Source of the DNA: a virus | Virus record (IMG/VR): IMGVR_UViG_3300018891_000001 | Span: 151,871-215,870 of that record | Length of the DNA: 64,000 nt | Direction: 5' to 3' (one strand) | Part shown: positions 1 through 64,000 of the stretch, piece by piece | Layout: each line of letters begins with the position of its first letter | Numbering within the stretch: the first letter of the stretch is position 1 | Notes under the pieces: model-generated | The model's input: the letters and a program-made list of their open reading frames with translations, nothing else | Database searches by the model: none | What the model was told of the DNA's origin: nothing | Made by a program: the position numbers and the translations under genes

Positions 1-410
1 TTTTCTCTAAAGGAAATCATGATGAATCTATGGGGTGGGCCTTTGTTCAGTTATTAAAAGAACGATACCCACAAGTAAGTGTAGACGATAGCTTTATAGA
101 GCGAAAAGCCCATGTATTTGGAAAAGTGTTTATTGGAATCACTCACGGAGATAAAGCACGAAAAAACTTGCATAATTTGTTTCCTGTTGAGTTTCCGGAC
201 TTATGGAGTCAAGCTAAAACACGAGAGATTCATACCGGACACATCCATAAAGAAGATGGCCAAGATATATTCGGCATGATGGTTCGCACTTTATCTACTC
301 GAAATAAAACGGATAAATGGCACAAAGATAACGGATTTGTCGGTGCTCATAAACGGTTTATGTTATTTGAATACAATGAGGAAGAATTAAAAAGCATTCA
401 CTACGTCTAA
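1..410 (+). CDS. Calcineurin-like metallophosphoesterase, C-terminal part (5' end outside window)
   Basis: The reading frame is open from the window edge, so the start lies outside. Three metallophosphoesterase metal-binding signatures are visible in order: GNHD (12-23), THGD (141-152) and GHIH (237-248). These are typical of phage and plasmid calcineurin-like phosphoesterases that cleave phosphomono- or diesters with two metal ions. The substrate cannot be told. The gene is followed 12 bp later by a small zinc-ribbon gene with its own AAGGAGG site, suggesting an operon running to the terminator near 1800. An internal ATG at 30 would delete the GNHD block and is not the true start. Confidence 0.8.
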   Translation, partial: FSKGNHDESMGWAFVQLLKERYPQVSVDDSFIERKAHVFGKVFIGITHGDKARKNLHNLFPVEFPDLWSQAKTREIHTGHIHKEDGQDIFGMMVRTLSTRNKTDKWHKDNGFVGAHKRFMLFEYNEEELKSIHYV

Positions 411-422
411 GGAGGAAGCTAT

Positions 423-542
423 ATGCAATGCCCTGACTGCTATGAATACTTTACTAAATGTCCATGCTGTGATACGTGGTTTTGTCCAAAATGTGAAATG
501 ACAGAAGAAGAATTAGAAGAGAGGGAATTAGATGAAATTTGA
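423..542 (+). CDS. Small zinc-ribbon protein (39 aa)
   Basis: Starts at ATG 423, 6 bp after an AAGGAGG ribosome site. The 39-residue product has seven cysteines, including CPDC, CPCC and CPKC pairs in residues 3-24, followed by an acidic tail rich in Glu. This looks like a compact zinc-binding knuckle. It overlaps the next start codon (532) by 11 bp, so the two are probably translationally coupled. Function unknown. Short genes of this kind are easily missed, but the ribosome site and Cys spacing support it. Confidence 0.65.
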   Translation: MQCPDCYEYFTKCPCCDTWFCPKCEMTEEELEERELDEI

Positions 543-765
543 AATCAACATAGGTTGGTCATGGGTTCTTCACAAGGTTCGCCTGGCTTTCCTTGTGGGC
601 ATCTTTTATATCCTCTATGTCTATGTCGCACCGGTATGGGCGTTTATGTGGATTGCTTACTTTATTCTCAATGACTTATGGGAAATTGTACTAGACCTTG
701 AAACATTAAGAGAGGAGAAAACACAAATATGGAAAAATATCTCGCACAGACGCAAGGACTTTTAG
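532..765 (+). CDS. Small two-helix membrane protein
   Basis: A 77-residue protein with two hydrophobic segments (about residues 16-35 and 37-55) separated by a short turn, then a charged cytoplasmic-type tail. It overlaps the zinc-ribbon gene upstream and the next gene downstream, placing it in the same operon. No family recognised. Confidence 0.6.
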   Translation: MKFEINIGWSWVLHKVRLAFLVGIFYILYVYVAPVWAFMWIAYFILNDLWEIVLDLETLREEKTQIWKNISHRRKDF

Positions 766-968
766 GACTCTTTGAAGCAACCATGAGTGAAAGCGAACAT
801 AAACGAGCCAAAGAAGTAGCTGAAGAAATTTGGGATGCAATGCGCCCAGTTATTGAGAAGCATAAATTAAACTTGCATGAAACCATGACAGCTGTCCTTA
901 CTTGTCATTTAGCCATCATGCAAATAGCGTGGGAACAAATCAATGAATACAAAAAGGAGATGGAATAA
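729..968 (+). CDS. Hypothetical helical protein (79 aa)
   Basis: ATG 729 follows a GAGAGGAG site that lies inside the end of the previous gene (36 bp overlap). The product is predicted mostly helical and charged, with no membrane segment or recognisable motif. It is separated by 5 bp from the guanylate-kinase-like gene, so it belongs to the same transcript. Function unknown. Confidence 0.6.
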   Translation: MEKYLAQTQGLLGLFEATMSESEHKRAKEVAEEIWDAMRPVIEKHKLNLHETMTAVLTCHLAIMQIAWEQINEYKKEME

Positions 969-973
969 TCAAA

Positions 974-1564
974 ATGACATCAACTTTACTAACCCATTTG
1001 AATAAAATCTTTTGTTTAATGGGACCATCTGGAGCCGGAAAAGATACTATTGTTCACAGTCTTCCTCTTCCAAGAGTCATCTCTTACCGCACTCGCCCCA
1101 TTCGAAAAGGCGAAATCGATGGTGTGCATGGACATTTTATTGATCGTGAAACATTCTTATCCATGGATGAACAACATTTATGGATTGCAAAAACAAAGTA
1201 TGCCGATCATTTTTATGGCATTACTCAAGGGGAATTATTAGAGCTAGAAGAAAAGCCAATGATGTATGTCGTTGATTGGGAAGGGGTTGTAACCCTAAAA
1301 GAATCCTTTTCCAAAATGGAAGGATATGATCCTTCTCAAATTGTAAGCATCTTTATTCATACTCCAAGAGAAGAATTAGAGGCTCGCATGTATAAACAAG
1401 GAAGAGGCAAGCAAGAGATTCGTGCCCGACTAGATCGAGCAGATCGAGATTATGCTGTCAGCAAAAAATGTGATTATGTGGTAGAAAATCTGAATGGAGA
1501 ACTACATAAAACCCTATATGAAATTATGAAAATCATTTTAAAAGAAAGCTTTAAAACCACATAA
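974..1564 (+). CDS. Guanylate-kinase-like nucleotide kinase
   Basis: A 196-residue P-loop kinase. GPSGAGKD at residues 17-24 is the phosphate-binding loop. The following S-x-RTRPIR segment (about residues 37-44) matches the nucleotide-binding lid of guanylate kinase, and a YG motif near residue 81 is also typical. The Asp directly after the P-loop Lys is seen in PhnN (ribose 1,5-bisphosphokinase)-like members, so the exact substrate (GMP, a modified nucleotide or a ribose phosphate) is open. Length fits guanylate kinases. A role in the element's nucleotide supply is an inference from its neighbours. Confidence 0.75.
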   Translation: MTSTLLTHLNKIFCLMGPSGAGKDTIVHSLPLPRVISYRTRPIRKGEIDGVHGHFIDRETFLSMDEQHLWIAKTKYADHFYGITQGELLELEEKPMMYVVDWEGVVTLKESFSKMEGYDPSQIVSIFIHTPREELEARMYKQGRGKQEIRARLDRADRDYAVSKKCDYVVENLNGELHKTLYEIMKIILKESFKTT

Positions 1565-1577
1565 AGAGGAGTTTCTG

Positions 1578-1787
1578 ATGAAAATAATGAAGCATTTTAA
1601 ACAGCATCGTAAACATTACCTTATAATGGAATTGACCTTTTTTCTCTTCATGATTATTCTAGAGTGGTATCGGCAACAAGAGTACACACTGGTCGCATGG
1701 ATATGTAGCGTCATTGGAATATTATGCTTACTGGATTTGGCCTTACTATATTGGTTATATCCTTGCAAAGAAAATAAGGATAATTAA
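1578..1787 (+). CDS. Small membrane protein (69 aa)
   Basis: ATG 1578 follows an AGAGGAG site. The product has a basic N-terminus and two hydrophobic helices (about residues 17-33 and 40-59). It is the last gene before a strong terminator. No family recognised. Confidence 0.6.
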   Translation: MKIMKHFKQHRKHYLIMELTFFLFMIILEWYRQQEYTLVAWICSVIGILCLLDLALLYWLYPCKENKDN

Positions 1788-1825
1788 GAAACCCCCCACC
1801 TTAATTGGTAGGGGGTTTCTTTTTT
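1786..1825 (+). terminator. Intrinsic terminator of the first operon
   Basis: A stem of GAAACCCCCCACC pairs with GGTAGGGGGTTTC across a short TTAATT loop, followed by six Ts. It overlaps the stop codon of the preceding membrane-protein gene. Confidence 0.9.
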
Positions 1826-1847
1826 AGTTTTAGGGTTGTCATTACTG

Positions 1848-2006
1848 TCACAATATATTATATTTATCTAATTTTTCCAATATGTCAATAACATCTTCTT
1901 TTTTTATCCCTATTTCTTCTAATTCTTCAAATAAAAGTGGGTCACAAGTCTCCAGTTTTTGTTTCCACTCAGGTTCTGGCGTAAACAGCCATGATGAGAA
2001 ACCCAT
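1848..2006 (-). CDS. Small acidic hypothetical protein (52 aa), opposite strand
   Basis: The start at 2006 was chosen because a GGAGGTG site lies 8 bp upstream; a longer reading frame to 2066 has no ribosome site. The 52-residue product is acidic and begins with a Trp-containing hydrophobic stretch. It is the only minus-strand gene in the left arm and is divergent from the conjugation operon at 2108, sharing its promoter region and the palindromic operator at 2068-2081. It could therefore be a small regulator, but no DNA-binding motif is recognised. Confidence 0.5.
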   Translation of the reverse strand: MGFSSWLFTPEPEWKQKLETCDPLLFEELEEIGIKKEDVIDILEKLDKYNIL

Positions 2007-2054
2007 AAAAGTTTCACCTCCATTGTCATAAGACGGGCTACACCTCTCTATATA

Positions 2055-2081
2055 TATAATACACAACTGTAATGCATTTCA
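2055..2081 (+). promoter_or_regulatory. Promoter -10 with TGTAATGCATTTCA operator, conjugation operon
   Basis: TATAAT (2055-2060) is followed 7 bp later by TGTAATGCATTTCA (2068-2081), a one-mismatch copy of the palindrome TGTAATGCATTACA found at other sites in the window. No good -35 box is seen at 17 bp. The site precedes the genes at 2108-6204. Confidence 0.5.
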
Positions 2082-2107
2082 TACGACAAAAACGGAGGAA
2101 TACAAAA

Positions 2108-2257
2108 ATGGAAGGCATCGTTCTCTTGGTAGGTCAGATTGGTGTTGTTTTAGCTGGTTTTATAGGCACAGCTTCCGCCATCAGCTGGTATCACAACGTA
2201 GGAGGGAAGAAAAATGACAGATCTAGTAGTCCGTTGTCAAGCAAGAACGTACGATAA
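2108..2257 (+). CDS. Small single-pass membrane protein (49 aa)
   Basis: ATG 2108 follows CGGAGGA with good spacing; a frame starting at 2072 lacks a site. Residues 3-24 form one hydrophobic helix rich in Gly, Ala and Val, followed by a basic Ser-rich tail. It overlaps the next gene by 44 bp. It opens a likely conjugation operon, so it may be a small transfer-apparatus component, but no family is recognised. Confidence 0.5.
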   Translation: MEGIVLLVGQIGVVLAGFIGTASAISWYHNVGGKKNDRSSSPLSSKNVR

Positions 2258-2765
2258 TCGACTGATTCAAGTTGTTGTATCAGAATCAAAGAAATCTGCA
2301 ACCATCGATAAGGATGATTATTATACACCTTTTATTCAAGCAGCGGCAAAGGAGGTGAAACAGTACCCCCTCATTACGCAAAGAAAAATATTTCAACTAT
2401 TGACAGCCGCACAAATCGGACTCAGTTCTCTCGTTGTTACCACCGAAGCCCACGCCGAGGAGAGAATCCAATTTCCGATTCTCGAGAAGGCATACGAATT
2501 AGATATTCTTCCAAGCGAGATTGTGAATCTTCTTATTCAGATGATTATCGGGTGCGGGATTCTCGCAGTCGCTTTCGCCATGCTATGCTTCATGATCGCA
2601 GGAACGTATGCCATGATCGGACAAGTGGACAAAGCACGAACATGGTCTGTCAACATCATCAAAGGACTCGGGCAAGTATTAGTGGGTCCAGCCATTATTC
2701 TACTGTTAACAACTTTAGCCGGACTCATATTCCGCAATGTTCCCGGCTTAGACATCTTCTTTTAA
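2214..2765 (+). CDS. Pilin/VirB2-like two-helix membrane protein
   Basis: A 183-residue protein with GTAGGAGGG before ATG 2214. A hydrophobic stretch ending in an AHA-like signal-peptidase site occurs around residues 63-80, followed by two transmembrane helices (about residues 104-130 and 150-174). Signal-like segment plus two helices is the layout of VirB2/TrbC-type T4SS subunits. Next come a VirB6-like protein and an FtsK-type ATPase, which supports a role in conjugative transfer. This is an inference from layout; no diagnostic motif is present. Confidence 0.5.
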   Translation: MTDLVVRCQARTYDNRLIQVVVSESKKSATIDKDDYYTPFIQAAAKEVKQYPLITQRKIFQLLTAAQIGLSSLVVTTEAHAEERIQFPILEKAYELDILPSEIVNLLIQMIIGCGILAVAFAMLCFMIAGTYAMIGQVDKARTWSVNIIKGLGQVLVGPAIILLLTTLAGLIFRNVPGLDIFF

Positions 2766-2767
2766 GA

Positions 2768-3802
2768 GTGGGAGTACCGTTTTCTGTCTTATCTCTAAAT
2801 GCCGTTCCACAAACTGCATCGGCACATACATGGTTCAATCCTATTCATTTTATTCCGGGAGCTGAAGAAACACTAAACAAATGGGACATCATCGCCAACC
2901 ATGTTGTGAATGTCATTGAATGGTTCAAACATTTCCGTGAAAATATCTTACAAGTTTCAGTGGATTTCATGACATGGAGTTTTGAAGCAATTACAAACGT
3001 GGTCTTGTTTACACCTGTTATCTTTTTTAAATCAGAGTGGTTTTCCAATAACATTCTTATGTTTACTGGACTGTCAGTGGCAATGTCATCTGTTCTTACC
3101 ATGTTTGAGGGCATAAAACGAATCCTAAACAAAAATCACACCAAAATGGATCGCATCTCATGGCGATTTCCACTTGTAATTTTAGGAGCCGGACTTGCAC
3201 CTTTAGGATTTCAAACCATCTTTTCGATCTTAAATGAATTGACAGAAATGATTATCAGCATCACCAGAGCCCAAATGAATGAGGGTTTAAAATCAATGGA
3301 ATTTAGTGAAGCTGCCTTTTATGAGTTTCTTGCTTTTATTGGTTTTGATATTGCTTTAATTGGTATGATGATTCCTATTTTTCTGCAAAACTTTCGACGG
3401 TGGTTTGATATTTTAGCATTAGGGGCTATAACTCCAATTGCACTATCTTGTTGGATGTTTAAATCTTATGAGCATTATTTTCGCATATGGTGGGAGCATT
3501 TAAAAAAATGTTCACTTGTTCAATTAGTGTATGCGGTTTTTCTTTTACTTATTGGAGGGTTAATGTTTGGAGCTAAGCCGCCCGATGATGAAGGAGAACT
3601 TTTGATTAAAATGGGAATTGTCATAGGAGGATTATGGCGCATGAGCCAACCACCTGCCATTTTACGCCGCTACTTGGATACAGGAACGGACATTAAAGGA
3701 ATGTGGAAAGGAGCTGGAGATGCTATCACACCACATCCACTTCTACGAAAAGGATTCCAATTATTTAAAAAATCATCTACTTCAAGAGGAGGCACAAAAT
3801 AG
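2768..3802 (+). CDS. VirB6/TrbL-like polytopic membrane protein of a transfer apparatus
   Basis: The frame is open far upstream, but the sensible start is GTG 2768, 2 bp after the stop of the previous gene; this gives 344 residues beginning with a signal-like segment ending TASAH. No clear Shine-Dalgarno is present, so stop-start coupling is inferred. The protein has several hydrophobic helices (about residues 70-110, 130-155, 180-215, 215-235, 255-285), a charged C-terminus, and the arrangement of VirB6/TrbL or Gram-positive TcpH-type channel proteins. Position before an FtsK-type ATPase supports conjugation. Confidence 0.55.
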   Translation: MGVPFSVLSLNAVPQTASAHTWFNPIHFIPGAEETLNKWDIIANHVVNVIEWFKHFRENILQVSVDFMTWSFEAITNVVLFTPVIFFKSEWFSNNILMFTGLSVAMSSVLTMFEGIKRILNKNHTKMDRISWRFPLVILGAGLAPLGFQTIFSILNELTEMIISITRAQMNEGLKSMEFSEAAFYEFLAFIGFDIALIGMMIPIFLQNFRRWFDILALGAITPIALSCWMFKSYEHYFRIWWEHLKKCSLVQLVYAVFLLLIGGLMFGAKPPDDEGELLIKMGIVIGGLWRMSQPPAILRRYLDTGTDIKGMWKGAGDAITPHPLLRKGFQLFKKSSTSRGGTK

Positions 3803-3803
3803 A

Positions 3804-3920
3804 ATGGAAGTATTATTAGTGGCTGGAACCATTATGATTATGACCAACACTATGGTGCTGTTAATGTTAGCACCTACTATTTTAAAAGAGGTGAAGCATG
3901 GTGCCACTCGGAAATTTTAA
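3804..3920 (+). CDS. Tiny membrane protein (38 aa)
   Basis: ATG 3804 lies 12 bp after AGAGGAGG, which is inside the end of the preceding gene. The product is one Met-rich hydrophobic helix (residues 3-26) with a short basic tail and overlaps the start of the ATPase gene (3898). Function unknown. Confidence 0.5.
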   Translation: MEVLLVAGTIMIMTNTMVLLMLAPTILKEVKHGATRKF

Positions 3921-6204
3921 ACGACTCTTTCAACCTAGTTTAATTCAAAACGAAAAAGACGTATCTTATCATTTGCCTTCTTTATCACGAGCAGAAGCAA
4001 AAGCCCTTCTCTCCGCTCCCTTAGCGGGGGGAGGGGTCTTTGGCCTAGAAGCCCACCAAACAAAAGACCATGAAAGTCTTATTTTTTTTGCTCCGCCTTA
4101 CTATAAAGTGGAATGGAACCTCGCAGACCGAGACGCTGTTTTTGAAAATCTTGAAACCTATAAAAAACAAATCACCATCATGCAACTATATACGAGTAAA
4201 TCCTCATTGTTTCCTCTCTCCATTGAATATACTCAGTCTTTTTGGGAACAGGTTCGGCAATTTGCAGCTGATGATATCGGAATTATTTATCAAATTGTAC
4301 TTGCATACCGACAAGACCGATGGAAAGAACGAATCAAGGAGCAATATCAACTGTATCTAAGTGGAATCCAATCTCCCGCTGATCAAAAATGGGTACGCAG
4401 TATTCAAAATCGAATTAATCACTCCTTAGATCATCTCTTGCAATGGGAGTTCAAATATGCCCCTATTCCTGAAGTGGAACAGAAACTAAAAGAAAATGGA
4501 TTTCGATATAGTATTCGGCTCATTCTTTATGGCGGTAATCGAGCGAGGCGAAGAAAACTAATACATGAAATACAACAAATTTTACGAACCATGGAGTATA
4601 TCAATGAATGGAAAGTGAATACCTTTTTTGCGTTTGACGATATTATTCAGAATATCCAAAAACGCAAGCTCGATAATGTAGGAAAGCAACAAGTCTTATG
4701 TGTATCCGAATTGCTGCCATTTCTGATGTCCGAACATGTAGTGTACATTGAAAAACCGGCCATAAAAAAGGTAACAAAAACAAAGGTAAAAAATCCATTC
4801 GATCTCCTGCCGATAGGCAAGAAAATTCAACAAGTCGATGGGAGTCAAATAGCTCAAAAATTTGTTTACGCTCTCCAAGAGTTAAAGGTAATTAAAGAAG
4901 AAATTGTTGCTAAACGAGTTCAATGTGGGCCAATCATGATGAAAATCACCTTTGATTTACCGAAGGGGATGCGTCTTTCGGATATAACAAAGAAAAATAT
5001 GATTGAGGATATTCAGACTCATATGGGAGTCAAACATCTACAGATCTTACAAGGGGAGGATACGGGAGAATTCGATATTATGTTGCCACAAGAAAAAAGG
5101 CAAAAAATCTTTTTACGAGATTATGTGGATACCTCTGAATTTATGGAGTTTGCCGGACAACATCCACTTCCATTCTTTGTAGGGGTGGACGAAATAGGAC
5201 GCTCCATTTTTCGTTGTCTAAGTGAAATTCGTCATATTCTTGTAGCAGGAACAACCGGATCCGGCAAAAGCGTGTGGATGAATCAACTTATTCTTACCTT
5301 GTTATTAATTCGCAAACCCGATGAACTTCAATTTTATATGATTGATCTAAAACAAGTGGAACTCACCTGCTTTCAAGATTTCCCTCATGTGCGAGAAGTC
5401 ATCACAGATGCGAACAAAGCTATTCACCTACTTAGGAAAATCCAAAAAGAGATGGACAGACGTTATCAATTATTTAGTGAAACAGGAGTAAAAAACATTG
5501 CCTTGTATAATAGAAAACATCCTCATCAAAAGCTCCCTTATATTGTGTGCATTATTGATGAATATGCGGAATTAGCATTACGAACGGATAGTATACATGA
5601 ACTCGTTCAAAGTATGGCACAACTCGCAAGGGCTGCTGGCATCCACTTGATTATTGCAACCCAAGATCCACGAGTTGAAGTAATCCCAGGAATTATTAAG
5701 TCCAACATGCCGGGGAAAATCGGTTTCCGTTGCTCTAATGGAAACAGTTATCTAACATTTTTAAATACGAAACCACCTTTTAACCTATTAGGAAACGGGG
5801 ATGGGGTCATGAGCTTTGAGGGGCAAATAGAGGAGCATATTCGCTTTCAGGGATGTCTGATTATCGATGATCCCAAAAACGAAGGGCTTGAAAGTCAGTT
5901 GATTGCACAAATCGCAAGTCATATGGACGACTATGAAGGAGTAGATTTACCAGAATTAGAGGAAACAGAAGAAGTGCATATAGAAGAAACAGAGACAGAA
6001 ATAGACCGACTTAAACGCATTATTGCTCAAACAGGGGAAACAAGGGTATCACAACTAAGGGAAATGATGAAAATTAACATCAATCGATTGAATGATTTGA
6101 TGAGGGAACTCGCAGAAGAAGGGTGGCTGCAAAAGCCAGAATCCAAACAGCAAGGATACCAATTAATTGCACCAGAAGAGGAATTGGAAAAGTGGAGACA
6201 ATAA
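3898..6204 (+). CDS. FtsK/SpoIIIE-family DNA translocase (TcpA-like coupling ATPase)
   Basis: A 768-residue ATPase starting at ATG 3898 behind AGAGGTG. Walker A GTTGSGKS is at residues 451-458 and Walker B IIDEYAEL starts at residue 552, followed by the RAAGIHLIIATQDP segment typical of FtsK/SpoIIIE motors. The last 70 residues form a winged helix resembling the gamma domain. Unlike FtsK there are no N-terminal membrane helices; residues 1-400 are a family-specific region. With the VirB6-like and pilin-like neighbours, a role as the transfer motor of a Gram-positive conjugation system (as TcpA of pCW3) is likely. It ends in a terminator. Confidence 0.8.
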   Translation: MVPLGNFKRLFQPSLIQNEKDVSYHLPSLSRAEAKALLSAPLAGGGVFGLEAHQTKDHESLIFFAPPYYKVEWNLADRDAVFENLETYKKQITIMQLYTSKSSLFPLSIEYTQSFWEQVRQFAADDIGIIYQIVLAYRQDRWKERIKEQYQLYLSGIQSPADQKWVRSIQNRINHSLDHLLQWEFKYAPIPEVEQKLKENGFRYSIRLILYGGNRARRRKLIHEIQQILRTMEYINEWKVNTFFAFDDIIQNIQKRKLDNVGKQQVLCVSELLPFLMSEHVVYIEKPAIKKVTKTKVKNPFDLLPIGKKIQQVDGSQIAQKFVYALQELKVIKEEIVAKRVQCGPIMMKITFDLPKGMRLSDITKKNMIEDIQTHMGVKHLQILQGEDTGEFDIMLPQEKRQKIFLRDYVDTSEFMEFAGQHPLPFFVGVDEIGRSIFRCLSEIRHILVAGTTGSGKSVWMNQLILTLLLIRKPDELQFYMIDLKQVELTCFQDFPHVREVITDANKAIHLLRKIQKEMDRRYQLFSETGVKNIALYNRKHPHQKLPYIVCIIDEYAELALRTDSIHELVQSMAQLARAAGIHLIIATQDPRVEVIPGIIKSNMPGKIGFRCSNGNSYLTFLNTKPPFNLLGNGDGVMSFEGQIEEHIRFQGCLIIDDPKNEGLESQLIAQIASHMDDYEGVDLPELEETEEVHIEETETEIDRLKRIIAQTGETRVSQLREMMKININRLNDLMRELAEEGWLQKPESKQQGYQLIAPEEELEKWRQ

Positions 6205-6217
6205 TCTCCACTTTTTT
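6189..6217 (+). terminator. Intrinsic terminator of conjugation operon
   Basis: AAGTGGAGA and TCTCCACTT form a stem around CAATAA, followed by a T-run. The stem includes the stop codon of the translocase gene. Confidence 0.85.
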
Positions 6218-6224
6218 GTGGTAT

Positions 6225-6253
6225 TTTACAGAATAGCAAAACTATGATACTAT
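6225..6253 (+). promoter_or_regulatory. Candidate promoter of the replication gene
   Basis: TTTACA (6225-6230), 17-bp spacer, TACTAT (6248-6253). This would give a leader of about 160 nt before the initiator gene at 6419, spanning the antisense RNA region. Confidence 0.45.
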
Positions 6254-6294
6254 GAAAAGAGAGAGAAAAAACAAAATTCTACAAAAATAGACAG

Positions 6295-6360
6295 GAAAAA
6301 ACCCTTTACTTAGGGGGTAAAGGGTTCGAAAGGTAATATGCGCATATACAATATTCAACT
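6295..6360 (-). ncRNA. Candidate antisense (countertranscript) RNA in the rep leader
   Basis: A consensus minus-strand promoter (6367-6395) fires into a perfect 10-bp stem, AACCCTTTAC / GTAAAGGGTT (6300-6309 and 6317-6326, loop 6310-6316), followed by Ts on the minus strand. The predicted RNA is about 65 nt and complementary to the leader of the downstream replication gene. This is the standard arrangement of antisense copy-number control in plasmids. Transcription itself is inferred. Confidence 0.65.
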
Positions 6361-6366
6361 ATCTTT

Positions 6367-6395
6367 ATTATAATGCGTATTCCTTTCCCTGTCAA
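6367..6395 (-). promoter_or_regulatory. Consensus sigma-A promoter for the antisense RNA
   Basis: On the minus strand, TTGACA (plus 6390-6395), a 17-bp spacer and TATAAT (plus 6367-6372): a perfect vegetative promoter pointing away from the rep gene. Confidence 0.8.
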
Positions 6396-6418
6396 AAAGG
6401 AAAGGAGATTTTTTTCGA

Positions 6419-6970
6419 ATGGAACACGAAAAACTGAATATCTTTGATCCGAATGTCATTTACTACGTGCAACTGCCAACAGGAAAGACTCGGAGATTGA
6501 GTGAAGAAGAACTAGAAAAAATAACACTCAATTCCCCCAACAACATTCCTGAGTTAAACGGTAAAAAGACATGGATCAGTAACTACGTTGCTACGTTCTG
6601 GATGCCGTTTATGAAGCCAGGGCCATTTGCGGTTTACGTTCAATTGCAGAAAATGGCATATGGGGATAAAGATCATGCATTTCCATCTGTTCCGTATTTA
6701 GCCATGATTCTGGGTATTAGTGAACGAACTGTACAAAATTACATTGATCATTTGGTGGATCTGGGATTCGTAATTGTATTAGAACGGTTTGAAGCACAAA
6801 GCAACCGGCAGCTAAGTAATTTATATTTGCTATCAACAACGACTCCGTTTCTTCCTAGGGAGAAGTATGAGAAGTTGCCGAAGAAGTTACAAAGAGAACA
6901 TGACCGATTTATGGATTACATAAAGTTTAAAAAGATTTTACACGAAGAACGAATTCCTGACTATGAGTGA
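6419..6970 (+). CDS. Helix-turn-helix replication initiator candidate
   Basis: A 183-residue protein starting at ATG 6419 behind AAAGGAGA. Residues about 75-120 form a winged helix-turn-helix (FPSVPYLAMILGISERTVQNYI), as in many plasmid and phage replication proteins. No catalytic motif is visible. It lies in an antisense-controlled transcript and directly precedes an iteron array with DnaA boxes, the usual place of a theta-plasmid Rep protein. It could alternatively be only a transcriptional regulator; identification as Rep rests mainly on context. Confidence 0.55.
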   Translation: MEHEKLNIFDPNVIYYVQLPTGKTRRLSEEELEKITLNSPNNIPELNGKKTWISNYVATFWMPFMKPGPFAVYVQLQKMAYGDKDHAFPSVPYLAMILGISERTVQNYIDHLVDLGFVIVLERFEAQSNRQLSNLYLLSTTTPFLPREKYEKLPKKLQREHDRFMDYIKFKKILHEERIPDYE

Positions 6971-6998
6971 TTAGCCCGCATTAGCGGGCTATTTTTTT
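6971..6998 (+). terminator. Intrinsic terminator after the rep candidate
   Basis: AGCCCGC / GCGGGCT stem with an ATTA loop and a run of seven Ts, 2 bp after the stop codon. Confidence 0.9.
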
Positions 6999-7009
6999 AT
7001 GCTATTTTC

Positions 7010-7251
7010 TATCCACAAAAATCTGTGGATATGTGTATAAAAGGGGATGAAAATTTTACAGGGGGGAAACCGGGTGAAAAAATTGCAGGGGGATATCTAG
7101 GGGGTGAAAATTTTACAGGGGGATATTTAGGGGGTGAAAAATTTGCAGGGGGATTTATACACAAGAGGGGAGGGTGAAAATTTTACGGGGGTGTAATTTT
7201 TTCAGGGAAAGGATGAAAAATCTGCGGGGAACGACTGAAAAATCTGCATCC
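7010..7251. other. Candidate origin of replication: iterons and DnaA boxes
   Basis: Seven direct repeats of about 20 bp with consensus GGGTGAAAAWTTTKCAGGGG start at 7045, 7072, 7102, 7132, 7172, 7211 and 7233. The three central copies are spaced exactly 30 bp apart; the last two are degenerate. Two perfect DnaA boxes (TTATACACA) lie at 7032-7040 (reverse) and 7155-7163, plus an inverted pair TATCCACA/TGTGGATA at 7010-7031. This is the layout of an iteron-regulated theta origin. The remaining sequence to 7413 has no gene that I can support. Confidence 0.75.
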
Positions 7252-7413
7252 GAATAAATACTAAGAAGAAGAAAGTCAATTTGAAGAAGTTTTTTAATGA
7301 ATATCCCTTGTCTACCTTTTCTCTGATAAAAGACATTGCAGTTAGAACTATGTTCTAAATGCACAGTCGAAATGAGAGTGCAAGGGAAATTCATAAGAAG
7401 AAGAAATGGAGAC

Positions 7414-7444
7414 AAAAAAAGCAAATGCGACAATGCATCTGCTT
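7414..7444 (-). terminator. Intrinsic terminator at end of the right-arm operon
   Basis: On the minus strand, AAGCAGATGC and GCATTTGCTT form a stem around ATTGTC (one mismatch), followed by seven Ts. Confidence 0.7.
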
Positions 7445-7457
7445 CGTGATTGGATAC

Positions 7458-7682
7458 TTATTTTTTTAACATGAATCGTGGAATGGCATAGAAAAGAGCT
7501 GAAAGGGCTAAACCGACCAAAAAACTACCTAATGTAGCATTCGGATCAAAAAATGAACCAATGGCTGAGCACAAAAACATAGTGCCCAGAATATTTGGAA
7601 TCAAACCTTTCCACCCATGCATCATATGTAACTTCCAAAAAGCTATGACTAAGATAAAGAATAAAATTGTGCTGAGACTCAT
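7458..7682 (-). CDS. Small membrane protein (74 aa)
   Basis: Starts at 7682 behind AGGAGG. Hydrophobic helices at about residues 2-17, 28-45 and 49-67, with a short basic end, indicate a three-helix membrane protein. It is the last gene of the right arm before the origin region and has its own terminator downstream. Function unknown. Confidence 0.6.
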   Translation of the reverse strand: MSLSTILFFILVIAFWKLHMMHGWKGLIPNILGTMFLCSAIGSFFDPNATLGSFLVGLALSALFYAIPRFMLKK

Positions 7683-7705
7683 CTTATTCCTCCTACTAAA
7701 TCAAG

Positions 7706-7741
7706 TAAAAAGAAGACCTATGCCTTAAAAGCAAAGGTCTC
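7706..7741 (-). terminator. Intrinsic terminator after the methylase-like gene
   Basis: On the minus strand AGACCT...AGGTCT with an inner TGC/GCA pairing, followed by TCTTTTT. It lies about 100 bp beyond the stop of the gene at 7840. Confidence 0.6.
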
Positions 7742-7839
7742 AAAGTTTGGTGAATACAAAGTTATAAAATAACTAGGTTGGAAGATAATAAAAGAGACAG
7801 CATCATTATATCCAATCCTAAGCGATTCGTCTAGAAAAA

Positions 7840-9132
7840 TTAGAACAGCGAAAATTCCATTTGCCCTTCAATTACTTTACGACTTTTGAATTCTGCCATT
7901 TTGAGTTCCACCTCATACACTGCTGTTTCGCATACATGATGAGACGAAATACGATAAGAGGCTAATCGCTGCTGTCGTTCTTCTAAAAATTTTTGATTGC
8001 TTTCTACAAGCTGACGAATGATTTCAGCTTCAGAGCGACTTAATTTCGCATTAAACGGTGGATTGGTTGTAATACATTCAAACTTGATCTCTCTAGCATG
8101 GGCTTTTATAATTTGAATTTTTCGATCATCCGAAAGAGAATTCCACGGTTGATGCAAATCCTCCTCATATTGAAAAATCTCACGTTTTCGCAAATCTACT
8201 GGATGAACAAAAATATCTATTTGTTTACTTTCTTCTTCGAAAATCCGGATAGGTGCTCGGTATTCTCCCAATAGTGAATTTCCCCAATAAATACGAGTAT
8301 CCGTATTAAACTCAAAATATCGGTGAATGGTTTTTGTTTCTGGGTTAATATGCAATCCCATAATCGGTTTTGGCACATATAAAAGAGAAGGCAAAAATAA
8401 AAAGGCTTGAATACAAGCCACTTTTACCATCGTTAAACTTAAATCAGCACCTACTAAATTTAAGCAATTGGATGGCAGCACCATAGCAGCACCACCAATA
8501 CAAGGTTCAAACTGACTATCCGTAGGAGAAGAATTTAGCATCATATTGATAGCTTCTGTTACTTGAATAGGAGTTGGAAAATAATCCAAATGTCCCTTTT
8601 GGCCATGTTCAGCCACAAAAGTAGACAATACATCCGTGGGCTCTAAAAATAATAAATCCAAACTGAATTCCCGATACAACTCTTCCCAAAGAGAATCTGG
8701 AATCGAAGGACGTTTGCAATAGCTAATGCCTAATGCATAACCAATCCATTCAATAAAATCCGTAATCCGATATCCCCGATGATATACTCGATCCATGCAT
8801 TTGGTTAACATTTTATAAGCAGGAGTATTCATGATGGGCGAAGACCGAACCGGATTTTTCGGCATATCTCCATCTTGGTAAGATCCTTTGGCCAAGATAG
8901 AAAGCCACGCATACCAACGACCATACAGCATGGTTTCAATCATCAAGCCCATTCCACGCATCCAGCCAAACCGGTACGAATCTTTCACATCTTGGGGTGG
9001 TTCTGTCCAAAGAGGAGAGTATTGAAGTTCTAATAATTTTCGTTGAATCTCCAGCCATTGTTCTGGGGAAAGGGAAGCACAGAACTCTTGGCCACGACGT
9101 TCCGATTCCAATCGACCATATGATTTTTTCAT
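7840..9132 (-). CDS. N6-adenine DNA-methyltransferase-like protein with clamp-binding tail
   Basis: A 430-residue protein with a YFPTP segment, a degenerate SAM-binding motif I (EPCIGG from residue 209) and catalytic motif IV NPPF (residues 357-360), in the order found in HsdM-type adenine methylases. Motif I is unusual (EPCIGGAA rather than DPxxGxG), so activity is uncertain. The C-terminus ends QMEFSLF, which fits the beta-clamp-binding hexapeptide QxxLxLF, and the element has its own clamp (15869-17197). No restriction partner is seen. Starts at 9132 with GAGGTG; 2 bp after the upstream gene, so cotranscribed. Confidence 0.65.
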   Translation of the reverse strand: MKKSYGRLESERRGQEFCASLSPEQWLEIQRKLLELQYSPLWTEPPQDVKDSYRFGWMRGMGLMIETMLYGRWYAWLSILAKGSYQDGDMPKNPVRSSPIMNTPAYKMLTKCMDRVYHRGYRITDFIEWIGYALGISYCKRPSIPDSLWEELYREFSLDLLFLEPTDVLSTFVAEHGQKGHLDYFPTPIQVTEAINMMLNSSPTDSQFEPCIGGAAMVLPSNCLNLVGADLSLTMVKVACIQAFLFLPSLLYVPKPIMGLHINPETKTIHRYFEFNTDTRIYWGNSLLGEYRAPIRIFEEESKQIDIFVHPVDLRKREIFQYEEDLHQPWNSLSDDRKIQIIKAHAREIKFECITTNPPFNAKLSRSEAEIIRQLVESNQKFLEERQQRLASYRISSHHVCETAVYEVELKMAEFKSRKVIEGQMEFSLF

Positions 9133-9134
9133 GA

Positions 9135-9344
9135 TTACACCTCAGATAGATGTTTGGTAATACAAATCTCTAAATCTGTTTCATTCATATCAGGGGAGGA
9201 GAGCCACGATTTTCGAACCCATTTATAGCTTTCCAATTCTTCCTTACGATAAACAGCTTTCCAATACTGACCATGAACACTATCTAGAAATATCGAACCG
9301 TGATGATCTAAATAAAAGACAAGGTGAGCTTTTCGTTTTGCCAC
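9135..9344 (-). CDS. Hypothetical protein (69 aa)
   Basis: GTG 9344 was chosen because AGGAGG lies 7 bp upstream; an ATG 42 bp earlier has none. The product is basic at the start and acidic at the end with several Trp residues, and no known motif. It directly precedes the methylase-like gene in the same operon. Confidence 0.55.
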   Translation of the reverse strand: MAKRKAHLVFYLDHHGSIFLDSVHGQYWKAVYRKEELESYKWVRKSWLSSPDMNETDLEICITKHLSEV

Positions 9345-9468
9345 AGTAAATCCTCCTGTATGCCGGATTTCATTGTTAGTTAACATAAGATAAATTATCG
9401 GAAGTTAATGATTAAAAAGATTTATTGTCTCATTTTATTAAGTATTCTTGTGTTTTTGAGACAGAAAA

Positions 9469-9500
9469 GAAAAAGTGAAAGCCATTAATTAGCTTTCACC
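9469..9500 (-). terminator. Intrinsic terminator after the Doc locus
   Basis: Minus-strand stem GTGAAAGC / GGCTTTCAC with a TAATTAAT loop followed by five Ts; overlaps the last codons of the gene at 9485. Confidence 0.8.
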
Positions 9501-9688
9501 AATTCATACTCATCTTTATTTAATACTATGTCACCGCCAAATGATTCTTCATAAACCGTAACCGATTGATCTTCTTTATCATAGTATTTTACTTCATAGA
9601 TCTTTCCGATTAAATGTTCAATCGACAATTGTGCGACAGCAATACGTTGTGTGTCAGGTTTACTTGCGATGACTCTAACCTTCATCAT
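9485..9688 (-). CDS. Hypothetical protein (67 aa) coupled to Doc-like gene
   Basis: Its ATG at 9688 overlaps the stop of the Doc-like gene (ATGA-type overlap). The 67-residue product is rich in beta-forming residues with an acidic centre. It ends at a terminator, so it is the third member of the toxin-like operon. Function unknown. Confidence 0.6.
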   Translation of the reverse strand: MMKVRVIASKPDTQRIAVAQLSIEHLIGKIYEVKYYDKEDQSVTVYEESFGGDIVLNKDEYELVKAN

Positions 9689-10275
9689 TTTACTCCTTTA
9701 TCCTTTTTGTATCCTTTTTGCATATCGTCCAATAATTTTTGGAGTTCTTTTCGTTCTTCCATTTCTTTTTCTGTTAAAATTTCCTGAATCTCTAATTCAT
9801 TTAACAAGTCTATGTATTCTTTATACAATGGTATCAAGGTTTCCTTGCTTGGTTCCATTCCTTCTATATATTGAGATTCAGGAACGCTGTTTCTTTCTAA
9901 CCAATCAGCCAATTTTTCCAGACTCCACTTTTTATTTGCAACCAATTTTGAAACAAAGTATAATTCCCAATCTGATATTACGACCACATATCCGTTAAAT
10001 TCCAAAAAAGTGGCTGCAGTAATATATGCTGTACGTTTGTTTCCATCCACAAAGTACTGACTTGTGGCTAGAGTATGCATATATACTGCAGCTTTGGTAA
10101 ATAAACCTGGATATGGTTCATACGTATGCCCACCAAAATCATAAGTTTGAAACGGTTTATATGCCAGACTATCAATAAGACCTGGTTCATACTCACCAGG
10201 CAACCCACCAAACTCTTGTAGAGCCATGTCATGAAACATTCGAATATGTTTGGGCTCTAAAGATTCAATGTTCAA
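9685..10275 (-). CDS. doc: Doc (death-on-curing)-family protein with Gln in place of the motif His
   Basis: A 196-residue Fic/Doc-fold protein. The signature is QYFVDGNKRTA with Gln73 where the family has a His (HxFxDGNKR); GNKR is residues 78-81. Doc proteins phosphorylate EF-Tu in plasmid-maintenance toxin-antitoxin pairs, and the His is needed for catalysis, so this copy may be inactive or altered. A C-terminal extension of about 60 charged residues is unusual for Doc (about 125 aa). It overlaps a small upstream gene, the expected antitoxin position. Confidence 0.75.
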   Translation of the reverse strand: MNIESLEPKHIRMFHDMALQEFGGLPGEYEPGLIDSLAYKPFQTYDFGGHTYEPYPGLFTKAAVYMHTLATSQYFVDGNKRTAYITAATFLEFNGYVVVISDWELYFVSKLVANKKWSLEKLADWLERNSVPESQYIEGMEPSKETLIPLYKEYIDLLNELEIQEILTEKEMEERKELQKLLDDMQKGYKKDKGVK

Positions 10276-10415
10276 TTTTTACTCAACCTCTTTAACCCTT
10301 TGTAATTTCTGCGGATGACTTTGGCGGCAATTTTTTGGAGTTTCGCATCCTTTTCATTGGATTTGCTAGTTCCTTTTTTCATTTCATCCTCCAATATTAA
10401 AACTTGTTGGAACAT
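10272..10415 (-). CDS. Small basic protein, possible antitoxin partner of Doc
   Basis: A 47-residue basic protein overlapping the Doc start by 4 bp. ATG 10415 follows AAAGGGGG; an internal ATG at 10382 follows TTGGAGGA and would give 36 residues, so the true start is uncertain. It does not resemble Phd clearly; assignment as antitoxin is by position only. Confidence 0.5.
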   Translation of the reverse strand: MFQQVLILEDEMKKGTSKSNEKDAKLQKIAAKVIRRNYKGLKRLSKN

Positions 10416-10493
10416 ATATATTCCCCCTTTATCCGCATTATTACTTATCATATTATATATTTTTTCTAAATTATACAAGCCTTTTCCTGCTTG

Positions 10494-10772
10494 TTAGGTG
10501 ATATCACCAATGCCACCAAAGTAGCCCTTATTATTGGCTTCCTCATCATTGTATTCAATCATAATTCGTTCGATTGTCTTTTCTGTTACTCCTTTAGCTC
10601 GAAGATCATCAAAGGATATACCTATTAAATTGTAATGCTCTAGAATACCATCTGGGCCAACAAGCTCATAGTCTCCATCTAAAAGCTTATTGATGGCTTC
10701 ATCGACCGAATCAGCCTCTACTTCTGCTGAATCATATGAAATATAATATTTAGTGATGTAATATTTCCCCAT
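10494..10772 (-). CDS. Hypothetical protein (92 aa)
   Basis: Starts at 10772 with AAAGGAGG. An acidic protein with a beta-rich N-terminus and a DUF-like layout; the C-terminus ends in Gly-rich residues. No known motif. It lies between the PAPS-reductase-like operon and the Doc locus. Confidence 0.6.
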   Translation of the reverse strand: MGKYYITKYYISYDSAEVEADSVDEAINKLLDGDYELVGPDGILEHYNLIGISFDDLRAKGVTEKTIERIMIEYNDEEANNKGYFGGIGDIT

Positions 10773-10785
10773 AGTTAATCCTCCT

Positions 10786-11055
10786 TTATGGTTTTAAGTA
10801 ATTAGCAATATATTGACAGGCTTCCTGAAATTCTTTTTCTGTTTCAAATGCAGCAAATGCATGAATCTCGCCGCTTTCATGATAATACACACAATATGGC
10901 TTATCTTTAGGATTCAGCTCTAAAACAATATTGCCATATAAATGATAAGCTGATTTCGTTGTTGTACATTCTGTAAGCCACAAGTCCTCTTTCGGACAAC
11001 CATATTTCAAAAGCGTTTCCACTTTTCTTTCTTCAAACTCATGAATGGCAAGCAT
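10786..11055 (-). CDS. Hypothetical protein (89 aa)
   Basis: Starts at 11055 with AAAGGAGTG, overlapping the end of the PAPS-reductase-like gene by 17 bp and so likely coupled to it. A small acidic alpha/beta protein with His, Cys and Tyr residues but no clear metal motif. Function unknown. Confidence 0.6.
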   Translation of the reverse strand: MLAIHEFEERKVETLLKYGCPKEDLWLTECTTTKSAYHLYGNIVLELNPKDKPYCVYYHESGEIHAFAAFETEKEFQEACQYIANYLKP

Positions 11056-12085
11056 CCAAATTCACTCCTTTATGTTCGCTTGTTGTTTTTCTATACTTGT
11101 GTTCTAAATCCATCATCCAAGTATCTAGCCATTGTTGAAATTCACCTTGATAAACTTGTTGAAGTTGTTCATATTCTTTCTGATACACCTCTTTTAAAGG
11201 TCTTCTTGTGTAATGGAAATAAGGAACACTTTTCATAGACTTATTGCCGGAACGCTGTGCTTTCCGGAGTTCTTCATCAAAATAGCAAGCTTTTAAAAAC
11301 GACAAGGGTTCTTGTTCTATGATTTCTGTCCAACTCATTCCTTCTATATCACAATTAAACGGGCACAAGTAACATCGAGAACGTTTAGATGGCATGTTAT
11401 GTGCCAATAAAAAATCAATACTTTCTTGTGTAGAAACATGTTGCTCCACTAATGGATAGGATAGATACATATATTTATATTGTGGAGATCGGTACGTACT
11501 AATCCGATGAATTTCATCATAACTAAATCCAATATCGATAATAAAAGCAATATGAGATGGCATTCTTTGATGAGGAGATAATCCGTGTTTTTCCATCACC
11601 AATCGTCTTGCTGTTTGTTTTACAGGAATGATTTTAAAATCCACCGTACATTGTCTTGGCATTATGCCGGCTTTTTGTTCATGACCATATTCATCAATTC
11701 GATTAAAATACAAAGGCATTTGGAAACGCTGATAGTCGGTATGAATATACCGCATCAGCATTTCCTCTAATCCTTTTTCCATACTTTGATGGTGAGTAAT
11801 AATAAAAGGAGTCGTGTTTTGATATTGAGTTTGTCGGCGTTTCCACCATTCAATTTGATCATGAATAAATTGAGGTTCTGCTCCAGTATCTGAGAAAATA
11901 ATAAAATCATAGTGACGTTTTCCTTGCAAATGTTCTTCTAATAGATGAGCGGATTGTGTGCCGCCTCCAAAAGAAAGAACATAATAAATATGCTCAATGC
12001 CTTTTTGATGTAACTCTTGTTCGATTTCTTGCTTTGTTTTAAAAACGCCATCTTTGTATTTCTTGTGTGTTCGAAAATCCTTCAC
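11039..12085 (-). CDS. PAPS-reductase-like PP-loop ATP pyrophosphatase
   Basis: A 348-residue protein with the PP-loop SFGGGTQS at residues 38-45 and the SDTGAEP segment at about 65-71, both typical of PAPS reductase/DndC-like adenylating enzymes. Cys-containing segments RQCTVDFK and CYLCPF suggest sulfur transfer or a metal/Fe-S site. Known relatives act in sulfate reduction, tRNA thiolation or DNA phosphorothioation, but no DndD/E or other sulfur-modification partner lies nearby. The substrate is therefore unknown. It overlaps the membrane-protein gene upstream by 4 bp. Confidence 0.75.
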   Translation of the reverse strand: MKDFRTHKKYKDGVFKTKQEIEQELHQKGIEHIYYVLSFGGGTQSAHLLEEHLQGKRHYDFIIFSDTGAEPQFIHDQIEWWKRRQTQYQNTTPFIITHHQSMEKGLEEMLMRYIHTDYQRFQMPLYFNRIDEYGHEQKAGIMPRQCTVDFKIIPVKQTARRLVMEKHGLSPHQRMPSHIAFIIDIGFSYDEIHRISTYRSPQYKYMYLSYPLVEQHVSTQESIDFLLAHNMPSKRSRCYLCPFNCDIEGMSWTEIIEQEPLSFLKACYFDEELRKAQRSGNKSMKSVPYFHYTRRPLKEVYQKEYEQLQQVYQGEFQQWLDTWMMDLEHKYRKTTSEHKGVNLDACHS

Positions 12086-12387
12086 GCTTCTTCTCCTTTA
12101 GTATGGTGTTCTTGAGAATGATGCTCTTGTTTTAGAGCGTGAATCAATCCGGCCACAATCAATAAAGTCGCTACAACAGCAAATAATGTAGCCAATGTAA
12201 AATACGCCGCTGCATAGTTTGCATTGATAATGTAGTTATAGGCATCGCCACCTACATACGCATTCACAGGGTCAGCGAAAGTATCTTCTGGGTTTTCATA
12301 ATTATGAATCTTATCAAATCCAAAGAAGATAAAAATCACGGAAACAACATACAACAATGCACTTGATACTTTAAAACGAATATCCAT
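12082..12387 (-). CDS. Two-helix membrane protein (101 aa)
   Basis: Behind GAGAGGGG. Hydrophobic helices at about residues 8-24 and 58-84 flank an acidic, probably external loop; the C-terminus is His-rich (HHSQEHH). Overlap by 4 bp with the PAPS-reductase-like gene suggests coupled expression. Function unknown. Confidence 0.6.
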   Translation of the reverse strand: MDIRFKVSSALLYVVSVIFIFFGFDKIHNYENPEDTFADPVNAYVGGDAYNYIINANYAAAYFTLATLFAVVATLLIVAGLIHALKQEHHSQEHHTKGEEA

Positions 12388-12405
12388 ATCAAAATCCCCT
12401 CTCCA

Positions 12406-12675
12406 TTAAGAATAAATAAAAGTTAATTGTCTTTCTTCAATTGAAGGTTCATACCCTTCTTGCTTCAAAACATCATATGCTTTTTCTACACGTTCAGTTA
12501 CTACCGAGCGGCAATAGCCTCGCTGCAATAATTCATAAAACAGTTCTTTGACGGATTGACCAAACTGATACTTATTGGACCATTGTTCCACTCGGTTAAT
12601 ACATGAATCCCATAATTGTGTATCTCCATTTAAAAAAGAAGGAGTTTGAAATTCCCAGCAAACCAGCGTCTTCAC
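12406..12675 (-). CDS. Hypothetical protein (89 aa)
   Basis: The GTG at 12675 is preferred because GAGGTG lies 6 bp upstream; the GTG at 12684 overlaps that site. The product is helical and charged, with no recognised motif. Part of the same small-gene operon. Confidence 0.55.
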   Translation of the reverse strand: MKTLVCWEFQTPSFLNGDTQLWDSCINRVEQWSNKYQFGQSVKELFYELLQRGYCRSVVTERVEKAYDVLKQEGYEPSIEERQLTFIYS

Positions 12676-12705
12676 TATAATCACCTCATTTATCTCACTT
12701 TTTGA

Positions 12706-13005
12706 TTAGAAATCAAACAAAGTCCCTTGATAGTTTTCCATAATTATATTATGTTCACTAGTTTCTGCCTCTGCAGCGGATTCTTTAGGCTGAGAAATTT
12801 CTTTTAAATTGATTCGAAAGATACAATGATCGTCTTTGAATTTTTTGTGTATACAATCTTCCGGCTGAATTTCTACTTGAATCGGATACATATGATGCAC
12901 ATAAAGCAACGGGTAATCAATATAAGTAACCGTGGCATATCCGGTATAGTAATCGGAAGAAACATACACCACATCTCCCGTTTGGGGTATATTATAAGAA
13001 TTCAA
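12706..13005 (-). CDS. Hypothetical protein with C-terminal clamp-binding peptide
   Basis: TTG 13005 has AAAGGAG at good spacing, giving 99 residues. The N-terminal half looks like a small SH3/beta-barrel (GDVVYVSSDYYTGYATV), then a charged linker, and the protein ends YQGTLFDF, where QGTLF fits the bacterial beta-clamp pentapeptide QxxLF. This suggests recruitment to the element's clamp. It overlaps the upstream gene by 14 bp. Confidence 0.6.
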   Translation of the reverse strand: MNSYNIPQTGDVVYVSSDYYTGYATVTYIDYPLLYVHHMYPIQVEIQPEDCIHKKFKDDHCIFRINLKEISQPKESAAEAETSEHNIIMENYQGTLFDF

Positions 13006-13246
13006 TACTAACCGCTCCTTTAGAATTTGCAAACTCAAAAACAGACATCACGTTTTTAATATCGTCTGTTTCATCGGTAACAAATGCTAGGATCCGATGC
13101 AATTTCGGATCTTCTGCAAAAACCGGCTCAACAAATACAAAATAAAACGAATGTTGCACATATACCGATAAATTATATTGTGTCGTATCTATATCCCGAA
13201 ATAACGATACACTTCGAAACAAGTCATAGCTTTGTATAAGCTCCAT
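12992..13246 (-). CDS. Hypothetical protein (84 aa)
   Basis: Starts at 13246 with an AGGTGA site, which lies just past the stop of the gene upstream. Aromatic-rich beta-type sequence with an acidic C-terminal half. No known motif. Confidence 0.55.
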   Translation of the reverse strand: MELIQSYDLFRSVSLFRDIDTTQYNLSVYVQHSFYFVFVEPVFAEDPKLHRILAFVTDETDDIKNVMSVFEFANSKGAVSIEFL

Positions 13247-13254
13247 AGACTCAC

Positions 13255-13410
13255 CTATTCTTCAATCTCCGCATAATCTTCAATGCTTCGATCATACCAA
13301 GTATGTTCAGAAGGATCCATCTCTTGTAATTTGGCTTTTGCTTCTTCAAGATTAGAAGCTTCAATGACTTGTTCTGATACAGCTGTCAAAGAAAAAACAT
13401 AAAGCGGCAT
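13255..13410 (-). CDS. Small acidic hypothetical protein (51 aa)
   Basis: ATG 13410 follows AAAGGAGGG. The 51-residue product is hydrophobic at the start and acidic at the end with a YDRS segment. It is 8 bp from the next gene. Supported by ribosome site and operon packing; function unknown. Confidence 0.55.
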   Translation of the reverse strand: MPLYVFSLTAVSEQVIEASNLEEAKAKLQEMDPSEHTWYDRSIEDYAEIEE

Positions 13411-13467
13411 GAATCTCCCTCCTTTATCGTCTTTTCACAAAATTCATGCATGATCTTGTGTGTATGA

Positions 13468-13614
13468 TTAATTCACTTCCCGCCATACAGGGGAATATCC
13501 ATCATCCGCTAATGCTTGCATTTTCGTGTTTCTCTCTGCTTCGGTTTCTGCATAATCCACTTGTTCTTCTCCCATTTCGTTTAACCAAATGATTTTGTAT
13601 TGGTATTCAGCCAT
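13468..13614 (-). CDS. Small hypothetical protein (48 aa)
   Basis: ATG 13614 follows TTAGGAGGG. The 48 residues contain conserved-looking WLNE and WREV ends. Same operon as its neighbours. Function unknown. Confidence 0.55.
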   Translation of the reverse strand: MAEYQYKIIWLNEMGEEQVDYAETEAERNTKMQALADDGYSPVWREVN

Positions 13615-13664
13615 TGTTTGCCCTCCTAACCATAGATAAATTTTTTATTTTTTATGAAAATCGT

Positions 13665-14066
13665 TTATAAAAAATCAGATTGACGCAAGCCATGATACCC
13701 CAATGGATTTCGTTCATAAGAGCGTCTGTCTTTGGCATGTTCGATAATTTCTTGAAACAAGTTTCGCCATTGTGAGGAAAACCAATTGACTCGATCATAC
13801 AATAAGCTAAACAATGCTTCATGTACATCGGTTCGTGTTCCATATTCTTGTGCTAAAATATCATAGTATTCAACTTCTTCTTGCGTCATATAGACTGCAT
13901 ATAACGTGTCTACCACTTTTCTCATCGTATCCATATCATCAATAGGATTCCATGGCTCTCCATGTTCATCAATATAACGGTCCAATTGATTGGATGCTTC
14001 TTCGTAGAACAATTCCTCAAACTGAGTTTGATATGTGTTTGCCAATTGTTCTAATAGTGAAGTCAT
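13665..14066 (-). CDS. Hypothetical acidic protein (133 aa)
   Basis: ATG 14066 follows GGAGG by 10 bp and overlaps the stop of the upstream gene (ATGA). Helical, acidic, with a basic Arg/Tyr-rich C-terminus. No recognised domain. Confidence 0.6.
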   Translation of the reverse strand: MTSLLEQLANTYQTQFEELFYEEASNQLDRYIDEHGEPWNPIDDMDTMRKVVDTLYAVYMTQEEVEYYDILAQEYGTRTDVHEALFSLLYDRVNWFSSQWRNLFQEIIEHAKDRRSYERNPLGYHGLRQSDFL

Positions 14067-14308
14067 GCTGTTGCATCCTCCAACCATTTTGAATAAATAA
14101 CAGCGTCACCTTTCCAATATTGATACCCTCGACCAAAAGAGCGTTCTTGGATTACATCCAGATCATCTGGATATTCATAAGTTTTAAAATTTTTCTTTTC
14201 ATGTTGCATATAGTAAGCAATTAAAGCCTGTTTCGGTTCTAATGTATATCGGGCCAATTCGTGAAATTCTCCATCTTCATCAAGCATCATAACCACAGAG
14301 ACTGCCAT
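14063..14308 (-). CDS. Hypothetical protein (81 aa), first gene of the operon
   Basis: Starts at 14308 behind AAGGAGG and is divergent from the spore-protein gene at 14394. Small alpha/beta protein with no motif. Its promoter probably lies in the inverted-repeat region 14330-14364. Confidence 0.6.
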   Translation of the reverse strand: MAVSVVMMLDEDGEFHELARYTLEPKQALIAYYMQHEKKNFKTYEYPDDLDVIQERSFGRGYQYWKGDAVIYSKWLEDATA

Positions 14309-14329
14309 TCTTTTTCCTCCTTATACTCG

Positions 14330-14363
14330 GTATAATTTTGTTTTACTTAGGGAAAAGTAAAAC
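14330..14363. promoter_or_regulatory. Divergent promoter region with inverted repeat
   Basis: GTTTTACTT (14340-14348) and AAGTAAAAC (14355-14363) form a perfect 9-bp inverted repeat between divergent genes. On the plus strand GTATA (14330-14334) and GGAAAAGTA (from 14351) are 16 bp apart and loosely resemble a forespore sigma-F promoter for the spore protein. On the minus strand the TTCCCTAA core is shared with promoters at 26027-26055 and 42668-42696. Confidence 0.4.
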
Positions 14364-14393
14364 CAATCCTTATATATAAAGGTGGTGAAAGAA

Positions 14394-14579
14394 ATGTCAC
14401 GCAATACAAATCAAATTCTCGTACCTACAGCTCAACAAGCATTAGAGCAAATGAAGTATGAAATTGCTCAAGAGTTTGGTGTTCAACTTGGAGCAGATGT
14501 CACTTCTCGCATCAATGGTTCTGTCGGCGGCGAAATCACTAAGCGTTTGGTGGCTTTAGCGCAAAGTCAATTGCGCTAA
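14394..14579 (+). CDS. ssp: Alpha/beta-type small acid-soluble spore protein
   Basis: A 61-residue protein with the hallmark SASP sequence: [15 protein letters not shown], containing the GPR protease site (EIAQEF), and the second signature [13 protein letters not shown]. SASPs coat and protect DNA in the forespore and are degraded on germination. ATG 14394 follows AAA GGTGGTG. Its presence shows a sporulating host and means the element contributes a spore-DNA-binding protein. It is monocistronic with its own terminator and stands apart from the surrounding minus-strand operons. Confidence 0.95.
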
Positions 14580-14585
14580 CATAGC

Positions 14586-14607
14586 AAAAGCCACTTAGGT
14601 GGCTTTT
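14586..14607 (+). terminator. Terminator-like hairpin after the SASP gene
   Basis: AAAAGCCAC / GTGGCTTTT with a TTAG loop; the following base run is only four Ts and runs into the start of the next gene. Confidence 0.6.
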
Positions 14608-14609
14608 GG

Positions 14610-14972
14610 ATGGTGATTCCATTCAACAAGAAAGCACATCTTACTATTGGAATTAGTATCGGAATATTGCTTGCATTGGTGTTCGAACATATTTTTCTTC
14701 ATGATGTGTTTTACATCATCATAGGGTCTTTACTCCCTGATATTGATCATCCACGTTCAACATTTGGAAAATACAATCCATTTGTTCGTTTTATGAAACA
14801 TCGTGGAAAATCACATACCATTGTAGGTAGCCTTCTCCTGTCTTTGCCTATGGTTATTATAGGGGTAGACCCTTTTGTTTTTACCTTTTTAGGATGTTTG
14901 ATTCACATTTTGTCTGATAAATGCTACTCATTTCTACCAGGAAAGCGCAAGTTTTCTATTCGATTTTGGTAG
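14610..14972 (+). CDS. YdjM/DUF457-like membrane metal-dependent hydrolase
   Basis: A 120-residue membrane protein with the family signatures LLPDIDHPRSTFGK (about residues 41-54) and HRGKSHT (about 64-70), which carry the metal-binding His/Asp residues, between hydrophobic helices. Family members are inner-membrane putative hydrolases (YdjM/LexA-binding type). No strong ribosome site is visible at ATG 14610, which directly abuts the SASP hairpin; read-through from the SASP gene is possible. It is shorter than typical members (about 160-180 aa), perhaps a short form. Confidence 0.7.
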   Translation: MVIPFNKKAHLTIGISIGILLALVFEHIFLHDVFYIIIGSLLPDIDHPRSTFGKYNPFVRFMKHRGKSHTIVGSLLLSLPMVIIGVDPFVFTFLGCLIHILSDKCYSFLPGKRKFSIRFW

Positions 14973-14975
14973 AAG

Positions 14976-15140
14976 TTACTTATAGCAAATTTCCCGTAAA
15001 TCTTTTAAAGCTTCAACCAATCCCGGCAGTTTCTTAGCGTTACTGTCATCAGGATGTTTCGTTAAGTAATTGATTTTAGCTTGCAAAAGAGCGTGCAATT
15101 CTTCAATTTGCGAACGCTCTTTGCTTGTGTTTATTTCCAT
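14976..15140 (-). CDS. Small hypothetical protein (54 aa)
   Basis: ATG 15140 lies 2 bp after the stop of the gene upstream, so stop-start coupling is likely. A helical, lysine-rich protein with no motif. Confidence 0.5.
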   Translation of the reverse strand: MEINTSKERSQIEELHALLQAKINYLTKHPDDSNAKKLPGLVEALKDLREICYK

Positions 15141-15142
15141 TT

Positions 15143-15373
15143 TCAAACACTTTTCTTGATAATATCTTCGCTAAGAAACTTTAAGACTACAGGATTCTTC
15201 TGTTTTTTCAGCCATCGAATATAAGCGACATTATCTGCTCCATAAGTCCCGCTTCGCTGACTAAATGGCACCTCTTGTTCAAATTGCTTCCACAAACGAA
15301 GATGTTCTTCCGGATATGCTGCTGCAAAAGTATTAGTAATAAAAATGGAACTTGCAATTGTATCAAGACTCAT
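15143..15373 (-). CDS. Hypothetical protein (76 aa)
   Basis: ATG 15373 follows GAGGAG and overlaps the stop of the zinc-ribbon gene by 4 bp (ATGA). Small mixed alpha/beta protein. No recognised domain. Confidence 0.55.
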   Translation of the reverse strand: MSLDTIASSIFITNTFAAAYPEEHLRLWKQFEQEVPFSQRSGTYGADNVAYIRWLKKQKNPVVLKFLSEDIIKKSV

Positions 15374-15828
15374 ATTACGCACTCCTCAAATAAATTCATT
15401 TGGTTTTGATCAGAAATTCCCCAATAGTTCATAACAATCCCATCTTTTACGGCATATTCTTTCTCATCAACTACATATATACCGTCTGGAAATAAGACAA
15501 ATTCGTCATCCATATTTCTAAATTGAATCAAATCTCCAATTGCGGCACCCTTTAACATAGAGAGGCCTATCTGCCCATCTTCAGTTTGCATAAGCTGACC
15601 TAATGGTGTTAATTTTCGAAACGAAGTGACAACTGTTTTCTCCACAACGATTTCCAATTGAAACTGCATACGACAAGAAGGACATGCATACAGTTCTTCA
15701 TCCGATAACTCATGGTCATATGATTCCCATAACCGTTCTGCTAGTCGATCTTCTAATCCTACATAAAACGAATCTCCACAAGAGCAAAAAATATGACCAT
15801 TAGAATATTGAATGCTCACAATCTTCAT
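15370..15828 (-). CDS. Zinc-ribbon protein with clamp-binding tail
   Basis: A 152-residue protein with a CSCG...CPSC zinc ribbon (about residues 15-53), a beta-rich middle and a C-terminal QMNLFEECVI in which QMNLF fits the beta-clamp pentapeptide. It is the gene immediately downstream of dnaN, separated by a 20-bp perfect palindrome (15844-15863). A clamp-associated factor is a reasonable inference. Confidence 0.65.
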   Translation of the reverse strand: MKIVSIQYSNGHIFCSCGDSFYVGLEDRLAERLWESYDHELSDEELYACPSCRMQFQLEIVVEKTVVTSFRKLTPLGQLMQTEDGQIGLSMLKGAAIGDLIQFRNMDDEFVLFPDGIYVVDEKEYAVKDGIVMNYWGISDQNQMNLFEECVI

Positions 15829-15843
15829 CTCCTTTTTTAAAGG

Positions 15844-15863
15844 GTGTGTAATGCATTACACAC
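15844..15863. promoter_or_regulatory. Perfect 20-bp palindromic operator
   Basis: GTGTGTAATGCATTACACAC is a perfect palindrome containing the core TGTAATGCATTACA that recurs across the window. It lies between the dnaN stop and the next start codon. No T-run follows, so it is unlikely to be only a terminator. Confidence 0.65.
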
Positions 15864-15868
15864 TTGGT

Positions 15869-17197
15869 TTATTCGACTTCTTGAAAATCGGATTCAAACG
15901 GATTAAACTCAAATTCTGGAATGCCTTGGAAATCTTCAATTTCCACTGGCGCATTATAATTAATTTGAACGCTTCGTACTGGAACATAAAGCTGCACACA
16001 ATCTGGGTTTCCATTATTTAGTAAGCCTTTAAATGGTTGAATACCTGACGGTTTATTTGGCGCAGACGGCAAAAACTCAAAACGAATATAATCGTCATTG
16101 TTGTAGCGAGAAAGAGCTTCTTGTAAATAACGAACATTGACCGCTACAATCACATCAGCCCCTTTTCCTTCCGTAGTAGAAATATCTTGCTGGAATGAAC
16201 CAACTTCTTGTTCACGAGTATTGACTCGCATTTGATTAAGTTCTGGTTTGATACGAATAATAATCGGCTCATCCGTATTATAAACCGTAGAGTTATTGAG
16301 CAATTCCTTAAATGAACCAGCATGAATTACTACTGAACTTGCAGATTGTGATGAGTCAAAAATCAAACGATCTGTATCTGGATAATTTCCTTCTAATAAT
16401 CGAGCATATAATGTAACATCTTCAAACTCATAAACCACTTGAGTTGGATAAAAGTGAAGAATGACTTCTACTTCAGTTGCATCTAAGTGTTTTTTCACTT
16501 CTTGTAATACCGCTGCTGGCACAGTCATTTCCACATTTGTATGTTCTTCATCCAATTCGTAAACGTACTGACTTAATCGATGAGAGTCAGTGGCAACACA
16601 TTTAATAACACTGCCAGAAATCTTATGAAAGACTCCTGTTAAAATCGGGCGTGTTTCTTTAGTGGATACCGCATAAACCGTATGATCATAAATACGACTT
16701 AATACATCTGGATGAATAGAAACAGAAGTAATCTTTTCACCTAAATCCGGTGTACGTGGAAATTCATGTCCATCTAATCCGTGTAAATCAAAAGTTGGGC
16801 GACCCGATTTGATAACAGCCACTTTATCATGAATACGTATCTCAGTATTTTTGTGATTCAGTTTCTTGACAATTTGAATAAATTTATCGCCCGGAAAACA
16901 AATGGAACCCGGCTTTCCTTCTGTAATTTTAAAATTCGTTCCTTCTTTATTTTGAGTTGCTACAGCTTCTGTTAAGTAATCGTTATTAATGCCACGGAAA
17001 ATCAAACGATCTTCTTGAATTTCCATGTAAATGAATTTATAAATTTCCTGTACGGCCTTTTTCGCTACAGAACGTTCTACTTTGCTTACCAGTTTCTTGA
17101 GCAAATCTGTTTGAATTGCTAATGCCACATGAGTTTTTAATTCCTCTTCAATTTCTTGATCAATTTTTTCTACATCAATACCTTGTAATTCTAACAT
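15869..17197 (-). CDS. dnaN: DNA polymerase III beta sliding clamp
   Basis: A 442-residue clamp. Diagnostic segments are KETRPILTGV, TDSHRLS and LEGNYPDTDRLI, which match the domain boundaries of DnaN. It is longer than typical DnaN (about 370-380 aa), with an N-terminal helical extension (about 30 residues) and an acidic C-terminal tail of about 35 residues after the usual YVPVR end. The clamp tethers polymerases and repair proteins to DNA. Start at 17197 behind AAGGGAGG. Upstream are a sigma-A promoter, the palindromic operator and the CCC-UCC-GGG leader hairpin. Confidence 0.95.
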   Translation of the reverse strand: MLELQGIDVEKIDQEIEEELKTHVALAIQTDLLKKLVSKVERSVAKKAVQEIYKFIYMEIQEDRLIFRGINNDYLTEAVATQNKEGTNFKITEGKPGSICFPGDKFIQIVKKLNHKNTEIRIHDKVAVIKSGRPTFDLHGLDGHEFPRTPDLGEKITSVSIHPDVLSRIYDHTVYAVSTKETRPILTGVFHKISGSVIKCVATDSHRLSQYVYELDEEHTNVEMTVPAAVLQEVKKHLDATEVEVILHFYPTQVVYEFEDVTLYARLLEGNYPDTDRLIFDSSQSASSVVIHAGSFKELLNNSTVYNTDEPIIIRIKPELNQMRVNTREQEVGSFQQDISTTEGKGADVIVAVNVRYLQEALSRYNNDDYIRFEFLPSAPNKPSGIQPFKGLLNNGNPDCVQLYVPVRSVQINYNAPVEIEDFQGIPEFEFNPFESDFQEVE

Positions 17198-17227
17198 TCT
17201 AGTATCCTCCCTTTATATGTTTCTTTT

Positions 17228-17250
17228 TTTCACCCAATAACCCGGAGGGT
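17228..17250 (-). promoter_or_regulatory. Leader element copy 1 (dnaN)
   Basis: Minus strand: CCC TCC GGG followed by TTATTGGGTGAAAA, 30 nt upstream of the dnaN start. One of seven copies of the element. Confidence 0.75.
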
Positions 17251-17251
17251 T

Positions 17252-17294
17252 TGTAATACATTACAATAATAACAGAATAAACATGATCTTACAA
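17252..17294 (-). promoter_or_regulatory. dnaN promoter with TGTAATACATTACA operator
   Basis: Minus strand: TTGTAA (plus 17289-17294), 17-bp spacer, TATTAT (plus 17266-17271), directly followed by TGTAATGTATTACA (17252-17265). An operator at this position would overlap the transcription start. Confidence 0.7.
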
Positions 17295-17303
17295 CATCTG
17301 ATG

Positions 17304-17585
17304 CTATTTGCAAGAGATTTCTTGCTGTTTTCTCTTGCGTTCTTCTAACCACTCTTTTGCGCTTTGTAATCCTCGGAAATGACATCCTCTTTTTGTCCAT
17401 TCGTATATATACTCATGGGAAGTAATGTCATAAAGGAGAATCAAATTGTAACTGCAGTATAATGCTAAAATGTCATGTCCTTCACAATTCGTAGTAATAA
17501 TCCCCTTCCATTTTTTACTCGGAAGGGGAAGTTTACCTTCAAAAGCTCGAGTTAAACATTCATAAATTTGCTTCATAATAGCCAT
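17304..17585 (-). CDS. Hypothetical protein (93 aa)
   Basis: Starts at 17585 with AAGGGTGTGAG. Contains Trp- and Cys-containing beta segments and a basic C-terminus. It lies just upstream of the dnaN promoter, so it ends a separate operon. No recognised domain. Confidence 0.55.
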   Translation of the reverse strand: MAIMKQIYECLTRAFEGKLPLPSKKWKGIITTNCEGHDILALYCSYNLILLYDITSHEYIYEWTKRGCHFRGLQSAKEWLEERKRKQQEISCK

Positions 17586-17631
17586 CTCACACCCTTCATG
17601 ATTTTCATATTTACGGTTTTAATGTATATTC

Positions 17632-17940
17632 CTATTCCCATGAATCTAAATCATCATCATCGTGTTGGATGGAGTGTGGCTTAGTTTGTTGTATGTAGAG
17701 ATATAAATCGAATAATTCTTCTGCTTCTGGTTCAGGTTTCTCCAACAACTGTTTTTTATGCTTTAAAAATTCCCGCAAAGGAACAAAAGGATACACTTTT
17801 AAATCTGTGTCTACATCACCTTCGGTTCCTTCTGGGGTGGAATATGTGTAACAACCTGTTTCAAATAAAAGATAGTAAATACCATTGGGGAGTTCTTCGA
17901 TTTGATCAAGATCATCACAAAGAACTACTTCCCGAAACAC
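17632..17940 (-). CDS. Hypothetical acidic protein (102 aa)
   Basis: GTG 17940 with GAGGAA immediately upstream; the spacing is poor, so the start is uncertain. The C-terminal tail is very acidic (HDDDDLD). No recognised domain. Confidence 0.5.
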   Translation of the reverse strand: MFREVVLCDDLDQIEELPNGIYYLLFETGCYTYSTPEGTEGDVDTDLKVYPFVPLREFLKHKKQLLEKPEPEAEELFDLYLYIQQTKPHSIQHDDDDLDSWE

Positions 17941-17954
17941 TTCCTCAGCATAAT

Positions 17955-18524
17955 TTATATCCCTCCCGTAAGCTCTTGAATCCGGCTAGTTGCATAATAA
18001 TAAAGAGAACGAGCTTCATCAATATCTTTAGCCAACCACAATTTTTCTTCCATTTCTTCTTTTAGCTGTTTTAGTTCATTTTTTATCTCATCAATATTTA
18101 AAATTCGGGATTTAATGTATTCATCAGCCGGTGAACCTTCAGATATTCTCTGATATTGAAAAATTCGGGATTTAATGTATTCATCAGCCGGTGAACCTTC
18201 AGATATTCTCTGATATTGAAAAGTATCTTCACAGCCTCTAAAGAGTTTAGAAATAGCGATTTTATGAGGTTCTTTTTGATTTTCAAGATGTCTGATTTGT
18301 TTTTCTAATTCCCTGATTTGTTGGTCAATATCTTTAATGGCATTAAAATGAGGCTGCAAATTATTTTGAACAATAAACTCTTGTTTGAGCTCTTCCTTTC
18401 GCTGTGCTAATACATCTCGTCGGTCATAGAGAATATCATTGATTTTACCCTCAATCATATCAATCAGTTTCTCAATACGTTTTGCATCTAATCCTCGGTC
18501 ATGACGAATAATTTGTGTAGTCAT
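17955..18524 (-). CDS. Coiled-coil protein with internal 20-residue duplication
   Basis: ATG 18524 follows GGGAGGG (189 residues). Long coiled-coil segments (about residues 25-90 and 140-170) flank a perfect tandem duplication of 20 residues, from FQYQRISEGS to EYIKSRI, encoded by 60 identical bases repeated once (18101-18220). The duplication is in frame, so the protein stays intact. Function unknown; a structural or DNA-organising role is possible but unproven. Confidence 0.6.
   Translation of the reverse strand: MTTQIIRHDRGLDAKRIEKLIDMIEGKINDILYDRRDVLAQRKEELKQEFIVQNNLQPHFNAIKDIDQQIRELEKQIRHLENQKEPHKIAISKLFRGCEDTFQYQRISEGSPADEYIKSRIFQYQRISEGSPADEYIKSRILNIDEIKNELKQLKEEMEEKLWLAKDIDEARSLYYYATSRIQELTGGI
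18101..18220. repeat. Perfect tandem duplication, 2 x 60 bp
   Basis: Positions 18101-18160 and 18161-18220 are identical. In-frame within the coiled-coil gene. Identity at every third base implies a recent event or an assembly artefact. Confidence 0.95.
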
Positions 18525-18526
18525 GA

Positions 18527-18772
18527 TTATCCCTCCCAATGTCCATGACGTTTTAATATTTCAATGACTTCATTGATATAAGGCTCATCCATGTTAATTA
18601 CAATATAGCTATTCAGTTTTTTTCCTTCTTCTATGCGACCTTTGTTGATTTCCTCGCATAAATCACGTAAATACATCTTCTGTGTTTCCCAACCGTATTT
18701 CTCTACATCTTCTGTTTTTAATACAATGTATTTTGGGTGTTGTTTGATTTCTTGAATGGTTGAATCAATCAT
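18527..18772 (-). CDS. Hypothetical protein (81 aa)
   Basis: Starts at 18772 with GAAGGAAAG; 2 bp from the coiled-coil gene. Helical, charged protein with a C-terminal RHGHW. No recognised domain. Confidence 0.55.
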   Translation of the reverse strand: MIDSTIQEIKQHPKYIVLKTEDVEKYGWETQKMYLRDLCEEINKGRIEEGKKLNSYIVINMDEPYINEVIEILKRHGHWEG

Positions 18773-18790
18773 ACTTTCCTTCCTTTCGAA

Positions 18791-19372
18791 TCACCAGTTG
18801 ATGGTACAGCTGCTATCACTCTCAAAATATGGCTGAATAACTTCTTCCACTCGATAAAATACATCATTGTAATAAAAAACATTGCGATTTTGGAAATCAC
18901 GTAGCTCTGGATACCCTTCGATTTTTTCCACTTTTAAAATGATGAGGTGTTCATCAATATTTTCTAGATTTTCATAGTCCCAATCACTTGAAATTTCGTC
19001 TAACTCTTGTTCCAATTCATGTTTGTCTGCATAAAACTCTATCTCATCACTATAATTATTGATGACAATATAGTGCATCGCTTCCTCTCGATCCATCTCA
19101 GCGTAAAAGGCATCTCGACAGGAACGGCATTCATAATAATTCCCTGTTTGAAAAGAACCATAATCATGTTTTTCATGATAACATAATTCCTCGGTAGAAC
19201 CGCATTTTCTGCATTTTTGTTCAATTTCAAAAGCTTCTAACGGCAGTGAATTAATGTAACGATGTGAGTCCAGGTAGGCATATTTATCACTGGCTCCGCA
19301 ATACAGACATTCTGTTCCTTCAAAGTTTTCTGGTAATACACGACCGCAACGGTATTTTGAACAGTATTTCAT
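18791..19372 (-). CDS. Multi-zinc-ribbon protein (193 aa)
   Basis: AAGGAGG precedes two adjacent ATGs (19375 and 19372); the second has better spacing. CxxxxC and CxxC pairs at the start (CSKYRCG, CLYC), then CRKC...CRSC, indicate at least two zinc ribbons in residues 1-100, followed by an acidic alpha/beta region. Function unknown; nucleic-acid binding is plausible. Confidence 0.6.
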   Translation of the reverse strand: MKYCSKYRCGRVLPENFEGTECLYCGASDKYAYLDSHRYINSLPLEAFEIEQKCRKCGSTEELCYHEKHDYGSFQTGNYYECRSCRDAFYAEMDREEAMHYIVINNYSDEIEFYADKHELEQELDEISSDWDYENLENIDEHLIILKVEKIEGYPELRDFQNRNVFYYNDVFYRVEEVIQPYFESDSSCTINW

Positions 19373-19424
19373 CATAATCCTCCTTACCATTTATTCCATT
19401 TCTGTTTCCTATTGCCTACTTCAA

Positions 19425-19466
19425 ATAGAAGGAGCGACCTCTTATAAAGCAAAGAGGTCTAGCTCC
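19425..19466 (-). terminator. Intrinsic terminator after the SF2 helicase
   Basis: Minus-strand GGAGC-TA-GACCTCTT pairs with AAGAGGTC-GCTCC, followed by TTCTATTT. It includes the helicase stop codon. Confidence 0.75.
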
Positions 19467-22400
19467 TGTTGCCCCTCAATAACTTGCTTCCGCTTTGGTA
19501 CACCCTTATTGTATTCTCTAACGTTTTCTACTTTCTTGATGACAGAATCAAACATGGATAAATAATCGTCAATGGCTTTACGAGTCCGACGAACATCTTC
19601 TTTTGTTGCACGACCGACCTTTGCTTCTTCTTCTACAAAGCGAATCAATCCTTGAGCAATCTTACGTACTGTATCAATACCGCCTTCAATTGGATTCATG
19701 ATATAACCTTCATAATCCTGAAACTCCACAGCTTGCATTTCCTCAAAGGACTGATTTTTGCGGGCAAAGATATCATGTACCGTTTCAATATCTTCAAAGA
19801 CATTATCATTAAGGAGCTGTTTGGCTAATGCATTCATGCCGTCAGAACTATCTGCCATGGCACGCAATCCTTCTTCAGAGAATTTTCCTTGCATAGCCAT
19901 AGCTGCATCAATTTTGCGAGCAATATGTTTGAGAGCTTTCTCTTGAATCGTATCACGATACACATAGGTGTATACTTTTACATCTTTCGTTTGTTTGAGT
20001 CGCCATGAACGACGAGAGGCCTGCATGTAATCATATGTGGAATAATCCAATTGGAAAAAGTGGATATTTGGAAAAGCAAGTAAATCTAATCCAACTTTCA
20101 CCAATCGTGGATTGGTAATAAGAATGTCCCAATCGTGTTTCTCCATCATTCCATGAAGCCATTGTTCCCGTTGTTGAGAATTCTTTGGCATTCGAATCCC
20201 GTCATAGCTTCCACCATTTCGAAGAATTCCTACATTATAACCTCGACGTTTGAATTCTTCATACAAGTAAATATCCACTTGATTCCATGCTTCTTTTCCG
20301 GTGTATTTGACATAAATCAGATTCTTGCGACCATGCTGATAAATTTCATCATCAATAATGCGGATCAATTGTTCTACTTTTCTTGGCACAAAATTTACTG
20401 GATCAAAAGTACGAGGAACTCCAAGAATATGACGATGTCCATCTTTATCATATGTGACAATTTCTTCTACATTAAATGGTGTATCCGCATACTGATACAT
20501 GGCATTGATAAAGGTAGAAATACTATTCATGCCACCTAACCCTTCTGTTGAACGCATGGTTACGGCGACATCATGTGCAATTTGTCGATAAGCATCATGG
20601 TGTTCAGAACTCATATCTACCACTACCGGGATTTCTCGATATGGCGGTAATGCATATCCCATGTCATTTAGTTCTAAGAAGGCACAATTATTCATCAGAT
20701 GCATCGGGAATAAATGTGGTGAAATACCTGGTTTTTGTGAAGTCGTACGACGAATGCGACCATCTCGTGCACGAGTACTTCGCTCATTAATTCCATATCG
20801 ACGATTAAAGAGTGATTCATCTTGATACGTAATGCCTTCCCGAAGAAGTCCTTTTGGATTTAAGCGAGCTAGTAAATAAAAAATATCTCGAGCCATTCCA
20901 CCCATTAATGTCCCCGTTAGCAAAATTTGTTTTTCAGTATGGTTCACTAATTGGCCAAATGCAGTACCTGTTGTAGAATCTCCACTTTTGTACTCATGAA
21001 CTTCATCAGCAATTAGGTATTTAAAGAATCCTCTTGGTAATTTCTTATTGATATACCAAGCTGGAGATACTTTTCGATATCCAGAATCCAGTGGAAGTTT
21101 TTCTGGCTGCCATAATACATATCCGCATTCTTGTTCCTCATCTGCCGGCACCCAACGATTACTATTGTAATCCAACTTCCATTCCTTAATTTCCTCTTTT
21201 GGTAAAAGAGAAGTTGGAACTTTGTTTCGGCAGCGATAATTTTCTTTGGTCATATTCTTTACCCAGTTCTTTGATGACTTGTTGTAAGTTTCAAAGAAAT
21301 GTTCTTCTGCATATTCACCGCCACGTTCGAATAATGGATTCCCACACTTTGGACAATAAAAACTGGTTTCGCCTACCGAATAAAACACATCAGGTCTTCC
21401 GCTCTCATAATTCCAGACTTCGTTTCGAATCATGCGAACACGATACTCAGGATGAACAACTTGATGCATGCCATCTCCTCGTCGAACATGTCGAATTTGT
21501 TCAGGTTCTACGTCCTCTACAGAACGGAATGTAATATCAGATTTATGAACACGCCAATCTTTGATAGGCTCCATCGGATAAGTAAACTTGGACAACTCAG
21601 AGCTCATGATGTAATATTCCCATTTCTCCGGTTTCTTGTATTTTATTTTTCCTTTTGCATCCATGTATTGGTTTTGTTCCTGGATTCGTTTTACGTCTAA
21701 CCAATGTTGAATAATATGTGTTTCTACATTCGGTATTCGTTCTTTAATTTCCCGTGCCCATTTTTCTACCATAATGGAAGGACACAGGACAATAACCCGC
21801 TGTGGTTGAGGATTGGTTTCTACGTTTTGCAGCATTGCTTCTGTGATGTATGGAACTACTTCACCCATTGTGGTTTTACCTGTCGATACCTTCTAGGTCG
21901 GGAATTTAACCCAACCACTCCCCTTTCGGAGAGGACGAGACTATATCATCACTCAGGCTCGGAGACAGCCTTCATCGTGTCGGGCGCTCGTGTCGGGTTT
22001 ATTGGTCGGCATCCTCACCCGTTAGTCGTTGAACCTTCCTAGCTACTCAAGTGCCATTCGCTAGGCTTGGCTGCTGATTGCCATATCCTTTCGGACTTAG
22101 GTTTCCAGCAATTCACCCGATTTTACATGGGCTACAGGATAATGTTTTCGTTCCAGATAAATCGTTGCATTGTTGTAGAGGAAATTTACAAATTTCGCAT
22201 ACAATCCATTTCCACCGAATCGATAACCAAATGCTCTTCCATTCTCTTTGTATTTTTCTCTTAGTGGCAATCCGTGTTCATGTAGAACTTTGGAATAAGC
22301 ATCTAGGAATTCTTTTGTACCAATCACTTCTATATTCACTTGAGGTCTGGAATTATCTCTCGGATCATAGAAGTAATGAATGCTTCCATCTCCATCGAAA

Positions 22401-23954
22401 TATCCTCTCATAAAATGATGCAATAAATGATGTGGCACTTGCTCTTCTGTTGGGAATTGCAAGGTCAATGATTTGGCAGGCGTACAGCCTTTATCAATTA
22501 AATCCTGTACAATTTCCATCGATACGAGTTGTAATCGATAGCATAGATGACCATTCACGTTTCTTGGTTTGATGTCCATTTCAGGAGAGATAAAATCTCG
22601 AAATCGCTCAAGATGATTAACATCTTTTTCAGATAAGCTTAGTTCCAATGTTCCCCGTGGTTCATAAACTGAGCCATCGGCATATAAGAAGCCTAACCAA
22701 TATGCTTTTTCCTCGGTATCGATTACTTTAAACGCATCGGTGTTGTGATTGTATTTACTTCTTCCTGTTGTCATCCCTCTGGATTTTATCTGTATCCCAT
22801 CTGCTTTTAACATTTGGGATAATTTCTTGCGGTCAAAACCTGTGAGCTCTGAAATCTTTCTCAACGATTTACCTTCCAAAAACATTTGCTTTGCCATTTC
22901 ATACATGTTATCACTCCCATAGGTATATTTCCTATACCCATAATAACATGCTATGAAATGCATTACGACCTGTTTGTTAACCCATTTCTCCAACGATAAA
23001 ACAAAAATCATCTTCCACCAATGTTTTAGAAACACCCATAACAGTATTGGCTTGCGGTGGATATAGACCTGTAATTCCTTGCTGATTGGCACATAAATTC
23101 ACATCACGAAAAGCGGGATGATGTCGTTCTTTCTCCGGATCAAAACGAACAGCAATATTCTCTTGGATACGTTTTCCTAGCTCTGGTGCAAAGTGAGTTA
23201 AATAATCATCAATCGTCTGACAATGAGGTAATATGGATTGACTTTCATCTCGGCCATCTTCTTCAATTGCAAAGTTTAACTCATATCCTTGAACTCCTTC
23301 TGAGATAATGTTTTCTAGCTGTTCTTCTGTAATCATAAGAAGTCCTGCTTCTAGAGAATAATTGGAACCAAAACACTTCACGGTAAGAGGTGTATAATAA
23401 CCTTCCTCTTCTAGTCGTTCGACAATATAATCAGTCCATTCCTCTAGCATTGGTGTATTATATCGGTCATTCAGAACATGAAACACTTGTTTTTTGTAAT
23501 TACCATCCCATGCCAAAATGAGTTCAGCTAAATGGCTTGGAATAGATTCTGGATCTAGACCTTGATTGATTCGTTCTCTTTGTTCTGCTAACCATTGATT
23601 ACGTGCTTTTAAATCTGGTTTTGCATTTTTGGCCACCATCAAAATATGAGTTAAATCATCAACTTTTAATACCTCTTCATCATACGGCTTTTTAGACGTA
23701 GGAATAGCAAAAACACTATGACGAATAAATCCTGTTTCGTATCGATTTCCTTCAGCACGATAAATTTGTCCCGTTTTTCCATCTTGCATAAGCCATGCGG
23801 CTTGCTTTACTTTGGAATCCACACCAATCAAATTGGCTAAATAGATGACATTATCGCTATCTGTCACAAGTAGATCACAATAGGCTATGCCGCTTGAAGA
23901 ATGACGGTTATACATTTCTAATGTATATATTTCCGGCATATAAAGGCGTGGCAT
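19442..23954 (-). CDS. SF2 (SNF2-like) helicase, interrupted by a group I intron
   Basis: Two exons, 22980-23954 and 19442-21883, join in frame to a 1138-residue protein. Splicing after ...ATGGGT onto ACAGGTAAA rebuilds the P-loop GEMGTGKT (residues 322-329), which neither exon has alone. DEVH is at about residue 618, followed by TGT (motif III) and a C-terminal helicase domain (NPRLVKVGLDL, QASRRSWR). A CPKC...C zinc insert lies between. The tail QQELDLFAL is a clamp-binding hexapeptide. ATG 23954 follows GAGGTG. It neighbours a degenerate methyltransferase, a pair common on large plasmids. Confidence 0.85.
21884..22979 (-). mobile_element. Group I intron with LAGLIDADG homing endonuclease
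   Basis: 1096 bp. The 5' exon ends in T and the intron ends in G, as required for group I splicing. Core elements are visible on the minus strand: GGCAATCAGCAGCCAAGCC (P4/J/P5-P6 type) and GATGATATAGTC (P7 type). It sits exactly in the helicase P-loop codons, a typical conserved homing site, and carries its own endonuclease gene. Confidence 0.9.
22097..22906 (-). CDS. LAGLIDADG homing endonuclease, intron-encoded
   Basis: ATG 22906 follows GGGAGTG (269 residues); the frame is open further into the exon but that part is not used. An N-terminal helix-turn-helix (SLRKISELTGFDRKKLSQML) precedes the two LAGLIDADG motifs, LGFLYADG and FMRGYFDGDG, so this is a two-motif, single-chain enzyme. It would cleave intronless helicase alleles to spread the intron. 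Both catalytic Asp residues are present, so it looks active. Confidence 0.9.
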   Translation of the reverse strand: MYEMAKQMFLEGKSLRKISELTGFDRKKLSQMLKADGIQIKSRGMTTGRSKYNHNTDAFKVIDTEEKAYWLGFLYADGSVYEPRGTLELSLSEKDVNHLERFRDFISPEMDIKPRNVNGHLCYRLQLVSMEIVQDLIDKGCTPAKSLTLQFPTEEQVPHHLLHHFMRGYFDGDGSIHYFYDPRDNSRPQVNIEVIGTKEFLDAYSKVLHEHGLPLREKYKENGRAFGYRFGGNGLYAKFVNFLYNNATIYLERKHYPVAHVKSGELLET

Positions 23955-23980
23955 TTCTTTCACCTCTTTGTTTGTATTTT

Positions 23981-24157
23981 TTAGGCTTCCCATATTTTGA
24001 TTTCATTTCTTATCCATCGTTTTTCAATATTTCGTTGATGTTTATTACGGCGACGCTTATCTTTCCCTTTTACTCGTGGTGTTGGGTATTGCCCATCTTT
24101 TGTCCAATCCCAGTTACCATATGTTTTATTGGTTTCAATTTTAATTTGACGGTACAT
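23981..24157 (-). CDS. Small basic protein (58 aa)
   Basis: ATG 24157 follows TAGGTGA, 8 bp from the upstream stop. The 58 residues are very basic (KDKRRRNKHQR), suggesting nucleic-acid binding. It lies between the methyltransferase-like gene and the helicase in one operon. No recognised family. Confidence 0.55.
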   Translation of the reverse strand: MYRQIKIETNKTYGNWDWTKDGQYPTPRVKGKDKRRRNKHQRNIEKRWIRNEIKIWEA

Positions 24158-24165
24158 GTAATCAC

Positions 24166-25551
24166 CTACATGATTTTTCGGAATTGTCCTTTGGCATCTA
24201 AGATTTTTACGCCAATATTGTAAAATTCTCGTTCTACAACTTTGGTTAAGCCATCATCATCGGTTTCTGTAAATTCACGAACATCTTTAATGGCACTTCC
24301 TTTTACAAGATGCTGATCGGGTCCAGTGCCAATATATCCATTCAAAAATCCGGATGTGAGTAATAACATGATATGTCCTTTATGAAGTGGAGATGGTGTC
24401 ACAGGATTATAGTTATTAAAAACTTGAGAATTCTTCTCTTGATATACTTGCAATAACTTGGATTTTTGAAGGGATAATAAAGCTTCGCTTCCCGTAACCG
24501 GACCTACTCGGAATGATTGAATTTCATCTGGATGACAAGCCGGAACCTCATAAATAGGCTCCAATTGTGGTTCAATTACTCCATACATAGCATCCACTTT
24601 AGCTCGGAAGACTTGCTTTTCATATTGTTCATGTCCTTCAGGAACTGTAATTTCACGAATCTTTCCAAAAGACTTATAAGGTCGTTCTTTGGTTCGAGCA
24701 ATGGCCTTTCCTAATTCATAATGTTCTCGAGTCGCTTTCTTTCGTTTTTTGGCTAAGATAATGCATTTTCGATATTCAAGATATTCATCATCATCCAAAC
24801 GGAGGATTCTAATATCTTCGTACTGATTCACCAATTTAAAAGCAATCGTATCGTCAATAAATTCTTTTGGAGTAATCATGATTAAAATACCACCTGGGCG
24901 CAGGTATGTAGTTGCTCGTTGCAGCAGAAACGCATCCCATCGCATGCTAGACATTTTCTTTTGTTGCTCTTTCATGGCCATGCGCCATGCTTTCACACGT
25001 TTTTCTAATTCGGCACGAATTTTTCTTTCAATCCGCTCTTGACGCTGCTCTTCTGTTTCTTGGTCTTTCCGTTCGGTGTTATCTTCATTTAGTGCGCCAA
25101 AATCAATTTGCTTAGAAATTTGAGCTTGCAGTCGCTTCTTTTCTTCTTCTTGACGCAAGACTTGTTCTCGAATTTCTTTTTCAAAATTTGGCATATTATA
25201 TGGATCAATCTGCTCAAACACTTCATGAATCAATCGATCATCAACATAAGGATGAACCACCATAAGAGAGAAAACATCATTGGTGATCTTAGCTTCAGAG
25301 CGATAATCGGATTGGGAAACACGATAATAGGAATAAGTGTTTCTCATAGAATCACAATCCGCTGGTAATTCATCTACTCCATATAAAAAACGTTGGTCAT
25401 GTTTTGAAGTTAACTGATGAAGAAAAGACCCATTGAAAGCTCTCCAGTCCATAGCAGTAATAGGTTGACCTTCCGGAAATTTTAAATACATTTGCAGCAA
25501 TTTGGTTGTATATTGACTAAGCGGATGATTAATTTTCCATGGTTGTGACAT
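24166..25551 (-). CDS. Degenerate SAM-methyltransferase-like protein (DUF6094-like)
   Basis: A 461-residue protein with the C-terminal half of a Rossmann methyltransferase: RPGGILIMITPKEF is the typical strand-turn before motif VIII. The position of motif IV reads VVHPYVDD where NPPYDD is expected, and no GxGxG motif I is seen, so it may bind rather than methylate. A long charged coiled-coil insert (about residues 125-200) is present. It lies upstream of the SF2 helicase, a pairing seen with DUF6094 proteins on Bacillota elements. Family name is from memory. Confidence 0.55.
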   Translation of the reverse strand: MSQPWKINHPLSQYTTKLLQMYLKFPEGQPITAMDWRAFNGSFLHQLTSKHDQRFLYGVDELPADCDSMRNTYSYYRVSQSDYRSEAKITNDVFSLMVVHPYVDDRLIHEVFEQIDPYNMPNFEKEIREQVLRQEEEKKRLQAQISKQIDFGALNEDNTERKDQETEEQRQERIERKIRAELEKRVKAWRMAMKEQQKKMSSMRWDAFLLQRATTYLRPGGILIMITPKEFIDDTIAFKLVNQYEDIRILRLDDDEYLEYRKCIILAKKRKKATREHYELGKAIARTKERPYKSFGKIREITVPEGHEQYEKQVFRAKVDAMYGVIEPQLEPIYEVPACHPDEIQSFRVGPVTGSEALLSLQKSKLLQVYQEKNSQVFNNYNPVTPSPLHKGHIMLLLTSGFLNGYIGTGPDQHLVKGSAIKDVREFTETDDDGLTKVVEREFYNIGVKILDAKGQFRKIM

Positions 25552-25566
25552 ATTCTCATCTCCTTT

Positions 25567-25995
25567 TTAATGATGATAATCAACACATGTATACAAGTCT
25601 TCATAAACTTGATCAATGACTTCCATTGGTACACCTGCATTCAGTAAACCTGTCACATTTTTTAAAGTCGGACCATGATATGTTTTTACATCTTTCCAAG
25701 AATCTGTACCATCAAGGGTTTCGATGGCTTCGCATTCAGTCACTATAAATGGACAGGGCGAACTTAATGTATATACCATAGATTCATCTGCATTTACTCC
25801 CTTGTATTCAAATCGAATCAAAGCTCGATACCATTGACCCTCTACTTGAATACGTTTGTTTAGCATATAGAATTTCTGATTAGAACGACTATCCGTGTAC
25901 CATCCTTTTCGTTTTAAGAAATGAAAGGTTCGATTGCTAATATTATTGGTTTCAATGGAAATACGATTACAGAGGTAAAGACGAATTAATTCCAT
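25567..25995 (-). CDS. Hypothetical protein (142 aa)
   Basis: First gene after the promoter/operator at 26011-26055; AAGGAGAG precedes ATG 25995. Beta-rich central part (RALIRFEYKG, MVYTLSS) and a helical C-terminus. No recognised domain. It opens the operon running to the SF2 helicase. Confidence 0.6.
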   Translation of the reverse strand: MELIRLYLCNRISIETNNISNRTFHFLKRKGWYTDSRSNQKFYMLNKRIQVEGQWYRALIRFEYKGVNADESMVYTLSSPCPFIVTECEAIETLDGTDSWKDVKTYHGPTLKNVTGLLNAGVPMEVIDQVYEDLYTCVDYHH

Positions 25996-26010
25996 GATCT
26001 TCTCTCCTTA

Positions 26011-26055
26011 TTGTAATGCATTACAAATTATATCATAAAAGTTAGGGAAAAGCAA
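26011..26055 (-). promoter_or_regulatory. Sigma-A promoter with perfect TGTAATGCATTACA operator
   Basis: Minus strand: TTGCTT (plus 26050-26055), 17-bp spacer TTCCCTAACTTTTATGA, TATAAT (plus 26027-26032), then TTGTAATGCATTACAA (26011-26026), a perfect palindrome. Drives the 25995-19442 operon. Confidence 0.8.
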
Positions 26056-26083
26056 AAAAGTTGAGGAAAATCCTCAACTTTTC
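26053..26083 (-). terminator. Intrinsic terminator after the 26074 gene
   Basis: Minus strand AAAAGTTGAGG / CCTCAACTTTTTT with an ATTTT loop; overlaps the last codons of the gene and the -35 of the next promoter. Confidence 0.85.
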
Positions 26084-26616
26084 ATTCCCTTGATTCGCAT
26101 TTGAATATCTTCTCGCAATGCTTGCTGTGACTCATATCCAATCGGGTTAATGCCCAAGTCATAGTATATAACATCTAACACGATTTCAATTAACTGAGAC
26201 TTGGTAATGGCACAGCCTCCATTAAACTGATTGTTCGAGGAAAAGGTTCGCAACCACTCGAAGAGTTCCTTGTTGTAGCAATTAAAATTGGTCGCAACAG
26301 GTTTCACTCCATATGATGTCACGGACACATCATCACGAGCGATTTGAAGGACTCCTGTTGGCAAGGAAGAATCCTTTTGAACTGCTACCATTGTATGTCG
26401 CACTTCTTTAACGGATTTTGCAACAGGTGTTTTTGGTTTTTCTGCCGTCATAACAGGTTCCACTGGTACATCTTCTACTATCATTTCCTCTTTTCTTGGC
26501 TCCTCTTCGATTTCTGGAATCGAAAATTTGACTTTCGCACTTGGTTGCACAAATGGTGCTGAAGATGGACCTGAATTAGCATGAACTTGCTTCATCAACG
26601 CTTTAATTTTGTTCAT
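26074..26616 (-). CDS. Hypothetical protein with disordered linker (180 aa)
   Basis: ATG 26616 follows CAGGGGG. Residues 1-90 are a charged, Pro-rich linker (probably disordered); residues about 100-180 form a compact helical domain containing ITKSQLIEIVLDVIYYDLG. That last segment resembles small C-terminal domains of plasmid partition or replication-associated proteins, but I cannot name the family. It closes the operon that contains the Rad52-like protein. Confidence 0.55.
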   Translation of the reverse strand: MNKIKALMKQVHANSGPSSAPFVQPSAKVKFSIPEIEEEPRKEEMIVEDVPVEPVMTAEKPKTPVAKSVKEVRHTMVAVQKDSSLPTGVLQIARDDVSVTSYGVKPVATNFNCYNKELFEWLRTFSSNNQFNGGCAITKSQLIEIVLDVIYYDLGINPIGYESQQALREDIQMRIKGMKS

Positions 26617-26708
26617 AATGGTACCCCCTGCACATATTTCCATAGGTTTAGTATATCGCAGGAAATAATGAGGGGGCAATTATTTATTATTTATTTTTTA
26701 TGTTTTTA

Positions 26709-27455
26709 TTAACGTGGTGCAGGAGCACCAGGAACAGGAATGTTCACGGAACCATTTTGTTGCACTTGTTGTTGATACGCACTTTGGCCTCCTACAGCTT
26801 GTAATGCATTTAGAAGCTTTTCTAATTCATCTACAGAAAGCTCATGAAGATGATTGAAATGTTTTACCGTTTGTGAAATCACTTGTGATAAATATTGCGG
26901 ATTATGGCCTTGAGCCATGAGTTGCCCATACATAGCGTTAATTTGATTTTCAAGACGAACTCGGTCTTGTTGTACTTGTTGCATATGTTGCACCTTCTTC
27001 ATTTCTTCCTGAGAAGCCGATCCGGAATGATATCCCATGTTGTCTAATGCACGACCTACTGCCGATTCTTCTGCATTCTCGACCCAAGCATTTTTATCGG
27101 CTCCTTTACCGCCGGCCATCGATAACGAATAACCTGCTCCATCGGCTTTGGCTAAGACCGCTAAAGAAGCCAACGCAAGACCTGCATTTTGTGGAGTCAC
27201 TGTATTAGCAATATTCGCAATCTTTTCATGAATACTTGAGTCTAATTCATCAAATGTCTTTTTGTCTTTCCAAATCAATGCTCCCATTACAATATAATTG
27301 GCAGCATAGTTCAAATCAGACATAGGAAACGGTAAAATATGTGCATTTGGATGATCATTACGAAGACGCACTTTTCGAGATTTCACTGTTTCGTAGTTGT
27401 TTAAATCAAAGTTATTATAGTTTCCGTTATTGTAATTCCCTTTATTGTAAGACAT
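26709..27455 (-). CDS. Rad52/ERF (DdrA-like)-family ssDNA-annealing protein candidate
   Basis: ATG 27455 follows GAAAGGAA (248 residues). The segment VENAEESAVGRALDNMGY (about residues 124-141) matches the AETSAIGRAL signature of ERF/Sak/DdrA-type single-strand annealing proteins, and the N-terminal part resembles their start (a YETV...R-x-x-x-DHP segment). The C-terminal half is Gln-rich coiled coil with a PVPGAPAP tail. Together with RecA, SSB and helicases it would serve recombination of the element. Assignment is by motif memory only. Confidence 0.6.
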   Translation of the reverse strand: MSYNKGNYNNGNYNNFDLNNYETVKSRKVRLRNDHPNAHILPFPMSDLNYAANYIVMGALIWKDKKTFDELDSSIHEKIANIANTVTPQNAGLALASLAVLAKADGAGYSLSMAGGKGADKNAWVENAEESAVGRALDNMGYHSGSASQEEMKKVQHMQQVQQDRVRLENQINAMYGQLMAQGHNPQYLSQVISQTVKHFNHLHELSVDELEKLLNALQAVGGQSAYQQQVQQNGSVNIPVPGAPAPR

Positions 27456-27493
27456 AACTAATCGTTCCTTTCCCATTATATTGAGATTATTTT

Positions 27494-27688
27494 TTAAGTC
27501 AAAATCAATTTGTCACCTGAAATCCCTTTTTGGTGGCAAGATGGACAACAAAACCAATACTCATCCAATTTCTTGATTTCATGAGCTTCTTCAATCGTAA
27601 TAGAGCTATTACCATACTGGTAAGAAGTTTCCTTATTCCAGTTTTCAGAATCCGAAGTGTGTAAACATCGTGGACATTGAATGAGCAT
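27494..27688 (-). CDS. Small zinc-ribbon protein (64 aa)
   Basis: Behind GAGGTGATC. CPRC near the start and CPSC at residues 48-51 form a zinc ribbon. Same operon as dnaG. Function unknown. Confidence 0.6.
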   Translation of the reverse strand: MLIQCPRCLHTSDSENWNKETSYQYGNSSITIEEAHEIKKLDEYWFCCPSCHQKGISGDKLILT

Positions 27689-27701
27689 TCTTGATCACCT
27701 C

Positions 27702-27866
27702 TTATATATCTTGGGTATATCGTTCATGAATGTTAATAGAGATTCCATGGCGTTCTTCTAATTCGTTCAGAATTTCTTCTAAACGATCAATGGCTTCTTG
27801 TTCTTGGATTTTAGATGAATCAAACTCCATATACGCATGAAGATGTAGTACCGCTTCTTTAGACAT
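27702..27866 (-). CDS. Small acidic helical protein (54 aa)
   Basis: ATG 27866 overlaps the end of dnaG by 8 bp, with AAAGGGGG upstream. The 54 residues form an amphipathic helix (EAIDRLEEILNELEERHG). Function unknown. Confidence 0.5.
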   Translation of the reverse strand: MSKEAVLHLHAYMEFDSSKIQEQEAIDRLEEILNELEERHGISINIHERYTQDI

Positions 27867-29232
27867 GAGTATCCCCCTTTTGTTTGTAATAGGCTACTTT
27901 ATCTCTTAGAGATTCGTAAGACATTACAAAAAGCTCTGCATATTGTCTTGTTAAGATATCCAGTTGAATCGGATCTTGTTCTTCAGCCAATAATTTAACG
28001 ACTCTTTCTATGCGATCTCCTTGAATTTCTCCAATACGGGCATAATGATATAGGATTTCATCTTGCTGTTCTCGGTAAACTTTTTCTACTCGCCATTGAG
28101 TTAATGTGCGAGTTCTCTTTTGAATGCATTTGGAAAGAGCATCGTCTAATAAGCCATATGTGCGACAAAGTGTGTCTGGATCATGTCCATCAGGAAGCGG
28201 GCATACTTGAACAGATAATCCATGTTTCATTAAAATTAGGGCATCTTTTTCCATAGCCCGTAATCCAGCATCATCTCCATCTCTCATAAGTAATACATGC
28301 ATAGCTCCAGCTCGTTTTAAAAGTTGCACATGCTGTTCACTTAAATTGATTCCCATGGTAGAAACGGCATTACGAATACCATGTCGATGAAGCTGAATAA
28401 CATCGGTAAAGCCTTCAACAAGAGTAGCTCTTTTCCATTGAGAAATGTAGCTTTTGGCTTGGTAGATACCATACAAATAATAATTTCGATCGAACTCGGG
28501 ATAGGGATGATTTCGAAGATATTCTTTATTGACGTATTTTTCTGTTAATGGCCATCGATGATCATACTTAGGAGTGATTCGTTTTCCTTCTGCTTTTTGT
28601 TTTTCATTTAACTCCGCTAAGGCAGTAGCACCAAACGGCACACGTCCCGTAAATGAAATAATATCTCCATAATAGTCATGAATCGGAAACGTGATTTTCC
28701 CTTTGGTATTTAAAAATTCTTGGTCTTCTCCATCACCGAAACCTAATCCCCAAATGTGAATGTCTAAATCTTCAATGCCACGGTTTCGAAGATACTTATA
28801 GGCATCCGGGTGTTGAAGCAAATTCTGTTGAAATCGTTGTTGAGCACGAAGACATTTTTCTACCCACCATTGATGTTGATTTAAACGATATTGCTGCTGT
28901 GGGTCAAGAGCGGGAAGGGGTACATTGAGATATTTGGCCAACCATTCGATAGCTTGACCTAAATTGCAGTTAAAATACCCTTTAATAAAGCCGTACACAT
29001 CCGAAGATGTAGCACGGCTATGGGTTGCACTTCCCGCACCACACCCATTACATGACCACGTATTGGTTTCAGGTTTAATCATCAAACTAGGCCGATCATC
29101 ATCATGAAATGGACAATGAGCGACATAGTTAATGCCAGATGATTTTACCCCACCAATAATGGTATTGATGACTTCATGTACAGGTGCAATCGATTTAAGA
29201 TACTCCTTAAAGTCATCTGGGTACTTTGGCAC
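27859..29232 (-). CDS. dnaG: DnaG-type DNA primase
   Basis: GTG 29232 follows AAGGAGGAG (457 residues). The CHC2 zinc finger uses Cys40, His43, Cys61 and Cys64. The Toprim domain shows LVEGFTDV and the acidic LLMRDGDDAG motif. The usual C-terminal helicase-binding domain is short or divergent (full-length DnaG is about 600 aa), which suggests a plasmid or phage-type primase using a different helicase partner. It makes RNA primers for replication. Preceded by leader-element copy 2. Confidence 0.9.
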   Translation of the reverse strand: MPKYPDDFKEYLKSIAPVHEVINTIIGGVKSSGINYVAHCPFHDDDRPSLMIKPETNTWSCNGCGAGSATHSRATSSDVYGFIKGYFNCNLGQAIEWLAKYLNVPLPALDPQQQYRLNQHQWWVEKCLRAQQRFQQNLLQHPDAYKYLRNRGIEDLDIHIWGLGFGDGEDQEFLNTKGKITFPIHDYYGDIISFTGRVPFGATALAELNEKQKAEGKRITPKYDHRWPLTEKYVNKEYLRNHPYPEFDRNYYLYGIYQAKSYISQWKRATLVEGFTDVIQLHRHGIRNAVSTMGINLSEQHVQLLKRAGAMHVLLMRDGDDAGLRAMEKDALILMKHGLSVQVCPLPDGHDPDTLCRTYGLLDDALSKCIQKRTRTLTQWRVEKVYREQQDEILYHYARIGEIQGDRIERVVKLLAEEQDPIQLDILTRQYAELFVMSYESLRDKVAYYKQKGDTHV

Positions 29233-29254
29233 GGTGTTCTCCTCCTTATATTCA

Positions 29255-29280
29255 GTTTTCCCCAAATGCCCCGGAGGGGC
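29255..29280 (-). promoter_or_regulatory. Leader element copy 2 (dnaG)
   Basis: Minus strand GCCCC-TCC-GGGGC then ATTTGGGGAAAA, 22 nt upstream of the dnaG start. The stem is five pairs here. Confidence 0.8.
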
Positions 29281-29314
29281 CATCAAAGCATTCGTGTAAT
29301 AAAAATCTTTGTGC

Positions 29315-30301
29315 TTACTTTTCTAAATGCAATACATATTTCACTAAGTCGCTAATCTCTTTTGAAACCTTTTCACGAAATTCTGTTCGACCCAATGCTA
29401 ATGCATGGTTAGGACGATTAATATAATCATCAATGGTATCAATAATCAATTGATGCATAAACCGAATTCGATTCGGATCCAACTCATATTGTTTGACGGT
29501 TTGATTTAGTTGCATACGAGTTTCATCCAATTCTTGCTCCAAACGCTGAACCTTTTGTTGCATGCGATTTCGATCATCAATTAAATGTTGAATTAATTCT
29601 TTATTCTGTACAGTGGATAATTGTTCAGATAAATCTTTAAGATATACAACTGTTTGATGAATGGTTTCATTCATAACAGATAAAATTTCTCGATCTTCAT
29701 GTCGCAGCAATTCTTGAGCATCATGAACTTGGTTAGCCTGTTGCAAGAAACGTTCAATTTTTTCATCTAATGTTAGTTCTTTAACTTGAATTGGTTCTTC
29801 AATTTTGTTTTTTGTTAATGAAAATCCTGCATCTATAGAATGAATCTCTTTAGAAGAAATATCTTCGTTCTTATTCTCCTCTCTTGTTTCTATTTCTTCT
29901 GCCACCGTCTGATTTCCTTTTTCCTCTTTTTTGTCTTTCTTGATATGTTTTTCCAAAAACTCACGAAATCTTTCTGCACTTTCTGGTGTAAATGTATCAT
30001 GAAGTTCAATTTTTGGTTTTTCTTTCTTTTCTTTTATGTTTTCTGTTATATGTTCGTGCGCCTGATGTGGAAGACGATAAATTTTCCGTTTATATCTTCC
30101 TCGCTTTGGAGACAGTGAAAGATATCCTTCTTCGACTAATTTATTAAGATGATAATCCATTGTTGGTGCTTGTACGCCAAATTGATCTGCTAAATCTGAA
30201 GAAGAAATCTCTACTTCTCTTTCTGGGCTTTGTTCAATCATTTTGACAATTTCTCTATAAATTTGTTCTCGATTTACCTTTCGAAATGGCATGGCCACCA
30301 T
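29315..30301 (-). CDS. Winged-helix / coiled-coil DNA-binding protein
   Basis: ATG 30301 (AAAGGAG upstream; 328 residues). An N-terminal winged helix (SSSDLADQFGVQAPTMDYHLNKLVEEGYL) is followed by a Lys/Glu linker and a long coiled coil (about residues 185-270). The same layout, wHTH plus coiled coil ending in a conserved DPNRI/DPRKI segment, occurs in the protein at 51859-52377, so the two are probably related. Possible role as a regulator or a replication/partition protein. Confidence 0.6.
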   Translation of the reverse strand: MVAMPFRKVNREQIYREIVKMIEQSPEREVEISSSDLADQFGVQAPTMDYHLNKLVEEGYLSLSPKRGRYKRKIYRLPHQAHEHITENIKEKKEKPKIELHDTFTPESAERFREFLEKHIKKDKKEEKGNQTVAEEIETREENKNEDISSKEIHSIDAGFSLTKNKIEEPIQVKELTLDEKIERFLQQANQVHDAQELLRHEDREILSVMNETIHQTVVYLKDLSEQLSTVQNKELIQHLIDDRNRMQQKVQRLEQELDETRMQLNQTVKQYELDPNRIRFMHQLIIDTIDDYINRPNHALALGRTEFREKVSKEISDLVKYVLHLEK

Positions 30302-30399
30302 GTAATATGCATCTCCTTTTTTCATTAGCTTCTCACATCTATAATACCATAATATCCAAGAAAAAAATAAAAAATGCAAGAAACTTAATGAATTTTTAT

Positions 30400-32862
30400 T
30401 TAAGAAAAAGAAATTACGGTAGATTCTACCACTTCAGAAGGCAATTCGTCTAAAAATCGAGAAGGTTTATAGATACGAGATTTTCCGTCTTGTTGTGATC
30501 TTTGTTCTGCCCATGTGATCAATAATTCTTTTTCTGCACGGGTAATACCAACATAAGCCAAACGACGTTCTTCTTCGATATCTTTTTCACTTTGACTTCT
30601 CCAAGAAGGAAATATGCCTTCATTCCAACCGATGAGAAATACTACTGGGAATTCTAATCCTTTTGAAGCATGCATCGTCATCAAACGAACAGAGTCTGTT
30701 TTCTTATTGTTTTCAGAATCTGTCACTAATGAAATGTCTTGTAAGAAATCTTCTAAGGTTTTATCTGGATTTTCTGTTTCATATTTATCGACAAGAATAA
30801 GAAACTCTTTTAGATTGTCAATTTTCTCATCTGCTTTCTTGTCGTTTTCATAATACGCCCAAAGACCTGATTGTTCTAATACATAACGAACATAAGTGGA
30901 CATTAGTAAGCCGCTTTCTAATTTCTTTTCAAAGTGATCGAGCAAATCGATAAATGCTGTAATTTTGCTAAGTGAACGTTTATTGATACTTGGAATGTCA
31001 CTAGCATTTTTTAAAGCTCGATACACACTGACTTTATGAATATGTGCGTATTCTTCAATTTTATCTTGAGAGGTCTTACCAATTCCACGAGATGGCTTAT
31101 TCAGAATACGCAAAATAGCTGTATCATCTTTTCGATTAAAAATCGATCTTAGATACGCAATGGCATCTTTAATCTCTTCCCGATCATAAAAACCGTGACC
31201 ACCAATGACTTGATATGGAATAAATTGATTACGGAAGAAGTCTTCAATGACTCGAGACTGGGCATTTCCACGATATAAAATGGCAAAATCCTCATATTTG
31301 TATCCATCTTGAAGAACCTTCTTTTTAATCATGGCTGCAATATAAGCGGCTTCTTGATATTCATTTCCACAACCAATGACTTTAATGGTTTCTCCTGGCT
31401 CTCTTGGTGTTCGTAATGTCTTTTCTTTTTGGTGTTTATTGTATTTTACTATTTCATTTCCTGCATGAACAATATTGCGAACAGAACGATAATTTTGTTC
31501 TAGTTTCACAACAGTAGCTTGTGGAAAATACCGCTCAAAATTCAGAATAATATTAATATCAGAACCACGGAAACCATAAATGGCTTGATAATCGTCCGTA
31601 AATCTTGGAATTTCATCGCATATACACTTTGACCATAATTACCAACTACATTGTAATAACCATAACAGGCTATTACAGGAAGGAAGTTGATAAATATGGG
31701 TTGGTTATCCACCAAACAAGAAGCAATGAAACGCCATTACATTGCGGTATGGCGGTAAACAACAGGTAAAGCGCATCTTTGAATACATATACAAGGATGT
31801 AACCATTTACCTTCAAAGGAAATACGAGAAATTCTCTCTGCTATTCTCATAGCAGACGAGACCATATCTTCACTCTCTTTCAAGAGGTCCGGCGCTTCGG
31901 TTGTAGGAGTTTCACCTGCACCCTACTCCCTTTCGGGATGGTCGTTACACCTTCCTCATATGAGGCTTGGCACGGGATTGTCTCTCGTTACCGAGTCACT
32001 TCCCCCGTTAGCAACGTGTCCTTCTCACGTCACACCCTGCAAGTACAGGTTCACCGGATTTAACGTGAGCTAACAATTAACCCACGACAAACAAATTGTA
32101 TTGCGGCGCAGCAAGTAATAATAATAATTGAAATTGTGCATAGTTGGCATCTTGATACTCATCACTCATGACATATTGAAATTTTCCTTGCCAATAATCA
32201 CGAGCTTCCGGATAATCACGAAGCAAAATCACTGTATTCATAATGAGATCGCCAAAATCCATTGCGTTCATTTGCTTCATTTGGAATTGATAATGCATAT
32301 ACACTTGTGCCATGACTTGCTCATCAGCTGTTTCAGCTACGTGGTATGTACAGTATTCTGGATCCCATAGATTGTTTTTGGCATTATCTATATAGCTGAG
32401 TGCATACCCAGGCTTGTATTTGTCTTGAATCCCCATTTGCTTATAAATACGCTCAATGACTTGCAAAACATCGCCTGTATCATAAATAACAAACTTGCAT
32501 CGTTTGTTTTTTTCATCTTGCTCATATCCTAATAAATGACCGTGTTTGCGTAAAATGCGTACACATAAGCTATGAAATGTACCCATCCAAATGTGCTTCA
32601 TCGGTTCTTCGCCCACTACTTTTTCTAAACGTTCTTTCATTTCCCGAGCAGCTTTATTGGTAAATGTAGCACAAAAGATATTTTTTGCTTGAATTCCTTG
32701 CGATAGCATATTAGCAATTCGAACTGTTAAGGTTTTTGTTTTACCGGACCCGGCTCCCGCTAAAACAAGAACCTGACCATTAATCGTCGTAGCCGCTTCT
32801 CGTTGTTCTGGATTAAGTTCATTAAGCATATTTGATACTTCCCATAAATTTAATGTAGACAT
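30400..32862 (-). CDS. pcrA: UvrD/PcrA-family helicase, interrupted by a group I intron
   Basis: Exons 32080-32862 and 30400-31596 join in frame to 659 residues. Exon 1 has motif I GAGSGKT and motif II (DEYQDAN) and ends in VVG; exon 2 starts DDYQAIYGFRGSD, rebuilding motif III. Downstream are QNYRS, the motif V-VI segments TMHASKGLEFPVVFLIG and VGITRAEKELLIT. It is a little shorter than chromosomal PcrA (about 730 aa), lacking most of the C-terminal tail. A 3'-5' helicase that unwinds DNA in replication and repair; PcrA-type helicases also drive rolling-circle plasmids. Confidence 0.85.
31597..32079 (-). mobile_element. Group I intron without ORF in the UvrD/PcrA gene
   Basis: 483 bp between ...GTCGTGGGT and GACGATTAT. 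The 5' exon ends in T and the intron in G. Core sequences GACAATCCCGTGCCAAGCC (P4-P6) and GAAGATATGGTC (P7) are visible. A stretch of about 280 bp after P7 has no ORF and may be a decayed endonuclease region. Confidence 0.85.
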
Positions 32863-32882
32863 ATCCGATTTCTCCTCCCTTT

Positions 32883-33116
32883 TTATTGATCTTCTGGTGC
32901 TTCTCCATAAGGAATTTCAAGATCTTCAGTAATTTCTGTAATATTTTCTGGATAAGGGTAATCAGGAGTTTCATACACAGCACTACGAATATTTTCAATG
33001 GCTGCTTTAGATACTACATCAAAGGCCTCATCACTATCAGGCTCTACTCCTTCTGGAAGATCAACCACTACTCGGACCATGGTTTCAAGTGTAACCAACA
33101 CCGCTTTTTTAGGCAT
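32883..33116 (-). CDS. Hypothetical acidic protein (77 aa)
   Basis: ATG 33116 follows AAAGGGGGG and overlaps the upstream gene by 8 bp. Small acidic alpha/beta protein. No motif recognised. Confidence 0.55.
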   Translation of the reverse strand: MPKKAVLVTLETMVRVVVDLPEGVEPDSDEAFDVVSKAAIENIRSAVYETPDYPYPENITEITEDLEIPYGEAPEDQ

Positions 33117-33480
33117 TTGGAGTCCCCCCTTTAGATTGAATTCCATAATACACAATATCTCTATTGCTCAACTGAACTATCTGCGCTTGATCAATAACCA
33201 ATAAGATTTGATGAATTTCTTGTATTTCTTCTTCCAAATGACGCTTTTTCAAATGATGAAAATCATAATCAGTGAAAAGGCCTTCCCCCGGATGTTGAGG
33301 TTTTGATTTAAACAATCTCAATAACCAATTAGTGTTTTGATACTGTTTTAATCGGTCTTCATAACGATTTATAATATTTTGGATTTGATTTTCATGATAT
33401 TCCAATTCTTCTTGTAGCTGACGCATTTTCTTCAATGCAAAAGGATAGAAATCCTTAGCAGGAATATCCACTTTCATCAT
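33109..33480 (-). CDS. Hypothetical coiled-coil protein (123 aa)
   Basis: AAGGAGGG precedes adjacent ATGs at 33480 and 33477. Central coiled coil (about residues 20-45 and 75-100). No known domain. Confidence 0.55.
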   Translation of the reverse strand: MMKVDIPAKDFYPFALKKMRQLQEELEYHENQIQNIINRYEDRLKQYQNTNWLLRLFKSKPQHPGEGLFTDYDFHHLKKRHLEEEIQEIHQILLVIDQAQIVQLSNRDIVYYGIQSKGGTPNA

Positions 33481-33502
33481 AATCCCTCCTTTTTTGTGCA
33501 TA

Positions 33503-33540
33503 AAAAAGCAGACATGAGAAACATGTCTGCTTTTATCAGA
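33503..33540 (-). terminator. Intrinsic terminator after the 33547 gene
   Basis: Minus strand AAAAGCAGACATG / CATGTCTGCTTTTTT with a TTTCT loop. Confidence 0.9.
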
Positions 33541-33546
33541 GTGATC

Positions 33547-33741
33547 CTATGAATTTACTATTTCATTCATAGCATCTTCAAAACGCTTTTTAAAGCTCTT
33601 GATTTCTTGTTCACGAGCTTTCAGGTTTTCTGTTAAATTGACATGTCGAGCAGCATTGTTCCACTCTCGAACCATAGAAGCAGATTCATATTTCTTTAGA
33701 AGCTCATTAAATACTTTTTGCATTTTTGTTATATTAGCCAT
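33547..33741 (-). CDS. Small helical protein (64 aa)
   Basis: ATG 33741 follows GGGAGGTG. Basic/acidic amphipathic helices. The ribosome site is inside a hairpin CACCTCC-TTGA-GGGAGGTG, which could mask it. Ends at a terminator. Function unknown. Confidence 0.55.
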   Translation of the reverse strand: MANITKMQKVFNELLKKYESASMVREWNNAARHVNLTENLKAREQEIKSFKKRFEDAMNEIVNS

Positions 33742-33780
33742 TTTTATCACCTCCCTTCAAGGAGGTGGTTTATTATCCGA

Positions 33781-35382
33781 TTACGATAAACGACGTTTCG
33801 CCTGACTAATTAATAATGGATGTACTTGGGATAATTGACGATACAACTCTTCAAACGTTTCCCGAATATCCCATTGTGCTTCTTCGGATGTGCGAAGATT
33901 GATCAAATGATAAGCTTCCCATAAATCAAAACTAGCAAATATATGACGACGATGTGCATTTAACACCACATATTCGGCTTCATTAGAAAAACCTGCTTCC
34001 ACTAGTAAATTATACAATTCTTTAGATTGTTCAGCAATGTCTTTCAAGAGATTCTCTAATCCAGCTTCTTTAATTCTTGGTGGAATGGTAATTCCGAAAT
34101 GTGGTGTTGGATTGGAAAAGACAAAATCTGTTTTCCGATTATGTCTTAATAACTGATGCCAGTTAGCTTCAGATACAAAAAATTCGACCTGATATTGGAC
34201 ATGTTTAAATTCTTCTGGTGCCATATCAAAGTGCTGCATTTCAAACAACAAATCTTTGATGATTTGTTCTTGTTTTTCTTTTCCTAAACACTTGGCTTTG
34301 TAATAAGCTGCCTTATACGGCAAATCTTCATGTTTCATCAACAATAAAGCAATAATATGCGCAATGATTTCACTTTCCATTTTGACACTGCTTAAAACCG
34401 CTGATTTAGATGAAGCGGTTATTGTGTTTCTTTCTGTAAAATGAGTTTCCATTCGTTTTTTGGAATTTCGCTGATATTGCGAAGGTGTAGCGTATTTCAA
34501 TAATACTGGTAACACCTTTGAAATCTCAGTTCGAATATCTTCAGCTAGTTTTTGAGATTCCTTGTGTTTTGAATTACCTAATACTGCGAGTGCATCTCGC
34601 CATGCTCGACCATTGGCCGTCATACCAAGTTGAGTATACATTGAAAGCGGCAAAACATAACGAGCATCTTCAAAAGCCAATTTTTCTAATACTGAATCCT
34701 TTTCTTCTGGATATGTTTTCTTGAGATACTCAAATACTCCCTTAATTAACTGCTCAAATGCATCAAACGCTTTATGAAAAAATTCTTCTACTGTTATACG
34801 AATATTTTCACTTTCTTTATCAATAGGATTATGCCATTGACCACGTTCAGGTTTTTGGTAACGCTGACTATATTCCGTAATAGATAAGAAAGAATTGGCG
34901 AGCTCTAGTTCTGCAGAAGCCAATCGAGAAATGCTTTCAATCCCCACATGAGCCACAGCATGTTCAGCAACAGAAGAATGACCATAGCCCACAGTCCACT
35001 TTTCGTGAAACTTTCTTGCCTTTTCATCGAGTTCTTTGAAGGATTCAATGCGTCCTCTAATGTCGTGGTCCTTGAGGGCGATTTGAAGATGTTGTTTAAA
35101 CGACTTGGGAGAACGTGATACCCAGGCAAATAGGGTTGCAATGAACTCTTCTGGCAATCCGACAATTGCATAAACAGGTCCATCCACGTTAGTGACATAG
35201 GGAGAAATATCAACTTCTTTTATTTGGTGTTCGTTCGGGGAAACCCCTTCACCACTTTGGCCAGTTTCGGATTCTTTTTCAGACCCTTCAAGGCGGTCTT
35301 GCTTCCGATTCCTATTCTTTTTGGAGTTTGTTTGATTTTCTTCATGGAAATCATCCTTTATTTCTTTTATTAGCTTAGACAT
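33781..35382 (-). CDS. thyX: Tandem ThyX-like (FAD-dependent thymidylate synthase family) protein
   Basis: A 533-residue protein with two ThyX-like halves. The first has GHSSVAEHA (about residues 133-141) and SITEYSQRYQ; the second has QLLRHNRKTDF and a conserved RRHIFASFDLWEAYHL segment. ThyX makes dTMP using FAD and methylene-tetrahydrofolate; double-domain versions are known in Bacillota and thermophiles. The canonical RHRx7S motif is not exact in either half, so activity needs testing. The N-terminal 55 residues are charged and disordered. Preceded by a structured leader (35400-35545). Confidence 0.7.
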   Translation of the reverse strand: MSKLIKEIKDDFHEENQTNSKKNRNRKQDRLEGSEKESETGQSGEGVSPNEHQIKEVDISPYVTNVDGPVYAIVGLPEEFIATLFAWVSRSPKSFKQHLQIALKDHDIRGRIESFKELDEKARKFHEKWTVGYGHSSVAEHAVAHVGIESISRLASAELELANSFLSITEYSQRYQKPERGQWHNPIDKESENIRITVEEFFHKAFDAFEQLIKGVFEYLKKTYPEEKDSVLEKLAFEDARYVLPLSMYTQLGMTANGRAWRDALAVLGNSKHKESQKLAEDIRTEISKVLPVLLKYATPSQYQRNSKKRMETHFTERNTITASSKSAVLSSVKMESEIIAHIIALLLMKHEDLPYKAAYYKAKCLGKEKQEQIIKDLLFEMQHFDMAPEEFKHVQYQVEFFVSEANWHQLLRHNRKTDFVFSNPTPHFGITIPPRIKEAGLENLLKDIAEQSKELYNLLVEAGFSNEAEYVVLNAHRRHIFASFDLWEAYHLINLRTSEEAQWDIRETFEELYRQLSQVHPLLISQAKRRLS

Positions 35383-35399
35383 ATTGCTTCCTCCTTGTT

Positions 35400-35545
35400 C
35401 TTAGAATGGCAACGCCATCACCTGAAACCGAGAAAAGGTGGTCGAGGTGTGTCTACCCTCCTTTTTATAGATTTGTTGTATTACGCATATCAAACCTCGG
35501 TTTCACATGATGACGGGCGAGCGACTCCCTCCTGCACTCGCCAGT
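35400..35545 (-). ncRNA. Structured leader upstream of the ThyX-like gene
   Basis: On the minus strand GGCGAG (35542-35515 region) pairs with CTCGCC, and TGAAACCGAG pairs with CTCGGTTTCA over a loop of about 65 nt. I do not recognise a known riboswitch class. It resembles regions 36130-36290 and 37075-37225 in being a long-stem intergenic leader, but the sequence is not conserved with them. Confidence 0.4.
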
Positions 35546-35576
35546 GTTTTATGATATGAAAGCGATGAAAACAAAA

Positions 35577-36125
35577 TTACTGTACGGAAATTGCTTTCCC
35601 GTATACAAATTCTTCTACCGGAAGTTGCTCACCAGCTACAAACCAGTTTTTAAAACGATCTGGCTGAATACCTTGTGTTCCTGGTGTAGCTTTCTTTACA
35701 AGCATGGTAGTTTGACATTCATGGCAATCTACCATTTTTACTCCTTCTGGAATGTAATGGTTTCCTGTATTATTGCATTTAGGACAACGATAACGGCATC
35801 TGTAATGATTAATGCCATTTTTCACTTTAATGCCCGTGTTATAATAAGAAGGAATCTCTTGTTCTTTTTTCTCTATCTCCTCCAATGCTTCTTCCATTGA
35901 AGAAGGTTCCTTCGTAATAACAACATTGTTGGTTACATGAGTTACAGTTGGCGTTTTTTCTTCTGATATGGCATGTTCAATTTTCATTTCTTTCGGTGTT
36001 ACTGAAATTGAAAAGAAATGAAATAGGCCATCAATCATTCTGTCAATCTGTGGAGAGGTGGCTTGTTCTACTTCTAATAATGCTTGTTGATGCTTATTTT
36101 GAACTTGTAATAATACTTTAGGCAT
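35577..36125 (-). CDS. Zinc-ribbon protein (182 aa)
   Basis: AGGGAGGAG precedes ATG 36125. Residues 110-145 form a zinc ribbon (CPKC...CHEC); the N-terminal half is helical and acidic. Preceded by long-stem leader B. Function unknown. Confidence 0.6.
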   Translation of the reverse strand: MPKVLLQVQNKHQQALLEVEQATSPQIDRMIDGLFHFFSISVTPKEMKIEHAISEEKTPTVTHVTNNVVITKEPSSMEEALEEIEKKEQEIPSYYNTGIKVKNGINHYRCRYRCPKCNNTGNHYIPEGVKMVDCHECQTTMLVKKATPGTQGIQPDRFKNWFVAGEQLPVEEFVYGKAISVQ

Positions 36126-36129
36126 ATCT

Positions 36130-36290
36130 TTTTTCTCCTCCCTTTACTTGTATTCTTCACTTGTATCGGGAATGGCTCCCTAGTAAGCGGAGGGAAAATG
36201 AGGTATATCTATATAAAAAGGGGCATAGGACATGAACAATGGATCCTCCGCTTACTAGGAAGCAGGAGAACATCTCCTACCTCCGACTGT
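36130..36290 (-). ncRNA. Long-stem structured leader B
   Basis: Two 19-nt arms (36175-36193 and 36245-36263) are complementary apart from one G-U, closing a loop of about 50 nt. The 5' flank reads AGGAGATGTTCTCC, similar to AGGAGATGTTGTCA before the stem in leader C. No T-run follows the stem, so it is not a simple terminator. Confidence 0.5.
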
Positions 36291-36293
36291 ATA

Positions 36294-36635
36294 TTACCAA
36301 GTGGTTTTCGTAGATTGAATCCGGTCTGTGACTTCATCAATATCCGTCATCATTTGTTTTAATCGTACTAACCCATCTTGCACTTGGTTTTGGCATGCAT
36401 CAATTCGATATGCAAATGCACGCAATGTTTCACGAGATGGTGGATTTGTAGATTGAGAGGCTTCCATAATTTCTTTTTCAATAGAATCAAAGCCTCTTAA
36501 TGCAGACTCAAGCATTTCAATAGCAAATTTCGCTTTATCTGCAATATGGTCAATTTTTAATGCGGTTTCTTTCGTTTTTGCATTTCCCCAATCAGAAGAC
36601 ATATAGTTTGGAGATGAATTGGATGTATAAGACAT
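36294..36635 (-). CDS. Hypothetical helical protein (113 aa)
   Basis: ATG 36635 follows GAGGTGA. Helical with an N-terminal Ser/Asn-rich stretch; residues 30-110 predicted helical bundle. Pairs with the coiled-coil gene upstream in a two-gene operon preceded by leader C. Function unknown. Confidence 0.6.
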   Translation of the reverse strand: MSYTSNSSPNYMSSDWGNAKTKETALKIDHIADKAKFAIEMLESALRGFDSIEKEIMEASQSTNPPSRETLRAFAYRIDACQNQVQDGLVRLKQMMTDIDEVTDRIQSTKTTW

Positions 36636-36648
36636 TGCTTTCACCTCA

Positions 36649-37068
36649 TTACTTTTGATATTTGTCTGTAATTTCATCAATTTTATTAGTTAGTGCATCA
36701 ATTTCATCCGTTAAGCGGTCAATTTCATCTGTGTATTTGTCTACATCTTTAATATTTTTTTGCACTTCCTGTAGATTGCTCATGGCTCCTGTCACCTTGG
36801 ACATAATTTCTGTTGCAATCGAGCTAACCAATACTTGCACATGATCCGGCGCATTGGTTCCAATTTGTTGTACCAATCGGTCCACAAGCGGCTTGATCTG
36901 ACCTAATGTATTTTGAGCATTCGTTAATTCACGGCCACAAGAGTTCAACTCCGCATCAATTTTGTCAGATGTACGGTCAATCTTGGATTGCGTGATCTGG
37001 TCAATTTCACGAATCACTTTATCAATTTCATTACATAATTCTCGTACAGCACTTTTACCTACAATCAT
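36649..37068 (-). CDS. Coiled-coil protein (139 aa) with IDxITDK repeats
   Basis: AAGGAGG precedes ATG 37068. The whole protein is a heptad-rich coiled coil, with repeated EID/LTDEID/LTNKIDEITD units in the last 40 residues. WXG100- or methyl-accepting-like helices are possible, but no signature is present. Confidence 0.6.
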   Translation of the reverse strand: MIVGKSAVRELCNEIDKVIREIDQITQSKIDRTSDKIDAELNSCGRELTNAQNTLGQIKPLVDRLVQQIGTNAPDHVQVLVSSIATEIMSKVTGAMSNLQEVQKNIKDVDKYTDEIDRLTDEIDALTNKIDEITDKYQK

Positions 37069-37074
37069 TTTCCG

Positions 37075-37225
37075 ATTCCTCCTTAATGATATATGTAATA
37101 AGGGGAGTCACATCTCCCCCATCAACAGAAGAGGGAAAAATAAGCGGAAATCTAAGCACATGACATAAAGGGGGAATCCCTCCTCTGCTGATGGGGAAGG
37201 GTGACAACATCTCCTTCCCTTTTCT
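37075..37225 (-). ncRNA. Long-stem structured leader C
   Basis: Arms 37115-37135 and 37178-37198 are complementary over 21 nt with two G-U pairs, closing a 42-nt loop. The 5' flank AGGAGATGTT and the ATGTCATGTG-type loop are shared with leader B. The arms differ in sequence between B and C while staying paired, which supports a real RNA structure. Confidence 0.5.
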
Positions 37226-37228
37226 GTG

Positions 37229-37408
37229 CTACAATGTTTCTAATACATCACAAAACGTTTCTTCAATATATTGTTCTTGTTCTTGATCTGACATGTTATA
37301 GACTTCTTCAGAAACTTCCGTTGAAAAATGAACATGTCCTTGATCGTTATAAATGATTAAACGATAGCTGTCTCCAGCTTCTACTATTTCATACTGGTAG
37401 CGAACCAT
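37229..37408 (-). CDS. Small acidic protein (59 aa)
   Basis: ATG 37408 follows AGGAGG located in the end of the DUF2997-like gene. Acidic protein with a beta N-terminus and helical C-terminus. Last gene of the Ycf46 operon. Function unknown. Confidence 0.55.
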   Translation of the reverse strand: MVRYQYEIVEAGDSYRLIIYNDQGHVHFSTEVSEEVYNMSDQEQEQYIEETFCDVLETL

Positions 37409-37412
37409 CAGT

Positions 37413-37628
37413 TTAATAGCCTCCTGTTAAATCACTAAAGACTGTTGTGTTGCCGCCATCATAATATTCTGGTTTCTTACCTTCATCAGTCTTCTTAGAC
37501 CCGGCATTGGCTAAAGATACCTCTAATTCTTGAGTAGCTACTACACAAGATTCACCCTGGCCATTTAATACATCAAGCTTAATTTCGCCACCTGGTTTAA
37601 TCGTGAATTTAACCTCTGTCTTTTGCAT
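37413..37628 (-). CDS. DUF2997-like protein of the Ycf46 module
   Basis: ATG 37628 follows GGGAGGA (71 residues). The pattern VKFTIKPGGEIKLDVLNGQGESC...T, then KPEYY matches DUF2997, a small beta protein usually encoded with DUF1257 and a Ycf46-type AAA ATPase in cyanobacteria. Both partners are here (38113 and 38953). Function is unknown in any organism, but the gene trio is conserved. Confidence 0.7.
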   Translation of the reverse strand: MQKTEVKFTIKPGGEIKLDVLNGQGESCVVATQELEVSLANAGSKKTDEGKKPEYYDGGNTTVFSDLTGGY

Positions 37629-37765
37629 TATAATTCCTCCCATTTAACATGTTCTCCAATTGGTAAGAAAAACTGAGTATGCGGAAATACTGTCGCATCG
37701 TTTCTGTGTTCTACCCAACCAATTTCATTGTTCCAATAGCCATCATTTGAAGAAATAATCCACAT
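37628..37765 (-). CDS. Small hypothetical protein (45 aa)
   Basis: ATG 37765 overlaps the upstream stop region (TAAAATG), suggesting coupling; no strong ribosome site. Trp-rich 45-residue protein whose stop overlaps the next ATG. Supported by operon packing. Confidence 0.45.
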   Translation of the reverse strand: MWIISSNDGYWNNEIGWVEHRNDATVFPHTQFFLPIGEHVKWEEL

Positions 37766-37766
37766 T

Positions 37767-38066
37767 TTATGAACGACGGACTCCATCTTGCGTTAACACT
37801 CCTTCATCAATGGCTTGTTGAATCACTTGAAGTATATATTCATCTTGTTCCTCATATGAAACATTTAAAAATATTTCATTATTCCATTGAGGTAAGTCTC
37901 TAACATCAAATGAATAATCTCCGTTATCAGAACATTTCACATGATATCCAAACCAGAAAGTACGATAACCTTCTTCCATGTAATCATTTTTGTAGATATG
38001 GTAAATGGTGACATCATTATGAACTAAGGCGATTTCAGGTTCTACCCATTGATATTGGTATGGCAT
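37767..38066 (-). CDS. Hypothetical protein (99 aa)
   Basis: AAGGAGG precedes ATG 38066; just upstream is an AAGCGGGAG/CTCCCGCTT hairpin (38082-38106) that may process or separate the messages. Aromatic-rich beta protein, no known domain. Confidence 0.6.
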   Translation of the reverse strand: MPYQYQWVEPEIALVHNDVTIYHIYKNDYMEEGYRTFWFGYHVKCSDNGDYSFDVRDLPQWNNEIFLNVSYEEQDEYILQVIQQAIDEGVLTQDGVRRS

Positions 38067-38112
38067 TCATTCTACCTCCTTACAAGCGGGAGTTTTACTC
38101 CCGCTTTGATTT

Positions 38113-38496
38113 TTACGCAAATGAAGAAGCTAAAATTTCGATTTCGCCTTTTTCATTAATGCTGATATCATCAATGCTCCAACGATTTTCTTCACATGCA
38201 TCCATGACTTGATATTTGGAATGCAACTGAGAAATCTTGTTCGTAAATTCTTTTTCAGACCAAGGAAGCACATACCAATCGGCTTGCAATTGCAATTCAT
38301 TAGTTTCTGTATCACGAACCCAACCAAGAGGTAGTACTTTGCCATTTTTGACAACAGCCAGTTCCGCTTTTCTTGTTTGACCATACCAGTCGGTAATCGT
38401 TGCATTTTCTTTGTAATCAAGTCCCATTTCTTGGAGTCCTCGTTTTACATACTCCATATTAGATACATTACATGTGTAGACTGCAAAATGTGACAT
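38113..38496 (-). CDS. DUF1257 (Ycf35-like) protein
   Basis: A 127-residue protein beginning MSHFAVYTC, with YKENATITDWYGQTRKAELAV and LQADWYVLP, which follow the DUF1257/Ycf35 pattern (MSHFS, YRGQ.DAELV, ADWW). Ycf35 is best known from algal plastids and cyanobacteria, always near Ycf46. It lies two genes from the AAA ATPase and shares its operon. Biochemical role unknown. Confidence 0.7.
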   Translation of the reverse strand: MSHFAVYTCNVSNMEYVKRGLQEMGLDYKENATITDWYGQTRKAELAVVKNGKVLPLGWVRDTETNELQLQADWYVLPWSEKEFTNKISQLHSKYQVMDACEENRWSIDDISINEKGEIEILASSFA

Positions 38497-38551
38497 CTGT
38501 ACATCGTTCCTTTCTTTCTAAGATTGATTTATTTTAAAGAGCTTTGGCTCT

Positions 38552-38941
38552 TTAATCCTGTTTAGGGCGTGAAAGATATTTTTGAGCCACCTTTTTTAGC
38601 AATTCAATACGTCGCTCTTGAGAAGCTTTCACTTGTCGATAAACTTCTTCTGGCATTTTTTCTGTTTCTTCTTTGGTGTAATTTTTTTCAATCAAGTACT
38701 TCAGATTTTGAATCTTTTTTTGCATATCTTTCATAAAGGATTCTTTGATAAATTGAAAGACTTCTAAATGCTCAATTCGTTGAATAAATTGACGGAACTC
38801 ATTTTCTAACTCCTGAGTTTCGTCCAATGCCAACATAACAGCACGTTCAAAATTTTGTTGTTTATTGTATTGAACTTCATAATGAGAAAACTGTTGTAAT
38901 ATTTCCTGTACTTTTTTCCTTTGTTGATCTTTGTCATGCAT
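38552..38941 (-). CDS. Coiled-coil protein between DUF1257 and the AAA ATPase
   Basis: AAGGGG precedes ATG 38941; 129 residues of charged helix, predicted coiled coil. Gene order ATPase, this protein, DUF1257, DUF2997 suggests a partner of the complex. No family recognised. Confidence 0.55.
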   Translation of the reverse strand: MHDKDQQRKKVQEILQQFSHYEVQYNKQQNFERAVMLALDETQELENEFRQFIQRIEHLEVFQFIKESFMKDMQKKIQNLKYLIEKNYTKEETEKMPEEVYRQVKASQERRIELLKKVAQKYLSRPKQD

Positions 38942-38952
38942 GATAGCACCCC

Positions 38953-40584
38953 TTATCCTAAATCAAGGTCCGGAAAATCTACCTCAACCAATTTTGCTTT
39001 GGTATCAGCAGCGGCATGCAACAATTTATGTTCTTCACTAGAAGCACATTTAGCAGAATGTTTTGCCCAATTACGAAGATTAGTTAACAATTCCGGATTT
39101 CGCTTAGATAATGGAACAATCTTCGAAATTTGTCCTAGTAAATCCTCTTGACGAATATAATGAGTAGCTCGATTGCCTTTTCGATAATCGGCATATGCTC
39201 GTCTACCTGCCTCCGATACAACTTGTTCGATTTCAGCACCAGTAAAATCCTCAGAGTTTTTAGCCAATTCTACAATTTGCGCCTCACTAAAGCAGTTTTC
39301 TTCTTGAGAGACATTACAAATTTTATATCCACGTTTTGTTAAATGAATTTTATAGATTTCTTCCCGTTCAGTCTGAGCAGGAAGTGAGACGAAGAAAATA
39401 TCATCAAAACGACCTGCACGAGTTAGTTCTGCAGGAAGCTTTGTAATATCGTTCGCTGTTGCAATAACGAATACTGGAGCCTCTTTATCAGAAAGCCATG
39501 TCAATAACGTCTGAATGACACGAGAAGTCGTGCCTCCATCCGATTTATCCGAAGAAGACATACCGGCTAATGCCTTTTCAAATTCATCTATCCATAACAC
39601 GCAAGGCGATACACTTTCCGCTAATTTCAATGCACGGTCAATATTCTTTTCTGATTGACCTACTTTAGAATCCATAATATCGCTCATGTTCATTTTCAAA
39701 AGCGGTAAATTCCACATATGAGCAACTGATTTGGCTGTTAAAGATTTTCCGACACCCGGAAATCCAGCTACAACAACTCCACGAACCGGATCAATGCCAT
39801 ATTCTTTTGCTTCATGTTCAAATGCATATTGAGCATCAGCAAACCAGTCTTTTAATATATCCATACCACCAACATGGTCCATGTTTCCTAATTTTGTAAC
39901 ATACTCTAATAGACCAGTCTTTTTAATGACTTGTTCTTTTTCAGCGACAATTTCGTCTAGTACAATCTTTTTATGTTTAGCAACGGACTTTTTTAGTACA
40001 TTGATAATTTCTGATTTCGTCATTCCAATTAATGCATTAATAATCGCTACACGATCACGGCCTTCTGGAACTGGTAAATCTTTTGAAAGAAGAAAGGTTT
40101 CCATGCCACGAAGCTGTTCTTCTACTTGCTCACGAGTTGGTAATTCATAAGTAACAACTGTAATAAGTTTTTCTAGTTCCATCGGAATATTAATTTGCGG
40201 AGATACCAAAAGAATCGGCTTATAGATATTATCCTGTTTTTCCAAAATATCACGAAGACGACGCTTTGCTTGGAAATTTGTCCAGATGTCATGAAAATCC
40301 TTGATAACAAATGCAGCTGGCTTATCGTAATTCTCAATAAAATCCAACAATTTTACAGGATCATATAGTTTTTGAAATAGATCATTTGTAATTAAATCTT
40401 TTAATCCAGATGTAATACTCCATGTATAAGATTCAATACCTTTTGCCTCAATAATGGTTTTTAAGTCCTCTTGAAACCGTTCTTCCTCGAATGTATGGAC
40501 TAAAATAGAACGACGACGGGAATTCATTAATGTTGAAATTTCCTCAATACCAGTCATTTTCTTAACAATTGCCTGCGACATCAT
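38953..40584 (-). CDS. ycf46: Ycf46-like AAA ATPase
   Basis: A 543-residue AAA protein with the N-terminal regulatory domain typical of Ycf46 (SILVHTFEEERF, IKDFHDIW, ILLVSPQINIP) followed by an AAA core: GFPGVGKS at residues 274-281 and WIDEFEKA as Walker B, then the SRH region with ELTRAGRFDD. Ycf46-type ATPases are found in cyanobacteria, plastids and some plasmids and may remodel an unknown complex. AAGGAGGAATTA precedes ATG 40584, and leader-element copy 3 lies upstream. Confidence 0.75.
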   Translation of the reverse strand: MMSQAIVKKMTGIEEISTLMNSRRRSILVHTFEEERFQEDLKTIIEAKGIESYTWSITSGLKDLITNDLFQKLYDPVKLLDFIENYDKPAAFVIKDFHDIWTNFQAKRRLRDILEKQDNIYKPILLVSPQINIPMELEKLITVVTYELPTREQVEEQLRGMETFLLSKDLPVPEGRDRVAIINALIGMTKSEIINVLKKSVAKHKKIVLDEIVAEKEQVIKKTGLLEYVTKLGNMDHVGGMDILKDWFADAQYAFEHEAKEYGIDPVRGVVVAGFPGVGKSLTAKSVAHMWNLPLLKMNMSDIMDSKVGQSEKNIDRALKLAESVSPCVLWIDEFEKALAGMSSSDKSDGGTTSRVIQTLLTWLSDKEAPVFVIATANDITKLPAELTRAGRFDDIFFVSLPAQTEREEIYKIHLTKRGYKICNVSQEENCFSEAQIVELAKNSEDFTGAEIEQVVSEAGRRAYADYRKGNRATHYIRQEDLLGQISKIVPLSKRNPELLTNLRNWAKHSAKCASSEEHKLLHAAADTKAKLVEVDFPDLDLG

Positions 40585-40605
40585 TAATTCCTCCTTAATA
40601 AGTGC

Positions 40606-40631
40606 TTTTTCCGATAAATGTCCCGGAGGGA
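40606..40631 (-). promoter_or_regulatory. Leader element copy 3 (Ycf46-like gene)
   Basis: Minus strand GTCCC-TCC-GGGAC then ATTTATCGGAAAAA, 22 nt upstream of the start. The fourth base pair is U-A instead of C-G, a compensatory change supporting the hairpin. Confidence 0.8.
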
Positions 40632-40639
40632 CGCTTTCC

Positions 40640-41782
40640 TTACAAATCTAAATCAATATCCGAGAATTGCTGCACCAATTTTTCTTCTTTCTGTTTGTTT
40701 TTGCTTTCTTCTAAAATAAGTAAACGACTAGAACGGTAACGTTCATTATTCGTTTCGTATAAAGGGCTTGACTTATCAAGGCCTTCTAATAATGATTTTG
40801 TTTCCTGAGCAGATACAACCATTGAATAAGAAGGATGTTGTTCATTAAAAATATCAATGGCTAATTGATACTTTTCGATATCTATTGATGCCTGTTCTGC
40901 ATTTAACGCCACAGTTGTTTTTTCTCCTGCAACTAATGAATAAATAGATTGTTGCTCTAAAGAATAATAACGAAATTCAAAACGATTACTGTCGGCTAAA
41001 TCCTCAAACATACGACCTACCAAAAGAATACCGTAAATGTGAACAATAGAACGATTTCTTTCGTAGGTGTACTCCAAAGATTCGAAAGTTCCTACATCTT
41101 GATTTGTTTTTGTATCCCGAATGATTCCAATTCCTTGGTTCCATTGATACGATTTGTTAATATGGGCGTAATACTTTCCTTCATTCCATGAACGATTAAT
41201 AAATTGTTCAAGAAGCATATAGACGGTATCCCGAAATTCCGGCACCTCTTCAAGACGTTGGCTTTTAATTTCATGAATCGCTTTAAAGAGCATTTCCTCA
41301 AATGATTGCAAAGAAAGAGTCGCTATCTCCTCCATATTTAATTTGTCATTTCGAGCCTTTACATAAATCTCATTTTTCTCAGCATCCCCATGCAGCGATA
41401 TATCTATCTTAAATTTTTCAGATCCAATCATATCTTCCAGGTACTCAGCATCCACTACAATTTTATTAACCAAATTAATATCAACATAATCGTTTTCGCC
41501 GGTTTTTGGATTATACACTGGCATTCGCAAACCCTCCCATACTTCTTTGATTATATTTTTAGACGATAATGCTGATGCTTTAGAAAGAATTTCATATACC
41601 CCTTGTGGTATAGCTGAATCGATGCATATAGCAGAATCATGTATTACAGAATTAAAAGGAATTTCTTCAATTTCAAGAGAATCGTTTTCATATTTATCTT
41701 GAATATACCTCTGAAAATATTCCTCCAAAGAATGATTTAAATTTCTTCCTAGTCTACCCCAAGAATCAGAAGAAAAATACAT
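40640..41782 (-). CDS. Hypothetical protein (380 aa) of the Ycf46 operon
   Basis: A 380-residue acidic protein with mixed alpha/beta content; no signature recognised. The C-terminus ends QQFSDIDLDL, faintly like a clamp-binding peptide but not matching the consensus. It is 2 bp from the radical SAM gene upstream and 55 bp from the AAA gene downstream, so it is probably expressed with both. Confidence 0.55.
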   Translation of the reverse strand: MYFSSDSWGRLGRNLNHSLEEYFQRYIQDKYENDSLEIEEIPFNSVIHDSAICIDSAIPQGVYEILSKASALSSKNIIKEVWEGLRMPVYNPKTGENDYVDINLVNKIVVDAEYLEDMIGSEKFKIDISLHGDAEKNEIYVKARNDKLNMEEIATLSLQSFEEMLFKAIHEIKSQRLEEVPEFRDTVYMLLEQFINRSWNEGKYYAHINKSYQWNQGIGIIRDTKTNQDVGTFESLEYTYERNRSIVHIYGILLVGRMFEDLADSNRFEFRYYSLEQQSIYSLVAGEKTTVALNAEQASIDIEKYQLAIDIFNEQHPSYSMVVSAQETKSLLEGLDKSSPLYETNNERYRSSRLLILEESKNKQKEEKLVQQFSDIDLDL

Positions 41783-41783
41783 G

Positions 41784-42617
41784 TTAGACTTCTCCTATTA
41801 AAGTCATCTCTTTTTGTCGCTGTTCATAGCGAATGGAGCAAGTCTTGTTGCAAAACGATAAATCTGAAGTAAGAATATGTCCACAACATTTGCAGGTACG
41901 AGCATTCTGCATCTGTTGATTGTATTCATCTGCATATAAAAATTTAAGTTCTCCCATACGGATACTTGCAGGACCGAAGATGACACGCTGATTGGAAGAA
42001 CCAATAAACCAACCTTCATGCATATATGCATTGGTTGTTAAACGCTTATCTTGCTGATAATCACCGTCTACAATCATATCTATATAAAGCATGAGCTCCT
42101 TTACATCTTCTGGTGTTAAAATGGTAAATTCTGCTTTCTTAGCAGTAAGTGTCCAATTTGTTGTTATTGCCCGATCAAAGCACTGATAGGAATGAGAATA
42201 CCTTAATAAAGCGTCAAACATGGCCTTTCCATGCTTTTCACGAATCCATGTGAATTTCAACCCATACTTCATCAGAGTATCTAATTTATAAGCAGTGTAC
42301 ATTACAAAATGAAACGTAGGATCGATGTCTTTTAACCGTTTCGCTACTTTTGCAATAGCTCTGGCTTGAAGTATCGGTTCACCTCCACAGAATGTGACTT
42401 GCCGATTCCAAGCCGTTTTTACACATATATCGACTACTTCATCAATAGTCATTTCTCGATATAATCCTTCAAAAGTCCATGTACTCTCATTAAAGCAACC
42501 TTGACAGGGAGAAATGACTCCACGAATACAGCCTTTCGTGAAAAACTCTAACCGTTTTCCCGGCCCAGCTGTCGTTGTATCACGATTTACACCAATAAAA
42601 CGTAAAATATCAGACAT
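41784..42617 (-). CDS. Radical SAM protein, NrdG-like activase with extra zinc ribbon
   Basis: A 277-residue protein with Cys30, Cys38 and Cys41 spaced Cx7Cx2C instead of the standard Cx3Cx2C, GCFN, and FCGGEP, typical of NrdG-like activating enzymes. The C-terminal 45 residues add a CKCCGH...CNKTC zinc ribbon. NrdG activates anaerobic ribonucleotide reductase; no NrdD is in the window, so another glycyl-radical or peptide target is possible. Expression is driven by the promoter and paired operators at 42632-42696. Confidence 0.7.
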   Translation of the reverse strand: MSDILRFIGVNRDTTTAGPGKRLEFFTKGCIRGVISPCQGCFNESTWTFEGLYREMTIDEVVDICVKTAWNRQVTFCGGEPILQARAIAKVAKRLKDIDPTFHFVMYTAYKLDTLMKYGLKFTWIREKHGKAMFDALLRYSHSYQCFDRAITTNWTLTAKKAEFTILTPEDVKELMLYIDMIVDGDYQQDKRLTTNAYMHEGWFIGSSNQRVIFGPASIRMGELKFLYADEYNQQMQNARTCKCCGHILTSDLSFCNKTCSIRYEQRQKEMTLIGEV

Positions 42618-42631
42618 ATTTATTCACCTCA

Positions 42632-42696
42632 TGTAAGGCATTACAATGTAACGCCTTTCATAATGTTAGTATAGTCAAAAACTTGGGGAAATACAA
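42632..42696 (-). promoter_or_regulatory. Sigma-A promoter with two tandem operators
   Basis: Minus strand TTGTAT (plus 42691-42696), 17-bp spacer TTCCCCAAGTTTTTGAC, TATACT (plus 42668-42673). Two operator copies follow: 42647-42660 (TGAAAGGCGTTACA) and 42632-42645 (TGTAATGCCTTACA). Confidence 0.75.
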
Positions 42697-42698
42697 GG

Positions 42699-42745
42699 GA
42701 AAAGCCACGAATTTTTGAGAAAAATTTTATTCGTGGCAAAAAAAC
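42699..42745 (-). terminator. Intrinsic terminator after the 42757 gene
   Basis: Minus strand GCCACGAAT / ATTCGTGGC stem followed by TTTT; abuts the promoter of the next operon. Confidence 0.7.
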
Positions 42746-42756
42746 TTAGAGATTTA

Positions 42757-43023
42757 TCATTCTTCTTCAAGTATTTCTTCTATTTGCTCTAAAATAAAAT
42801 CATACAATTGTGTATCACTCATATGATTAATGTGACGAAATTTAGTTTGGTACCCTGTTTTTTGATCAATTAAAATTAGTTCTACATTTTCTCCATATTC
42901 TTCAATGTCATCGTATGAGATTCCCTTGTGCGGAGGATGCTGCAGTAAAGAACAATTCACAGTGGTTTTGGCTACAATTTGAATAGAAAAGCGTTCATTG
43001 ATGACTTCCCATAATTCATTCAT
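42757..43023 (-). CDS. Hypothetical acidic protein (88 aa)
   Basis: ATG 43023 overlaps the stop of the upstream gene (ATGA). Acidic alpha/beta protein ending in EEILEEE. No motif. Confidence 0.55.
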   Translation of the reverse strand: MNELWEVINERFSIQIVAKTTVNCSLLQHPPHKGISYDDIEEYGENVELILIDQKTGYQTKFRHINHMSDTQLYDFILEQIEEILEEE

Positions 43024-43205
43024 TGTAGCAATGTCACCTTACCTAAACGAAATGACAATTCTTTTTGAACTTCTTTCGCTTTTTCTATTTGAGATTGAAC
43101 ATAATCCCAATTTCGAAGTTTCACTCCATCTTTCGCTCGTGTTAAGCAATCATCTAAAAGAGTCAACAAGTGTTCATTATTAAGATTTTGAAATTTTTTA
43201 TGCAT
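43020..43205 (-). CDS. Small helical protein (61 aa)
   Basis: TAGGAGG precedes ATG 43205. Two-helix charged protein. First gene of a two-gene unit. Confidence 0.55.
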   Translation of the reverse strand: MHKKFQNLNNEHLLTLLDDCLTRAKDGVKLRNWDYVQSQIEKAKEVQKELSFRLGKVTLLQ

Positions 43206-43257
43206 ACAAACTCCCTCCTAGAATCTCTTTATATGACATCAATACAATGTATGAAAA

Positions 43258-43290
43258 GAAAAAGGCTCACATGACTGCGAGCCTTTTTAT
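43258..43290 (-). terminator. Intrinsic terminator after the 43290 gene
   Basis: Minus strand AAAAGGCTC / GAGCCTTTT stem around GCAGTCATGT, followed by Ts. Confidence 0.85.
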
Positions 43291-43577
43291 TATATATGAT
43301 GATAAATCATCTCTTTTTCTTCTTCAGTAATTTCTATGGATTGAAACCCAAATTCGGTTGAAAAAGTCAGCGGCTTTGTTGTGACCATTGTGCCAAAATG
43401 ATTCACAAGTACCCCAGGCTCTACAGTAACTGGTTCACACCAATCTTCTTCATCATGACGAATATCATAGTAAAACAACCCTTCTTGTCGTTCATCTGAA
43501 GGAATCCGCAACGATGTTACATGCACAACCGGAACACCACGAAAATAAAATAATATTGTACGATCGGTGGCAATCAT
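43290..43577 (-). CDS. Hypothetical protein (95 aa), LPD28-like
   Basis: A 95-residue beta-rich protein with LFYYDIRHDEEDWCEPVTVEPGVLVNHFGTM, resembling LPD28-type small domains found on mobile elements (R..D.D, VE..V.VN.FGT). The resemblance is from memory and moderate. Last gene of the Gp157-like operon. Confidence 0.5.
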   Translation of the reverse strand: MIATDRTILFYFRGVPVVHVTSLRIPSDERQEGLFYYDIRHDEEDWCEPVTVEPGVLVNHFGTMVTTKPLTFSTEFGFQSIEITEEEKEMIYHHI

Positions 43578-43591
43578 GTTATACCTGCTGA

Positions 43592-44281
43592 TTATTTCAT
43601 GGTAATGGACAGCTTTTGTTCTTCCGGGATATATTCGAGGAAATCCGGAAGTCGATTAAAGTATGAATCCGCTAACTCTCGTTCGACTTCTAATCGAATT
43701 TCGCCTTCTCGCTTTTTAGTGATCTTTCCTTTTGGACTTGCGGCAATTTCTTCTTGAATCCGTTTTTGAGCTTCCTGTTCTACTCGATTATGAAAATCAT
43801 TGAGATAAGCATTTTGCAACAGTGTCGTATCTAATTCTGGTGCTTTAAGGAATTTTTCTAATTGACCGTGTTCTTGCAAGAAAGCACGAGCTTTATCTTT
43901 ATCAATGACTTTTACTCTTGGTGCAGAACGACGTAAAGCAGCTGTTCCAATATCCAATGACAATTTTTCACCGTTATTGACTTCCTTTAAATACTTTTCA
44001 ATAAAACGGTTGATATTCTCAATTTCCTTTTCCTTATTTTTAATTTTTGTATTCCAGTCATCAATGATTGCATCCCGAAGAATGATTAAACGTTCAGCTT
44101 CTTTTTCAAGATGTTTCCGGGCTAACATCATTTTTCGGATACGAATTTCATCCATTGGTGTTGGTGTATATCCTTTTTCTTGATTAAACGCCTCCATCAT
44201 CTGTTGCATCAGTTCTGCAACATTAATATCTTTTGCTTCTTCTGCAAAGGCTTCATATAACTTTGGATTGGCTGCTGTCAT
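43592..44281 (-). CDS. Gp157-like coiled-coil protein
   Basis: A 229-residue protein with a long central coiled coil (about residues 50-105) followed by GTAALRRSAPRVKVIDKDKA, the beta-hairpin pattern of Siphovirus Gp157/Gam-like proteins, which bind DNA or inhibit nucleases. The C-terminal part extends beyond typical Gp157 (about 160-200 aa). It suggests a protective or recombination-modulating role. Confidence 0.6.
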   Translation of the reverse strand: MTAANPKLYEAFAEEAKDINVAELMQQMMEAFNQEKGYTPTPMDEIRIRKMMLARKHLEKEAERLIILRDAIIDDWNTKIKNKEKEIENINRFIEKYLKEVNNGEKLSLDIGTAALRRSAPRVKVIDKDKARAFLQEHGQLEKFLKAPELDTTLLQNAYLNDFHNRVEQEAQKRIQEEIAASPKGKITKKREGEIRLEVERELADSYFNRLPDFLEYIPEEQKLSITMK

Positions 44282-44298
44282 TTTAAATTCCCCCTTGA

Positions 44299-44532
44299 TT
44301 AAGATTCAATGATTTCAGTAGAAACAATATAAGTATTGTCTTCATCAAAGAAAAATTCATCCGTGTGATCATAACCATTCACAATATCCCGGCTAATGAC
44401 CACACCGTCACAAACTATGTCACCATGAACTGTTAATTTATCCACTAAGTCTTCTGGTTGAACTTCTGCATCTTTTAAATTGTAGTACCGTAAAGCGATG
44501 TCTAACACGACACGAAGTTTTTTCTCAGCCAT
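44299..44532 (-). CDS. Hypothetical acidic protein (77 aa)
   Basis: AAGGAGTG precedes ATG 44532, overlapping the end of the upstream gene by 8 bp. Leader-element copy 4 lies 37 nt upstream, within that gene's coding sequence. No motif recognised. Confidence 0.55.
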   Translation of the reverse strand: MAEKKLRVVLDIALRYYNLKDAEVQPEDLVDKLTVHGDIVCDGVVISRDIVNGYDHTDEFFFDEDNTYIVSTEIIES

Positions 44533-44941
44533 TTGATTCCACTCCTTCTTCTTCGTTTTCCTCTTGATTTTCCGCTAAATCCCCCGGAGGGGTAGAAGAA
44601 AAAGCTCCTTCTGATTTTAAAATACCAATAATGTCGTCAATGATTTCCCATCCTGTCTGAACAGAACTATCTTTAATCCAATCACTACGTTTTTTGACAG
44701 CATCAATATGAGATTCTGTTGGTTCAATTCCATTTTGCTGTAACATAGAGGCAATATCTTCACGATGCCATCTGATAACAGCCACTGTATCTGGATCATT
44801 AGAAATAATTTCATAAGAATGAGATTCTAAGATATTTTCCACTTTACGTAACATTTCACCCCATAATTCCTGATCATCTATTGGAATCCCATAAGAAGAT
44901 AGAGCACTTAAAACTTGAATAGCTACTTGTTGACTCATCAT
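44525..44941 (-). CDS. Hypothetical protein (138 aa)
   Basis: AAAGGAGG precedes the double ATG at 44941/44938. Residues 1-100 are helical; the C-terminus is a Glu-rich tail that contains the leader element's coding equivalent (STPPGD). Function unknown. Confidence 0.55.
   Translation of the reverse strand: MMSQQVAIQVLSALSSYGIPIDDQELWGEMLRKVENILESHSYEIISNDPDTVAVIRWHREDIASMLQQNGIEPTESHIDAVKKRSDWIKDSSVQTGWEIIDDIIGILKSEGAFSSTPPGDLAENQEENEEEGVESNG
44569..44593 (-). promoter_or_regulatory. Leader element copy 4 (44299 gene), inside coding sequence
   Basis: Minus strand CCCC-TCC-GGGG then GATTTAGCGGAAAA, 37 nt before ATG 44532. Unlike the others it lies in a gene, where it encodes TPPGDLAEN. Confidence 0.7.
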
Positions 44942-44951
44942 AAAACCTCCT

Positions 44952-45392
44952 TTAGAATTCACCATTAAAAATAAATTCAATCTGCCCAGAAGACTCATAT
45001 CTTTCTTCCATAAAGCGCACCATTGTATCAATCATTTCTAAAAAGTAAAAATCATGAGTTTGTTGAAATTCTCTTTGTGCTTCATCTAATGGTGAACCGA
45101 AACTTATGGCTTCGCCAATTACATTTCCTTCACTATCATGGTATAAAGTCTGACCTTCATACTGTTGTGGAAGTTCTATAAATTCTTTGAATAACTGATC
45201 AAAATTGCGGCTTTTCAAATATTCTTTTAACGCCGGTACATCATCCATAGTTAATGTCAATGAATCACCATAATCATCATAACTATAAGATCCTAATCCT
45301 AGCTCTTCATAAATTCGACCCTGTTCACTACTTTGACGTGCAAATACATACTTCCATACGTATTCACCATCGCAATAAATATAACGACCCAT
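44952..45392 (-). CDS. Hypothetical protein (146 aa)
   Basis: AAGGAGG precedes ATG 45392; the AGTAATGCATTACT palindrome lies upstream. Acidic, Tyr/Phe-rich protein without known domain. Confidence 0.55.
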   Translation of the reverse strand: MGRYIYCDGEYVWKYVFARQSSEQGRIYEELGLGSYSYDDYGDSLTLTMDDVPALKEYLKSRNFDQLFKEFIELPQQYEGQTLYHDSEGNVIGEAISFGSPLDEAQREFQQTHDFYFLEMIDTMVRFMEERYESSGQIEFIFNGEF

Positions 45393-45410
45393 TTGATTTC
45401 CTCCTTAATT

Positions 45411-45426
45411 AAGTAATGCATTACTT
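45411..45426. promoter_or_regulatory. Palindromic operator AAGTAATGCATTACTT
   Basis: A perfect 16-bp palindrome that shares the core GTAATGCATTAC with the other sites. Overlaps the stop codon of the gene at 45421 and lies upstream of the gene at 44952. Confidence 0.6.
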
Positions 45427-45690
45427 TATTTCTCTTTCGTGTATTGTAAAATACACATACGTTCCGTAATATATTGATTTATCCTCATGGACTTTCACAT
45501 GAGGATATTGTTTTTGAAAGTGTTCTACATCTTGAATGCTCAATATACAAAGAGGTACGCCTGTTACAGACACACGAGTATTTCCAGACCATCCTTCTTT
45601 TTGTAGTTTTCGAATATTTTCATGCATTTCTTCCACATCATTGTGAAACACTTCAATGACTTCCTTATGACGTTTCTGAACAATCTGCAT
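45421..45690 (-). CDS. Hypothetical protein (89 aa)
   Basis: AAGGAGAAGG precedes ATG 45690. Basic N-terminal helix and a beta-rich C-terminal half. Downstream of the PRTRC-like genes; possibly in the same transcript. Confidence 0.55.
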   Translation of the reverse strand: MQIVQKRHKEVIEVFHNDVEEMHENIRKLQKEGWSGNTRVSVTGVPLCILSIQDVEHFQKQYPHVKVHEDKSIYYGTYVYFTIHEREIK

Positions 45691-45745
45691 ATTCCTTCTC
45701 CTTGTTTAACTGAATTATCCATTTTCCACTTCTTTTTGGGTATAT

Positions 45746-46219
45746 TTATCCTTTTTTCGCTCCCTTAACGACGGGTACAATATGTTTTTTATCTTTATCA
45801 ATGGTCATTTCAGTGCGTTCACTAGAAAGTTCTGGGAAATCTCCTTCTAGAAATTCCCGTACTTCTTCTAATGTCATGTTATCTTTTGGAACAGGAATTT
45901 TGTGTCCTGCATAATACACTGTAAATTCTGCGCCAACCGTTTCTATTGTTTTTGCTTTAGATGTTGTTTTTTTGATTTCTGCTTTTGTTTCTTTTTTCTC
46001 TTTTTTACTTGATGATGATTTTTCAGTCTTTTTTGTGGAAACTGGTTGTATATCCCCAAACAAGTCCAATTGTTGATCTTCTTCAGGAACTTCAATATCA
46101 TCATCAATGTCATCTAAATCAGGAGCTTTGGTTTCTTGTGATTCATCCTCCGGCTCTGTTTGATATACCTGGATGTTTTGGTTTTGTTGTTCTTGTTCTT
46201 TTTCAAATTCCATGTTCAT
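45746..46219 (-). CDS. PRTRC protein C-like ubiquitin-fold protein with clamp-binding motif
   Basis: 157 residues. The C-terminal 65 match PRTRC protein C: FTVYYAGHKIPVP, MTLEEVREFL, DFPELSSE and a terminal KGAKKG. PRTRC-C is a small beta-grasp protein, possibly ubiquitin-like, and ends in Gly as a substrate of an E1/E2 would. Residues about 50-55 read QQLDLF, the perfect consensus beta-clamp peptide. A Lys/Ser-rich linker joins the two. E2-like and E1-like genes follow upstream (46242 and 47738). Confidence 0.7.
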   Translation of the reverse strand: MNMEFEKEQEQQNQNIQVYQTEPEDESQETKAPDLDDIDDDIEVPEEDQQLDLFGDIQPVSTKKTEKSSSSKKEKKETKAEIKKTTSKAKTIETVGAEFTVYYAGHKIPVPKDNMTLEEVREFLEGDFPELSSERTEMTIDKDKKHIVPVVKGAKKG

Positions 46220-46241
46220 AGTAATACCTCCTAATGATTTA

Positions 46242-46925
46242 CTAATTTATAATTGACTCTGCCCATTCGTGAAAAGTCAAATTCTGAGGGGCAGGACGTA
46301 AAATACTGTAATCAAAAGGTTTTCCTTGTGATTCCTCAAGCAATTGTCGAAGTGGCTTACTGGTTAAATTTACTTGTCTCGGAAAATACAAGTGATCATT
46401 AAATGGCGTATGAAGCCATCGGTGTGGAAAGGTCTGTAGCTGAACTAAATCTTTAACAGTTTCATCACTGTAATAGCACATACGACCATTTTCGTATACG
46501 TTGGAATACGGATAGCGATAAAGCTTAGTATCATCTCGTAAAAAACGGTCTTTGTAAGCAAACACTTGGCGATTAGAAACTCGCTGATTTTTTACCGCAA
46601 AGAAAAACACCAAATTAGGAAACGGAACGTCTTGAAACACGCTTTGATGGTATTGAACAGTCGCTGTTGTTTCCGGATACGAAAGAAATACTAAATGGGA
46701 TTCATCGCTTTTCTTTGCATATTTGACAGTATTTAGAGGCAATGATGGACTAATTAAAATCGGTTTTGCCGGTTCCTCTTTTGGTTCATTGTAATCCTCT
46801 ACCAATGAAGATAATAAAAGTTCTGCTAATTGCTGCAAAGTAAGATGTAACGTTCTTTGTATTCCATTTTCCTCAAGCTCTACTTTAGCTAATTCCAGAT
46901 TATCAAGTGTAATCACTGCTTTCAT
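46242..46925 (-). CDS. PRTRC protein B-like, E2-fold (prokaryotic E2 family D)
   Basis: ATG 46925 follows CAGGAGG (227 residues). The segment YRYPYSNVYENGRMCYYS matches the PRTRC-B/E2-family-D active-site pattern (PxxNVY-dG-x-C), with Cys as the candidate catalytic residue. In PRTRC systems this protein is encoded between the C-type and ThiF-type proteins. Proposed role: transfer of the ubiquitin-like protein to targets. Confidence 0.65.
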   Translation of the reverse strand: MKAVITLDNLELAKVELEENGIQRTLHLTLQQLAELLLSSLVEDYNEPKEEPAKPILISPSLPLNTVKYAKKSDESHLVFLSYPETTATVQYHQSVFQDVPFPNLVFFFAVKNQRVSNRQVFAYKDRFLRDDTKLYRYPYSNVYENGRMCYYSDETVKDLVQLQTFPHRWLHTPFNDHLYFPRQVNLTSKPLRQLLEESQGKPFDYSILRPAPQNLTFHEWAESIIN

Positions 46926-47425
46926 AATAATCCCTCCTGCATAGAGGATGATAATGATTCTTGAGTGTTTTGTGTGGCTTTTTGAATATCCTGTTGAATT
47001 TGACTTAAAGCCATCCATAAATTTGACAACAAGCTCGAAAACATAGGGGTGCTATAATATTCAATCGTAAAATATCCGTCTTCTTGCCAATCCCCTTCAA
47101 AATCTTCGTAGTATAAACCTGAAGTTTGAACAGCATTTTTTATGGTTTCTTTTACTTGGGAAACCAGTATTTCTGGTATCATAGTCCAATCAAATAGAAA
47201 AGCAATTTCATAACAATGAGGGGTATCTGGTTCGTTTTTTGCTCGGAAAAAACGAAAACGATGTTCTAATCGTGTGATCGCCCGAAGAAAAAAGTCTTCA
47301 CCATTAATGCTTTGGTGTTTATCTGTTATATAATCTTCTCCAAGGTCATATAGAAATTTCATCATCATGACAACATCAATGGTTTCTGCAATTTCGTATC
47401 GTTCTTCTTCATAAAGAAGACTCAA
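46922..47425 (-). CDS. Hypothetical protein (167 aa) within the PRTRC-like cluster
   Basis: Overlaps the E2-like gene by 4 bp. Alpha/beta protein with aromatic-rich strands and a Gln/Ser-rich tail. No JAB, ParB or actin motif, so it does not match other PRTRC parts. Confidence 0.55.
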   Translation of the reverse strand: MSLLYEEERYEIAETIDVVMMMKFLYDLGEDYITDKHQSINGEDFFLRAITRLEHRFRFFRAKNEPDTPHCYEIAFLFDWTMIPEILVSQVKETIKNAVQTSGLYYEDFEGDWQEDGYFTIEYYSTPMFSSLLSNLWMALSQIQQDIQKATQNTQESLSSSMQEGLL

Positions 47426-47763
47426 AAGAATGCAACCTCCCTTCTTACGGTAGGCATCTGGCCTAAGTATTGAATAATATCTTCAATCTGAAACGATTGA
47501 ACCCCAATATGATCCCAATCCTCGTCATAAGCTCCTGCTTCATAGGAAGGCCAATACATCACCATATCTAATATCCATTCCAATTCTTCCTGGGTAACAG
47601 ATTGAAGAAATTCATCTGTAATGTTTTCCCTCCTCATGATTTCTCGGTACAATCGGAGTATGCGATAATTGATTTTACGCTCTTGATCTGAATAACGATT
47701 ATTAGCCGACTGTAAAGATTCCATAAATCTAGAAAAATCAAACCGCTTTTGCTTGTTTTTCAT
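47422..47763 (-). CDS. Hypothetical protein (113 aa) within the PRTRC-like cluster
   Basis: Overlaps the ThiF-like gene by 26 bp and the next gene by 4 bp, so coupled. Helical, Arg-rich protein. Function unknown. Confidence 0.55.
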   Translation of the reverse strand: MKNKQKRFDFSRFMESLQSANNRYSDQERKINYRILRLYREIMRRENITDEFLQSVTQEELEWILDMVMYWPSYEAGAYDEDWDHIGVQSFQIEDIIQYLGQMPTVRREVAFF

Positions 47764-48601
47764 CTGAAGACCACCTCATCATTTGTTGCTCCTCAATATA
47801 CATAGGACGCATTAACATGGTTTGAGCATTGAAATTAACATAGTGTGACATAATCATGGATTCAGACAAAAGCATATTCAAATAACTCATCATTACAAGT
47901 GCAGCAGTTTCATTGGTTTGCATGCGCTGCGGATAATACAAAACTTGTTCTCCACATGCTTGCGTAGGCAAACGAGAATCGGTGTCTTCTAAAATATCCG
48001 GATATACCATTCCTACAGGTTCCAAAATTAATTGAGAATACCATTTGAATCCACATACAACTTGACCGGAGTATCCCATCTTCCGCTGAACCGAAGGAAT
48101 TTCCTCTGGGTTCACGGAGTCAATTCCACTATCGATATAAACAATGGTTGACATTTTTTCAAATAGTTGATGCATAATTTGACGGGTAGCATTATTATCC
48201 ACACACCCCAATAAAACAGGAATGTCCACATAAAAATGGGAACGATGATAAGAAAATAAATCCTGCAATTCCTTTACCTGTTCGATATAAGAAGCCCGAT
48301 AATGGATCGGGATTCCATATGCATTACTGTAACGATTGGCTAACACTTCTACTTTAGGAAGTCCTATATCTTGCTCAATAAAAGGCTGACGGTATACATT
48401 TTTCGGTTCTACCTGATCTCCGTCTACAATGACATAGCGATATGAAAATAATTCATTTTGCTGTGATAAGCTATACAATAATTTGGAAAGGCGTTGCAAT
48501 AAGTAACCTCCATTTCCACCTGTGCCAATTTGAATAATCTCAAAATGAAAATATTTATTTTGAGCAATGCGATCCCGCAATGAAATAACAGGTCGATGCA
48601 T
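47738..48601 (-). CDS. ThiF/E1-like adenylating protein (PRTRC ThiF family)
   Basis: 287 residues with the nucleotide loop IGTGGNGGY (GTGGNGG at 26-32), VDGDQVEPKNVYRQPF and DIGLPKVEVLANR, the standard E1/ThiF ATP- and Arg-containing motifs, and a later PTQACGE that could hold the thioester Cys. The FD-type CxxC zinc site is absent. It would adenylate the Gly tail of the C-like protein and hand it to the E2-like protein. Confidence 0.75.
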   Translation of the reverse strand: MHRPVISLRDRIAQNKYFHFEIIQIGTGGNGGYLLQRLSKLLYSLSQQNELFSYRYVIVDGDQVEPKNVYRQPFIEQDIGLPKVEVLANRYSNAYGIPIHYRASYIEQVKELQDLFSYHRSHFYVDIPVLLGCVDNNATRQIMHQLFEKMSTIVYIDSGIDSVNPEEIPSVQRKMGYSGQVVCGFKWYSQLILEPVGMVYPDILEDTDSRLPTQACGEQVLYYPQRMQTNETAALVMMSYLNMLLSESMIMSHYVNFNAQTMLMRPMYIEEQQMMRWSSDEKQAKAV

Positions 48602-48613
48602 CCCCTTACCTCC

Positions 48614-49261
48614 TCAGTTGGTTTTCCGATGTGTCTCCCCTTTTCTCTTTCGAATAACAGTTAAGCGTCGTTGAGTTCCTTTTTCTGGACGACCTAATCG
48701 ACGTGCAATCTCACGATAATTCATACCACTTTGCCACCAAAACCAAGCTGCTTCATCTTCCTCCTGTGTCCAATTCGTAGGACGTTTTACCTGTTTTGCT
48801 TTTGTGATTTCTTCATCTAGCCATTTTGGTTCTGGGAGAATGATTCCTCGTTTGATATGTGCAAAATTTACTCGTTCTTTATGTAATTCGATCCATTTCC
48901 ATAAATCATAGGGATCAATGAAATAACGATATCGCTTATCTGATTTTGTTACTTTATGTAATTGTTTGGCTTTTAGACCAAAATGGCAAATCCATTGAAT
49001 CACGGTGCGATGATTGACACCAAGAGCTTCTGCTACTTGTGGAGGAGATAAAAGACCACCTGCAAGATTCATATCTTGAAATCCCATTAATTCTTTATAC
49101 TTTTGATGGATGGCCTCTTTACTGCGTTTTAAATGTCTTATAAGATAGCTCATACTTTTTATTCCATATGATTCCAATAAAAACTCTTTATCCTTATCGC
49201 TCCATATCCTTTTCTGATTGAGATAAGAATGTTTCTTTGACTGCTGCAAGAGATTCACCAA
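48614..49261 (-). CDS. Myb/SANT-like DNA-binding protein
   Basis: About 215 residues. Two Trp-containing helical repeats (KRIWSDKDKEFLLESYG and NWTQEEDEAAWFWWQSGMNYREIARRLG) resemble Myb/SANT domains, with a helix-turn-helix (SPPQVAEALGVNHRTVIQWI) between. The start is uncertain: TTG 49261 or GTG 49258 lie near AAAAAAGGA, which gives a 60-70 bp overlap with the upstream gene. A DNA-binding regulator or recombination factor. Confidence 0.6.
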   Translation of the reverse strand: MVNLLQQSKKHSYLNQKRIWSDKDKEFLLESYGIKSMSYLIRHLKRSKEAIHQKYKELMGFQDMNLAGGLLSPPQVAEALGVNHRTVIQWICHFGLKAKQLHKVTKSDKRYRYFIDPYDLWKWIELHKERVNFAHIKRGIILPEPKWLDEEITKAKQVKRPTNWTQEEDEAAWFWWQSGMNYREIARRLGRPEKGTQRRLTVIRKRKGETHRKTN

Positions 49262-49562
49262 TCCTTTTTTCTACATGCTTCATCATTTCCATTTGTTGAT
49301 ATTGTAATAATTTCTCCATGCTATGATAAATCGTCTTTTCTATATTAAGCATTTCTTGATGCTGCTGAACATGATCTTTTTGAAGTTGGAAAGATTCTAA
49401 TTGAATATCAATATTTTTCTTTGATAGCTCGATATACTCCCGCATCAGTTCATTGTTTTCTTCTTGTGCTTTTGCCATACGATGAATCGCTTTAATTAAG
49501 TCCGGCAATTGTTGATCAAAAAATCGACGACCATATCCTGTATTATGAAATGGAATACTCAT
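49194..49562 (-). CDS. Coiled-coil protein (122 aa)
   Basis: AAGGAGTG precedes ATG 49562. Nearly the whole protein is coiled coil rich in Gln and Met. Its 3' end overlaps the DNA-binding gene. Function unknown. Confidence 0.6.
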   Translation of the reverse strand: MSIPFHNTGYGRRFFDQQLPDLIKAIHRMAKAQEENNELMREYIELSKKNIDIQLESFQLQKDHVQQHQEMLNIEKTIYHSMEKLLQYQQMEMMKHVEKRIGESLAAVKETFLSQSEKDMER

Positions 49563-49579
49563 CTATTGTCACTCCTTTT

Positions 49580-50038
49580 TTAATCTTCTAGTACAACTGC
49601 GAAATTAGACATAGATATATTATGTTCGGATGATTTCTCTAAAAGAGAAGGATCTTGAGGGCAAATAGCCTCCCATAAATAATAACGTATATCTATAGAA
49701 CATTGATATTGATCGGCTAAACGTTGAGAAAATTGACAGATATCAGAATGATGGTTTTTAAAAGTATCTAATTTTGAAAACTGTAATTCCCATATGAGTG
49801 TATTTTCCTCAAAATATAAATCAGTTACATGAACACCCGAGATCGCTTTAATAAATTTATTCAATTGCGGTCGAACTTTTCTTATTAAAGCCTTTCCTTC
49901 TAAATTATAGTGAGGAAATAAACCTATTGAAAGTTCTTTCACGCTTTCCTCCAAAGGTTTTTCACCCGATAAGGATTTAATAAGTATATCCATAACCTCA
50001 TAATCCTTCAACTTGGCATCATTAAGAGTCAATGGCAT
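49580..50038 (-). CDS. Hypothetical protein (152 aa)
   Basis: GGGAGGA precedes ATG 50038. Mixed helical/beta protein; no motif. Same operon as neighbours. Confidence 0.55.
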   Translation of the reverse strand: MPLTLNDAKLKDYEVMDILIKSLSGEKPLEESVKELSIGLFPHYNLEGKALIRKVRPQLNKFIKAISGVHVTDLYFEENTLIWELQFSKLDTFKNHHSDICQFSQRLADQYQCSIDIRYYLWEAICPQDPSLLEKSSEHNISMSNFAVVLED

Positions 50039-50050
50039 ATATTTTCCTCC

Positions 50051-50263
50051 CTATCCTCGAAGCTTTCGCTGAAATTCATCACTTTCTAAATAATCATAAA
50101 ATTGTTCCTCTAAGTCTTCGATGTCTTGTACAAAGAAAGCAGTTTTGCACACATGCCATCCATCATTCGTGATAACTACCATACAATGTGTTCCTTCATC
50201 TGTCTCACAAACATTTACAACTTCTCCTTTAACAAATAACTTTCTCATTCGATGACCTAACAT
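50051..50263 (-). CDS. Hypothetical protein (70 aa)
   Basis: AAAGGGATG precedes ATG 50263. Small beta protein with a Cys near the start and another at residue 39 and an acidic helical end. No motif. Confidence 0.5.
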   Translation of the reverse strand: MLGHRMRKLFVKGEVVNVCETDEGTHCMVVITNDGWHVCKTAFFVQDIEDLEEQFYDYLESDEFQRKLRG

Positions 50264-50265
50264 TT

Positions 50266-50442
50266 TTATTCATCCCTTTCTTTTCTTTTAATGATCATTT
50301 GTTCACGTTCTTTAATAGTCAACAAACAAGCACTATAGGCAGCCAGATACACAATAAAACCTTCTGTCATAGAAGCATGAAAGGTCAACTGAATAAGTGT
50401 AGAAAAAAGAACACCAATTACCGTAGCAAAAACTACATTCAT
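50266..50442 (-). CDS. Small membrane protein (58 aa)
   Basis: TAGGTGA precedes ATG 50442. Two hydrophobic helices (about residues 3-21 and 28-43) and a basic C-terminus. Stop overlaps the next RBS. Function unknown. Confidence 0.5.
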   Translation of the reverse strand: MNVVFATVIGVLFSTLIQLTFHASMTEGFIVYLAAYSACLLTIKEREQMIIKRKERDE

Positions 50443-50452
50443 ATCAAATCAC

Positions 50453-51016
50453 CTATTTCTTTCCATATGAATCGGAACGTAATGCTTTGAGTTGTTCAAC
50501 AAGGAGTCGATTTTGTTCAAGCAAAGATTGAATAGTTTGGACATAAGACAAAAGGATATTATAATCAAGAGCCACATAATCTTTAGGACAACCTTTAAAG
50601 CTAAAAGGAAGAAAATAATAATCTCTGCCCATTTGCCGAGCTTCTTCCTCCAATTTATCGAGCCATTCCTTCTTGATAGTAATTTGTTTAGAACCTCTTG
50701 CATCAACTGCACCACGCTCCTTATATTCGGCTAATGCAGCCGTTATTTCTTCTTCAGTAATCATATCGCCCAGAGCAAAGTGAAAAGCACCAGATGCCAA
50801 TTGCCGACGAGCCACATCCTTAGCTTTTCGCACTGCTTGGTTATAAGAGCGAGTTCCTCTATTTTCAAATTCCATTCCTTCTTTTGCTTCTTTTCGGCTT
50901 AACGATCTAGATTGTAAAGTTTTGCGTTCTTTTAAAGGCCGATACATATTATAATGAAAGCATTTAAAGCACGATTTTCCTGCATTGCCGCATTCTTGTT
51001 CATATACACAATCCAT
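50453..51016 (-). CDS. Holliday-junction-resolvase/nuclease-like protein (187 aa)
   Basis: ATG 51016 with AGTAGGAA. The segment DARGSKQITIKKEWLDKLEEEA plus FLPFSFKGCPKDYVAL resembles phage/plasmid PD-(D/E)xK resolvase-type proteins (QITIKKEWLEKLE, FRFKG..). N-terminal Cys pairs (CVYEQECG, CFKC) may bind zinc. A C-terminal coiled coil (LLEQNRLLVEQLKAL) suggests dimerisation. Function is inferred by resemblance only. Confidence 0.45.
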   Translation of the reverse strand: MDCVYEQECGNAGKSCFKCFHYNMYRPLKERKTLQSRSLSRKEAKEGMEFENRGTRSYNQAVRKAKDVARRQLASGAFHFALGDMITEEEITAALAEYKERGAVDARGSKQITIKKEWLDKLEEEARQMGRDYYFLPFSFKGCPKDYVALDYNILLSYVQTIQSLLEQNRLLVEQLKALRSDSYGKK

Positions 51017-51050
51017 CAATGTTCCTACTCTCTTGTCAAATTATTGTTGT

Positions 51051-51064
51051 TGTAATGCCTTTCT
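51051..51064. promoter_or_regulatory. Half-operator TGTAATGCCTTTCT
   Basis: A degenerate copy of the operator (TGTAATGC plus CTTTC) 35 bp upstream of the gene starting at 51016. Confidence 0.45.
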
Positions 51065-51096
51065 AAAAGAAAGAAGGAGACACCAAATTCTCCTTC
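51063..51096 (-). terminator. Intrinsic terminator after the 51108 gene
   Basis: Minus strand AAGGAGA / TCTCCTT stem around ATTTGGTG, followed by CTTTCTTTT. Confidence 0.7.
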
Positions 51097-51107
51097 GTGC
51101 CTCCTTC

Positions 51108-51581
51108 TTAATAAGAAACAATACTCTTTTCAATATTTAGCAACGAATTGCTAGTAATTTTCGCTGATGCTTTTGCTTCCAAAGATTTCACCGTTGCTTC
51201 TAATGCATAGTAATATCCTAAAAATCGATCTTCTAAATCAAATAAGTTAACTGTAGGCGAATGATAAAAATCTGGTGCCGGATAATTTCGGGCATACTGA
51301 ATACCCGCTGCACGACGAGCTTGTTCATTAGGCCCTTTATAGTAATCTTCTAGAACGTTTTTAATCAACCGCTGAATTGCATCTTTGTTTCGTCGTGCCC
51401 GACCAAAGTCATACAACGCTTTGGTGTATTCTTCTTCAACACGAACATTGAAATGATGCAAAGCTGTCTTATCCACTGACGGCACTTTTAAAGATCGATT
51501 CATTTGCTCATACTCATCAATTAAGATATCCCAACGTGTAAAATCTTCTTGTAGCAAGCGTTCCAAAACATTCATACACAT
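51108..51581 (-). CDS. Hypothetical protein (157 aa)
   Basis: Two ATGs (51581 and 51575) fit; the ribosome site is weak. Helical, rich in Arg and Tyr, overlapping the upstream gene by 10 bp. It contains a VNLFDLEDR segment. No recognised family. Confidence 0.55.
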   Translation of the reverse strand: MCMNVLERLLQEDFTRWDILIDEYEQMNRSLKVPSVDKTALHHFNVRVEEEYTKALYDFGRARRNKDAIQRLIKNVLEDYYKGPNEQARRAAGIQYARNYPAPDFYHSPTVNLFDLEDRFLGYYYALEATVKSLEAKASAKITSNSLLNIEKSIVSY

Positions 51582-51838
51582 TCACGCTCGCAATAAAGAG
51601 ACAACGAAGTAGTATCATATTCATCACAAAGTCGCTGGATTTTGTTAGCATAAACATGCATAATTGAACGAGCTAATACTGGAGCTAGTTCTGGAAAAGC
51701 AGTAATGCGAAGAAGAAGCTCATCCCTGACCTCTTTCTTCGCTTCTTCATTCCAAAACTCTTCATGCTCTACAAATCGAATCAATCTCGCCGCCATATAG
51801 TCTGATTGTTTTGCAATGCCCGCATTGTATAGTGACAA
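51572..51838 (-). CDS. Hypothetical protein (88 aa)
   Basis: TTG 51838 has AAGGGG 9 bp upstream, better than TTG 51847. Helical with an N-terminal hydrophobic segment and Cys near the C-terminus. No motif. Confidence 0.5.
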   Translation of the reverse strand: MSLYNAGIAKQSDYMAARLIRFVEHEEFWNEEAKKEVRDELLLRITAFPELAPVLARSIMHVYANKIQRLCDEYDTTSLSLYCERECV

Positions 51839-51858
51839 GAATGACAACCCCTTTTTTC

Positions 51859-52377
51859 TTATTTTGTTTTCACTATATAAGCAACTGTTCCATCATCGAG
51901 AGGTTGTGACACAACAATCTTTCTTGGATCCAAACCTGCTTGAGCGGCATGAGCTTTTCGAAGTTCTTCTTCTAATTGATCAATTTTTTGATAAAGTAAT
52001 TCCTTATCCCTCTTGAGTTGCTCAATTTGTGCCTCTTTGGTTTTTAATATCGTTTCAAAGCGATTTGCACTTGAACTCAATTCATCAATCATCTTAAAAA
52101 TCTCATGCACTTGCTTGTCCGGATCCGGAATCCCATAATATACGATTTCATTGGATTCCGATTTCTCTACAGATGGAACAATGCCTATGACCCCCTGTTT
52201 ACGTAATTTTTTCACAGCACGATGAACTGTGGCTTCACTGAGTCCCAATTTTTCACCGATTTGCTTCATAGGCTCCCGTATTGGGCCCTCTTTCCTTTCG
52301 GTTTGTTCTTTAATATACTGGTAAACCTGAATTTCACTTTGACTCAGAATTTCCAATACCTGTTCTTCTGTCAACAT
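51859..52377 (-). CDS. Winged-helix / coiled-coil regulator (172 aa)
   Basis: N-terminal winged helix (PMKQIGEKLGLSEATVHRAVKKLRKQGVIG, about residues 38-67) followed by a coiled coil (about residues 108-145) and a DPRKI-containing end. It resembles the protein at 29315-30301. Two duplicated sigma-A promoters and two operators lie in its 413-bp upstream region, so it is tightly controlled and may be the element's main regulator. Confidence 0.65.
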   Translation of the reverse strand: MLTEEQVLEILSQSEIQVYQYIKEQTERKEGPIREPMKQIGEKLGLSEATVHRAVKKLRKQGVIGIVPSVEKSESNEIVYYGIPDPDKQVHEIFKMIDELSSSANRFETILKTKEAQIEQLKRDKELLYQKIDQLEEELRKAHAAQAGLDPRKIVVSQPLDDGTVAYIVKTK

Positions 52378-52401
52378 CCTTGATACAACCCCTTTTCTCT
52401 T

Positions 52402-52478
52402 TGTAATACATTACACATTATGAGTGATTATCTAGTAATATACCTCATTTAAAAATAATTTAAACATAATGCATTACA
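52402..52478. promoter_or_regulatory. Two operators upstream of the winged-helix gene
   Basis: TGTAATACATTACA (52402-52415) and CATAATGCATTACA (52465-52478), 63 bp apart. CATAAT directly upstream of the first on the minus strand may be a -10 box. Confidence 0.6.
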
Positions 52479-52572
52479 GTTTATCAAGGATTTTCGACAA
52501 TTAGGTATATTTTACTTTAAATTCCTTTAAAATCCTGCGATTTATAGGACTTTATTCCTGCCTACTTGTTTA

Positions 52573-52757
52573 AATATACCCTTTTCAGCAATAAGTGTCA
52601 ATATTTCAAGGATAAACTATATTTCGCAAATTTCGACGTTAATCGACAGAACGTATGTTCCCATCAACTGTTCTGGTATTAATATACTCTGTTCGGTAAT
52701 AAGTGTCAATAGTTTGATAGCCTATCATATTTCGCAAATTTCGACATTCACCGACAA
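52573..52757 (-). promoter_or_regulatory. Two tandem duplicated sigma-A promoters (108-bp repeat)
   Basis: A 64-bp direct repeat occurs at 52587-52650 and 52695-52757, offset 108 bp. On the minus strand each carries TTGACA, a 17-bp spacer and TATATT (plus 52596-52601/52573-52578 and 52704-52709/52681-52686). A conserved GTCGAAATTTGCGAAATAT lies upstream of each. This is the largest non-coding gap on the right arm (52378-52790); no gene is seen in it. Confidence 0.75.
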
Positions 52758-52790
52758 AATTTATGATAAATTTGGTATTAGAGGCATATT

Positions 52791-53072
52791 TTAGAAACAG
52801 GATAAATCGATTTCTTGTTGTTTCTTGCGACGACGCTCTGTGCGACGACGTTCTTTTTCACGCTCAACAGCATCTATATCCACTACACCAATGCCACGTA
52901 TACGAGCAATTTCCATAATCTCATCAATATTATAGACACGATAGTTATTTCTCGGATTGCGTCGAGCTGGGGGAATTAGATGATTTTCCTCCCAATACAT
53001 GATGGTATCTCGGTGAACAGCTAGCATGAGTGCTGCTTGATTTAGTGTGTAATCCTGTTTGTATTCCTTCAT
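52791..53072 (-). CDS. MerR-family transcriptional regulator (93 aa)
   Basis: AAAGGAGT precedes ATG 53072. Residues 9-60 form the MerR helix-turn-helix and wing (LNQAALMLAVHRDTIMYWEE, NYRVYNIDEIMEIARIR). It lacks an effector domain; the rest is a basic helix ending QQEIDLSCF. A candidate regulator of the palindromic operators, but untested. Confidence 0.75.
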   Translation of the reverse strand: MKEYKQDYTLNQAALMLAVHRDTIMYWEENHLIPPARRNPRNNYRVYNIDEIMEIARIRGIGVVDIDAVEREKERRRTERRRKKQQEIDLSCF

Positions 53073-53087
53073 TTGTTACGAACTCCT

Positions 53088-53702
53088 TTACAGTTTACTC
53101 TCCACCTTCTGCTTTGCTCGTAACATATGATGACAATACTCTTGAAACCATTCTTGACTGCTCATAGTATACAACGTTCGATACGTCGTAATCATTTCAT
53201 ACCGATCGAGAAGGACAGATGTATAACCTGCACAATTGATAGAAGGATCAAAGTGTTTACCAACATCATAGCCTAATGCAATAATCATTTGTGGTTGCAC
53301 ACATAAAATTTCCGATAACAAATGATGTTGACAGCGTTCAGGAGTTGAACTTTCTTCACATTTGATTAAAGATGTAAAATACACATCATCTAATGAAAAC
53401 TTTGCCCATATCAATGTATCAGCCAGCAGCTTACCTTCTTTGGTTTGGAAATCGATATCACTGGGTGTTTCTCCAATAATCATGACAGACGCATCAAAGT
53501 TGCTTAATTCTAATGGTTTAACATATCGTCTATTATTGCAAGCAAAGCATTGGTGAATGCTTGTTTTAATATGATGTGGTGTTACAGTTTTGTACATATG
53601 TTCTTTATCAAGAATTTGATCATAAAATCCTGGCTCAAGAGCCGTTTTCCGAAATAGATCGGTTTCCAAATCAAAGGGCAGGTTTTTCTCGATTACTGAC
53701 AT
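53088..53702 (-). CDS. Uracil-DNA-glycosylase-family protein, divergent
   Basis: A 204-residue protein with the family-4/5 UDG layout: MIIGETPSDIDFQTKEG instead of the usual GEAPG..E, DVYFTSLIKCE and PQMIIALGYDV. Cys52 and Cys55 (CFAC) and later Cys residues could bind an Fe-S cluster. The catalytic region is altered, so excision activity is uncertain. It is in the same operon as the MerR gene downstream. Confidence 0.6.
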   Translation of the reverse strand: MSVIEKNLPFDLETDLFRKTALEPGFYDQILDKEHMYKTVTPHHIKTSIHQCFACNNRRYVKPLELSNFDASVMIIGETPSDIDFQTKEGKLLADTLIWAKFSLDDVYFTSLIKCEESSTPERCQHHLLSEILCVQPQMIIALGYDVGKHFDPSINCAGYTSVLLDRYEMITTYRTLYTMSSQEWFQEYCHHMLRAKQKVESKL

Positions 53703-53720
53703 CTTGACCCCTCCTCACAT

Positions 53721-53742
53721 AAGGGAGCAAAAAGCTCCCTTT
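53721..53742 (-). terminator. Weak terminator hairpin after recA
   Basis: Minus strand AAAGGGAGC / GCTCCCTT around TTTTT; poor T-run. Confidence 0.4.
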
Positions 53743-54919
53743 AGACTAACGTATTTTCATGATATTCTGAGTCTAGTTCTTCTTGAGAATCATCTTGCTC
53801 AACCACGAATTGAGCATCTTTTGGAATACGACCCTGTACAATATCATTAATATAGTTAAATAGAGCCGGGGATTGTTTTAAAACCGCTTCAACGGTGTCT
53901 TTCCCCATCCATTTAAGTTCATTTCCTGAAGCATCTTTGTATGGATTTTTGACATCTTCTCCTAAGTAATACCATGCTCCTGCACGTTTAATAATATCCA
54001 TATCCATAGCTACATTCATAATATCTTTAATAACATCAATTCCTGTATCCCAATAATAATCAAATTCCGCTTGAGTGAACGGACGAGATACCTTATTCTT
54101 TTTCACACTAATTGTGATCGTTTGGCCAATAAAGGCATCTCCTTTTTTGATTTCTTTTCGACGCACATCCAAACGAACAGAAGAATAAAACTTCAATGCA
54201 CGGCCACCCGGTGTAGTCTCTGGATTCCCATACATTACGCCGACTTTTTCTCGAATCTGGTTAATCATAATGACTAAACAATTATGTTTGTAAGCCAATT
54301 GTGCTATCTTTGGCAAACACTTAGAATTTAAGCGAGCTTGTAATCCAATATGATTATCTTCTGCAGATCCATCAATAACAGCTTTAGGAATGAATGATGG
54401 TAAACTATCACCAACAATCAAGCCCACTTGATTAGAAAGAATCAGTGTTTCCATTAAGTCATAGCCTTCTTCGCCACAGTTTGGTTGTGCAATTAGCATA
54501 CCTGTTTCTTTTGAAATATCCACTCCAAGAGCTTTTGCATGGAATGGGTCTAAGGCATGTTCCGCATCAATGAAAACCGCTTTTTTGCCGTAAAATGGAT
54601 GACCCGGTTGTTTTGCATAATACTGAAATGTAGCAACCGTTTTTAAAGCTACCGTTGTTTTTCCAGAGGATTCTGGTCCATAGATTTCTACCAATCGTCC
54701 CCACGGAAGGCCGCCAATTCCTAAAGCGAAATCTAAGGAAGGGATTCCCGTAGATACAGGCTGGACCTTAACAGTCTCTTCTCCTTCAAATGTATAAATA
54801 GAACCTTCTCCCATTCGCTTATTAATCATGGCAATTAAATCGGCATTACTAGCCATTCCTGTTGATGAAGTTTCAGTTGTGCTTGTTGCTTGTTTATCAT
54901 CTTTCTTCTTTCTGGTCAT
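53741..54919 (-). CDS. recA: RecA-family recombinase
   Basis: A 392-residue RecA. Walker A GPESSGKT (81-88), VFIDAEHALDP, the segment INQIREKVGVMYGNPETTPGGRALKF with loop L2, and a C-terminal domain are all present. Chromosomal RecA of Bacillaceae is about 345 aa; the extra length is an N-terminal Lys/Thr-rich part and an acidic tail. Differences such as EDNHIGLQARLNSKCLPKI from the usual GLQARLMSQ mark it as a separate lineage. ATG 54919 overlaps the upstream gene by 23 bp. Confidence 0.95.
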   Translation of the reverse strand: MTRKKKDDKQATSTTETSSTGMASNADLIAMINKRMGEGSIYTFEGEETVKVQPVSTGIPSLDFALGIGGLPWGRLVEIYGPESSGKTTVALKTVATFQYYAKQPGHPFYGKKAVFIDAEHALDPFHAKALGVDISKETGMLIAQPNCGEEGYDLMETLILSNQVGLIVGDSLPSFIPKAVIDGSAEDNHIGLQARLNSKCLPKIAQLAYKHNCLVIMINQIREKVGVMYGNPETTPGGRALKFYSSVRLDVRRKEIKKGDAFIGQTITISVKKNKVSRPFTQAEFDYYWDTGIDVIKDIMNVAMDMDIIKRAGAWYYLGEDVKNPYKDASGNELKWMGKDTVEAVLKQSPALFNYINDIVQGRIPKDAQFVVEQDDSQEELDSEYHENTLV

Positions 54920-55307
54920 TTATGTCACTCCATCCTTTATAAGTCTCAATAAATTGGTCAATAGCATCTTTTGCCGCTTTTAAATCCCGAAGCGGCTGTA
55001 AATACGCTTCATCAATTTCTATAGGTTGCTGTGTGGCATTTGCCTTTTGCTGCATTGTTCGAATTTGTTTAGTCATATGAGCTCCACGGTATTGAAGAAT
55101 TCGTGACATCCATTGAGCCATGACAATAAGCATGTGATCAGGAACTTCTTCTTCTTGTTTCATGATTTTGACACACTCTTCAAGTGTATTATCAATCATA
55201 CGTACCTTGGCTGTCTTTTTTGGCATACCTCGGTCATGATAATAATCAAAAATTCCATACATAAATCGAGCCAAAGAATTGGCAGGATTAGGCTTTTTGC
55301 GTGCCAA
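54897..55307 (-). CDS. Hypothetical helical protein upstream of recA (136 aa)
   Basis: TTG 55307 has AATGGAG 8 bp upstream. Basic N-terminus, helical middle with a QWMSRILQYRG segment, charged C-terminus. It is coupled to recA by overlap. Unknown. Confidence 0.6.
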   Translation of the reverse strand: MARKKPNPANSLARFMYGIFDYYHDRGMPKKTAKVRMIDNTLEECVKIMKQEEEVPDHMLIVMAQWMSRILQYRGAHMTKQIRTMQQKANATQQPIEIDEAYLQPLRDLKAAKDAIDQFIETYKGWSDINDQKEER

Positions 55308-55362
55308 GTGATTCACTCCATTCTATATACGGCAAAATATGACGAGGTATTATAGGAAATAC

Positions 55363-55389
55363 ATCAAAGGGGGAACATCCCCCCTTTGT
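55363..55389 (-). terminator. Terminator-like hairpin after ssb
   Basis: Minus strand CAAAGGGGG / CCCCCTTTG with a GATGTT loop; only a weak T-run follows. Confidence 0.5.
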
Positions 55390-55390
55390 T

Positions 55391-56143
55391 TTAAGCTCCT
55401 TGTGGTGGGGCTGGCGGAAATCCGCCATTTGGTGCACCTACTGGAGCTCCATAACCGCCACCTGGTGGGTTAGGTGGAAATCCTCCTTGCGGAGCAGGAG
55501 GTGTATTTGATTGCGCCGGATTTGGCGGGAATCCTCCTCCTTGTGGTGGAGCCGGAGGTGGTGTAAATCCTCCCTGTTGCTGTTGTGGAGATGGATTGAA
55601 ATTACCTTGTGGCGGTGCTTGGAATCCACCTTGATACTGTCCTGTTGGTTGTTGTTGTGCTCCTTCACTGCCTTTTGGCATTTCTAATCCTACAAGCTCA
55701 GTAACTTTAATAGTTGGATAATAACTATAAGAACCATCTTGATTCTTTTGTTGGCGAAGTTCAGGGATTCCTTCTACGAACACTCGACGACCTTTCGGAC
55801 AATGATTAATCAAGAAATTATATTTACTATCGGCTCCTTCGTTGCCCCATACTTCAATAAACCAAAAATCAGTTCCTGCTTTTTCGCTACGATGATTAAT
55901 TGCGATCTTAGATGTACCCACTTTTGAATTGTTTACTATTTTTGAAGTTGGATCCTGGGTTAAACGTCCAATGACTTTGATTTTGGCATAATTATCAAAT
56001 CCAGAGCCATTACGTTGACCATTAGATTGCTGATCCATCGGATAGCCGCCTTGATTTGGATACCCTTGATTTGAGTACCCTTGATTTCCATAAGACTGAT
56101 TTCCATAAGACTGATTTCCATAAGGTTGACCGTAGTTATTCAT
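55391..56143 (-). CDS. ssb: Single-stranded DNA-binding protein with atypical tails
   Basis: A 250-residue SSB. An OB-fold (about residues 50-155: AKIKVIGRLTQDP, FWFIEVWG, VFVEGIPELRQ) is flanked by an N-terminal Gly/Asn/Tyr/Gln-rich repeat (YGNQSYGNQ...) and a C-terminal Pro/Gly/Gln-rich tail. The usual acidic tip (DDDIPF) is missing; it ends PPQGA. The 15-bp tandem repeats at about 56055-56125 encode the N-terminal part. Leader-element copy 5 and AGGAGG lie upstream. Confidence 0.85.
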   Translation of the reverse strand: MNNYGQPYGNQSYGNQSYGNQGYSNQGYPNQGGYPMDQQSNGQRNGSGFDNYAKIKVIGRLTQDPTSKIVNNSKVGTSKIAINHRSEKAGTDFWFIEVWGNEGADSKYNFLINHCPKGRRVFVEGIPELRQQKNQDGSYSYYPTIKVTELVGLEMPKGSEGAQQQPTGQYQGGFQAPPQGNFNPSPQQQQGGFTPPPAPPQGGGFPPNPAQSNTPPAPQGGFPPNPPGGGYGAPVGAPNGGFPPAPPQGA

Positions 56144-56171
56144 GTCATATACCTCCTAAAATAAAAAATTA

Positions 56172-56197
56172 TTTTTCACTTAATGTCCCGGAGGGGC
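56172..56197 (-). promoter_or_regulatory. Leader element copy 5 (ssb)
   Basis: Minus strand GCCCC-TCC-GGGAC then ATTAAGTGAAAAA, 29 nt upstream of ssb. It overlaps the last codons (APPGH) of the gene at 56180. Confidence 0.75.
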
Positions 56198-56377
56198 TGA
56201 AAAAGATAAATAATAATAAATCACTTTGTCAGTTTTCTTGATATCTGTGACTACCAAAACATGAACAGTATGATCTTGAAACTGTACCTGCAACCTTTCT
56301 CCTATATGAATATCTCGGTTGACAGGATACATAAAATCATGCTCACTTTTATCTGGGAAAACTAACACATTTCTCAT
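56180..56377 (-). CDS. Hypothetical protein (65 aa)
   Basis: ATG 56377 overlaps the upstream stop (ATGA). Beta-rich small protein, SH3-like in pattern. Its end contains leader-element copy 5. Confidence 0.55.
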   Translation of the reverse strand: MRNVLVFPDKSEHDFMYPVNRDIHIGERLQVQFQDHTVHVLVVTDIKKTDKVIYYYLSFSAPPGH

Positions 56378-56754
56378 GAAATGTTGTCTCCATTCTTCCT
56401 AAAATCTTTTACATCATATGCAAAAACCGACACATCTCTTTTCTCTTTTCCTTGAATACGTCGGCTAATAATATTAACAAACCCTTCGATAAATACATCC
56501 TGACCAATTTGAAATTGATCCATAAAGGTGTTCATGATTTCTTCTGTCACAAACACATGAGTTTGACCCACTAAGTCATCTAAAATGACAATATACATAG
56601 GAAATTCTTCGTCAACCGGAGGAACTATGTTCAGAATTGTACCTCCTACGATCACTTCCTGTTCTTGCACAACTTGATACTTTAGTTGTTCTGAAAAATG
56701 TGTAACATGTTTCTTAAATTTACTCAGCTTTTGTTGAATGTTTAATTTACTCAT
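56374..56754 (-). CDS. OB-fold nucleic-acid-binding protein (126 aa)
   Basis: GCGAGGG precedes ATG 56754. The sequence VVQEQEVIVGGTILNIVPPVDEEFPMYIVILDDLVGQTHVFVTEE...IGQDVFIEGFVN matches the OB-fold of DnaE C-terminal/tRNA-anticodon type. It is likely to bind single-stranded nucleic acid and is coupled to the SSB-side genes. Confidence 0.65.
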   Translation of the reverse strand: MSKLNIQQKLSKFKKHVTHFSEQLKYQVVQEQEVIVGGTILNIVPPVDEEFPMYIVILDDLVGQTHVFVTEEIMNTFMDQFQIGQDVFIEGFVNIISRRIQGKEKRDVSVFAYDVKDFRKNGDNIS

Positions 56755-57013
56755 GGGTTTTCCCTCGCTTTTTTATATATTCTGCATGCAATTCTGCAAC
56801 GAGGGCTTTTACTTCATGAGGATAAATAATACCTTTTCGAATCAATAAATTTAATAAGGCATTAACCAAGATATAAGAAGTGTGAATTTCGCTATCTCGA
56901 TTTAAAACCGCCTCTTCTTGGGGCGAAAATGGAATACTATCTCTGGCCGATTCACCAAACACTTGATCACGAAAATCAAAAAAATCATCATCTCTTTCCC
57001 CTAAAACAACCAT
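56747..57013 (-). CDS. Hypothetical acidic protein (88 aa)
   Basis: AAGGAGT precedes ATG 57013; stop overlaps the next start by 8 bp. Helical, acidic N-terminus, Lys/Arg-rich end. Unknown. Confidence 0.55.
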   Translation of the reverse strand: MVVLGERDDDFFDFRDQVFGESARDSIPFSPQEEAVLNRDSEIHTSYILVNALLNLLIRKGIIYPHEVKALVAELHAEYIKKRGKTHE

Positions 57014-57027
57014 GTCTCCAACTCCTT

Positions 57028-57713
57028 TTATTTCTTATCCAGAATTTTGACTTGCACCATTACATCCCCCATTGAAACATGAGCATGAGGTACGTAATAG
57101 TCGATATCATACCCTTTGATCAAGCGACCTGTATCATCTGCTCGACGCTTTTCAGTGCGTCCATCCGGCCATTTAATAAGCACCCACGTACCAAGCGGAA
57201 TAATATTAGGATCTACAGCAATTGTAACTCCTTCTTCAGTAGGTCGCCCACTCGCAGTAATGCCATAGCCCGGATCGCCTGGACGTTTTCCAGTAGACTG
57301 ATAGTTATTATCATAAAAGGTTAAACGAAAATAAATCCATTCCCCTTCTCGTTGACCACGGAAAACTACGGGGTGCTTTTGAACTTTTTTTCTAATTCAG
57401 CTACCTTTTGCCTATAAACCTCTAATCTTCTCCGGAGGTCTTCAGTCTCCTTAGTTAGTCGATCGATTTCCATTTCAGACTGCTCTAATAAACCATTCAC
57501 CTTTTTCATTTCCTGATGTAATTGTTGATTTTCTTGAAAAAGGTCTTCATTTTTTTCAAGCACTTCTGTGTACTTTTCGCTCAACTTTTCGTGAGACTTA
57601 CGAACCTGTTTTAAGTCACTTTTGAACGAATAAAAATGAAGGGCTAGAGCAATAGAAGAAACCGTCGTTCCTGCTAGAATTAAGCGAGTTATCGTACGTG
57701 TCTTCTTCTTCAT
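57028..57713 (-). CDS. Membrane-anchored coiled-coil 3D-domain cell-wall protein, apparently made by -1 frameshifting
   Basis: ATG 57713 opens a frame of 115 residues with a signal/membrane helix (residues 9-28) and a coiled coil (about 35-110), stopping at 57366. The following 118 codons (57028-57384) have no start codon and encode a complete 3D domain with AVDP, ADDTG and DIDYY, the three catalytic Asp residues. At 57384-57390 (minus strand) A AAA AAG is in the right phase for -1 slippage, joining the frames into a 228-residue protein. A mutation or homopolymer sequencing error is the alternative. Similar to YabE/YuiC-like wall lytic enzymes. Confidence 0.75.
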
Positions 57714-57751
57714 GCTTCGACTCCTTTATTTTATTCCCCTGTATCACTTCT

Positions 57752-57822
57752 CCCCAAGTTTATCATAAAACTTGGGGTAAATGCAAGGCATTACATCAAT
57801 ATATTACTTGTAATGCCTATCA
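57752..57822 (-). promoter_or_regulatory. Promoter with upstream operator pair, 3D-domain gene
   Basis: Minus strand TTGCAT (plus 57781-57786), 18-bp spacer, TAAACT (plus 57757-57762); the spacer and -35 region resemble the promoter at 42668. Operators at 57782-57795 and 57809-57822 form an inverted pair (AGGCATTACA / TGTAATGCCT). A 10-bp inverted repeat CCCCAAGTTT/AAACTTGGGG (57752-57777) lies over the -10. Confidence 0.6.
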
Positions 57823-58122
57823 ATAAAATATTTTCTTTAATAAAGAAAAAGTTTTCCCTAACTCTTGAAAGCATTGATAATCAATACAATAAATAATGTA
57901 AGCTAAAATTAGTTTGCATGCTTCTTCATTATTGTCTTTAGGAAATAAATATCCGCTTTGATAGATCTGTTGCTTAAATACATCACGTGTGATTCCACAT
58001 TCTTTTTCGATAAAAGAAGCAATTTCAGGGGTAGCTTTGATTCCTTGTTCGTTCCATAATTGAATAACATAGCAGCATTGAAAAAACAAAGAGGTGCTCA
58101 TGTATTGGTGCACTAATTCCAT
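57820..58122 (-). CDS. Hypothetical protein (100 aa)
   Basis: AGGTGA precedes ATG 58122. Helical with several Cys and hydrophobic residues. Unknown. Its stop overlaps an operator. Confidence 0.55.
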   Translation of the reverse strand: MELVHQYMSTSLFFQCCYVIQLWNEQGIKATPEIASFIEKECGITRDVFKQQIYQSGYLFPKDNNEEACKLILAYIIYCIDYQCFQELGKTFSLLKKIFY

Positions 58123-58130
58123 GTATTCAC

Positions 58131-58742
58131 CTATACAAGTTGTTCTATTAGATCATGGTATTCCTCGCTTAATTCACCTTTCAATTCAGATAATATGTGA
58201 TCAAGCCCATAAAATCCCCAGCAACTATCAATGTGTTCTCCTTCATGTGTTTCAAGAATGTACCCGTAAATGTCTCCAGTTAAGTACTGATCATAAGTTT
58301 TGACTTCGGCTTCCAAAATATCTTCAGCTTGTTGAAGAGTCAAACCCTCTTTTTCTAAATCTTTTACAGGCACATAAATATATCCTACTTGTCCACTATC
58401 CCATGGACATGAAAAAGGAGAAGTTCTCATAGTAATCCCGCTGTGATCATATAAATAAAGCGGCAACATAACTACATGCTCCTCAATGGTATCCATTAAT
58501 TCGTCCATGCTCATTTCTTCCAATACTTCTTCTTCAAGTTCAGCTAATTCCATAGCTAGACTCTCTAAGAAATGACGAGGATCCGAATACGAATGAGAAT
58601 CACCTAAGTTATATCGATGATGAAAACAAACCATGGTACCTAAATTATCAAAATCTTGTCGTGGACTCCGAGCATCATCATCTTGTACAATCTTTAAAAT
58701 AAAATGTTCATTTTCAGCTTGTCGAACCACATAGCTCATCAT
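58131..58742 (-). CDS. Hypothetical acidic protein (203 aa)
   Basis: AAAGGAGG precedes ATG 58742. The LGTMVCFHHRYNLGD segment and the later CWGFYGLDHIL look like conserved blocks of a mobile-element family of unknown function. Very acidic overall. Confidence 0.6.
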   Translation of the reverse strand: MMSYVVRQAENEHFILKIVQDDDARSPRQDFDNLGTMVCFHHRYNLGDSHSYSDPRHFLESLAMELAELEEEVLEEMSMDELMDTIEEHVVMLPLYLYDHSGITMRTSPFSCPWDSGQVGYIYVPVKDLEKEGLTLQQAEDILEAEVKTYDQYLTGDIYGYILETHEGEHIDSCWGFYGLDHILSELKGELSEEYHDLIEQLV

Positions 58743-58813
58743 TATGGCCTCCTTTTTATTGGTTTATTTTTTAATTGAGCATAGGCTCAAAATACAAACC
58801 TTGTTTGTCTTTG

Positions 58814-58954
58814 TTAATCATTATTCTTTTGTCTTTTTGCTTTCTTAAACTGTTGTTTTCCATAATAATAAGCAGCTTTTCCGACATCTCGACTTAATTG
58901 ACGTAAAAGAGCTGCTCCAGCCATTAGAGCAGCTTTTATCAGTACTTGCTTCAT
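58814..58954 (-). CDS. Small basic protein (46 aa)
   Basis: GAAGGAGA precedes ATG 58954; overlaps the next gene by 4 bp. Ala-rich helix then Lys/Arg/Gln-rich end. Unknown. Confidence 0.5.
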   Translation of the reverse strand: MKQVLIKAALMAGAALLRQLSRDVGKAAYYYGKQQFKKAKRQKNND

Positions 58955-59382
58955 TCCTGATTCTCCTTCTCATGAGTTTCTGCAACACCCATTATTTCTT
59001 TTAAATCAGATAGCGGAAGAGCTTCATCATACAGATCAAAATATTCAAATTCCTCATAATACGGTGCCACAAAATCATGTACAACTTTATGAAAATCCGG
59101 CACTAGATCATAAGAAATGCGACCATCCTCATCCAGATACATAGGTTTATAATTCTTTGGATCGCATTCGTTAATCAGATTAAGATGTTCATCAAAAATC
59201 ATAAAATCGACATGATCACCAGGAATCATAAAATAGCAAATTTCCGGCAAAAAATAAGGCTGATATTGTTCTTGAATCAGCTTAGGAAAATGATTAGCAA
59301 AATCCTCTCGCAAATTATCGATATATTGCTGTTTTATTTTAAGATATTCTTGATGCAAGCGTTGAGTTACTTCTGAGTACAC
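58951..59382 (-). CDS. Hypothetical acidic protein (143 aa)
   Basis: AAAGGAGGG precedes GTG 59382. Acidic, aromatic-rich protein with EEFEYFDLYDEALP. No motif. Confidence 0.55.
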   Translation of the reverse strand: MYSEVTQRLHQEYLKIKQQYIDNLREDFANHFPKLIQEQYQPYFLPEICYFMIPGDHVDFMIFDEHLNLINECDPKNYKPMYLDEDGRISYDLVPDFHKVVHDFVAPYYEEFEYFDLYDEALPLSDLKEIMGVAETHEKENQE

Positions 59383-59397
59383 GAAGAAACCCTCCTT

Positions 59398-60570
59398 TTA
59401 TAAAACTAATACCAATTTATCACTAGAGCGAGTAATGGCTGTATATAACCAGCGATGATGTTCCTCGACACTTAGTACTTCATTAATAACCACTACTTTT
59501 TCCCACTGGGAGCCTTGCGATTTATGGCAAGTAATCACATATCCAAAATCAAATTCACAATAAACATTGTACTCATACGGAAGCAATTGATACTTATTTC
59601 CTTTGAAATGATCTTCAAGTAAATACAATTGTTCAAAACATTCATCTGTAAAATCAGGTTGGAATTTGATTTCAAATGCATCACGGGTAATTTCATAATT
59701 CTTTTCAAGTTCTTTCACTTCTTTTACAAATCCCGTCATACCATTGACTAAGCTGATCTCATGTATGTTTTTGCCCCAATTGTTTCGGGTGCAAATCAAT
59801 TTATCTCCCACTTGTGGAAGATCATCCGTAAAACCCAAATATCGACGAATGTCCTGATTTAAAGACTGACGTGTGCGATTATAACCACAAATAATTTGAT
59901 CGGCCGTCGTATACACCTTTTCTCGAATTGCCAGCCAGTCTCGCTGATTAATGACCAACACTTCCTTGCCGTACCATCCATAATCAATCTTTTTCTTGGT
60001 GCGAGCCAGCATGGATAAATGAATAATGGGGTTCCCTTCAGCTTGTCGGTGAATCTCCGTTAATGCAAAATCGGGATTATGAAACATTTGAACAAATTCT
60101 TCATTGCCCGCTTGAGAAACCGGTGGGAGTTGCCCCTGATCTCCGATAAACAAAATCTTTTTACCAAATGAACGCAAATCTTCCATAATCTGTCCATCCA
60201 CCATCGAAGCCTCATCGATCACAATGAGCTTGATATGAGCAAGTTCTTCTTTTTCTTTTTTAACAAATTGTGGCTTCCCTTTTGTATCGACATCCAATTT
60301 GTAAATTAATCGGTGAATGGTTTGGGCACGATAGCGGCCATCGGCTTTTTGTGTAAGCACCAGAGCTGCCTTTCCGGTATAGCAAGCAAATGCTACTCGA
60401 TTCAATCGTAAACCTAATTGTTCAATCACATAATTGACTAATGTAGACTTCCCGGTTCCGGCATATCCTGCGAGAAAAAATGTATCTTTTGAACTATGTT
60501 TATACCAATGTACAATCCGATTAACAGCTTCTTGTTGCATCGGAGTTAATATAATTGAAGATACTGTCAT
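59398..60570 (-). CDS. RecD/Dda-type superfamily 1 helicase
   Basis: AAGGAGGA precedes ATG 60570 (390 residues). Walker A AGYAGTGKST (34-43), DEASMVDG, GDQGQLPPV, and late CHKSQGSQWEKVVVI and YTAITRSSD (motifs V-VI) define a 5'-3' SF1B helicase of the Dda/RecD2 group, compact like T4 Dda. Likely the replicative or recombination helicase loaded with the primase. Leader copy 6 is upstream. Confidence 0.85.
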   Translation of the reverse strand: MTVSSIILTPMQQEAVNRIVHWYKHSSKDTFFLAGYAGTGKSTLVNYVIEQLGLRLNRVAFACYTGKAALVLTQKADGRYRAQTIHRLIYKLDVDTKGKPQFVKKEKEELAHIKLIVIDEASMVDGQIMEDLRSFGKKILFIGDQGQLPPVSQAGNEEFVQMFHNPDFALTEIHRQAEGNPIIHLSMLARTKKKIDYGWYGKEVLVINQRDWLAIREKVYTTADQIICGYNRTRQSLNQDIRRYLGFTDDLPQVGDKLICTRNNWGKNIHEISLVNGMTGFVKEVKELEKNYEITRDAFEIKFQPDFTDECFEQLYLLEDHFKGNKYQLLPYEYNVYCEFDFGYVITCHKSQGSQWEKVVVINEVLSVEEHHRWLYTAITRSSDKLVLVL

Positions 60571-60604
60571 TTTAAATCCTCCTTACATGAGATCACCACC
60601 TATA

Positions 60605-60630
60605 TTTCCACGAAATTCCCCGGAGGGGGG
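60605..60630 (-). promoter_or_regulatory. Leader element copy 6 (RecD-like helicase)
   Basis: Minus strand CCCC-TCC-GGGG then AATTTCGTGGAAATA, 35 nt upstream of the helicase start. Confidence 0.75.
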
Positions 60631-60634
60631 AAGG

Positions 60635-61051
60635 TTATTCTAAAACATAAAATGTGCCTTCAATTAATTCTTTCATGGTCATCACATTATCAGGGGACAT
60701 CAGAATCGCCATAAATGGATTGTCTTGCGATACAAATGAAATATCCTCGTTTTTTTGTAAAATGCGGTAAAACTCGCCAACTTGCACTTTGACTTTTTTA
60801 CCTTCTTTATAAGCAGTTAAAAACTCCTGAAGTGATACTTCTTTTTGCGCTTCAATGAGTTGAACTCTAGTGTTTAATAAATCTTTTATAAGCACAATCG
60901 GCTCTCCAGTACGACAATTCACAATCATGTCATCAACTTTTGCAACCGTCATGCCATACAAACTGTTATCTGTTGTGACCCGTGCTTTTTGTCCGTTTGG
61001 AAAATGATCTGAAAGTAAATCAAAAAGTGTAATAGATTTTGTTGATGTCAT
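60635..61051 (-). CDS. Hypothetical protein (138 aa)
   Basis: AAAGGAG precedes ATG 61051. Mixed alpha/beta protein, first gene after leader copy 7, upstream of the helicase. No family recognised. Confidence 0.55.
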   Translation of the reverse strand: MTSTKSITLFDLLSDHFPNGQKARVTTDNSLYGMTVAKVDDMIVNCRTGEPIVLIKDLLNTRVQLIEAQKEVSLQEFLTAYKEGKKVKVQVGEFYRILQKNEDISFVSQDNPFMAILMSPDNVMTMKELIEGTFYVLE

Positions 61052-61071
61052 TCTTACTGCTCCTTTACTAT

Positions 61072-61098
61072 ATTTTCACCAAACACCCCGGAGGGGGA
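61072..61098 (-). promoter_or_regulatory. Leader element copy 7 (60635 gene)
   Basis: Minus strand CCCC-TCC-GGGG then TGTTTGGTGAAAATA, 21 nt upstream of ATG 61051. Confidence 0.75.
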
Positions 61099-61209
61099 CT
61101 ATGATGGTTTATTTTCTTTTCCTTCTCCTAAGCTATTATAAAAATCTCTAAATTCTGATGAAACATTTACTGCCTTATAAATGCGTATATTAATAGCACC
61201 CTCTCCCGA

Positions 61210-61392
61210 TTACTTGTAGAATAATACCGGAGAACCTGAACCATGTTTGTATAACTCATCTCTAACTTCATCTTTTGACCACCCTCTTCGCAGTAGTTCA
61301 CGAACCGCATCATCTCTAATACTATCCGGCGTACGATTACTCAAATGGTTCAAAATTGTATGAACGTCATCTTTTTCATCAAACCAACTCAT
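61210..61392 (-). CDS. Hypothetical protein (60 aa)
   Basis: AAGGAAA precedes ATG 61392. Charged helical protein with LLRRGWSKDEVRDELYKHG. Unknown. Confidence 0.5.
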   Translation of the reverse strand: MSWFDEKDDVHTILNHLSNRTPDSIRDDAVRELLRRGWSKDEVRDELYKHGSGSPVLFYK

Positions 61393-61412
61393 TGGTATAA
61401 TTTCCTTTCTGT

Positions 61413-61769
61413 TTAGTTTGTTTCTTTTTGTTCCATCATCTGAGCTAATTCTACAAGAGGATGAATATATGTATGAATACCCTCTTGTAGCGGCTGAACA
61501 GAAAAATATTCACCAAACTGTTTGACTTGACGATCCAGCCATTCTTGATAATTAGAAGGATTTACTTATTCTCCTGTAACCTCTTTCAAGAAAGGAAATT
61601 GTTCAAGTAAGAAAGGAGCACACTCTTTTGTTGCCCTTTGTAACTGATGTGTAAACAGATTATCATTGGTCATATAATTGAGAATACCATATACTCCTTC
61701 CATTCCTCGTGGAGATACCAATTTTCGTGTAGTAATGGTTAATATATCACCCAAATGAAATTCTCTCAT
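61413..61769 (-). pseudogene. Plasmid/phage hypothetical protein interrupted by an in-frame TAA
   Basis: The first part (61566-61769; start at 61769 with AAAGGATG) encodes 67 residues beginning MREFHLGDILTITTRKLVSPRG...NLFTHQLQRATKECAPFL. This is the start of a family (DUF7736-like, from memory) that continues with EWLDRQV..FGE and PVEELAEM. Exactly that continuation (NYQEWLDRQVKQFGEYF...VELAQMM) lies after the TAA at 61566-61568 in the same frame, with no start codon. Either a nonsense mutation, stop-codon readthrough, or a sequencing error. Confidence 0.65.
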
Positions 61770-61790
61770 TATTGGCATCCTTTCTTTTAA

Positions 61791-61901
61791 TTAAAAGATG
61801 AAAGAGCCTAGAATAAATCCAACTAAGAAAGCAATAAAAATATGTACAACTTCTTTTAATATAGCTCCAAGAATCTTTGCATAAAAAACAGGCCCAAACA
61901 T
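61791..61901 (-). CDS. Tiny membrane peptide (36 aa)
   Basis: AAAGGAGG precedes ATG 61901. One or two hydrophobic helices over the whole length. Unknown. Confidence 0.5.
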   Translation of the reverse strand: MFGPVFYAKILGAILKEVVHIFIAFLVGFILGSFIF

Positions 61902-61914
61902 GAAATAGCCTCCT

Positions 61915-62094
61915 TTAATTCCAAAAAACGTGTTCACGAATATGCTTACCGTTCCGATTGCCGCCGATCGAATAACGGGGCTGTTTATACATAAAACCCC
62001 ACTTACTGCGATCTTGTCTCAAACGGCGTTCAACAGAACGTCGCAAATGAAAATAGTGAGCATTTCTAACCTTCTTTCCTTTCCAGGTTGGCAT
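61915..62094 (-). CDS. Small very basic protein (59 aa)
   Basis: GGAGGTG precedes ATG 62094. Rich in Arg, Lys and His (HYFHLRRSVERRLRQDRSK); probably nucleic-acid binding. Overlaps the zinc-ribbon gene by 29 bp. Confidence 0.55.
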   Translation of the reverse strand: MPTWKGKKVRNAHYFHLRRSVERRLRQDRSKWGFMYKQPRYSIGGNRNGKHIREHVFWN

Positions 62095-62422
62095 TTGTAT
62101 CACCTCCAGCATTTAACCAATCATCTTTATTGCTAATTGCTAGACAAAATGTACACTTAAACCATTTAGCATCAAGCTCCTCAATCGAAGATTCAACATT
62201 AAAACAATTGTTCTCTCCGCATTTTGGACATGGTTTGCTCACGGTTTTTATTCTCCCTCCAAACATTGCAGCAACCTCAAGCCATTGGTTGAAATGTCTT
62301 ATATCTTTGGAGGATAATTCTATAAACACTTCTCTATCCTCAAGAATACAACGAATTTCCACATTTCCTCTTTCATTTAAAGTATGTGTCCAATATTTGA
62401 CATACTCTTTTGTCTTTTTCAA
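62066..62422 (-). CDS. Zinc-ribbon protein (118 aa)
   Basis: TTG 62422 was chosen for AAAGGAAG 7 bp upstream. A CPKCGENNC...CTFC zinc ribbon lies near the C-terminus, after a helical/beta region. Unknown. Confidence 0.55.
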   Translation of the reverse strand: MKKTKEYVKYWTHTLNERGNVEIRCILEDREVFIELSSKDIRHFNQWLEVAAMFGGRIKTVSKPCPKCGENNCFNVESSIEELDAKWFKCTFCLAISNKDDWLNAGGDTNANLERKEG

Positions 62423-62438
62423 GACCTCACTTCCTTTA

Positions 62439-62630
62439 TCATCTATATTCAATTCGAGGATAGTCCTCTGATGATTGTTCCATATGACCACAATTATTGC
62501 ACACATAGGTGTAAATGGTCGGATTTGCAGAATGAATTTTTGCTGATTTGATCATGGGATAATGAATATTGCATCGATCACAAACCGCATACACCTCTAC
62601 CGGTTTTACTTTTCTAGTGCACACTTTCAT
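62439..62630 (-). CDS. Small zinc-ribbon protein (63 aa)
   Basis: GTGAGG precedes ATG 62630. CDRC and CNNCGH form a zinc ribbon. Unknown function. Confidence 0.55.
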   Translation of the reverse strand: MKVCTRKVKPVEVYAVCDRCNIHYPMIKSAKIHSANPTIYTYVCNNCGHMEQSSEDYPRIEYR

Positions 62631-62649
62631 TTTAGTTGAGCCTCACTTT

Positions 62650-62868
62650 TTATAGGTCAATATTAAATAATTTACGAATCTTAAAAACCTTTACACTATT
62701 AGGACAATCATCTTTGATGATTTCTTCAACTTGCTTAGCCCAATATTTTGAGCAATCATCAAAAGCTTCTCTTCGGGCATTGCTGGCTACTTTATTTTTA
62801 AGCTCTGCAATAGCTTGATATATTACTTCTTCGGCATTATCATAATTCAAAACAATTTGCTTACCCAT
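62650..62868 (-). CDS. Small helical protein (72 aa)
   Basis: AAGGGGA precedes ATG 62868. Helical, with two Cys. Unknown. The 110 bp upstream contain ACTACGCATTA direct repeats. Confidence 0.55.
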   Translation of the reverse strand: MGKQIVLNYDNAEEVIYQAIAELKNKVASNARREAFDDCSKYWAKQVEEIIKDDCPNSVKVFKIRKLFNIDL

Positions 62869-62978
62869 AAAAATCTCCCCTTTTATTAAAAAATCATTAA
62901 AATCGCATGATGCCTGCGTATGGTCTGCCTACTACGCATTATTTTTTGCACTACGCATTAGCACTTTCTTCATCTGCA

Positions 62979-63128
62979 TTAACTAGTTCCATTATTTTGT
63001 GAGCTTTTTTCCACTTCTTTTGTTTGAACAACTTTTTTACCGTGATAAATTTTTCTAATCACTAAACCTAAACAAACACTACCAATAAAGACGATTCCTA
63101 GCCATACAAAATCTATGGTTTCTAGCAA
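62979..63128 (-). CDS. Small membrane protein (49 aa)
   Basis: TTG 63128 with GAGGGGA upstream is preferred over a longer frame without a site. One hydrophobic helix (residues 6-26) then a basic/Lys-rich tail. Unknown. Confidence 0.5.
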   Translation of the reverse strand: MLETIDFVWLGIVFIGSVCLGLVIRKIYHGKKVVQTKEVEKSSQNNGTS

Positions 63129-63191
63129 GCATATCCCCTCTTCGCTACACATTTCGTGTCGTATCTGAAACGTACTGTTCAACAAATCTAT

Positions 63192-63359
63192 CTAATCTTC
63201 TTGATGGATATAATCCGAAGAAATTTCAACAAACGTAATTTCATCAAGTTGGATAGTCGCTCTGTCCTCAACGCTGTCGAACCCTACAACCAATCCTTCT
63301 TTTCCTTTAAGAATTCCTTCTGTTATTACACCTTTTTGATTAACGCATAAAGGTTTCAT
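63192..63359 (-). CDS. Hypothetical protein (55 aa)
   Basis: CAGGGGG precedes ATG 63359. Small beta-barrel-like protein (GVITEGILKGKEGLVVGFD), resembling KOW/SH3 folds. Unknown. Confidence 0.5.
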   Translation of the reverse strand: MKPLCVNQKGVITEGILKGKEGLVVGFDSVEDRATIQLDEITFVEISSDYIHQED

Positions 63360-63415
63360 ATTTTTTCGCCCCCTGCACAATATGTGTCTGACGCTTAGTA
63401 TCTTCGGAATGTGTA

Positions 63416-63670
63416 TTAACTTCTTTTTCTGTAAAATCTAAATCCACCTAAATGGTCGTGTATACCCATAGGCTGTCCATCGTCGTCGATTATTCCTTTA
63501 AACCCTCTTGGAGGGTAACACTCAACCACAAGATAATATTTACCTTTGGTTGTCCATGGTGTATCTTCTAAACACAATGCTATATCCCCGACCTGCGATT
63601 CTTTGTTTGTTTTCACATACAATTCACCTTTGTAGCTTATTACAAAAGGGAATATCTTTTTTACTTCCAT
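63416..63670 (-). CDS. Hypothetical protein (84 aa)
   Basis: GAGGTGAGG precedes ATG 63670. Beta-rich protein with a KYYLVVECYPPRGFKGIIDDDG segment. Probably a phage/plasmid family, not named. Confidence 0.55.
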   Translation of the reverse strand: MEVKKIFPFVISYKGELYVKTNKESQVGDIALCLEDTPWTTKGKYYLVVECYPPRGFKGIIDDDGQPMGIHDHLGGFRFYRKRS

Positions 63671-63743
63671 AACCTCACCTCGTTATGTCGCATTATGTGT
63701 CGTATCTCGAAACGAACTATTCACTTTATACAAAAGTGAAATT

Positions 63744-64000
63744 TTATCCAACCCACAGGAATTTTTCACGATTCCAAAAATCATCATGATTACTTGTTAC
63801 CATATCGCCCATATCATATAATTGCTCTAAATAATTGTTAAGCGCTTCGCACCAATTACTATATTCAAATTCAGATGAATCAATATTCTTTTCAATCATA
63901 TCTTTAACCCACTCAAAATCTTCAATTAGATTTTCAAACTCTTGTAAATCATAATCATCTAACTTATTATATCTTCTTCGCTGTTCCTTTTCTAAAACCC
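63744..64000 (-). CDS. Hypothetical acidic protein, C-terminal part (start outside window)
   Basis: The frame is open from the right window edge to TAA at 63744 (about 85 codons). It is acidic and helical, with EDFEWVKDMIEKNID and a C-terminal FWNREKFLWVG. The start lies outside. Function unknown. Confidence 0.55.
   Translation of the reverse strand, partial: VLEKEQRRRYNKLDDYDLQEFENLIEDFEWVKDMIEKNIDSSEFEYSNWCEALNNYLEQLYDMGDMVTSNHDDFWNREKFLWVG

Follow-up and report, generated by a model that had tools for sequence, protein, structure and literature searches.

A candidate −1 frameshift at A AAA AAG between a membrane-anchored coiled coil and a 3D domain in a large phage and related Bacillus plasmids

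Frameshifting by −1 at the heptamer A AAA AAG is known from dnaX, where it underlies the tau and gamma products (PMC5009743) and where an SD motif and a hairpin serve as stimulators (PMC3711429). In the IS3 family, orfA and orfAB are nested products without and with a C-terminal catalytic domain (PMC5009743). Ribosomes of Bacillus also slip by −1 on a lysine AAG codon, namely at CGA AAG in the cdd gene of B. subtilis (cited in PMC5009743); this different site is incidental and merely extends the protein, adding no catalytic domain. On the protein side, the closest described systems are the 3D-domain/Sps proteins YuiC, YocH, and YorM, the last from a phage, together with MltA. One of the three aspartates of the 3D domain is catalytic in YuiC (PMC4499186).

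The phage gene analyzed here shares the heptamer and the −1 direction with dnaX, and its predicted products are nested like those of the IS3 family. In contrast to dnaX, however, it is the long product that would arise from the frameshift. The class of slip is thus already known, whereas its context, a gene for a membrane-tethered cell-wall enzyme within a phage replication module, would differ from that of dnaX and IS3. No description of programmed frameshifting onto a peptidoglycan-cutting domain was found in the literature searched, the coverage of which was incomplete.

Gene structure and identity of the 3D domain

The virus record IMGVR_UViG_3300018891_000001 comprises 215,870 bases, and its final 64 kb, the whole stretch that was analyzed (64,000 nt), are called the window. 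The host of this phage of about 216 kb is probably a Bacillus-type bacterium. The features of the gene are compiled in Table 1. A preliminary description had proposed a programmed −1 frameshift that joins a coiled coil to a 3D domain. It was based on a 3D frame devoid of a start codon, on an in-phase A AAA AAG from which a −1 slip leads directly into that frame, and on a stop five codons past the slip site, which separates a short form of 115 residues from a long form of 228 residues. All three features were confirmed on the minus strand. The heptamer conforms to X XXY YYZ and lies in phase where the two frames overlap. From 57396 to its TAA, the −1 frame contains no stop, and none of the codons ATG, GTG, and TTG occurs in it until codon 69 past the heptamer, a position deep within the domain.

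Table 1. Features of the frameshift locus in window coordinates
Feature	Position	Strand	Remarks
Copy of a recurrent palindromic motif (TGTAATGCMTTGCA)	57782..57795	−	Candidate operator/promoter element 5′ of the gene; conserved in relatives
Ribosome binding site AAAGGAG	57721..57727	−	Precedes the ATG at 57713
Zero-frame ORF, short product	57366..57713	−	115 aa; putative N-terminal membrane anchor (about residues 10–27) and coiled coil
SD-like AAAAGG	57404..57409	−	Candidate stimulator, modest; 13 nt 5′ of the heptamer
TGA of the −1 frame, shortly before the heptamer	57397..57399	−	Upstream boundary of the interval in which a shift could occur
Slippery heptamer A AAA AAG	57390-57384	−	Seven As, then G; in phase, codons GAA AAA AAG
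Zero-frame stop TAG	57368-57366	−	Five codons 3′ of the heptamer
−1 frame after the slip	57028..57390	−	Linker and 3D domain up to the TAA at 57028; fused long product of 228 aa
Pfam 3D match	57082..57225	−	Residues 164–211 of the fusion; conserved Asp168, Asp194, Asp205

The hydrophobic membrane anchor and the coiled coil of the zero frame were read from the sequence; family searches with this half yielded matches of the coiled-coil type only, all of them below the Pfam cut-offs. The domain in the −1 frame matched PF06725 (3D) with 4e-9 (36.9 bits, cut-off 23.8) and B. subtilis YuiC, also with 4e-9. When its AlphaFold model (pLDDT 75) was compared using Foldseek, the best matches were YuiC and MltA, with moderate TM-scores of about 0.5. 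All three aspartates after which the domain is named are retained. A profile match, the three aspartates, and an MltA/YuiC-type barrel place the domain in the 3D/MltA-YuiC group, and sequence and model predict that the long form is a lytic transglycosylase of the MltA/YuiC type tethered to the membrane. Unlike in YuiC, YocH, YorM, and MltA, the catalytic domain follows a membrane anchor and a coiled coil and is encoded in the −1 frame. The family phrog_6631 matched the fused 228-aa protein from residue 30 to residue 225 and hence spans the junction and both halves. In the window and at three further loci (L008, L009, L010), 3D-domain genes adjoin phage or plasmid replication genes (DNA polymerase, ligase, RecA/SSB cluster), not lysis genes.

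Conservation of the split and selection on both frames

The same split into two frames, with an identical heptamer, was found at the same syntenic place in B. halotolerans NZ_CP114067, B. paralicheniformis NZ_AP025341, three B. licheniformis plasmids, and one IMG/VR contig. The heptamer was identical in L001/L012, L002, L003, and L004, and GAAAAAAAG was invariant in the alignment. The split members represent three lineages, i.e., the window, B. licheniformis/B. paralicheniformis, and B. halotolerans, and the effective sampling is likewise three because all split members derive from one event. The zero-frame stop stays close behind the heptamer in each of them. When the helicase and the RecA-like proteins served as queries against 399 genomes of the order, 400 of the class, two small orders, and IMG/VR, no further split members were found. 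The replication blocks of the plasmids of about 200 kb (NZ_CP114067, NZ_AP025341, NZ_CP035189, and similar) are syntenic with the 216-kb virus record, which suggests that these plasmids are phage-plasmids.

The relatives also delimit the site of the frame change. The −1 frame of B. licheniformis has a TGA immediately 5′ of the heptamer, and therefore, the change does not occur earlier. The zero frame of B. halotolerans has a TAA immediately 3′ of the heptamer, and therefore, the change does not occur later. The two stops localize the frame change to the heptamer and, if the site is homologous across the lineages, would pin it to these seven bases. Across the phage, 17 in-phase A_AAA_AAG sites were counted in about 57,000 codons versus 18.6 expected; a depletion in its other genes was not seen, and the heptamer alone is therefore ordinary. 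Its presence within the frame overlap of about 10 codons has a chance probability of about 0.3%, and two further lineages have conserved it at this place.

Strong purifying selection acts on the out-of-frame 3D domain. When the window was compared with the Bacillus plasmids, dN was 0.155–0.172 and dS 1.63–2.33, resulting in dN/dS values of 0.067–0.105, and a dN/dS of 0.054 was obtained between the two Bacillus plasmid lineages. Such values are unlike those of a gene that was broken in an ancestor and is not expressed. The preliminary description had also considered that the run of seven As might be a sequencing or mutation artefact, and a homopolymer does sit at the break. However, a sequencing error or a pseudogene is effectively excluded because the dN/dS of the downstream frame is only 0.05–0.11; furthermore, the break and the seven-A run recur in five independently deposited plasmids and the IMG/VR contig. 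The proposal of a programmed frameshift, in contrast, is supported by this selection and by the conservation of split and heptamer, with both frames under selection in the three lineages.

RefSeq carries two genes on the Bacillus plasmids, the second of which encodes a separate 97-aa 3D protein from a TTG start. That the 3D domain is translated independently from such an internal start is nevertheless very improbable. The TTG falls within the first barrel strand (residues 20–29 in the model), the window has no ATG, GTG, or TTG at this place, and a stand-alone domain would be devoid of any export signal. Internal start, sequencing error, and pseudogene were thus all rejected, as the 3D frame of the window has no usable start codon upstream of the domain, the split is conserved, and the downstream frame is selected. 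The standard two-gene annotation of these plasmids is likely wrong, and the TTG start of the second gene is probably artefactual.

Ribosomal and transcriptional slippage

With a probability of roughly three quarters, we favor the reading that one gene is decoded in two ways, into a short anchor-coiled coil and, via a −1 slip at A AAA AAG, into a longer form with the 3D domain. Most ribosomes would remain in the zero frame and stop soon after the heptamer, yielding a single-pass membrane-anchored coiled coil of 115 aa. A fraction would slip back by one base with two lysyl-tRNAs on AAA AAG, which re-pair on AAA AAA, and would read on into the 3D/MltA-type domain, yielding a membrane-tethered muralytic enzyme of 228 aa.

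That the slip itself is ribosomal frameshifting is probable. Alternatively, RNA polymerase might add one A within the A7 run, so that some of the mRNAs are read straight into the 3D frame; the products and their ratio would look alike. In every lineage, the A run is part of the interval to which the frame change was pinned, and Thermus dnaX takes this route on nine As (PMC3711429). However, programmed slippage of RNA polymerase goes along with longer A runs (n > 7), the threshold being a homopolymer of more than seven As or eight Ts (PMC3711429), and all members have just seven As, flanked by G. Runs of this length are common in the genes of the phage (30 were counted), and the run at the junction is in exactly the phase of the best heptamer for ribosomal slippage. 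Transcriptional slippage is thus rather unlikely, and ribosomal frameshifting is favored over it as the run comprises only seven As.

A downstream hairpin or pseudoknot is common at −1 frameshift sites, but not universal. No shared structure was found 3′ of the heptamer, and the z-scores were mostly near 0, with a single value of −2.6. Regarding the SD-like AAAAGG/GAAGG 13 nt upstream, 6% of the background positions were as good in the window and about 18–20% in the relatives. Neither of the two dnaX stimulators is clearly conserved here, which, like the lack of depletion of the heptamer in the other genes of the phage, deviates from a textbook signal. A phage-encoded tRNA-Lys was not found.

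The zero-frame half (57384-57713; L002 3086-3427, L003 3084-3425) showed an unusually low synonymous divergence, which was below that of the neighboring genes in every pair. For the two plasmids, pS was 0.13 compared with 0.5–0.6 in the neighbors, and 92 of 101 codons were identical versus 62.4 expected; between the window and B. halotolerans, the respective numbers were 40 of 56 and 25.9. An antisense ORF or an RNA structure as the cause was considered and rejected, as none was conserved, and an Rfam scan gave nothing above the threshold. Recombination or an RNA-level element are possible reasons for this low divergence.

The 5′ leader upstream of the gene (57714-57795), ATGATAAACTTGGGGAG(A)AAGTGATACA, is conserved in all three split lineages. 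Pairing with CCCCAAGTTT allows a strong hairpin in the leader of the window, whereas the relatives do not have this hairpin. The palindrome TGTAATGCATTACA is present upstream of the 3D gene in the relatives as well. Window-wide, it has 19 matches with at most two mismatches versus 1.35 expected, e.g., at 2068, 15847, 17252, 26012, 42632, 52402, and 57782. It looks like a phage operator, which perhaps overlaps with promoter −35 elements.

Origin of the split and possible role of the short form

At the same locus, Paenibacillus plasmids, five IMG/VR sequences (L013-L017), and one genome locus (L113) have a single continuous ORF without a heptamer at the junction. These orthologues align across the frame junction and share the gene order of small genes, SSB, and RecA-like gene, where the locus reaches that far. 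Together with phrog_6631, they resemble the split gene in the architecture of anchor, coiled coil, and 3D domain as well as in the position beside the conserved small genes, SSB, and RecA, and they differ from it in the uninterrupted ORF that has no slippery site at the junction. In the preliminary description, homologues that are continuous in one frame and have no slippery site had been named as evidence against the frameshift. Such homologues do exist among the more distant relatives, but the closest relatives, for which a conserved slippery site had been asked about, are all split and all keep the heptamer. Both the 3D-domain tree and the RecA-like protein tree united the split members in one clade, with a support of 99–100%. 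As the outgroups at the same locus are continuous, the frameshift is therefore derived, and, most simply, it would have arisen once.

This polarity is relevant for the purpose of the split. A one-base indel in an ancestor might have disrupted the continuous gene, and slippage on an A-run that happened to be there might rescue enough of the long product, while the short form and the ratio of the two have no selected role. The continuous outgroups at the same locus, the derived state of the split, and the lack of strong stimulators would all fit such a compensated old indel. On the other hand, the split has persisted unreverted through about 1.6–2.3 synonymous substitutions per site, and a stop has been kept near the 3′ side of the heptamer in every lineage. 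A compensated indel has less than an even chance of being correct and nevertheless is a serious alternative to a functional short form. It concerns the purpose and overlaps with the dual decoding favored above in the decoding step; the confidences in the two thus do not sum to one.

With dual decoding of one gene, the long form would be expressed from a replication and recombination gene cluster, and the short form would represent the same anchor minus the enzyme. We infer that both products accumulate from a ribosomal slip and that the short form may moderate or scaffold the enzyme by coiled-coil pairing. Tentatively, and with somewhat lower confidence than a compensated indel deserves, the phage-plasmid clade might have evolved the frameshift to fix the ratio of anchor to transglycosylase. 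Hetero-oligomers would then limit an early cell-wall enzyme that is potentially harmful to its own cell, and the synonymous conservation of the anchor half would reflect a controlling RNA element. As continuous relatives exist at the same locus, this case shows how an uninterrupted gene gave way to a frameshift, and it makes the purpose of the short form directly testable.
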